From NCBI RefSeq assembly GCF_021917145.1, contig NC_061064.1:4605475-4669474 (forward strand): DNA of 64,000 nucleotides, in the 5' to 3' direction. This document shows, piece by piece, positions 1-64,000 of the stretch (the stretch's first letter is position 1; every line of letters starts with the position of its first letter). This stretch comes from Hypomesus transpacificus (lineage: Eukaryota; Chordata; Actinopteri; Osmeriformes; Osmeridae). The position numbers were made by a program, and so were the translations under genes. The notes beneath the pieces were generated by a model. It had not been told where the DNA came from. It ran no database searches and saw only the letters and a list, made by a program, of their open reading frames with translations.

Positions 1-560
1 ACACGCCAAGGACTGCAAACCGAGTTTGTTGACAGCAAACCCCTATCCCAGGACTACACTTCTCCTTTCAACCACTAGAGTGGGTTTGAGTTGATGGGGG
101 GGAATCACAACTCATTTATCTCCCTAATTATACATTAGCTTTTCCAATAGTAGAACGACATTAATGAAGTGAAAGTATATACAGTACATTCTGTGACTGG
201 ATCTCATAATGATTTCGTAATGGTTTATTTCCAGTTGTTGTTGAACATTAGGGCAGGGATTTCATATGTGAAGTGTCAACTGTTCATGTAGAATGTGCAC
301 TACACTGGATGGGCTGTTTGTCATCTTCATCAAAACAAAGGGCCTGCTGTATCTTGGGACTGACACACAGACAGACAGAGCAGGGTGTGGCCCACACAGC
401 TGTGGCCTAAATCATGGAGGATGGCGAGGGGAGGGAGAGAGGATGAAAAGGAGGGAGGCGGAGGAATGAGGAGGGGGGAGGGAGGGGAGGGAGGGTAGGG
501 GAGCATGAACGAGTGCGCGTGCGCTCCGGGGGGAGGGTGCACATGATGTCATAGCTTGTG
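1..560. other. Upstream intergenic region of tppp3
   Basis: No gene is recognisable here. The left part is AT-rich. From about 412 to 535 the plus strand is a purine-rich G/A tract that should form the proximal upstream region of tppp3. The short minus-strand reading frames in this tract are low-complexity proline/serine runs and I do not accept them as genes. Confidence 0.5.
473..500 (+). promoter_or_regulatory. G-run tract upstream of tppp3 (possible G-quadruplex)
   Basis: Several runs of three or more G are separated by single A or T bases, which satisfies a G-quadruplex pattern. The tract lies about 100-250 bp upstream of the inferred non-coding first exon of tppp3. A regulatory role is inference only. 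Confidence 0.35.
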
Positions 561-1561
561 CTTGTCGGTACTCTGCCTGCCTATCCGCTCTCCATCCTTC
601 TCTCTCTCTTTCTCCCTCCATCTCTCTTTCATCATTGTGAAGGACGGTGAGTGGCCAGGTCTAAGCTAAGAGGAGGAAGACACAGCATCCACACAGGTCT
701 CCCTACGGCATCATCATTCAGCATTCCAACACCTAACAGGTACATATCAGCTTATGTCTACAGGAGTGTAGAGGAGCAAATGAAGTAAACACTGAAGGAA
801 ATGAGGTTGTAACGATTTGGTTTTCATTCTTGACATAAACGTATACTTCAAAAATATTCTTCACTCAATTATGTATACATTAGAATAGATATAGATATGT
901 TACCTTTCAGTAAGATACAAAAGAAAATCTGTAAGATTAGGTGAATAATCCAGATAGTTACCCTTTGGAGCTTGTTTCTTGTTTTTAATGAATCGTGGAT
1001 TTGGGATTCCAGTTCAAGTTATTTTCACATTTGAACAAAAAATGGTAGTGAGCTGCACAACATGCAGTATGGTTCAGATATTTTCAATGTTTGTTCAAAC
1101 CTTTCTACCCAACAACGAGCTGCATTTCCAGCTACGGCTCCATCACATACCCTTATTGAATCAAGTGGCTCTCAGAGAGTAGCTCGACCAGCCGTAATAG
1201 TTTGAGATGGATGAGTATGGGAGGATGAGAGGGTGTGTTGGGATGTGGTGAGGATGGAGCATGTGTGTTGGACTGTAAGTGTGTATTAGGATTTGGGTGG
1301 GGGTGAATGAGGGTGTTTTTCTCAAGTGAGAAGCACAGCAGCTATTTCTTGACGAGCCAAAGAATCAATCCTGCTAATGGGGTCATTATGACGTGTGTGT
1401 GTGTTTGTTGCCAAGAGAACACTGGGCCGAAAACCTTACCTTCATTACCAGACAGATCCTAATGGACCCTCCATTTTCTTGATTGTTCTCTAAATGGACC
1501 ATACCATTCTCGCTAGAAAAACTGTTCTCAGACGTTCATGCTTCTGTGTGTGTTTTCCAGT

Positions 1562-2282
1562 ATGGCAGAGGGCTCAGGAACGGTGGCAGAGGTGGAGACC
1601 TCATTCAAGAAGTTTGCCGTCCACGGAGACACCAAGGCCACCGGGAAGGAGATGAACGGCAAAAACTTTGTCAAACTCTGTAAGGACTGCCGCATCATCG
1701 ACGGCAAGAATGTCACCGCTACCGATGTGGACATTGTCTTCAGTAAAGTCAAGTGAGAAACGGCATATTCTTTCCATATTAGATCTATATTTCTGCTCTG
1801 AGTGCAGTGACATCAGTGTACAATGATTTTCTGTTTGTCTCAGGGCCAAGACAGCCCGGGTCATTACGTTTGAACAGTTCAGCCAGGCTCTGGTGGAGTT
1901 GGCTCCTAAGCGCTTTAAAGGGAAGAGCCAGGAGGAGGCGCTACAGCAGCTCTACGGCCTCATCGCTGGCAAGGAGCCTGCCAACGCCGGCGTCACTGTG
2001 GGTGTCCGACAGGCAACACACTCTCATTTGCCCCCTGTCCTGTCTTGGGTGTGTTTCCTGTCTCATTTCTCTGTCTCGCTCTGTTCTCAGAAAGTGGCGA
2101 AGGCGGCTGCGGTGGACCGGCTGACGGACACCTCCAAGTTCACCGGGTCACACAAGGAGCGCTTCGACGAGACAGGCAAGGGGAAGGGCAAGATCGGGCG
2201 AGAGGAAGTCCCTGACGCCAGTGGCTATGTGGGTGCATACAAGGGCCAAGGGAGCTATGACGACAAGGTCAAGGAGGCATAG
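1562..2282 (+). CDS. tppp3: Tubulin polymerization-promoting protein family member 3 (TPPP3/p20)
   Basis: A small cytosolic protein of the p25-alpha family, whose members bind and bundle microtubules. Coding exons are 1562-1752, 1844-1997 and 2091-2282, all with GT-AG borders, giving 178 aa (human TPPP3 is 176). The sequence has the p25-alpha core, with KLCKDC near residue 40 and VDIVFSKVK near residue 60. It also has the family's C-terminal signature [19 protein letters not shown] followed by GKGKGK and SGYVGAYK. The N-terminus is short and lacks the long extension of TPPP1, so member 3 is favoured. The chosen ATG lies just after a splice acceptor at about 1560. A non-coding exon ending near 739 (donor gtacat) is likely. 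AATAAA signals are visible near 2858 and 3081. Confidence 0.95.
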
Positions 2283-2489
2283 TGTAGAGCAGATGCCCAT
2301 ACCCAGCCAATGACACCCTACATACTGTACAGTCAGTTAGAGTTGTGTATACACTGCATAGAACAGAATGAAAATGCTGTTAGAACATTAGAGTTCTGGG
2401 GTCCATACATTGACAGGGACCAAATAATTTGTCCACCAAAGTCAATAACTTCACTTCTTAATATACTTTGAGTTACTACACCTACACTA

Positions 2490-2620
2490 CTGCCTTTGCC
2501 CCCCTGCCCCCATGTCCCCCTGTGCCCCTGCCCCCCTGTCCCCCTGCCCCACTGTGGCCCTGCCCCCCTGTGCCCCTGCATCCCTGCCCCTCTGTTCCTC
2601 TGCTTCCCTGGCCCTAGCCT
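2490..2620. repeat. C-rich minisatellite in the tppp3 3' UTR
   Basis: A degenerate run of CCCCTG/CCCCTGTG units on the plus strand, directly downstream of the tppp3 stop codon and before its poly(A) signals, so it is likely transcribed in the 3' UTR. The opposite-strand frame translating it (G, Q and R rich) is a repeat artefact. Confidence 0.7.
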
Positions 2621-3844
2621 GTTCCAGTGCTTCAATGCCTCTATAAACCAGGGCCTTACCAGTTTCTATACTACTCCACCACACATTGTGCCTTATTATT
2701 CAGATTGCTACTAACACAGAGACCCTGGAATATCATGCATGGCTTCCATCCACTGCCCTCTCAGAGGACGCCCGCTGCTTAGTACTAGAAGCTGTGGGAT
2801 TGCGATGAACTACAATATAAATAGGCTGCACGATTAGCGCTTGGCTTGTTAGCACCAAATAAAGAGTGGATGAGGGCTGTTTTCTTCAGCCCTCTCCTCT
2901 GAACACAATGGAGTTGATGGATTGTTGTACTTGAGTAGAGAGACTGCTCCTGACAGTCCTCCAGTGTCTCCTCCCGGAATGTTCTCCATTATCACTGAGT
3001 GTTTTGTATTAAACACTTCTCTGTCTCCCTGTAATACGGAGATCTGAATATTGTATGTAAACATTTAAATAAATCAGTGCAATAAAGACCATGTTTGTCG
3101 TTCATCCCCAGTCATTTAGACTATAACACACTTCCCCATCCCCAAATTGGAAGATGTTTTTATAACCTTTTTTTAAGGAAATGGCTGAACAGTTACATCC
3201 GTAAGTAAGTTGTTGTTTGATTGGAAATTGACTAATTCCTCCACTGCAATCATAGTTTCACTTCTACGATGAGAAAAGACGTTCAGAATGAGAACTTACT
3301 GAACTCACAAGATATTAGATTTATAAGCCTCTATGTATTTCAGATCAATCTTCTATTAATCACATGACCTGAGATCTGAACAACACCAAACATCCGGTGC
3401 ACTGAACAGGCCTACAGAGTTTACTGTGTGTGTCACACCTTGTAATATAGCACTCATGAATTCCCTAGTGGACCCAGGAAGAATAATAGCCCCTGTTCTA
3501 TGCAGCCTTTATCTGCCAGGGCAGAACATCCTTACTACGCGTCTCATGCACATTGCTTTAACCAGCTCATAACTGCAGTTGTTTTTTAGGGTGTTGTGTT
3601 ACATGAGCGTGAGATAGTTAAGATATGGATTTTGTGAGTGTTGTGTGTTAAACCATGGAAAGGAGAGCAGTTCCCTCCCGTTCTCTGACCTGCTGGGTTC
3701 TCGGGGGAGGGGTGGGGTCAGGACTACATTTACTGTGACACCCTGGATGATGTCAGTGACCATCAGCTCATACTAGTTCCTGGTTTGTTTTGCTTTTATT
3801 TATGTAAAGCACATTGTATTGCCATTGTGTATTGTGTATGTCTA

Positions 3845-3877
3845 TCTCTCTCTCTCCCCCTCTCTCTCTCTCTCTCT

Positions 3878-3947
<70 letters not shown>
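3845..3947. repeat. (CT)n microsatellite, about 100 bp
   Basis: A nearly pure CT dinucleotide run with a few C-run interruptions in its first third, seen directly in the sequence. Confidence 0.95.
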
Positions 3948-3949
<2 letters not shown>

Positions 3950-4315
3950 AGCAGGTATATACACTGTAAATACACACACAGTTGCCTGCTCTCTCCCGAG
4001 AGAACAGACCACAGAACAGGGAATCCCCATGATCTCCTCTGACAAGACTAAAATAGGCCTCTCTTTTATCTAGACAGTGGAGCAAGCAGGTGACCTCACC
4101 CCCACCCCACCCTCCCTCCACAGATTCTAATCACCAAGCCCACTGATCCCTATCTGTCCATCTGACACCGCTGCCCTAATAATGCACACCTGGAGCTCGC
4201 ATGATTGTCCATCTAAACTGGGTTGATCAGCAGCAGGCTTGGCTCAGGTATCTTTATTATTGTCCGATACTATCTGTTTGATTATCAAAAACTGCACTGT
4301 TGTAGGTGGCTCAGC

Positions 4316-4385
4316 GGCACAAAGCTTTTCATTGTACTTGTATGCTTGTGTTTCCTGTATTATGACAATAAACTTGAATTGAATC
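4316..4385 (+). repeat. Interspersed repeat tail remnant
   Basis: The text TTTCATTGTACTTGT, followed by GACAATAAACTTGAATTGAAT, resembles the 3' tail of abundant fish retroposon or DNA repeats that end in an 'ATGACAATAAAGTTGAATTGAAT'-like motif. The family assignment is from memory and only the tail is present. Confidence 0.5.
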
Positions 4386-4996
4386 GAAATGGAATTGTCC
4401 AGCCCAGGGACCTGGGATGTGGGGAACATGTGGGAGGGGAACGGAGGAACGTACATAACTAGGTCTGACTGCAATACAACTCACCTGGAAGACCATGAAG
4501 ACGTCAGTGTGCTAGCTGACTTGACACGTCCTGTCCCTCGCTGGGTTAGCTTGTCTGATGTACTTTCTGTCTACCTGTTGGTTTTGGAGCCTGTAAATGT
4601 TGACCTGTGTGTGAGTGCTCACGTTGGAGCTTTCATAGGATCCAGACCAGAGGAGAGCTTTCTGTTGCTGTCACAGTGAGTACAATCTAATATTAGTTGT
4701 TAGGATAAAAAATGCATAATCCATAATGCTAAATTTTGTATTTGCCAAACCATCGAAGGAAGCCTTAGTTGAATATTAACAAACTACAGCCAGTTGAAAT
4801 GAAGTCTAATCTCTCACATGACTTAATTCTTCAATTGCAAAGACAGAAGCATGTCAAATAGCTGAGGTGACATGGCAACTTTTGTAGTAGTAAAGACAGT
4901 TCTACAGATGTCAAATGATCATTTTGTTGGCTCTAAGCCCAGAGGTTAACAGGCCAGAATGTTCCAGTATTTATCTGTACAGATCCCCAGTACAGC

Positions 4997-6104
4997 ATGC
5001 AAGCTGCAGTGTCTCATCTGCTCCTCTTGGGGGCGCTGTGTCTCAACATCAGAGTCCAGGCCTCAACTCTGAGAGAAGCAGCAGGTACTGCCTTTTCATC
5101 AAGCTCCACAAGTAGGACAGAGTGCATCTAAACTCTGCCATCATTCTTCTTTTCTAACACGTTAGTGCACCCAGCGGGTGTGCATCTGTGAATGAGGACC
5201 TTAAACATCTAGAAGGTTCTCATATGCGATCCCTCCCTTTGTGGTGCGTCAGGAGGGTTGGAGGGGGTCCTGCCCTGTGGCTCCTGGGACTGTGAGTGTG
5301 CGTTCACCCGCCAGCGAGGCTGCTGCTGTGTCTCAGGGCAGTTCCACAAGCTGGAGGAGCAGGTCTTCCAGCGCATGACTGACCTGTGGAGCAGCCTGTC
5401 CCGGCTAAACGACCACGTCCAGCAGGCCACAGGTGAGGGACAGAGGAAACCTGCTGAAGCTGAAAATACGTTTGTTTTTTTATGTTCTTTTTTTAACTCA
5501 GGTTTGTTTGCGTGTGTTTTTTTTCTGTCTGTTTATCTTCTAACAGAGGGGATGGGCGTGGCTTTCAGTTCCTCCAGAACCCCGGGCAGCCAGTGCTTCG
5601 GCCCCTTCAACCGGAACATTTTCATTCCCTACAGCGTAATCTCTCTCAACAATGGCAACGGCTACAACCCTGCCCTAGGTACACACACACACAAACAAAC
5701 CATTCACCTCTGTCCACTTAACACCTCCATTCTACATGACACAGATTCTCCAGTCTGGGGTTGAATGTTTACCCCTCTGTCCCTGTGTGTCAACAGGGGT
5801 GTTCACAGCCCCTCACGCCGGCCTGTACTCCTTCAGCTTCACGGCCTACTCCAAGGTGCCGAGCGCCGACGACAGACTGTACCACCAGGTGCGGCTGATG
5901 AGGAACGGCGAGGTGATAGCGTCCACGTGGGAGGACAACAGGGAGGACTCGGAGGACAGCGCCACCCAGACCGTGCTGCTGGCCCTGGAGAGGGGAGGCC
6001 AGGTTTACGTGGAGCTGATGCCAGGACGGCAGCTTTGTGGAGACGCCACAGGCCAGAACAGGTTCTCTGGCTACATGCTGTACCCTGCTGAGGCCCAGGG
6101 CTGA
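4997..6104 (+). CDS. Secreted short-chain C1q-domain protein (C1q/cerebellin-like)
   Basis: Predicted 235-aa secreted protein of the C1q/TNF superfamily, whose globular heads trimerise and bind ligands. Exons are 4997-5084, 5253-5432, 5547-5678 and 5797-6104, with phases that match throughout. Exon 1 gives a clear signal peptide (MQAAVSHLLLLGALCLNIRVQA). Exon 2 encodes a Cys-rich stretch (CGSWDCECAFTRQRGCCC, seven Cys within 18 residues) and a short helical or coiled segment (KLEEQVFQRMTDLWSSLSRL). Exons 3-4 encode the C1q domain, including VAFSSS, a conserved GVFTAPHAGLYSFSF strand and a terminal FSGYMLYP. There is no collagen repeat, so it is of the cerebellin-like short type. The last exon alone codes about half of the domain. 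AATAAA is visible near 6213. I cannot name the fish orthologue with certainty. Confidence 0.85.
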
Positions 6105-6229
6105 GTCGCAGAGACACACAGGCCAGCCATCACCACACACATCCATGTGGTCTCTGATCCTAGACAGTCATAATACGAGTACATTCATTTTGTCGTTCTT
6201 GTGGGGGAGGGGAATAAAGTATTTTGAAA

Positions 6230-7955
6230 ATCCCTTTGCATTCTTTTGCAGCTAAAACTTAGGACATGAGGTTCTCAGTAAATCAAGATTTGTTATGAAC
6301 ATTTGGGCATATCTTAACATTATCTCCTTTACACCATGTCCTGACTACACTATCTTCAAAACAATATCCCCCTGTTCATCTTAAACAGCCCATAACTCTT
6401 GGATACGTTAGACTGCTCAGTCAGCATATCCCCTTGCTATCCCTAACTAAAGGTTCCTGTGAGACAGAGCAATATACCACATACCCAGAATGTGGAATTT
6501 CACATAAGTGTGCTTTGACCGTAGTCTAGTTGGCTCTCTGGTACCAGTTCCCAGACTGAGCCCTCTTCTTTTCTTTATCCTGGCCTCCACCTCATGAGCC
6601 CATCTTGCTTTTCTAGCATTGTTTCACATTTGAATTTAAAATAATTATCACTTAGTACATACTTTTATCCTAAGCCCTGTACAATATATATATAGATATA
6701 TAGAAAGGGATATAGAAAGTGCAGCAGAAAACAATGTACCGCTTCTTTTGACCAGGTATCACTAGGAATGTCTCAATGGGACTCTCAGAGGTATGTAACA
6801 TGTAATCAAATGTGATAATTGTGGGCTTGGTACTAATTTAGACTATGTGATGATGAGTTAAGGTGAAACGTGCTTCTCTCAGCTACATCACTCATACAAC
6901 AGGTGGGATATGTTCCAGAAAGTAACAAGTTCTTTCAGGAGGCCTAATTGTACAGAGCTCTAGATAAGACACACATGATCTAACAGATTTGACATCGGGA
7001 GTAACTGATTTATCTCGAACTTACAGAGCTGTTCTCACATTCTCTTTTCCTCCTACTCTCTTTCTCTCTCTCCATTTCTCCCCCATTGTTTTGCCTCATG
7101 AACAGTTGATACCTATCCCCCACCCCTTCCTGTCTCCACCCCTTCAGACTGAACATGAAAGCCACACCCACCACACCCCCAAGGTTGCCGACGAAACTTC
7201 TTTGGAAGATGTGCATGCTCTGTGCTGCAAACCTGTGTGATTGGAACCAGTAATGTTCCTCCCTTCACTGACCAGCAAGTGGGAGAACATTGCGTAACGC
7301 TTTGACGCAACACTTGAATACCCACATGGCTTAGCTATTACTTCACACATCGCCAGAACCTTAGAATGATGTCATCTCTGAGGTCAATGGTCTACGTCAG
7401 TGACCTCCCTGGAAATGACACTCCCTTCATGGTTGGGGAGTGGGAGGTTCTGTATAGTGATACCAGGACTATGGGGATGGGGCGTGGGGCGTCCATGTTT
7501 GCAAATTCACTGAAAGTGAAGAGTTAAGTTATGTGTCACAGGACAGTTTTAGCATCTACACTGAAATAACTGAAAACAAGTGTTCCCCTCATGCATTGGC
7601 CCCTCTCCCATCCTTCCTCAGTTCTGTTTTGAGAGTACCTTTCAGAGTGGAGAAGCACAGCATTCCGAGGCTGCTTCACATTTCTCTCTATGAAGGACTT
7701 TTTTCCTGACCACAAATACCACCAAATTTCTACACAGGCACTATGCAATCTGCCATCTACTGGGGATTCCATGCATCTCTAATTATGCATGTCCCTCTCC
7801 TTCGAACCCCCCGCCCCGAAAGCCACCACCCCCTCAACCCCCCCCCCCCTTCCTCCTCCTTCCCCCTCAAAAGCTGAGTGGTAAAGGGAGATATTTGGAG
7901 AATTCCTTTAGCTGACCAACCAAGCCCTTTTGGAAACATGCCCTCTCTTTATCCT
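6230..7955. other. Intergenic region between the C1q gene and the tagln promoter
   Basis: No gene is supported. A short AT-rich ATATAT/AGATAT stretch lies near 6685-6715. A C-rich run lies at about 7836-7850. The small frames here have no recognisable domain or splice context. Confidence 0.5.
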
Positions 7956-7959
7956 GCTC

Positions 7960-7969
7960 CCAAATAAGG
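7960..7969 (+). promoter_or_regulatory. CArG box (SRF site) upstream of tagln
   Basis: A perfect CC(A/T)6GG match, CCAAATAAGG, lies about 250-270 bp upstream of the inferred first exon of tagln. TAGLN (SM22-alpha) is a classic SRF/myocardin target controlled by CArG boxes in its proximal promoter, so position and motif agree. A weaker CArG-like site, CCTTATTTCC, is near 8113. Function here is inferred. Confidence 0.65.
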
Positions 7970-8135
7970 AGTTACACTTAAACAGGGGAAAAGAGAGAGA
8001 GGAAAAGGGTGTGTCATAGAATGAAACAAGATGACTAGCAGCCCATAGATATAGAAAAAAGAAAGAAGAGGAAAAAAAAGGGACACATCCTTTTAGGGCT
8101 GTGGTTTCCTCCCCTTATTTCCTCTCCTCCTCCTC

Positions 8136-8139
<4 letters not shown>

Positions 8140-8169
<30 letters not shown>
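8140..8169. repeat. (CT)n tract in the tagln promoter
   Basis: A pure CT run directly before a TATAAT-like sequence near 8170 and the inferred tagln first exon. Confidence 0.85.
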
Positions 8170-8172
<3 letters not shown>

Positions 8173-8224
8173 AATCTGAACTGTGGTGAAGTCATTTCAG
8201 AGTAGTGTGTTTGTTCTTTTCCAG

Positions 8225-8340
8225 CCGGCACTCCCCAAGAGCAGACTCTACTTTGTTGTGAACGGGAGCATTTGGAGGGCAACAGACTGAAACAGCCACC
8301 TGCACTCATCTCACCCTTCGACAGCTCTCAAGCAAACACA
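8225..8340 (+). other. tagln: Inferred non-coding first exon of tagln
   Basis: The segment ends in a strong donor (ACACA/gtaagt at 8341), and the next good acceptor in transcript order lies at 11486, just before the tagln ATG. TAGLN genes typically have a non-coding exon 1 followed by a long first intron, which fits. The exact start is not determined. Confidence 0.55.
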
Positions 8341-10320
8341 GTAAGTATGCACTGTACTTGTCCACTTGTCTTTGGTCTGTTAACGTCTACTGCGGGCACC
8401 TTGTCGTGAAGTGTTGACCTCCGGTAGCCATCTCGATTAATTATTTAGAATTTCAATTTCCTGGTTTATCAAACATTCTCAAAATGGTGTCGCGTAAGTT
8501 CTGGTCTGGCATGTGTTTTAAGTGCTTCTCTGTAGCTTAGAGTCCAGGTATGTGGTTAGACTGAATGAGAGAAGGAACCTGATACAACCTTTTGAACACA
8601 TTTGACCGCTTTCGGCCACTTTCTCTATCTTAACACACAAGTGCACATTAATCTGTCACTGCACGGCACATGGAATGCACATCATTAATTAATTCCAGGA
8701 AAATGAAATAAGCCCACATTTGTCACAGGTTTTTCCCTTCTCTGGGTTTCTGTCTGAATGAATGCTCTGTTCCCGTCTCACTGTGACCACTGAGTCACTA
8801 TCAGATCCTACTCTTTATCAGATCCTGCTTCTTATCTCATGCTGCTCCCTGCACACCCTCTCATACTCTCCTTCTGACCGACAGCCCCACAAACAGGGAG
8901 ACAGATTGATGGAATGTTACAGGGTGCTGCCCATGATAAATGTGTTATATATTTGAAATGGAGACAAGGCAAGTCAACATGTGGTCAGCGTTGTGTAATA
9001 AACTGTATGTGGTCCCTCCTAATTTACGACACACACGTACCCTGGTACACAGCCTCCATGTATCTGGGGGAGTGGAACTGTGTATGTTCTAGGGATTTGG
9101 AAAACTTTTTGGGCATGTTTATAGTTGAAGATAAGGGTACATGCTTCAGTGGGTTGAAAAAAGAACTAAAAACATGACTGTGGGATATGCTTCCAAATCT
9201 AAAAAGAACATCCTGTTTGATCTTTTTCTAAGCTTTTCGTAACCTTGAGATTGTGAAACAGCTGTTACACATCCGTGGATTCGTCCTTTTACACTGCGTA
9301 TGTGTTGGTGGAATTGCAATAACAGGCTCAAACATACAGTCATTTGGCCTGTGTTACAATGTCACAGTATATTAATGAATGGGGCTGTGGTGAGAGCCAG
9401 CCAGACAAAGTCTAACGGCTGACATGAGTCTCAGTAGTTTGTCAGAGAGAACTGAGGGCTTGTCCCAGCAGGCCTTCCTGTCAGAACGGCTCAGTGCAGC
9501 CAGGATACAACAGGTCCAAGCCACTCCCTCCTGTCCCCCTCCTGCTAACACAATCATGGGTTGTGTCCCCCTCCCCACACCCCCTCCCATCCTCCCTTAC
9601 AAGGAAGTGCTGTAAACAGATCTACAAAACCGCACGTAGCATAGGGAAATGCTTGTTCTTATTACTGCTAGTTACATTCAAACTACAAGTCACACTGACT
9701 ACAGAGCTCATGATTGTCATCTGGAGTATTGCATGCAGCCACTGTTAAGGAACTTCAAGGTAGGGGCAAAGGTCAAGCCCCCCAACCCCTCATGGCTGTT
9801 CCCAGTAAGATAAGGCCTGATCCAGTTAGGGATGTGTGTCTGTGTTCAGAGATTCTGTGGGCATGCCAGGACTCCTCCAAGACAGATGCTCAGATTGAGG
9901 AAGGGACATTTAGATTGGACAGAGCTGGTTTGGAGTTGATGACGTTAATGATGAGGATTGTTGTTATAATCTGTCTGTTGTTACAAACTGTCTCCAGTTG
10001 TGACACCATTTGGCTGGTAGACAGAACAATGCAGCCCTCTTCTGCAGCCCCACAGAACTGCTGTCCTACTGCCACAGAGAGGGAACTCAGGGAAATGAAG
10101 TTGGCGCCAGAGTTAAGAGCCAGTTACTTAACAAGGCAATATAAAGAATGAGGAAGCACTATGTTTTCATAGTAACAACTGACACTTAAACTAACACACC
10201 ATCGATCAAAACACAGAATCAAGATTAAAGCATGTGACCGAGTCACAAAAACACATGTTGCAACATCCCCTTACTTGGGAGAGAAATAGAAGAGGTGCAC
10301 TCGACACTACCACATGGAGT

Positions 10321-10324
<4 letters not shown>

Positions 10325-10356
<32 letters not shown>
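10325..10356. repeat. (GT)16 microsatellite in tagln intron 1
   Basis: A pure GT dinucleotide run. The surrounding 8341-11486 is the inferred first intron and shows no other gene. Confidence 0.95.
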
Positions 10357-10357
<1 letters not shown>

Positions 10358-11464
10358 GTTGCTAAGGCCAGGGACTTACCGTTTTCTCAGAAATAATGTT
10401 TTTTTCTTACTCTGCACAAATACAGGAAGCAAGGTATTGAGATGCTTTAGAATAGAATCCCTTCTCTACCAACTAGATAGTATGGTCTGTCAGAGCTCTC
10501 TGCTAACTCTACTTTCCAGACCAGGTATTAAGAAACATGTACCTGCATGTTCTCATTTTGTAAATACATGCCTTCCTGTAGAGTGCCACAGTCAACTGTA
10601 CAGGATACAAACACAGACAATGCCCCTTTTAAAACGATGCTTACTGGCTGTTGTGATTATTTTCAAAATGATTTGATTACTTGTATCTGGACATTCATTT
10701 AACGGTGTCCATGGGTTTGCTACCAACAGTAGCAGTGTCGTCTTCTTGGGTCATCTGTGTGGCAGTGGCTTCATACATCAACAAGAGGAAGGAAGGAAGG
10801 GACAAAATGAAAGAACAAACAGGATGTTGCATAGCTAGCTCCGGGTACCTCAGGGTCAGGTTCACTAACCCTGGTGAAGCTCCGACTGGTTATTCTTCTG
10901 ATTCTTCATCAGACTGGTTTTCCCTGAGGCACTCATTTTACTAGGTAGCGGTCTGTATGCATGCACTTGTCCGGCATACTGGACAAGTGAAATAACAGCA
11001 GGAAATCAGAGTCTGTGCCATTGTTCTCTGTAGACTGCATAACCCCCAATTTCCGCATTAAGCTATGGAAAGGATTGAACTTATGAACTTCAAGAACAAA
11101 CTCAATGACATGTCCGTCCACTTTATGGACCAGCAGTCACATGGGCCCGATACACTTTATTGTGTATAGATTTTCTTCTGTTTATGCTGACACACACAGG
11201 CACATGGATCAGGAGACTCTGATTACAGGCCTATTTGTGTTGACTGTGGGCCAGTTGTCTGGGTGTGGATATAAAACATGGACCTGAACGGGAGTTCTGT
11301 TCCATCTGTTCGGTGAATGTCCCTCTCTCAACAATACTGAGAGAGCAGGAAGTGTCGCATGGCCACTGAGACATACGAACATCCTCAAAGTTCATGGATG
11401 CCTCAACCTATTAGTGAGTCACATACGTTGTGTAAGTTCACCGTGATCCATGCTGCCTATGTGA

Positions 11465-12412
<948 letters not shown>

Positions 12413-12959
12413 ACACGGCCAGACTCAGTTTCATCCGGAGGATTCTCACGGGCGATAGGGGAGAAGCTTCGTCTGCTCACCTGAACAATCAGGAGAGATG
12501 CAACCAGAACGTTATCGGAACCAAACTGGACCAAAACATAGACCAAAAAACTGAATCTGCACAGATCTCTATGCATACATACTTGCACATACAAACACAG
12601 ATAAACATAATGACCCAAGTCTGTAAAACATTGTAGAATTGTTTTATTTTGTATGTGACAAGACAAGTTGAACAAAGACACATAGAGTACACAAAATTGT
12701 ACATTCCATTAAGATAGGGCTCAGAATACTGCATGATACTTGTCAATATTTGATGGATAAGTGTAATGCGCTAATAAATATGTTTCTATAGTTTGCATAT
12801 TAAGATGCAGATGATCTCATTTTTGGCCATGTTTTTAGAGTTCAGTATTTTTGTATTTTATATTTTTGATTATGGACTGATTTTGAATAAAGCACAGTTT
12901 CATTTGAAAATCCTAATTTGCCCTAAAGACAGATTTATTCACCAGGGGACTGTGTGTGT

Positions 12960-14868
12960 ACTAAACCCAGATGCTCTGGTCAGAGCTGTATAGAGCTCCT
13001 GTACCTGCTATCTTTACATCATAAGGTTTAAGGAAATCAAATCCTCTGCCCTCAGACCATGCTGCAGTCTGCTGGTCATTTGGAGGAATCTCTCTCTATG
13101 CTTGCATGAGATATTGTCACAAAAAAAAGACAACTTAACATTTAAAACATTAACAAAATAAAACAGTTGAGGAATGAAAGTAGTCATGCAGAGGGAGGAA
13201 GTTCTTACTTTGCTGGAGTGTTGTTAACAAGTCTCTCTATGACAGGAAATTCTGACTGATTCTGAACTCACAGCTCAACTCTGACTTAGGGGGGAGAAGG
13301 GGGAGAGAGAGGAGGAAAGAGGAGGAGTTTCACAGTGTTCTCCTGCCAAGATTTGGCTTGTACATTATTCAAATTGAGAGTAGGCTAAGCTGTTCAACAT
13401 GAAGTTACAGAGCAAGAGACGAGGGACATGGAAAAAAGAGAGATTGAGAAAGAAAGAAAGAATGAAAGGGAGGGTGAGGCATGTACAGAGCAGAGAGTAG
13501 AGTGGGGGCAGGGAGGGAGGTAGCAAGGGGGCTCATAAGGAGACATACTCTGATAGTTTGAGTAATGTGATATATTATTGGGGATACAGCGAAAGAGCCA
13601 GATGCATAGACGGAACTGGAAGCTAAGACAATATTTTTCCTTTTGGTTCTAATTCGTCTGGTTCATAAAGTGTTTCTTAAAAAGGACTGCATGCTGCAGA
13701 AGCAGGGAAGATAGAGGGACCTTGTATCTCTGTTTCTTAGAAACAGCACAAACACACATATACACAGTATCTCTGAGCATGCAATAAAAATGTCCTTAGA
13801 TTCAGAAGTCAACAGTGAGTCATATCAAATCTGATCAACTGGCATTTGATACTCTGGTCTGGTCCAACAGTAATTTAAATACAACAACAACAAAAAAGAT
13901 TTGCAGTCAACATGATCAAAATGACTATTTACTCTAATTATACATGTTAAGATAAATGTATGATAATAAATGTATGGTATTGAGTTCAATGAACAATGGC
14001 TACCTTTTTATCACTTTGTGTTTAACAGATTTTTAAATATATTACATTTCCTTTGAGTTTCCTCTGAATGTGTACTTTGTGAATAAACAGTAAATGGAAC
14101 TGTAGAGCCACCTGGTGTATTATTTGTGGAACTGCACATGAGTGCGGCAGTCAGTGGTCACATAAAGAGTTGACCCTGTGCTGGAGGTATAAACTCGGGA
14201 TAAAATGTGGTATGTATGAAACATCTTTAGTGTGTTTTCGAAGGGGGACAGATGAATACAGTGTTGCTGGCATGTAACCCCGCCCATCCTTTGAGAATTA
14301 GAGTATTGAGTATATGCAAAACACATTGAGGTGTACTCAGTGTCATTTAAATTTGTAGAAACTGTCCGTGTTTCTTTTTGTTATTAATTAGTCAATGCCC
14401 GTCTTATCAGTATTTTACACTGACAATGAAATCTGTCTGATGGATTATTATTTATAGAAAAGGTTTTTGAGGGACAGATGGCCAAAATGCATAGACTACC
14501 CTTTAGAGCACCTTTATTTTGAAATAAGGATGACCAGGAAGTACTTCTTTAGGAAGCACTGTGGTTTTGACAAGAAGTGTTTCATTTTATAAACACCAGC
14601 AACGAAGTAATGCGAGGGAAAGCTCCTAAATAAGTACTGTTATTGATCGTAAATGTTGGATTTAAGTAATATTCATAACCAGACAACTTCCGTCATTGCT
14701 TAATTTTCTATAAACATTATCATGCTAGCTAACAACGTACAATGCATTAACATACTTAGAAGAGTTTGTAGTAATATTAGCTAGCTTGACTGCATCTGTG
14801 AATTCTAAAATCGGTGGCTAGGTAATACTTACTTTTTAAATTTAATACTGTTGGACCGGTCTGCTGCC
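12960..14868. other. Intergenic region between tagln and pex12
   Basis: No gene is seen. It contains a purine-rich stretch at about 13288-13330 and 13430-13530, a short adenine-rich run near 13119, and AT-rich sequence from about 13860 on. The final part is the pex12 5' region. Confidence 0.5.
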
Positions 14869-16413
14869 ATGGCTGAGCGTGGGGCACATTTGACCACTGC
14901 AGCTGCAGATGATAGACCATCCATATTCGAAGTTCTCGCGCAGGAGTCCCTGATGGGTGCTGTGAGACCAGCTTTGCGCCACGCTGTGAAGGTTGGCAGT
15001 TTAACCACTTCTTGGAACTAGAAAGATGGCAAGCTTGCTGTAATAGATGTTGGATGACCAAATAAATAACCTAGAGTAGAGTGTATTATCAACTTGTTGC
15101 TAGTGAAACACCACTTATGATAATATTTGGTTCTACACTTGCTTCTATAAGCTTCACCATTTAGATCCAGCTCAAAACAGATACAGTTTACATTCCATTC
15201 CATTGAGTGGATACTTTTTCCCAAAGTGTCATACAAATATTGCACATAGAAAGTATATCAAAGTAGCTATGGCAAGTAGAGACACACTATAGGTCTCAAA
15301 GGTGTAATTTAATGACCTATGGGAAAGTAGTGAGTACGCACCAGATTTGTATGACCCTCCTGAAATTGCCTTTATTTATACATCACTATCACACTCATCT
15401 GTTGCAGGTACTGGCAGAGTCCAATCCCTCACGCTACGGATTCCTCCTGAGGAGATTCGACGAGATTTACGTCGTTCTCGACCTTTTGCTTCAGCACCAT
15501 TTTCTGTCACGGTCAAGCGGCTCCTTCTCTGAAAACTTCTACAGCTTGAAGCGCGTCTCCTCTACGGGAAGCGAGAAGCCCGCTTATTTGGGACTTCGAG
15601 GCAAATCCCACTGGCGCTCGCTGCTTCTGCTGGCTCTCGTGCCGTACCTGCGGGCCAAACTGGAACAAGTGTTGGCGAAGCAGAGGGACGAGGATGAATT
15701 CTCCATCCGCCTGCCTCAATCCCGCATGCAGAGAATGTACAGGGCTTTCCTGGCCGCGTACCCTTACGTCAGCATGGCTTGGGACAGCTGGGTCTTCTGC
15801 CAACAGCTCTTGTACGTGTTTGGTCGCGCAAGGACACATTCGCCATTTCTGTGGCTGGCGGGAGTCCAACTGGCTCACCTCACAGGACATGACATCAGGA
15901 ACATGGACCTGAAACCAGCAACACCATCTGCAGGCATTGGGTCAAGGTGAGCTTGACATATTACCAAATCTATACCTGACCCGTGTACTTCATATATTGC
16001 CACTGCTAACGGTGAATTTTTCTTGCAGTATCGGTGATCGGTTACGGAAGCTGACGACAACTGTGGTTGGAGGCGTGGCCGTGTCCCTCTCCTCAAGCCT
16101 GTCCATGGGGGTGTTCTTCCTCCAGTTCCTGGAGTGGTGGTATTCCTCTGAGAACCAGAGCACCATGAAGAGCTTGACCACCCTGCCCACGCCGCCCCCT
16201 CCCGTCCACCTGCAGGACCCTTCATCCCAACACAGCAAAGTGTGCCCGCTGTGTCGCAAGTGCCGCACCAACGACACGGTTCTCTCCACCTCCGGCTTTG
16301 TGTTTTGTTACCGGTGCATCTATGTCTACGTCAAAGCAAATATGAGGTGTCCCATGACTGGTTACCCCACTGAACTCCAGCATCTCATCAAGATTTACTC
16401 TCCTGAGAGCTAG
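14869..16413 (+). CDS. pex12: Peroxin-12, peroxisomal RING E3 ligase subunit
   Basis: An integral peroxisomal membrane protein that, with PEX2 and PEX10, forms the ubiquitin ligase/retrotranslocation channel recycling the PEX5 import receptor. Exons are 14869-14991, 15408-15946 and 16029-16413, giving 348 aa (human 359). The N-terminus [10 protein letters not shown] and the block PSIFEVLAQ match the family. The middle has the Pex2/Pex12 membrane region, including [10 protein letters not shown]-like and [21 protein letters not shown] segments. The C-terminal degenerate RING starts near residue 291 with CPLC, CYRC and CP. It keeps only part of the eight zinc ligands, which is normal for PEX12. 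The first intron has a non-ideal donor (gttggc). Confidence 0.95.
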
Positions 16414-16434
16414 ACATGGGAAACGCATCGGGAG

Positions 16435-16447
16435 GGGGGGGGGGGGG
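16435..16447. repeat. Poly-G run in the pex12 3' UTR
   Basis: About 13 consecutive G just after the pex12 stop codon. A similar poly-G run occurs at about 20992-21006 in the orai2 intron. Both are prone to length errors. Confidence 0.8.
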
Positions 16448-16872
16448 TCTTCTAAAGATGTCCGCTTTTCCATTTCTTTAGTGTCAGTAATTGTGATTGT
16501 AAAGGTGAAATCCCCATGTGAAAGCAGCAAGTGTTATGGAAAGCAGCAAGTGCCATGTTAGTCAGCTGGTGTCCTCCTACTCAGACACAAGTATAAGTAC
16601 TGCCTGATTATGCAATTCAATTTGTTTGTCCTTAGCATGATCATATAGTCTTGATTTTTCTATGAACCTTGAAGAAACAATGTTTTGGACTTGTGGCAAA
16701 GCAGAAGTGCTGCAAGATATTTTCCCACACTGTAGGAAACTGCCTCCAGTTCAAATGTGAACATTCAGTATGTAGCCCTCGAGGAGGCCTAGCCAAACAA
16801 GGAATGGAGTTGATGTTTATGAAGCCAAGCATACTTCAGGCGTGAGCTATCCATGGAAGGACAAGTCGTTTT

Positions 16873-16890
16873 CAGAATTAAAACTTTATT
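16873..16890. terminator. Back-to-back poly(A) signals of pex12 (+) and orai2 (-)
   Basis: The plus strand has ATTAAA at about 16878, and TTTATT at 16885-16890 reads AATAAA on the minus strand. The two genes converge here, so this is a plausible shared 3' boundary. It would imply a long (about 3.4 kb) orai2 3' UTR. This is inference from motifs and gene orientation. Confidence 0.4.
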
Positions 16891-19800
16891 TGAGCAACTT
16901 TCTTGGAAGTGTGCATTAGTTGGAAGCCATGTGCATATTTTTGCATGAATCCACAATCTTCAACATACTGCCCTCGCCATTGGAACTTTACTTTTCCCAT
17001 TTGTCCCTCAGCGAACAGGAGCACCTGAAAATAAGTCAGAATAATTGAAATATAGCATTACAGGAATGTTTAAAATACAGATACAGCAAGACCAGACTTC
17101 ATTAGTTTACAGTTATCCAACCTGCCATCAGCATCAGGTACTGAACGGCAAAAATCCTAAAGCTACATGCATTACAGGGAGCTAGATGTCCAACTTAAGT
17201 AGTCTCTGCAGAGAGAGTATATTTAGCATGAGGTCATGACCTGCATGCCGATTCAGTTGAATGTGATCCGCCATGGCCTGGCCGCAGTACAGCTAATATG
17301 ATCCGAGGTGTGAGGGCAGAACACCCACACTGCCGCGCCAAAGCTGCTCAACAACGTAGGCCAGGAGTCTAAACATAGAGCCATGGCAGGTCCTTAGGGT
17401 AGGGGCTGAGCCTTAAGTGATGGGCCTCATGTCAAGACTATCCCCTCCCAACTGGCTGAACCACTAGTGAGATAAGTAGCACAGTTGACTGGTCAACTTT
17501 TATCTAGCTTGATAAAAAGGAAAAAGGTCATAACATAAGAAAATGGGATGTTTGGGGGACAACGGGATCACAGAACATTTTGTGCCTATGAGTGCTACAT
17601 TTGTAAGGGCCATATGGGCTACTAATGTGAGCATATCTGACATTGGTTTTGACTGAAGAATTCACCATTAGCATCCTCGGTCAATATAACCTCACAGCTC
17701 AGCGAGAAGATTAAAACTGATCATGCCTTAGTCAGAGACACCCAGAGGTATCACTACCAAGTCAGTTTGTTCTTGAATCATCATAGCTGTGTTATATTAT
17801 TCAGCAAGGTCTTCAAACTAAACACATGAAGGACAGTTTCTTTTACCATTGGTTGATTATTAAAAAGATTATCTAGACTGGAAAGACAATGCAGAAAATA
17901 TATCACGATAAGCATGGGTTACCTTGTCTTTGTCACCTCTTGTCAGAAATGTTGTTTGTGAGTAGACTTGAAAGAGCAAGCTTTTTATATTGGCAAAGCA
18001 CTTAATTATATAATTCTCATTGGCTACTCAATTGACTAATTACCACAGTGCTCAAACAGCTGTGTGTAATTGATGTGAAAACTGGAAACCCTAATAACAA
18101 ATTACAAGTGTCTCGGTTCTAACAGTTTAAAGAACATACTTCCTCCCACTCTTGAATTATTGACTCCACTAACATCATTGGAATGTGATAATAACTCTAA
18201 TGTCCTTTAGTTACAGAAGTCAAATGAACCTGAAACACCAGTGACTCAAGTGGTGGATGCATTCAAATAAGACTATTCAAACTAGGCTCAAGCATACAAG
18301 GCTCGATGTGATCATAACATAGCATAGCAAAAATATCTGAGTAATTTACCATATATTCTGTTTATAAGAATTGAGACAACATACACATTGTGGGGCATAG
18401 AAATAAACAAAATAAAATGTGTTTATTTGCCACATGAGACTACACTTCAGACAAGGTATGAAAATACATGCCATTTCACAGAACAACAAACCACGCACAC
18501 AAAGCCTTAAACATACACTAAACCAGATAACATACTTCTGTGTTATTATCCAAAATAAATGAAAAGCTAATTTTCTTTATCAAAAACATAACACAAAATG
18601 TTATTTAATTTCCAATACAACGTTTGTGTTCTGCACTGGTATTGTCAACATATAAAAATGGTCTGTTTGGTCACAGAAACAGTATGTATCCTACTCTGAA
18701 TACTACATTTGTATAGAATGATCTTCCCAAGAGTTACTACTCAAACTAATCACTGCATACTCAATCGTTGACCATGGTCTGTTTTGAAGAAAGCAGAAAC
18801 AGTAAGACTTAAAACATTGTGTTACAGCCAAAGCAAGCTTACAGACATTCAGCTTTCAACACTCCTTTCAGAACTAAACTACAAGTGCACTTGTGTCTTT
18901 TCTCAACACAGTGAAATAAAGAAAATTTTCAATTCTTGGTCAGAGAACTTGTCTTGGAATGTTGTTATCTTCCTTTCTTACCTTTTCCTTTTTGAAGCAG
19001 ATAAATATTTATTCAAGAGAACTGACAACTTAATCCATGCTGACAATACCTCTCCACTTGTCTTCACAAAGCTTTGATATTTCAAATACTAAACAGGCCG
19101 TTTTAAGTCAAGCTCACCAGCCCCCACTCCAACAATATATTATAGTAACATTCTAACCCTTTTTTATTACATTTTATATAAAAAGTAATGGCGCAAATTA
19201 TATTTATCCCTGGTTAATACAAACACCTCTACTGTCATTTTGTAAACATTTACATTTGAAAACAAACAATTATTTAGTATAAGGAGTAATGTTATGTGCT
19301 TATCAATGTTTCATGAAGAAAAAGGGATGCACAAATCTGAAACGTATTAGCTATTAGATACACTGGAATATATTTGACACATTTTTATATTGTCCCATTA
19401 TGGGCAAATGTAAGTAACCTAAACAACACACGGTAAGCAGAGACATTGCTTGCTTTGAATGGCCATGCTGATGGCTAGGAAGTATTTGGCATTGTGAAGA
19501 TCATTTACAGTAAAGGATTTGACAATAGGGGCTTTGAGGCCGGAGGAGCCCAGGAACCCCAAGAGGCACCGTGTTCCGCACTCATCTGGACACCAGTGGG
19601 GCTCATTTACACTGTACAAACGTTGTTTTTGAAAGCAGGAAATGACAGCTTTCTGGCCTGTAACAATGATTAAAATGTTTCACACACAGTGAAACCTGGT
19701 GTTGTCCACCTGACCACACACTTCCTGGTGCACTGTCAGAGTAGTCAAAAGTAACACCCAAATGTGGGACAACTTGGTGGTAGCATGTACTAACACAGCC

Positions 19801-20266
19801 CTGTTTGCACATATGGTGGTTAGACATTCTAATCTCCAACACTTCCTGTATCATGGCAATAAAGCTATAAAGTGGTAATGGCACTAATGAAAGGGGACTG
19901 AAGACAACAAAAAAAAGCCCTTAAAAAGGCCGGTAAACACCCTTGGGTGATGGGACTATTTTTACTATTCTAAAGAATAAGTATTCTTTTTTATTAGCAT
20001 CAACATACAAAATCGGCCACCTTTCACACAGTCAACACAATGTTATCCAAGCCACCCATTTCATGTCTGTTCATTCTTTAACCTTCCACACAGTAGGTGG
20101 AGCTCTGCGACTCGAGGAAGCCAATAACAATGATCCGACCGGATGTGGAGGAGGAAAAGAGAGCTTGTTAGATTGGGGAGAAAGAACACCTTCCACCTAT
20201 TGATTCACAAGGAGCTCACCACAAAGCTCAAAGGCTATAACAGTAAAGCAAACCAAGCAGCTGAAA
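16891..20266 (-). other. Probable long 3' UTR of orai2, or intergenic
   Basis: No coding region is supported. Composition is AT-rich, especially 18400-19300. It lies directly downstream of the orai2 stop codon. Whether all of it is 3' UTR cannot be told without transcript data. Confidence 0.4.
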
Positions 20267-21445
20267 TCACACAGCTTGTAGCCCCCTCTCGTGCCCATCC
20301 AGCTGCACCTTGATCTTGTGCAATTCCTCAATCTCCTGGTTGTGGCGCTCCGTCTTGTGGCGCACCAGCGAGCGGTAGAAGTGAATGGTGAACACCACAA
20401 AGATCACCCCCACAGGCACCATGATAATGGTAGAGGCCAGTGCTGCCTGCCAGCCGCTGTTTCCTGGAACGGTGGTCGGTTTAGGGGGCTTAACCCCACC
20501 ACTAGGGGAGCTGCAATTCATCTTGGCCAGCGCAAGCTCGGCGGCTGCTACGGCAACCTGGTTGGCACCTCCAGAGTCCACGGGCAGGAACTTGATCCAG
20601 CAGAGGAGCACCACCTCAGCCAGGAAGAGGAGGATGCCCAGGGCTGTGGAGAAGCCCCAGGCCAGCTCTATATAGTGGTGCATGCGTTCATGGGGGGACT
20701 CGCTCACCGAGTTGAGGTTGTGGATGTTGCTGACCGCTTCCACGTTGGGCAGGATGCAGGTGCTTATGAGCAGGGCAAACAGGTGCACAGCCACCAGCAC
20801 TGTGGTGCACACGCTGAAGGAGATGAGGAGGAAGCGTGGGTAGTTGTACTGCATCTCCAACTGGACTTCAACCATGGCCACCTAGATCAGCACACAAACC
20901 AAAACATCACGTCAACCATCTTCGACTAAGCAGGCATAAATCTGAAAGGCTTATTTATTCGTTCATTGGTTCACATGCTATTAATAGCAGAGGGGGGGGG
21001 GGGGGGATGGCGGAAGCTCTTCCTGTGAGAATTATGATAGGAAGAATGAAGAATGTAGTTTGTTTACTTGAGAAACCCCCAGGAAATGCTTTGACATTAA
21101 ACAAAGGTTAATATGTTTGTTTTAGGAAAAACTGCCAGACAGGGTACAGCTACTGATGACAGAGCCTATCTACATATCTGTAAGAATATCTCTGAGAAAA
21201 TGTATGTGACTCACCATGGCGAAACCTGAGAGCAAAGCTGACGTCCGGCTGGAGGCTTTAAGCTTGGCCCTGCTCAAGTAAAGCTTTCTCCAGGACAGGG
21301 CCTGCACCGAGTGGTGGTTGGAGGTGACCAGCTCCAGGTAACTGCGCCGCACCCAGTCTCTGTAGTCCATCCCCCCGCCATCTTGAACCCGCTCTGAGTT
21401 CCCTGGGGTGGGGGAGCCCATGGGCACATTCAGCTCACTGCTCAT
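20267..21445 (-). CDS. orai2: ORAI calcium release-activated calcium channel 2
   Basis: A plasma-membrane pore subunit for store-operated calcium entry, gated by STIM proteins. Coding exons on the minus strand are 21445-21215 and 20881-20267, giving 281 aa (human ORAI2 254). The N-terminus MSSELNVP and [15 protein letters not shown] identify ORAI2. The pore helix has [21 protein letters not shown], with the conserved Arg and the selectivity-filter Glu, and is split by the intron after FAM. TM2-TM4 and the C-terminal STIM-binding helix ([16 protein letters not shown]) are intact. The extracellular loop between TM3 and TM4 carries an extra Ala/Pro-rich insert with an N-C-S glycosylation sequon. 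A 5' UTR exon ending near 22279 is likely, because an acceptor at about 21455 precedes the ATG. Confidence 0.95.
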
Positions 21446-21455
21446 GGCAACTGAT

Positions 21456-24400
21456 GGACAACAGAAAAAGAAAAAGTTATTTTTTAAAGATCCAATTCAT
21501 TCACACTGCACATTGTAAATGGTGGAAGGTATTAAGGAAACAAAGACTGAGTGTATTATAACAAGAGCATTTAGTGTTTTTCAAAAAACTGTAAAAGGAC
21601 AGAATTGCTTCAGATAGCTTCAGTCTAAACTTTAGATTTACCCATCTCATGAATGGCTGTTCATTCATCTACAATCAAACTCAAATAATAATGCCTTGTA
21701 AGAGTTGTGACAATGGTGTTGCAATGTGGTGACAGCTATATATATGCTTGAAAATTATCTTGGTCGTGGTGACTGCTGAGTTGACTTCTTGTCATCACTT
21801 AACCAGATGGATAATGTAATTAGTGCCTTTGAGCGCAAATCAACTACTGCGGCAATTAAAGGCCTGTGTTCACTTCAATACATGAACATGCATATATTCT
21901 CACCACGAAGGGATGCGGTACCAATTTCTTTACAACGTAGTTGAAAAATGAGATAGCCAGTCAACCCAGCTGGCTGTCTAGAACACACTGGCAAGCTAAG
22001 CTTGCTCGCTCTACGTCATATGAAAGACACAGAGGCTAGCCTCTATAACCATAGCTTCTATAACCAAAAATGAGACTTTTTCCCATTGTTATCCATCATG
22101 TTATTTCATGATAGAGCGATCTAGAGAATAAAAACTATATTTGACTATATTTGATTATACTCCTCAGCAGCAATTTCGAAGTTCAGTTGTAATTAAAGTG
22201 ATTGTAGACAGAACTAGCTAGACGTTCTAGTTGCTACTTGCCAGCCAGCCAATATAATAATGTTGCATGCATGCAATACCTTTATGCCAAGAAATTCCCC
22301 CGAGTTATTTCATCCACAATCCTTGAAGAACTGCTGAGTGAATTTGTTGTCAAGAGGTGAACGGCTAAATCCTGCAGACTACGTGAGACGTCTGCCCTCC
22401 CTTCCAACCGCCTTCGCGCATTCTGGTCACATGTTAGGGCGTAACCACGTCCGCATCCCAAGAGAGTAGGGAGGAATCCTCCTGAGACAGAGACCGAGGT
22501 GTGTCCACCTGTGTCGTCTTCAGTTCCGAAAAGCCTTTAAAAAACGTTTTAAAAACAGGAACCATTCCGTGTACGTTCTCGATAACAGCGTCTGCTAAAT
22601 GACTACATGTGTAGGCAAGAGAAACATATCACACAATACACTTCAAATTGTTGTTCTGTTTTTAGTACAGTCTGAAGTTTTGAAAATGCGTGCTCATTTA
22701 CTTGTAAACCGTTTTCTGGGTCAACAAATGTCCTTGATTGTTGAGCACCTTTCCTCTGGAACAGGCATCAGTGGAAAACTGACTGATTTAATAAACTCTT
22801 CAAAACTTAAATACACTTTTTACACCGGTCCATTATCTGAAACTGCTTAAATAACAAACATACACTTGTTCTATATACCATATTCAATCAGATGTGCATT
22901 CAAAGAAACTGTCAAATGCACCCATGTTTTTGAGAGTTTAATAATGCCCAATAAATATAAACTAATGACATGTCTTGAAGACACAAACATACAAAAAAAT
23001 CTGACATCCGCAGAATCCACACCAGTGCATACTGTCAGTAACACCATTCAGTTATTTGGCCTAAAGAAGAAATACAAGAAACACATGAGTATGTTAGTCT
23101 TCCATTTCATGACCACAAAATCAAGAATGTTTCAGCTTCATCACACTTTTAAAGATAATAAAGGAACAAATATGTATTACACTTCATTTTAATTTCTAAT
23201 ATCAAAGGATACTTTACCATCTCTTTTTGAGGGTCTGTAAGTATTCTTTTATTTTGCCAGCAGATGGCACACTTGGACAACAGTCCTTCATGAGGTGCGG
23301 TCTGTCAAATTGTAATTCTCATGCTAGAAGAATCTTGGGCCACCCAAACCTTTAAAATCACAAGGTACTATTATTATGCAGGTGCCTACAATCCTTTCTT
23401 ACAGTCTAGTGGATACTAAAGGATGTACCTTTCTCCAGAATTCTAGTTCAAGTCCAGAATACTGTATTTACATGATTCCATCATTCTCCTCAAATGACTA
23501 CTACTACTATAGTACTAGAAAGTAAAGTTTTCCTTAGTTTTGATATTTGACCCGTCTCGGAATGTGTGTCAGTAACAAAGAAAAATGATATTCAAAGTGT
23601 ATTTCAAATAGAACAAACAAGCAAATAATAAAAATGGATATACTTCAAATTCTCTTTTTTTGTAGATAAAGACATAGTAAACTAACACAAAACACCTATT
23701 CTGGTGCTTTGAACCTAAAGTATGTAACCGATAAACGTCTATGCTGCGAGTGATGATTAGCATTTGGAATAATCATTCACAGTGAGGAAAACAGCTGGTC
23801 AGTTTACTCTCATCTGATGTGGTATATATGTAACATTTCATGACAGAAAGGATATTGAACTGGTTAATGTTTAAGTAAAATCAGTATACTGTGTTAAGGA
23901 CCAGCAGCATACAGTAAGGCAACAGAACATCTCTGCCCATCTCCTCACCTGATAGCGCTTAAAATAACTGTACTAAACCAAAAGTTTAACTTTTAGTTTC
24001 TCCCCAATAACATGCACGCTCTTCCACATGTGTTTTGGCAGTTTTCTCCATGGTGTCCTTCACAGGCAATTCAAGATAAAGTCTTGCAAAGACCAACTTA
24101 ATCCAAATTCTAATGCATGTCAGACACAAGACCACGCTCATCAGCATTGGTCTTAAAAAATAAGTAACTGACAAATCAATATCTTTAAGGCTGGAGATCT
24201 TTGTTCCCCCCTTTCCTGTTCTACCAAATTCACAACACCAACACTAACCACCATGCACTCTGATGACAAGTGCAAAAGTTCACAAACCCTCATGTGACGC
24301 AGACAAATGACAGAAAAAAAAGAAGAAAACGTTGGAAGTGCCAACTCAGAAGAAGCTCTTCCAGTCTTTTCAGCCTGAGGCCAAAAAAAAAGAACAAAAA

Positions 24401-24568
24401 GTCGAGTTGAGTTAGTCAGAAGCCGCTCGGCCACTTGAAATGTTCTGGACTGCAGAATGGTGGAACGCCAGCCGGCATTGAAATGACCAAGCCTCCCATT
24501 TGAGGAATACTGGGCCAATCCCATCTTGCCATCTCTCTGGGGTCTCCCAGGCTGAGCAGCAGGGGGTC
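21456..24568. other. orai2 5' region and bckdk 3' flank
   Basis: This covers the inferred orai2 first intron (to about 22279), its non-coding first exon and promoter (about 22279-22500), then the 3' flank or 3' UTR of bckdk. A SINE-type tail fragment is at 22580-22605. A TTTATT at 23248 could be the bckdk poly(A) signal on the minus strand. No further gene is supported. Confidence 0.45.
22580..22605 (+). repeat. SINE 3' tail fragment
   Basis: GCGTCTGCTAAATGAC is the same tail as in the SINE at 28345-28531. Only the tail remains here. Confidence 0.5.
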
Positions 24569-35083
<10,515 letters not shown>

Positions 35084-36242
35084 GTTGAAGATTATTCTTC
35101 ACAAACAGGAGAATCTATTTCTAAATTCTCAAATTCAATGTCTGCCCCAACAGGCCATCAGTCTACACTTTTCCACCGTGCACAAAGGCACGTATCTGAA
35201 AACAAAATTAAGGGGGTACATACGCCTTTATACCGAGATTGACCAGTCTTAAACGGTGTTATTTACAAGACGGTCGGTTCAGCCAATCACAGAAAGGAAA
35301 GGCGGAGAAAACGAAGTGGCCACTCCCGTATATACAGGACGTAGTGTGCGTGCAATAAACAATAGGAACGAGAAGGACCAAAGTACACCATGTTCTTTTT
35401 AAAAAGGAAATACCCCTCTATATATGAAGCATCTCCGATGGAGATTATAATATTTCACGGTACAAGCTTTGCAGATCGGTGGCAAATGCCGTTTAAAAAC
35501 ACGATGGGCAAAAATGTGTTGACATCCTCAGCTGGAAATGTAATCGATTTCTGGCATTTCAGTGTTGTGACACACTGGCAATAAAAACTACTTCCTGTAA
35601 GCTGCATCTTTAAATAATGGAAAGGAAACGGGTTCCATCATTTTTGCATTTGTATTTTTGTAAAGAAGGTACATTGCTTCACTGATGTTAAGGAATACGC
35701 CACATGGCTACACATGTATTGCAATGTGGTTTATTGAGCCCATAACTTGTCCTGCCATTAGCAACTCAATTACCAACTGGGTCATCTGCATGTGTATTCA
35801 TGCATCTAAAACATTAGCCATGTTGAACAATACTAAATTTGCAACATCCTTGTTATTTTTCTCTGAACAATTAAAAATGTAAAAAGTTAAAAAGTAAAAC
35901 AATGAAAACACAATACAGTCAAACATATTTGGTTTCATCAACCTGTTTGTGCACATACTCTTCATCTTGCCAGTTGCTGCCAAACCCACTGGTAACATTG
36001 AGTTTCAAGGAGAGTAAAAGTCAAGGATATACTGAGACGCATTTGTATACCCACATCACTGATCAACACTATAATACAGACTGAACAGTTTTTTTTTTTT
36101 TTTTTCTTCATAAACCAGGAAACGAGGTCCAACTACACATGCTCAGATGCGAGGGGAAAGGAGACTGAAAAGCTGCCCTGCAGAAGTATTGGGATGCAGT
36201 CTCATGACTGCTGAGGCCCAGCTGCTGATGTCTTCCTGTTCC
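35084..36242. other. bckdk promoter and lrwd1 3' flank
   Basis: The left part is the bckdk 5' UTR and promoter, with a CCAAT motif near 35283. The right part is the lrwd1 3' flank. A TTTATT at about 35730 (AATAAA on the minus strand) may be its poly(A) signal. A 64-codon plus-strand frame at 35390 shows no domain. Confidence 0.45.
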
Positions 36243-39200
36243 TCAGCACTCAGCTCTCTTCAAAATGACCACAATGTTCTTATCTGTGAGGGCCACCGTG
36301 TACTGGAGGTCAGGGTCCATGGCTACGCTGTTGATTGAAGCCCCCACAACTTTGTCCTCTACTGGCCACTCCACAATCTGAAATCAGTGAAATGACATGA
36401 CTCAACTGATACTTGCTCATTGTTTATCATCAGCGAGAAGCTTGATCACACACACACACCGATAGGATTACTGCTGACACCTACTGGTCACTGTAAACAA
36501 ATACACATCCTGTTGCACATCTTGTTCAAAATAGGTTAACCCTTAACTTCCTGACCTGATATGCTAGATGGTGGTATTTGTTATGTAAATAAACCAGTGT
36601 GTCTATATACAGTTTGCTGTTATCTTTCAAAGATAGTTGTTGGACACGGACACCAGCTGTTATTGTGTGTAAGGGAATGAGAGCAACAGAAACCCAGTAC
36701 CTCTGTAGCTGGGACAGTCTTCCTGCTCTGTGAGCTGGTATTGGGGAGGTCTGTGACATGGTACCTCCATAGTCTCCCCTTGTCGTCCCCACACACCACG
36801 TAGCCCTTGCCTGAGGAGGAGAACACATGACTCGGCTTAGAGGCAGAAAGGCACCATTACAATTGTGAACTGACCATTTCCATGTTGATCTAAATCGCGC
36901 AAAACATTTTTTTTTAAACAGGTAGGACAAATTAGGACATGTTTTTTGTTGTTGTTGTTTTTTTTCCTTACAGTTAAGACATGTGACTTGAACTGTAAAT
37001 GGTCTGTACACGTTGTGACAAGTCGAGCGTGTGTTGTACTTGGGGAAGACTCACTGGGGCAGGTGTTGAGAGACAGGTAGGGGATGTCCGTGTTGGCCCA
37101 CTGCAGCTCTGCCAGGATCACAGCGCACACCTGCTTCTTCTTACTGGGCCGCTGGGTGCATGTGTCTCTCCAGCTCCACAGGTAGATGGAGCCCTGCATG
37201 TGGCTTTTAGAGGCTGGGAAAGAGATGACATTTGCATTTCAGGGTTAGCCCTTGGAATTTGCATCTCAGGGTTAGTCATTGGATCAACACTATATGGAGG
37301 CTTTAAGACTGACAATGTCTAATGAGTAGTAAAGTAGTTGGACTCACCAACAATATCATCACTGAGAAATGCCAGGCCATCAATGGTGTGGTAATCAGTG
37401 TCCTTGTCCTCCTTGTCATACACAGGGAAGGTGACCTCATATTCAGCAGACCTTGATGGGGATAAGATTTTTTTTTACAGCTATTACAATCTCCACTAAC
37501 ATCAAAACAAAACACATGGTCCTAAGTTATAGATAATTGACAAAGTTCTAGATTTCCCTCATGCCACCAAAAACCTACGGTTTATGCGGGGTGGTCGTTT
37601 CGCACTCGAGTCAGGAGTAGCGAGTTCCAAGGGAGGAAAATATCCTGACGAGCGCCACCCGCTCACCTGTTCATGGTGTTCTTGCTGAGCTGGATGTTGT
37701 AGCAGTGCAGGCCGTCCTCACAGGCAGCTAGGAGGTGCGTGTCTGGGCTTGAGGGGGCCAGGCAGAGGTGTAGGGGTGTGGAGGAGGCCTCCAACACCAG
37801 CAGCTGACTGGAAGGGGAAAAAGAGAAATGGTCCCATTAGTACTTGTATTTAGGTTTGGATTGTTGGTGTCTGTAGCCTCATTTAGAAAATCATCTTCCA
37901 AATGTGTCTGAACATGATTCAGCGTGCTGCCAAGTGTCACAGACGTTAATGTAAAACTAGCAACATCCTTTCGAGTGCCCATCGGTCACTCACATGACTT
38001 TGAAATTGTACTCGCTGTCCACTCCACCGATGTCCCACATCATGATTCTTTTATCATAAGTTCCAGCTACAGAGGTGGAAGAAGTGGTAAACATAAAAAC
38101 ATTAGAAGAACAAACAATGACTCATTGGGCACACTTAGCAGACCGTCAAAGCCAGTAGCTACATAGTTAACATTCCAGTGTTCTTTTCAGATACAGACCA
38201 ACAAAAACATCATTGAAGGTGTACATTCCATATAAAAAGGGATCGCAAAATGGCCGTCACTCACTGAACAGGAAGTTGCCCTGCTGTGGGCTGAAGCGCA
38301 GGATTGAGATGGCTTTGCGGCTGGCGCGGAACTCTCCGTATGCCAGGTTGGCTCTGGGGTGGATCAGTTTCACCATGCCCCTCTTGCCCCCCGCCGCCAA
38401 GATACGGCAAGGCCGCGCACTGCCACCTCCCTCCCGCGACATCAGCACCAACGACCACGCGAGGGAGAAGAACTCCTGGACGACCGACAATGAGACGACA
38501 GATCAAATGCAAACATACAGAACGACTACACTTTCAGCCTGTAAACATGGAGGTGTGTGAACCTGATAGCAATAGGAGGCAGATAGACAAGATGAAGATC
38601 ACAAAGATATTTGAACATGGGGCGTGAATGCCCGAGTGATTTGAAGCGGTGGTACACAAAAGCTAGTCTCACCTCTCCAGGAACCTTGTGTTTCTTCAAC
38701 ACCTTTCCTGTATCGCAGTCGATTAAACACACAGAATCTCCCCCACAGGTGGCCACTACACGACTCTCTCCACTCGCAGCTGTCAAGAAAATACAGTATT
38801 AGCTATCGCTGCAGGAAATGGCATGCCTTCTATTTACAATATAAAAAACAGTCTATGGGAGTCTTATTTATTTTTATAAACCTTTGACCCTGTCAACACA
38901 GTCAGTTCTCAGTGGCTGAAGCATGCATACAAACAGCCATCCAGCAGGGAAAAGTACTCACCGCTACCTGAGAAACCAGGAGGCGGCTGGAAGGCACAAG
39001 CCCACAGCTGGGTGCTGAGGTCGTCGGGGCTGTTGTTTCTACTGTGACACTGCAGAGCACAGTGGGGCTTCAGACTCACCGGCTCCTGCAGGGATAGATG
39101 GAGAGATGAAAAGAGTAGAAAGGGGGAGATAGGTGATCAAGGAAGATGGAAGGTTGGGGTGTTAATCAATGAGACAACAACGACTGCCTAGCGGGTAACC

Positions 39201-41522
39201 ATCAAGGAGCTGATACCAGCACAATGGAAGCCGTGGCCAACCTGAGTGGTCTATGTGCTGACTATCAAACAATGGTATTCATAGGTAGGCCTCTGAATGA
39301 CCTGTATGAGATACTCTTGAAAAACATTTACATGTAAATTTAGCAGACGCTCTTATCCAGAGCGACTTACAGCAAGTACAGGGACATTCCCCCAAGGCAA
39401 GTAAGGTGAAGTGCCTTGCCAATCACACAACTTCATTTGGCACCAACCAACAACCTTCTGATTTATAGCCTGACTCCCTAACTGCTCAGCCACCTGACCC
39501 CTTACACATGAAACACATGAGTTGTTGTGCGTAGAGTTTGGTAAATCTCACCTTAGGCACGGAGTACACATTTTTAGTTGGCGTTCTATTGCTCCCATCG
39601 ACCCCTCTGTGTTGTACGGTCTTGGTATGCGTCTTGCTCTGTTTGGCAGGTGGTGTGTCCGCTTTGAGCTGCTGCTCTTTCAATGCTTTCCTTGGGGTCT
39701 CCGATCGTCTAGGCTGCACCCTAGTGGGGGTGGAGGAGGACTGCACTGCTTGACGTGGGCTAGCTGCACTGGTCTGGTCCACTTTCTGAGGGGTGTTGAG
39801 TATACGGTTGGATTTCCGCGGGCTATCCTCTGGCAGCACCCTGGAGGGAGTGGCTGGAGCGTGCACTGCTTTACGGGGGCTTGCTGTAGTGGACCGGTCC
39901 ACTTTCTGAGGGGTGTTCTGTACGCGGATAGACTTGCGTGGGCTAGCCTCCACCGTATCTTGGGAAATAACTTTTATTTTTCTCTGAGGGGTGCCAAAGT
40001 CAGAGTCAGATGCAGATGTTGAGTGTTTTCTTTTGGGAGTCTGATAAAAAGGAGAGAGAACAGATGAGCGGTCACACAATAACAAACTTAAATAAATACT
40101 CTTACAACATTTGCGAGAATAAATTCTCCCAAGTGTAAACTGACCTTGTCTTTAGACTGAATCAGAGAGTCAAAGAACTCTGTAGCTATCCTTTCCACCT
40201 GTGAGACAGTGAGAGAAACCAGTAAGAAATAACCCCAATAACAGACACAAATACTAATAATGGCAATACTATCTACTGACAATACGACAAACTAGACAGC
40301 TTACTGTCAACGATTGAAGATTGTGAGTAAAAAACATTGTGTACAATCTTTTTTTCCAACTGAAACCTTTAAAAAAGCTACTCAGAGGAGTGGCTCATAA
40401 GAGTATTTCATCAACCTACCCTCCATTTAGTGTAGCCATTAATGGACTTTGGACCGTATTGGACCTGATGGACAGCCTTTTTGACGAAATCTCTCTTCAC
40501 TTTGGCAATTTCCTCTCCCATGGCGGGGTTAGGGATGACATCACTCTCCCACACGGCCACCACCTAGAAATCACAGAAACTCGCAATCATCAAGGAAGTA
40601 CACAGCCTCATAAAATCTCTCAGACCATTTGTCTCAAATAAATGACTTTTCAAGAGTGCCCATTTCTCGTCTAGGATCCATTCTATTTTGTGCATTCCAT
40701 TTCATGCAGTTTCTGTGGTCAAGATTATTACCCATCAATTTTGCTGTTAACTTGACAGGCTAACACAAGCATCTAGCTGCCCTGTTGACTGTTGAGCATT
40801 GTGATACTCAATGAGAAACAACAACTTGATACATGAGTCCATTCATACCTTGGTCCTAAGGTTCTCTCCGGCGATGAAGCGTACATGGTTGGCTGTGGTG
40901 CTAATGTCCTTCCCATTATAAACCCTCATCTTAGGCAGGAGCACCATCAGCTTGTAGTTGTCATTGACCTGAAAAAATGTTCATCATACATTGAACAGTT
41001 TGAAACACAAAACAAAGCCCATGTACAAAACACATAAAAACCTAGATCGATATTTACTGTAAGGTATAGGTTATCTTCAACTTTCAGCTCCTCCAATGAG
41101 GTCAGCGATTCAAGTGTGGTGACATCCTCCAGGTCATTGTTGCTTAGGTCCAGTTTGAGCAAGGAGGGCAGACACATACCCTGGGGCATCTCTTCGAGAG
41201 AGTTCCCAGATAAGTCCAACTGTTCCAAACATTTGAGGCGAGAGAGCAATGGAACAGGCAAGTCCTCACTCTTAAGGCCCAACTTTGAAAGGCTGTGAAG
41301 GAACACAGACGAATGGGTTAGTAGGGTGAGTCCCATGTCGATGTTTTGGATACATCTCATATTATACATGGTAATATAAGCACAAACCAAAATATTTGAG
41401 CATATGTTTACCCTATTTAACACACCTTAAGTCTGGACTTACTTGAGTATCTTTATTTGTTCCAGATTCGAGGTTTTTGGCGTGCATCTCTCCAATAAAA
41501 GTTTCTCCGTTATTTTCTCCAT
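36243..41522 (-). CDS. lrwd1: Leucine-rich repeats and WD repeat domain-containing protein 1 (ORCA)
   Basis: A nuclear protein that associates with the origin recognition complex and repressive histone marks. Fifteen minus-strand coding exons, in transcript order: 41522-41443, 41292-41058, 40968-40849, 40563-40420, 40198-40145, 40040-39552, 39085-38968, 38779-38673, 38475-38265, 38066-37994, 37807-37667, 37451-37348, 37213-37055, 36810-36701 and 36377-36243. All phases agree, giving 759 aa (human 647). Residues about 1-130 are LRRs (LEQLDLSGNSL, LLKLDLSNNDL). The C-terminal half from about residue 375 is the WD40 propeller (TCGGDSVCLIDCDTGKVL, TYDKRIMMWDI). The extra length lies mainly in exon 6 (residues about 212-374), a Ser/Thr-Pro-rich linker with a 40-aa duplication. 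A non-coding exon ending near 42000 is likely. Confidence 0.95.
39325..39500 (-). repeat. tRNA-derived SINE, inverted, in an lrwd1 intron
   Basis: The reverse complement matches the SINE at 28345-28531. It has the AGCAGACGCTCTTATCCAGA tail first, then GACTTACAGCAAGTACAGGGAC, and ends with a CTGCTCAGCCACCTGAC head. It sits in the intron between lrwd1 exons 6 and 7. Confidence 0.8.
39711..39950. repeat. 120-bp tandem duplication inside lrwd1 exon 6
   Basis: Two adjacent 120-bp copies (39711-39830 and 39831-39950) share long identical stretches, for example ACTTTCTGAGGGGTGTT at 39781 and 39901. They encode two 40-residue units with SPRK, NTPQKVD and (S/T)P motifs in frame. Confidence 0.9.
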
Positions 41523-42071
41523 GCTATGTCTCTGACAAAGCGTGTGAACGAAAGAGCTCAGCACTTTAACTTAATGTGTGTACACAGAGGGGCGTAGTTA
41601 GCTCATTTAACTAAAAACTAGCCAACACGTCACATATACAGGGTTTTTGACCAAAAAGAACCATTGATGCAGTTCTAGCTACACAGGTTGGTTAATGTGG
41701 GGCATGGGGTGGGGGTGTTATTTCGATTCTATATTGTGTGCATGGCTGCGTCCGTAGTCTTGATTGAGACTGACCTGAAACTAAATGAAAGTAACGTGTG
41801 AATGGCACGATGCTAACGATGAACTATTTCTGAACTGCATTAAATAGCCTACGTGTTCCTGCGTTCTTATTCAGATTCAAGGCATTGCTCGTTCTACCGA
41901 GCTAAAGATAGTCAATAACCAGTTCTAAAGTAAAACGCAACAATAATAACCCGCACTAGTGAAGACGATCTACAGTAGCGTTCATTGCACTGAACTTACC
42001 AGTGAAATGTTTCGCTAGCAGGGGACATCTGCAAGTCTTGTAACTTTCCCGGGAAAAAGTGATGGGTTAAT

Positions 42072-42077
42072 CACGTG
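42072..42077. promoter_or_regulatory. E-box near the lrwd1 first exon
   Basis: CACGTG within TCACGTGG, about 70 bp upstream of the inferred lrwd1 non-coding exon donor at 42000. It could be a USF/MYC-type site. One short motif only, so weak. Confidence 0.3.
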
Positions 42078-42485
42078 GTCAGCATCATTTCCGCAAATCG
42101 GTTGAGGTTGAACAAATGATCGACTTACTAATAGAAAACCTATTTTTGATCGTTTACAAAGAACTATAAATATACATTATTGTTATTATATATATTGTAT
42201 TCCTTTAATGAGAAAGCTGTCAAAACAATTGATGTCTGTACTTTCTATAAGGTCTTTGAATGATTTGCTGTGTTGTACCCTCTTACATTCTTATGTTTGC
42301 ATAGGCCCTACTCTGTAATTGATTGTATTTCTGCAATAAAAATAATAACAAATAAATAAGTAAGCCAAGTAGACTCAAATTAATGGAAACCAGTCACCTA
42401 GCAGCAATGTTGTTGATCAGTACTATTTTATTCTGTAGCGAATGTTCCAAATCATGAATTTCACATAAGTCATGGCAATGATGAT

Positions 42486-42491
42486 TTTATT
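42486..42491 (-). terminator. alkbh4: Possible alkbh4 poly(A) signal
   Basis: TTTATT here reads AATAAA on the minus strand, about 210 bp past the alkbh4 stop codon. Confidence 0.4.
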
Positions 42492-42699
42492 TGTATGTGC
42501 TTTATGTAGGCTACTTCATTATGCCTTATAAAAATGTTTGATTAAGTTCAATCAAATTCAGAATTTGCAGGAAACTGCTAATTACAAGTTATACTACTAA
42601 AATCATTGTAATTGACATGCTCACAATAACAAATCCAAACACAGATAGTATTGCAAAAAGGGAATAGCATTATCTCTATAAAGAAGAAGAGCATTATCT

Positions 42700-43791
42700 C
42701 TATAAAGAAGTCCCGTGAAAGCTGCATGCAATGTTCAACAGCTGAGCCCCTAATTCTTCTTGCTCCCCACCAGGCAGGAACTCTGCAGACAGTTCTCTGT
42801 ACGTGCTGCACACCCTGCGGGCATGAATGTCTTGTCTATAGATGGCATGTTTCCATCTGTGTCGTGCTTCACCTTGCAGCACCACTAGCGACCTGCGAGG
42901 AAGGTGTACTGTAACCCTGACTTCCCCCTCTTCCCCAATTTCGGACAGTCCCTCCTCCATGGACATAGTGAGAATGGTGTCTGAGAGCAGGTTGATGGTA
43001 ACCAGACGTTCTCCCCACAGCCAACTGTCATCCAGGTGGGGGTCAATTGCAGACCCACGCTGGGGGCTGTAGTCCAAGTTGCACTGCTCAACTGGTTGAA
43101 AACCCGCTAGAACTGGCTCCTGGGACATCCGTTGCACTAATTTTTGGCTGATATCTGGTAAGCCACAGAAGCCACCTACACGTACTTTGTGTTTTTTGAA
43201 GTTGACCTTTGGTCCAAAATCCTGAAAAGAAAAAGTGAATAGGTATGTTGATTGCGTGTACTTTAAGCATACTATCGAGCAACTACCATTGTATGCATTT
43301 CATAGTATCGACCAAATTACATGACCTATGGGTGAAAACATTTACCTGTTTCTTTCGACCAGACTGTGACTCTCTCCAGACATTCTTGTCAATTTTGTCA
43401 ACCAACTGTATTTCATCCTCTTCTGATATGAAGTTTTCCCACAGAAAGACTCCAGGGAATGGGAAAGACACCTGCTCGCAATCCTTCCGCAGTGCCAACC
43501 GCAGTATTGGGTCGTATATGAAATCATGGTACATCTAAAAACGACAGCAATTTTTATCAACATCTATTTTTGCCACTTAAAAATAAGTAGGAAACATCTT
43601 CCAAACGTAGCTTATTGTCTTACTACAAACAGGCAACATATTCATATTTATTCAAAGCTAGCTCTTACCGTTTGTCCATTCTCATTCAGTTCGGCTTTTC
43701 CTTTTACATTTTCACATTTTAGGCAACTTCTAATTCCTTTACAACCACAGTCAGGAGTTGCCTGTTCTTCGTCCATGGACATTATGTGCAT
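42700..43791 (-). CDS. alkbh4: Alpha-ketoglutarate-dependent dioxygenase AlkB homolog 4
   Basis: A Fe(II)/2-oxoglutarate dioxygenase. The human enzyme is described as demethylating actin and acting on actomyosin and DNA. Minus-strand coding exons are 43791-43669, 43534-43346 and 43221-42700, giving 277 aa (human 302). The N-terminal CGCKGIRSCLKCE cysteine motif is family-specific. The catalytic HxD is in DPHLDD (His166, Asp168), the distal His in WKHAI is about residue 229, and the 2OG-binding Arg lies in HARRVCSTYREL near 240. GLPDISQ, EQCNLDYSPQRGSAIDPHLDD and WLWGERLV match ALKBH4 closely. In-frame ATGs at 43791, 43782 and 43776 are all possible starts, so the N-terminus is uncertain by five residues. 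Confidence 0.94.
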
Positions 43792-44059
43792 CACTAAAAG
43801 AAGTACCCGTTGAAACAACACACAAGAACAGTTGTTCCGCATTCAGAAGGCAGGTCCGTGGTCCTACCAAAGCACTACTTCTTCGTCGGCCATCTGTTCG
43901 GAAGTGTGAGGCCGGTAACCTGCACAATTTCAAAATAAACATAAAATAAACACCTATATCCTTTTCCCACCCAGTTTCCCGGAGGAAGGCGAACCAAGCC
44001 CTTTATGGACAAGGTGTCAATAACGAAAATCATGCAATTTAGAAATATCACAAGCTTCA

Positions 44060-44065
44060 TTTATT
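44060..44065 (-). terminator. polr2j: Possible polr2j poly(A) signal
   Basis: TTTATT (AATAAA on the minus strand) about 290 bp downstream of the polr2j stop codon. Confidence 0.45.
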
Positions 44066-44352
44066 GAAACACAAGATGACAAACAAACACAAACGTTTCA
44101 CAAAATATGAATAATGTTAAAAAAAGTTTGGGAAAGTGAATATGTTTAGAAGCTATCTTTTGTTACCATGATTTGAAAATACATGGGGACCGCTTAACAT
44201 CACAAGAATATGTAATCAAAGTGAACAAAAACATTATGCATGGTGGTTATAGTTAGTCCCAAAGCTATATCCTTTTATCCAGAGCATTCAGGTTCAACAA
44301 AAAATGTAAACATTCATCATAAGGATTCTTCATGTAGTGATAGCAATAGTCT

Positions 44353-45189
<837 letters not shown>

Positions 45190-45454
45190 GTTTAAGTAAC
45201 TACACTGACAAGAGGTTAGCTTGCCAGCGGAAAGAAGAGAGGAGCGCACCTACACTACTACAGACAGGAAATATTGAAGTCCCAGCGAAGTACTGCTTTG
45301 TATGGATTTCAAAATAAAAGATTTACTACATGACAACGTGTGGGGCAAATGAGCGAAATAACCATAATAACCGGTTGTTATAGTGTAGTTTTGGACATTT
45401 GTTTTCATATAATTTAATAACACATAGAGTGATTTAAATAATATTCTTGTTTGT

Positions 45455-45700
45455 ATATTGACGTAGGCCTACATATATGTTTAATAATACGTTCCATCTT
45501 TATGAAAAATACATCCGAATGCTCGACATAATGACGTACAAAAAAACGTAATAATGTGTTGTCTGCATACTTTATTGCAACATTACAGAGTTTGCTCATA
45601 TTTCTTCTGAACAAGCAGGTGAACAGTACAGCTTTCTCAGGAGATTTTCTCAGTCAGGCTAATCAGCCAATTTCGTGTTTTTGGTGAGTAATTCTTATTT
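45455..45700 (+). repeat. Promoter/first-exon duplicate, copy A
   Basis: This segment aligns with 46108-46355. Shared blocks include ATTGACGTA, AATGACGTA/TATGACGTA, ACGTAATAATG, AACATTACAGA, TTTCTTCTGAA, GATTTTCTCA and CCAATTTCG, followed by a donor gtgagtaattctta (45684 in A, 46340 in B). The offset is about 658 bp. It is interpreted as a duplicated transcription start and non-coding first exon of the gene at 46447. Confidence 0.75.
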
Positions 45701-46107
45701 ACTTATTAATTTTTACTTTGTATAATATTAGTCGTAACATTGTATTTTATTACTCCGTTTTATCCACATTGCCTGGTGAATGTTTGGAACGGTTGGAAAA
45801 CGGTGGCTTTTGGGTTTTAACAACGTTTCTGTAATTAGTTATTGCTTATGGAATTGTTCAAATCTGTGAATATATTTCCAACTTTGTTTTGGCTATGTGC
45901 AACCAATTAATAATTTATCAGTAAGGCAGAGATAATAATATGTAGAGAACCAGCCTTTTAGTGACAAATGGAATTTTAGTGCTGCTATATTCACAATGGA
46001 AACAGTTTTCCATTCTGATTATTTAAAAACTGAAAAAAACTGAAAGTAGTACTGTCATTGTTCATGCAATTCACGTTTTACAGAAAACACAATCGGAATT
46101 ACCAAAT

Positions 46108-46355
46108 GAGGAATATTGACGTATATTTATTTAAAATGATAGGCATAGGCTGTATAAATATGTGTAGCTTATGTCCAAATGCTACACATTATGACGTAGG
46201 CTACAACAACGTAATAATGGTGTACATTCATACTTTAATCTAACATTACAGAAGTACATCACATTTCTTCTGAAAAAGTGAACGGTATTTGCTGTCTAGC
46301 TTTCTCTGAAGATTTTCTCAAGCTAATCATCCAATTTCGGTGAGTAATTCTTAAC
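46108..46355 (+). repeat. Promoter/first-exon duplicate, copy B
   Basis: The second copy of the segment at 45455-45700. Its donor at 46340 can splice to the acceptor at about 46431, which precedes the start codon at 46447 by about 15 bases. Confidence 0.75.
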
Positions 46356-46446
46356 ACATTAATACCTAGTGTAATCTTACATGTAACGGAATTTAATGCT
46401 CAAATAATTTAATCCACACTTATGTAATGCAGTTACCGTCAATAAC

Positions 46447-49400
46447 ATGGGTGAACAACTAAGGATACTGGTCAGAGAAATGGAGGAGGCCAAAATGGTA
46501 AGAGCCTTATATCAACTTATGTAAATGTTTAAACAGCAAACATGGTCAAATACCTCTCTGAGTGACTGTCTATAATGTAGGAAGTTGACCATGATGGGAC
46601 CACAATCCAAGAAAAGGAACAGGATTGGATATGTGGGGATGATCTTTCTCTCTGTTCACTTGATGAGGCAGATTATCTGGTCAGTAGTGTATGCATAGCG
46701 ATAGGTGAAAGGGATGACACCGACTTGGTAAGATCCTTATTTTACCTTAAACTTAAATGGTTAATCATCATACATGGTCAAATACCTCTGAGTGACTGTG
46801 TCTCTAATGTAGGGAGTTGAACATGATGGGACCACGATCCAGCCCAATGAAAAGGATTGGAAAAATGGGGACCATCTTTCTCTCCATTCATTTGACGAGG
46901 AAGATTTTCTGGTAAGTCTTTGCATAATGATAAGTGAAATGGATGAAACAGATGATAAGAGTTTGTATGAACTTAAACTTAAATGGTTATCAGCAAACAT
47001 GGTCAAATACCTCTGAGTGACTGTGTCTCTAATATAGGGAGTTGAATGTGGTGGGAACACAATTTCACATTTTCCCCTCTGCCCTGTTCCTGCACATTTT
47101 CCTTTACTCTTGGTCTCCCTAGAATCCTGTTATGGATTGTGCAGTCCAGGTCATTCCCCCTGGCTCTGTGAGACCAGACCAGGAGACCAGACCCCTGTGG
47201 GAGAGCCCCAACAGGCAGGCCATCAAGGCATCCCTGGAACTTCTTCAACTTGACATTGAAGTCACCCAGGATGTCATGAACACCGACGCCTACCCGAAAG
47301 AGGTGCCTGTTGCAAAGAGCCAGAGGCAAGGCCAGGTGGGTGCAGCCCTGAGACGGTGTGCAAACGAGTTCAGGGGGAGAAGACTCCAAAAGATCCAGAA
47401 AGACATGTTGGAACGGATCTTGAGAGAGTTTGAAGGACTTTACGAAGTCATGGACTCGGACCACGCGGATCACAGTGATGTGGAGCTGCATGAGATATGG
47501 CAGAGAGAGATCCAGAAGCTGCACATGGCGTGCAGGGCGTGCAGGGCCCTCACTGAGAAGACCAAGTGTATAGTTCAACAACAAAGGTCAACCCCTCTCA
47601 GGAAGAGAAGTGCACCGTCCAACGCTTTGTAAGTAATCAATACAGAAACAGTACATATTCATTGATTCAGCTATTGTTTACTTCAGAATAAGGGACTTTA
47701 TTCGCCATGAATGTTTGCACAAACAAGGAATTTACTTTGGCAGGGAGGTGCATACATTAAACATATAGGAATATTGAAACTTAAATATGTGGTCTAACTA
47801 TACAAAAGGAGCAAAGTCTAGCTAATACTAAGTAGCCACTTGTAGGTATAGCAGGGGCGAATCTAGGTTCCCACTTTTGGGGGGGCTAAGCCCCTAGATA
47901 AAACCTATTATTTTTCCTGTGACCAAGCAAAACTAGGGGGGTCTAGGGGCATGTTCCCCCAGAAGACATTTTTGAAAATATCCTTTTAAATAGTGTCCTC
48001 TAGTGGGGTATTTTTTTGGGGGGGGGCTAAAGAAACTTTAAAATAGGGCTAGATTCGCCCATAAGGTATAGAATGACACTATACTGATTAAGTTTGTTGA
48101 TCATCATCCTAAAGAGCCATGGAAAGATCCCAGGTCCCACATGCCAAAAGGTGATGTCTTCTCTTGTGACTGTGTCTCCCCAGGATCTACCCCAGATCAC
48201 TCCTGTGGTCCCCTTCACCATTGAGGATGACTTGGAATCCCCCCCTCTGACTCCTCCTACTCCCGAGGCTCTCCTCTTCAACCAGCAGCTTTCCCGGGCT
48301 TTGTCTCCCCTAAACCGTTTCACCGTTGGAGTTGTGACTCCTAGCAGGCCTGAGGAGACTCTACCTGCTGTGGGGTGTTTGCCCCACTCGCATATGCCAC
48401 CAATCACCCACTCGAGCGCTGATGCAAAGAAGCTGCTCCAAGGAGGATTGGAAGAGTACCAGCAGGTGGGTCATTATCATCACAGGCAAATATACAGTGC
48501 CCTCCAAAAGTATTGGAACAGTGAGGCGAATTCCTTTATTTTTGCTGTAGACTGAAAACATTTGGGCTTGACATCAAATAATGAACGTGAGACCAGAGAT
48601 CAACGTTTCAGCTTTTATTTCCAGGTATTTACATCAGGATCTGATGCACAACTAAGAAAATATCACATTTTGTTTGAATCCACCCATTTGTCATGTGAGC
48701 AAAAGTATTGGAACAGATATACTTAAAACATATTTAAGTGAATAAGACTTAATATTTAGTTGCAAATCCTTTGCTTTCAATAACTGCAGCAAGTCTGTGA
48801 CCCATTGACGTCACCAAACTTTTGCATTCTTCCTTTTTGATGCTTTCCCAGGCTTTCACTGCAGCCTCTTTCAGTTGTTGTTTGTTTTGTGGGGTTCCTC
48901 CCTTCAGTCTCCTCTTAAGCAGGTAAAATGCATGCTCTATAGGGTTTAAGTCTGGAGATTGACTTGGCCAGTCTAATACCTTCCATTTCTTGCCCCTGAT
49001 GAACTCCTTTGTTGTTTTGGCAGTGTGTTTTGGGTCGTTATCTTGCTGCATGATGAAGGCTCTGCCAATCAGTTTGGTTGCATCTTTCCTTAAATTGGCA
49101 GACAAAATGTTTCTGTAGACTTCCGAGGTCATTTTGCTGCTGCCATCATGTGTTACATCCTCAATGAAGATTAATGAGCCCGTCCCAGAAGAAGCCATGC
49201 AAGCCCAAGCCATGACATTACCTCCACCGTGTTTCACCGATGAGCTTGTGTGTTTGGGATCATGAGCAGTTCCTTTCTTTCTCCAAACTTTAGCCTTTCC
49301 ATCACTTTGGTAAAAGTTAATCTTTGTCTCATCAGTCCATAAAACTTTGTCCCAGAATTTTTGAGGTTCATCTCTGTACTTTTTGGCAATTTCCAGCCTG

Positions 49401-50437
49401 GCCTTCCTATTCTTCTTGCTAATGAGTGGTTTGCATCTTCTGGTGTAGCCCTTGTACTTTTGTTCATGAAGTCTTCTGCGAACAGTAGATAGTGATACCT
49501 TCACTCCTGCCATCTGGAGGTTGTTGCTGATCTCACTAACAGTTGTTTTAGGGTCTTTCTTTACAGCTCTCACAATGTTTCTGTCATCAACTGCTGATGT
49601 TTTCCTTGGTCTACCTGTTCGACGTCTGTTACTTAGTACACCAGTAGTTTTCTTCTTCTTCAGGACATTCCAAATGGTTGTACTGGCTATGGCCAATGTT
49701 TCTGCAATGGCTCTGATTGATTTTCCATCTTCTCTAAGACTCACAATTGCTTGTTTTTCACCCAAAGACAGCGCTCTGGTTTTCATGTTGTTTTCACCTC
49801 TGAATACAGTCTGCATAGACAAAACCTATCTTACCCAATCTGAACCTGAGTGTAGACATTCAGTGGTATTTATTGATTGAATAATGTATGTAATAGGACA
49901 CACCTGGGCAACAAAACACACCTGTCAGTCACATGTTCCAATACTTTTGCTCACGTGACAAATGGGTGGGTTCGAACAAAAAGGTGATATTTTCTAATTT
50001 GTGCATCAGATCCTGATGTAAATACCTGGAAATAAAAGCTGAAACGTTGATCTCTGGTTTCACATTCATCGTTTGATGTCAAGCCCAAATGTTTTCAGTC
50101 TACAGCAAAAATAAAGGAATTGGCCTCACTGTTCCAATACTTTTGGAGGGCACTGTATGATGACACTGTTAAAGCACAATATGCACAATAATAACGAATG
50201 ATGCTTGAAAAGAATCAGGATTTTCACTGGCAATTTTTTCTCAGCTCAGTGATTCGTCCACGTAAGCATGTGTTCTGCTTTCAGGATGTGACGGAAGACA
50301 CGACCGGCATCGCCAAGGCGATGTCGTACGTCCAACCACTGACTGTGGAGGAAGTCAGTGAGGAAAAGCAAGAGCATGAGTCCAAAAACTACGTGAAGGA
50401 GAAGAAAAAGAAAAAGAAGAATGTGGGAAAGAGGTGA
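46447..50437 (+). CDS. Unrecognised multi-exon gene with tandemly duplicated acidic exon
   Basis: I do not recognise this protein. Supported exons are 46447-46497, 46581-46679, 46813-46911, 47123-47628, about 48117 or 48184 to 48465, and 50285-50437. Exons 2 and 3 are each 99 bp, symmetric, and encode similar 33-aa acidic units (EVDHDGTTIQ/GVEHDGTTIQ, then LSLCSLDEADYL/LSLHSFDEEDFL). Exon 4 (168 aa) looks helical (LQKIQKDMLERILREFEGLYEV, HEIWQREIQKLH) and ends basic. Exon 5 is proline-rich with ESPPLTPPTP, LSPLNRF and VTPSRP, which are possible CDK sites. The last exon ends in a Lys tail (KEKKKKKKNVGKR), NLS-like. Exon 4 ends in phase 2. The strong acceptor at 48183 does not match that phase, but an acceptor ending at 48116 does, giving 418 aa. 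It starts head-to-head with polr2j. Confidence 0.6.
46521..47065 (+). repeat. Tandem exon-containing repeat, about 2.3 copies of about 230 bp
   Basis: The marker ACATGGTCAAATACCT recurs at 46540, 46772 and 46997 (spacings 232 and 225 bp), each followed by GAGTGACTGT, a TNTAATNTAG acceptor and GNAGTTGA. The first two copies carry complete 99-bp exons. The third keeps only the acceptor and about 25 bp before diverging into a pyrimidine tract that leads to exon 4. Confidence 0.9.
47852..48063. mobile_element. hAT-type MITE with perfect 8-bp target duplication
   Basis: A 212-bp element with terminal inverted repeats (CAGGGGCGAATCTAG left; the right end reads TATGGGCGAATCTAG when reversed). It is flanked by AGGTATAG at 47844-47851 and 48064-48071. 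An 8-bp duplication and CAG-starting ends are hallmarks of hAT elements. There is no coding capacity, so it is non-autonomous. It lies in an intron of the unrecognised gene. Confidence 0.85.
48495..50155 (-). mobile_element. Complete Tc1-like transposon with IR/DR ends
   Basis: A 1661-bp element bounded by TA dinucleotides (48493-48494 and 50156-50157). The outer ends begin CAGTGCCCTCCAAAAGTATT on both sides. Inverted repeats are about 225 bp long and carry an outer and an inner direct repeat. The core AAAAGTATTGGAACA occurs at about 48506 and 48701 on the left, and its complement at about 49936 and 50130 on the right. It sits in the last intron of the unrecognised gene, with its transposase antisense to it. 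Confidence 0.95.
48749..49822 (-). CDS. Tc1/mariner-type DD34E transposase, intact frame
   Basis: An uninterrupted 357-aa transposase that should cut and paste the element at TA sites. The N-terminal part has paired-like helix-turn-helix DNA-binding segments (SIRAIAETLAIASTTIWNVL, then STVRRRLHEQKYKG), separated by a GRPRK AT-hook-like motif. The catalytic triad is complete: Asp in LWTDETK, Asp in QQDNDPKHT, and Glu in PDLNPIEHAF, with exactly 34 residues between the last two. A Gly-rich GGGNVMAW box is present. The first in-frame Met is at 49822; a start at the internal Met of NNMKTRALS, closer to typical Tc1 starts, is also possible. The lack of stops or frameshifts suggests recent activity. 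Confidence 0.93.
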   Translation of the reverse strand: MSMQTVFRGENNMKTRALSLGEKQAIVSLREDGKSIRAIAETLAIASTTIWNVLKKKKTTGVLSNRRRTGRPRKTSAVDDRNIVRAVKKDPKTTVSEISNNLQMAGVKVSLSTVRRRLHEQKYKGYTRRCKPLISKKNRKARLEIAKKYRDEPQKFWDKVLWTDETKINFYQSDGKAKVWRKKGTAHDPKHTSSSVKHGGGNVMAWACMASSGTGSLIFIEDVTHDGSSKMTSEVYRNILSANLRKDATKLIGRAFIMQQDNDPKHTAKTTKEFIRGKKWKVLDWPSQSPDLNPIEHAFYLLKRRLKGGTPQNKQQLKEAAVKAWESIKKEECKSLVTSMGHRLAAVIESKGFATKY

Positions 50438-50640
50438 GGGCAGATAGCAGAAAGGCTAAATGGAGGGGGTAGTAGAATGTGGGTAAAGACAGCAGGACCC
50501 TCAGTGTAAGGATGAGAGAATGTGTACTGGTTTGGCTGATTACATTTTTTTTTTTTTTAATGATTGACAGGTGGCTGGTGCGCAAACTCACATGTGGCTG
50601 TTGTTCACATGTTTAACAAACATCATGCACGCACACTCAT

Positions 50641-50641
<1 letters not shown>

Positions 50642-50713
<72 letters not shown>
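50642..50713. repeat. (CT)n microsatellite
   Basis: A pure CT run of about 72 bp, downstream of the unrecognised gene's stop codon. Leu/Ser-only frames through it are artefacts. Confidence 0.95.
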
Positions 50714-50719
<6 letters not shown>

Positions 50720-50806
50720 ATCTGTGTCTCTCACTACACAGAGATCATGTAGACATACACACTTATGAAGTCAGCAGTTACACACACACACATACACACA
50801 CCTTCA

Positions 50807-50811
<5 letters not shown>

Positions 50812-50856
<45 letters not shown>
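50812..50856. repeat. (CT)n microsatellite
   Basis: A second CT run, about 100 bp after the first and separated from it by CA-rich sequence. Confidence 0.95.
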
Positions 50857-50859
<3 letters not shown>

Positions 50860-50980
50860 CACATCACAGATGCTTGACTAAATGTTGTTCTCAATAAAGT
50901 TATCATTTTGTGTTTCATTTGGTATTGGTTTTTGAGGGTTACTACTTGATGGTTATTACTGCACTGCTTCATGTGGGATG

Positions 50981-51180
50981 TAGTGTTTTTTTCTAGGAGT
51001 CTGATAAAAGAATAAAAATGAATGGTCACGCACAAAATATACACAGAAAAACTCCTACAAATATTGTTACAATGTAAACTTGACAAAATGTGTGGTCTAA
51101 ACTGATCTTTGGGCCGTAGTGGACTTGATGGACAATTTCATTTGGCCGCCACCTAGAAACTACAGAACCTCATCAGCGGA
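50981..51180 (-). pseudogene. Decayed lrwd1 fragment (exon 4-6 region)
   Basis: Blocks in the same order match lrwd1 at 40027-40600. GGAGTCTGATAAAA with a preceding GTGTTTT run matches 40023-40049. ATGTAAACTTGACA matches GTGTAAACTGACC near 40134. CTTTGGGCCGTAGTGGACTTG then ATGGACA matches 40447-40477. GGCCGCCACCTAGAAACTACAGAA matches 40555-40580. Exon 5 and parts of exon 4 are missing, so it cannot code for the protein. Confidence 0.65.
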
Positions 51181-61107
<9,927 letters not shown>

Positions 61108-63180
61108 CGGCCTCCCTCGCTGTCTGTTTCCTGTTCTCTACCCACTGTGCCATAATGGATAGCATTTACCTTGTGCTTTTGTAAAAGAGGTTGCCAAGCG
61201 CTTTATGTTGGGAAAGGCTGGGAGGGGAACCCACCTCCAGAGACGGCACAGCTATACTGAAACCTAGAGGGAGAGAGGAGAGTGCTTTTGTGTGGCTTCT
61301 GTACGGTTAAGCCTGCTGACCTCTTTGCTAACTTGCCTCTGGTCTTCTTGTGGGGTGGATAGTGCATTTTTCACTGTTTCTGAATGCAGTGTTTTCAAAG
61401 CTTACTGTATCTCTAAGCCGCAAAAGGCTTAAAAGAAAGAGGTTGGGACTCGCAATTATTTTGCAGCAAACGTCATTGTCAAATGGGCATACTTGAGTCT
61501 TTAACACTCCCTGTAAAGGCGGCCATCTTAGTTTTGTGCATATGCAAGTTGTTCATACGGTATGTAGCTAACTAGACAAGTCAGGTGGGAGACTAGCATT
61601 TGACTCTGTGGTTTTGTGCAAACGCTAAATGAATGTGAATCTCAAAGTTGCATTGCAGTATTACAGGGCTTCATGTCATACATTTCACATTAGAAGTCAT
61701 AAGTTAGATTAAAAAGTAAAACAGACTCCATCGGTTTCTTCAGTTGCTGGTTTAGTGATGGTGATATTGTATATGTATGATAATAATATAAATGTCTAAA
61801 TGATGTATAAGTAATTTCTGGAATGTACTGTAAGTGTATATTCAATGTAGTAGCCTAACAGTGATGGATGAACTAACATGCAACATTTCTCATATTTGTT
61901 ATTTTTTTATACTTTCATTTTCCACCACCGTTCTTAGTGGTATCACGATTAAGCCTTACTTGTTTATTCTGTGAATAGCGTTTATTAAGTTCTAAAGTGA
62001 GTTTCCTTCTTATTTCGTAACAAGGAAGAGAGGCAGTTTAACATGCCCTTTCTGAATTTTCCTATGTGCTAATTCTTGTGCAATTGGACTGCTGCTTGTA
62101 CGTTTTGTATTATTATTTTTTTCTTTAGTCAGGCTATCAATTTTCCAACATATTCATTGGGCAGTTTCAAGGACAGGCGTTCTATTTTAAGTCATACAGT
62201 CATACTATTTTTGTGAAATTAAGTACATAATTGGCACTACCTCATAGTAGACTTGCTTTGCTGCCTATTCTCTGGGAAAAAAAATACTCGTACAATGTTT
62301 TTTTATTCTTGTTCTCTAAAACCTGACCTTGGTCCACTCTCTGTAAGTGAATCTATATTTGAACTCTGTGTCTTTTCTTTGCTGTTGATCCTTATTCCCT
62401 AGAATGTGGCTTATCACTGTTGAGCATTTGTTGATGTAAGGTCTACTACCTGCTCACCAAGGGTTAAGATACTGTCTTATGTACTCAGGTACTCATTAGT
62501 CTGAAACGTGCAGTGATATGCCAAGGTTGTATGAGGACACAAACTTGACAAATTGTTGATTCCAAAGCCAAAAGCATTTAAACACAGTTGTCATTCATAT
62601 GTATTGATGGATGCTTCTTTGATCTCTGTACAGAATATCCCTTAGATCTAAGTATAGTTTTTATTTCATGTAAACTCAATGATACTGTTCCTTTGAAAGT
62701 TTTAATGTAAATTGACTGCAATTTCTTGATCTTAAGTGCCACACCATGTGAAAGAAATGTTTGAGAATAACTTGAAACTTGGTAGGAATGACTTACTAAC
62801 AAAGGTTAAAAGTACTTTAAAGGTGATCTGATGTCCACTGTTCTGGTCAGAATATGGATTCAACAGTAGAAGGCGCTGTTTCACTATACATTACTGCGGT
62901 AGACTCATTGAGGGATTTTCTGGATACTGTAGCACAGTTGGTACTTTCTGATAAGAGCCAATTTTAAGATCGATGTGGTATAATTCAATGTTTGCCTAAC
63001 CTTTACATAAGGAGGATGACTAACTTGCTAACTAAAAAATGTTTATTTCCCCCATTGCCTTGTTATTGCATGTGTAGATAAATATTTTATTTATTGATTT
63101 TTAATATACTCAGCGTTCATTATGTTGCAATGTGTTCATGCCTAAGCCATTAAAGATTTTCAAATAAACAATATTTTCTT
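61108..63180 (+). other. cbl: cbl 3' UTR
   Basis: AT-rich and without credible reading frames, it extends from the cbl stop codon to an AATAAA at 63163-63168. Confidence 0.65.
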
Positions 63181-63208
63181 TAACATTTTATCACGAGTTT
63201 TCTTTATT
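63163..63208. terminator. Opposed poly(A) signals after cbl
   Basis: AATAAA on the plus strand at 63163 (cbl) and TTTATT at 63203-63208 (AATAAA on the minus strand). This suggests a convergent minus-strand gene ending here, whose coding part lies beyond the window. Confidence 0.45.
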
Positions 63209-64000
63209 GAAACAATACCTTACCGTATAGGAGTTCATACACTGCTGGTTTATGTATAACTTGCATTGATGCTGGAAAAGAACTGACTGCAGTCCTGTAA
63301 CAGTAAATGCATTCAAATGTAGCAAATCTGCTGTATCAACATGTCTAGACTATTGTGCTGGACCCCTCCTCCCACAGTGAGCTTCTGGGGAAATCTGGAG
63401 CTTCTGTGTGCTTCTCACTTCCCCAAGACTGCAGAACCGTGGTTACAAAAGACTTCTCTCCTTTCTTCCCTAGAGATTACATTCTAGGCCTGTAATAAGG
63501 ACCATACTGAACCACAGAATCAGCAATAATAAATAACGTTTTGCTCTGGTTTGAATTAACAATATAACCTCATGCTGATACAATGATCTTCCTCTATATT
63601 TTATAAAACAGTTGACATCAAAGACGCTTAATTTCCAAAGGAACATTTTTTATTTGGCATAATTTTCTTGCAAAAAAAAAAAGACTTATAAAAAATGCAA
63701 GCATCAAATCACAAGAAACATTTAATTTACACACATTTGCAAAAAAAACAAAACAAAACATTGCTCAACTGTGCAGGTCCAAACATTTCTATCTACCGGT
63801 AAATAAACCAATAAACCATGAACAAAAATAATAGTGTATCAATCAATCAAAGAGATTGCTGCAGAGGGAGGAGGCAGGTTCCAATCCTGGGTTTTCTGAA
63901 CCTACTGAGCAGTTGGTGGCATTTGACCCTTGGTGACGAAACACCGTTGACACAAAAACAAATGAGTTCCACTAAATTCAACGAGGGTCCAAACATTATC
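63209..64000 (-). other. Possible 3' UTR of a convergent gene
   Basis: No coding sequence is seen. The orientation of the poly(A) signal suggests the 3' UTR of a minus-strand neighbour. The sequence itself gives no identity. Confidence 0.3.

Follow-up and report, generated by a model that had tools for sequence, protein, structure and literature searches.

A polr2j-linked locus in Hypomesus transpacificus probably belongs to a multicopy family of intron-containing genes that spread in part with a DNA transposon

The spliced locus between polr2j and cbl in the 64-kb stretch of Hypomesus transpacificus DNA analysed here (the window, meaning that whole stretch) is probably the member linked to polr2j in a multicopy family of intron-containing genes without a recognised relative. 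Sequences related to its exon 4 occur at 25 other places in the fish's own 437-Mb genome, which gives at least 26 related copies. The window copy itself is probably a dying one. One version of the gene has been captured, along with gabarap exon 1, by a DNA transposon that carries it at four loci.

Results

The 25 other loci consist of five tandem copies in a cluster located 1.1 Mb from the window copy, 18 copies dispersed over 12 contigs, one copy interrupted by an N run, and one distant paralog (L027, 28-36% at the amino-acid level). The layout of L027 matches that of the family, with an acidic exon, an exon 4 whose donor is in phase 0, a Pro-rich exon, and a Lys-rich tail. The earlier note had proposed a candidate undescribed gene; by these counts the gene is not a lone one. 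Several good splice sites, and a polr2j-side flank common to the window and cluster copies, speak for one functional, single-copy fish gene between polr2j and cbl; however, the other loci refute it as single-copy, and the window's exon 4/5 clash comes from a deletion that is not in the aligned paralogs. We regard a functional lone gene as highly improbable.

That the encoded protein could not be placed has held up. No Pfam family reached its curated cut-off (the best was RDD1, to the Lys-rich tail, at 13.1 bits against 27), and for L027 the best was DUF3456 at 15.2 against a cut-off of 21.1. PDB chains gave no significant sequence match, and a profile built from seven exon-4 sequences had as its best PDB hit a designed four-helix bundle with an E of 0.07. 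Searches of viral contigs, plasmids, and prokaryote genomes found no exon 4 relatives, and none of the papers listed for the polr2j-lrwd1-alkbh4 neighbourhood was relevant.

Features of the window locus are collected in Table 1. Every exon that the earlier note named has GT-AG borders, and the other window exons recur alongside exon 4 in the copies read. The claim of good splice sites is borne out for most of them: with the weights used here, the donors scored 8.75 (46497), 6.5 (46679), 10.6 (46911), 5.4 (47628), and 10.0 (48465), and the acceptors 8.7 (47123), 7.7 (48184), and 8.6 (50285). The acceptors at 46581 (2.4) and 46813 (3.8) are weak, as is that of exon 1 at 46433 (1.8). The junction list of the earlier note did not include the exon 4/5 junction. 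Acidic repeats, a Pro-rich segment with (S/T)P sites, and a Lys-rich tail are indeed encoded by spliced coding exons. Codon usage places exon 4 above 98% of background windows, exon 5 above 89%, and exon 6 above 92%, and is unremarkable for exons 1-3; by itself it is weak evidence, and it is homology that decides the reality of the window exons. Exons 2 and 3 are 80% alike over 164 nt (flanking intron included), with a dN/dS of 0.82 based on approximately 20 changes.

Table 1. Features of the window locus
Feature	Position	Strand	Detail
Putative noncoding leader exon	46215..46339	+	approximate start; donor TCG/GTGAGT, score 8.7
Exon 1	46447..46497	+	ATG; MGEQLRILVREMEEAKM
Exon 2, acidic unit 1	46581..46679	+	33 aa, net charge -10
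Exon 3, acidic unit 2	46813..46911	+	33 aa, net charge -7; tandem duplicate of exon 2
Acidic-exon unit, third copy	46989..47063	+	truncated
Exon 4	47123..47628	+	506 nt; probably helical; tail with 4-base deletion relative to close paralogs
Intron-4 insertion	47686..48062	.	377 bp; not in paralogs compared; includes rejected cassette exon
Exon 5	48184..48465	+	Pro-rich; 6 (S/T)P sites; phase 0 open, entered out of frame
Tc1 transposon in intron 5	48493..50158	-	transposase frame 48749-49825 open
Exon 6, Lys-rich tail	50285..50433	+	TGA 50435-50437 if donor at 50433 unused
Possible short last exon and AATAAA signal	50870..50910	+	approximate end; acceptor score 10.6
gabarap exon 1 fragment	51331..51414	+	downstream of gene

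The leader exon has a diverged duplicate (repeat D3) 663 bp upstream, and its string GGTGAGTAATTCTT was found in 18 of the 21 units that we cut out (the window, the 5 cluster copies, and 15 of the 18 dispersed copies, with L016-L018 left out); no exon 1 or start codon was identified among the dispersed copies. At the 3' end, the donor at 50433 (10.4) can be paired with the downstream acceptor and AATAAA signal, and the true end may lie elsewhere than the TGA at 50437. No further gabarap exons were matched within the 64-kb window with the GABARAP query.

Exon 4 of the window copy ends in phase 2 while exon 5 requires phase 0. This clash exists because of a 4-base deletion in exon 4, relative to L028 and L029, that leads to a stop at 48248 in exon 5; the deletion may be an assembly error. 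Apart from the frameshift, introns 4 and 5 of the window copy each carry an insertion. The intron-5 element, a Tc1 (inverted repeats, long open transposase-like frame), is a passenger of the window copy and not the carrier of the gene; its insertion is very young. For the window copy to be intact, a 61-bp exon at 47687-47747 would have to restore the frame. This candidate is open and has an acceptor of 7.3 and a donor of 4.5, but a frame-restoring exon at least as good appeared in 61 of 1000 shuffled introns, and we rejected it because its host insertion in intron 4 is missing from the paralogs compared. We give an intact window copy almost no credence. The frameshift probably breaks the end of the protein, and the product would at best have 273 aa, without the Pro-rich and Lys-rich parts. 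The exons of the earlier note are real, but the gene does not hold up as a whole in this copy, in which exon 4 is split from the Pro-rich and Lys-rich parts by the frameshift.

A motif located exon 4 in 19 of the 21 units, and in 17 of these its length was a multiple of 3 with no stop, the exceptions being the window and L013. Exon 4 is also open in L009 and L020 (both missed by the motif) and in the three copies that were not cut out, and there was no stop codon in any of 27 matched exon-4 stretches. Visible defects occur in at least 7 of the 21 units: the exon 4 frame in the window and L013, a stop in exon 6 of L020 and in exon 2 of L030, a changed exon 6 acceptor in L028, and the exon 6 frame in L009 and L022.

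Between B1 and B2, two clades of the dispersed copies (B2 with subclades B2a and B2b), exon 4 accumulated 0.013 indels per substitution when the alignment was guided by codons (12 copies in 32 pairs, neither L013 nor L009 among them). When DNA was aligned freely, with L013 in and L009 out, the value was 0.023, and many gaps were not in threes. The corresponding value for adjacent noncoding DNA was 0.154. Within B2 the contrast is weak: exon 4 has 0.030 in the codon-guided and 0.049 in the free alignment, where the noncoding value is 0.085. Values of dN/dS were 1.09 (0.63-2.10) for B1-B2a, 1.19 (0.74-2.25) for B1-B2b, and 0.77 (0.45-1.59) for B2a-B2b, with intervals that take in 1 and lower values; what there is of excess amino-acid change is a dN/dS of about 1, with wide intervals, in a multicopy family.

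Decaying copies that spread passively, none of them functional, would be consistent with a dN/dS near 1, with the number of visibly defective units, and with the weak indel contrast within B2. Against such decay, exon 4 indels between B1 and B2 are 7 to 12 times rarer than in neighbouring noncoding DNA, and stops are absent from all matched exon-4 stretches. In a star-tree simulation, finding 8 of 8 chosen B1 copies open had a probability of 0.0001-0.04; once L013, which is frameshifted, and L009, which is open, are counted (9 of 10 open), the probability was 0.0003-0.11. We consider passive decay rather unlikely. Exon 4 is guarded as coding sequence and stays open in most copies, while its amino-acid replacements keep pace with synonymous change.

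The copies are also mosaics of one another. Between the window and the dispersed copies, exon 4 is 60-64% alike in nucleotides and exon 5 81-83%, and an inter-group branch of 0.44 is confined to the exon 4 tree. Against this, exon 3 and intron 3 are low between the groups as well in global alignments with L023, L019, and L015. Positive selection alone is not favoured as the cause of the exon 4 divergence between the window and dispersed groups, because dS is also high (0.77) and several introns are 85-95% alike; we favour an older exon 4 whose surroundings would have been exchanged.

Four dispersed copies lie inside a TA-flanked transposon with terminal repeats of approximately 220 bp. The carrier was shown for these 4 of the 18 dispersed copies, two of them with both ends, and neither the window nor the limited flanks fetched for the remaining copies showed a terminus or repeat of the carrier. 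TA stood outside all seven intact ends read (both ends of L009 and L015; one each of L013, L020, and L021), which may reflect a 2-bp target-site duplication or a preference for TA. A 24-base terminus had 343 genome matches with up to 2 mismatches, compared with 0 for a reversed control. A 6.9-kb insert of L015 has no counterpart in L020, whose cargo-free element, with the final bases of one terminus missing, runs through that point to within a few bases; the right-hand join of L009 is approximately 296 bp further in.

The insert holds gabarap exon 1 together with the gene. At L023, on contig C5, a gene copy stands directly upstream of gabarap, where several separate matches cover residues 1-116 of the GABARAP query, and the L009 cargo matches L023 2200-7378. 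L023 is the probable source locus of the cargo, judging from these matches. The polr2j peptides gave no tblastn matches, and the polr2j remnant upstream in L023 is a weak DNA match only (74% over 69 bp).

The protein could alternatively be the transposon's own accessory gene, given that a single kind of element holds four copies and that copies are scattered over 12 contigs. However, at least six +/- terminus pairs among the matches listed (100 of 343) are 1.38-1.56 kb apart, which leaves no room for the gene, and the short L020 element has no gene where L015 carries one. The inclusion of gabarap exon 1 in the insert, and the absence of a terminus or repeat from the window and the fetched stretches of other copies, also argue against an accessory gene, which we consider very unlikely. 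Captured host cargo is the reading that we retain.

Discussion

Copies with no visible defect would encode a protein of approximately 400 aa (407 aa for L010 exons 2-6, with a putative start). The two acidic peptides and the (S/T)P sites may dock partners, the Lys-rich tail could confer nuclear or nucleic-acid binding, and exon 4 may serve as a helical scaffold between them. Fast change and amplification suggest a role in genetic conflict and not a housekeeping one, with the germline as the probable setting; this is a guess made with low confidence. In its fullest form, which we put forward as a doubtful and tentative proposal, this would be a conflict-driven vertebrate family, expanded partly by a non-autonomous DNA transposon whose cargo was an entire spliced gene, promoter and poly(A) region included. 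The frames of the family would be kept while amino acids diversify at about the neutral rate and exons are exchanged, and it would be over-represented on one contig, a possible sex chromosome.

A seemingly single unknown gene may be a damaged member of a large family, and this calls for caution. In the parts of the literature consulted, most examples of DNA transposons that capture host genes come from plants and fungi, and a vertebrate case may already be published. Here, a single fish genome offers a carrier loaded with a complete spliced gene, a cargo-free carrier, and a probable source locus. If its copies are expressed in the germline, the family would be a tractable example of how a transposon contributes to a vertebrate gene family that changes fast.

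In Pack-TYPE transposition or transduplication (PMC8903248), a short element without its own mobility gene moves a host segment. The fish element resembles these in that a host segment was carried to new places by a short element, and terminal inverted repeats, a cargo-free element, and a host source locus are all seen here. The fish case differs in that the spliced gene is carried whole, from leader to poly(A) region, beside gabarap exon 1, and in that the host is a vertebrate; the text of that paper mentions no animal, vertebrate, zebrafish, metazoan, or complete gene. In fungi, according to PMC6710886, a housekeeping gene was amplified by a transposon and its copies met varied fates. The fish family shares the amplification via a transposon and the differing fates, but the fungal gene is a DNA methyltransferase, whereas no relative of the fish family is recognised. 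X/Y co-amplified genes (PMC10618873) and the wtf drivers (PMC9562144) are multigene families driven by conflict. Compared with these from sequence alone, the fish family is similarly multicopy, fast-changing, subject to sequence exchange between copies, and partly concentrated on one contig.

A family of copies and the state of the window copy

The earlier note had treated the exons between polr2j and cbl as a lone gene, but searches of the fish's own genome with exon 4 reveal a gene family, with 26 matches to the window query, 27 to a dispersed-copy query and 25 to a distant-paralog query; a few of these are second pieces of one copy, and all copy counts are lower bounds. Five tandem copies have 90–94% amino acid identity to the window copy, while 18 dispersed copies over 12 contigs have 34–39% in exon 4. 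A further copy on contig C196 is interrupted by a run of N. The distant paralog (28–32% to the window copy, 31–36% to the dispersed copies) retains the overall layout: its exon 4, which has a phase-0 donor, comes after an acidic exon and before a Pro-rich one, and its tail is Lys-rich. The window lies on contig C5, at 4605475–4669474; C5 (7.4 Mb, 1.7% of the 437-Mb, 376-contig assembly) holds 10 of the 25 closer copies, or 5 of 20 loci after merging near neighbours.

The exons of the window copy do sit between what we take, from window translations that also include presumed lrwd1 and alkbh4, to be polr2j (minus strand, like these two) and cbl (plus strand). The good splice sites attributed to them held in part: all named sites are GT–AG and most are fair to strong in splice scoring, but the acceptors of exons 1–3 are weak. 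The repeated acidic units proved to be a tandem duplication, exons 2 and 3 being duplicates with intron sequence included and a truncated third copy present. Codon usage backs exon 4, whose score is matched by a fraction of 0.017 of the background windows, and, weakly, exons 5 and 6 (0.11 and 0.08), and gives exons 1–3 no support against the same background. The leader region is duplicated as well, and of the 26 loci fetched (L009–L034), 14 contain its donor string twice.

The observation was confirmed in part, and so was its gene-level reading: the exons are present, but the exon 4/5 junction, left out of the junctions listed, joins incompatible frames. Exon 4 finishes in phase 2, whereas exon 5 can be read in phase 0 only, and the unrepaired product would have 273 residues. 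Aligned with the tandem copies L028 and L029, which read through the exon 4 tail in the frame fitting exon 5, the window copy lacks 4 bases there. Its intron 4 carries an insertion whose two sides join at one base in L028, L029, L030, L032, and L033. A 61-bp cassette exon that would repair the frame was rejected: an equally good or better one arises in 61 of 1000 dinucleotide-shuffled versions of the intron, and the exon falls within this insertion, without a counterpart in those five copies. Intron 5 contains a Tc1 element. A 901-bp stretch of this element has 40 scored matches, every one of them listed at 100% identity (first look: 977 candidates), so this Tc1 family has expanded very recently and is possibly active.

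Coordinates of features in the window and in related loci
Feature	Location	Remarks
Duplicated leader region	window 45542–46278	spacing 663 bp
Insertion in intron 4	window 47686–48062	377 bp
Stop in exon 5	window 48248	ends unrepaired product
Tc1 element	window 48493–50158	open transposase frame
Lone gabarap exon 1	window 51331–51414	gabarap with further exons adjoins copy L023, 2.1 Mb off, same contig
Tandem copies (five)	C5:5.70–5.75 Mb	
Distant paralog (L027)	C5:5.927 Mb	
Counterpart of L009 cargo	L023 2200–7378	gene and gabarap first exon
Repeated carrier end	L009 7180–9770	spacing about 1292 bp
Open frame, 304 aa	L020 730–1644	resembles, by eye, a pogo-type transposase; near gene copy and short carrier element
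+/- pair of carrier termini	C1:11802387–11812316	9.9 kb apart; candidate cargo-bearing or autonomous element

Maintenance of the exon 4 frame

For comparison, 21 units were cut out (the window, 5 cluster, and 15 of the 18 dispersed copies). Exon 4 is a multiple of three without a stop in 17 of the 19 units where the start motif located it, the exceptions being the window copy and L013; L009 and L020 escaped the motif, yet their exon 4 is open in the genome search. Elsewhere, L030 has a stop in exon 2 and L020 one in exon 6, the exon 6 acceptor of L028 is changed, and exon 6 is shifted in L009 and L022. With part of the exons checked, at least 7 of the 21 units have a visible defect. A start exon was looked for in the dispersed copies and not identified.

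Between B1 and B2, two clades of dispersed copies (32 pairs, 12 copies; L009, L013, L016–L018, and L020 left out), exon 4 has 0.135 substitutions per site and the noncoding DNA next to it 0.173, but indels per substitution are 0.013 (codon-guided alignment) versus 0.154. When L013, which is frameshifted, is added and the DNA is aligned freely, the exon 4 value becomes 0.023, and 40 of the 62 gaps, as placed, are not in threes. The corresponding values are 0 (0.026 free) versus 0.163 within B1, and 0.030 (0.049 free) versus 0.085 within B2, where the contrast is weak. For three clade comparisons dN/dS is 1.09, 1.19, and 0.77, every interval including 1; within groups it is 0.42 (window group), 0.59 (B1), and 0.76 (B2). 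In a simulation on a star tree, which overstates the independence of copies, the probability that all eight chosen B1 copies are open is 0.0001 to 0.04; once L013 and L009 join the count, that of nine open copies in ten is 0.0003 to 0.11. On these comparisons, the exon 4 frame is guarded in most copies, whereas its amino acids are nearly free to change or under pressure to do so.

Probable exchange between copies

Window and dispersed copies agree at 60–64% in exon 4 and 81–83% in exon 5, and in global alignments identity rises to 82–95% over parts of introns 1, 2, and 4 and in the 3' region. Exon 3 with intron 3 is also low in these alignments against L023, L019, and L015 (59–66%) and stands at 87–88% against L012, where tandem units may have been mispaired; by blastn, the last part of intron 3 and the start of exon 4 are at 81–93%. 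The dS of exon 4 between the window and dispersed groups is 0.77, and a branch of 0.44 separates them in the exon 4 tree, while no branch as long appears in the exon 5 tree. We read exon 4 as retaining an older divergence, with surroundings that sequence exchange among the copies has homogenised.

A carrier element and the gabarap locus

Three dispersed copies (L013, L015, and L021) share the starting terminus TGGAGCTAGAAAGCTGACAAAA, with TA outside and differing flanks, and L009 starts at this terminus with one difference. Both ends of this carrier are present in L009 (7.9 or 9.2 kb, with a Tc1 inside) and L015 (8.4 kb). With up to 2 mismatches, the 24-base terminus has 343 genome matches, versus 0 for the reversed control, and six +/- pairs lie 1.38–1.56 kb apart among 100 listed of the 343. 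A short cargo-free element in L020, one terminus of which lacks its final bases, is continuous to within a few bases at the site of L015's 6.9-kb insert; the right-hand join of L009 is about 296 bp further in. The gene copy of L020 lies outside its short element. The terminus was sought in the fetched stretches of the other dispersed copies and none was found, which suggests that other routes moved them.

The cargo of L009 corresponds to part of L023, which also contains the remaining gabarap exons and is likely the source of the cargo or close to it. In the window a fragment of gabarap exon 1 lies downstream of the gene, and polr2j-side sequence is shared with the cluster copies; it is therefore probable that a block carrying polr2j at one end and gabarap at the other underwent duplication, different parts being lost afterwards.

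Possible role of the family

The protein, which the earlier note could not place, has no Pfam family at cut-off and no convincing match among PDB chains. Its acidic units, its Lys-rich tail, and its (S/T)P sites, of which exon 5 has 6, tentatively suggest a putative nuclear or chromatin-linked adaptor. The family and its carrier are more interesting than the window copy, and the amplification, exchange, and fast change of the family would be compatible with genetic conflict.
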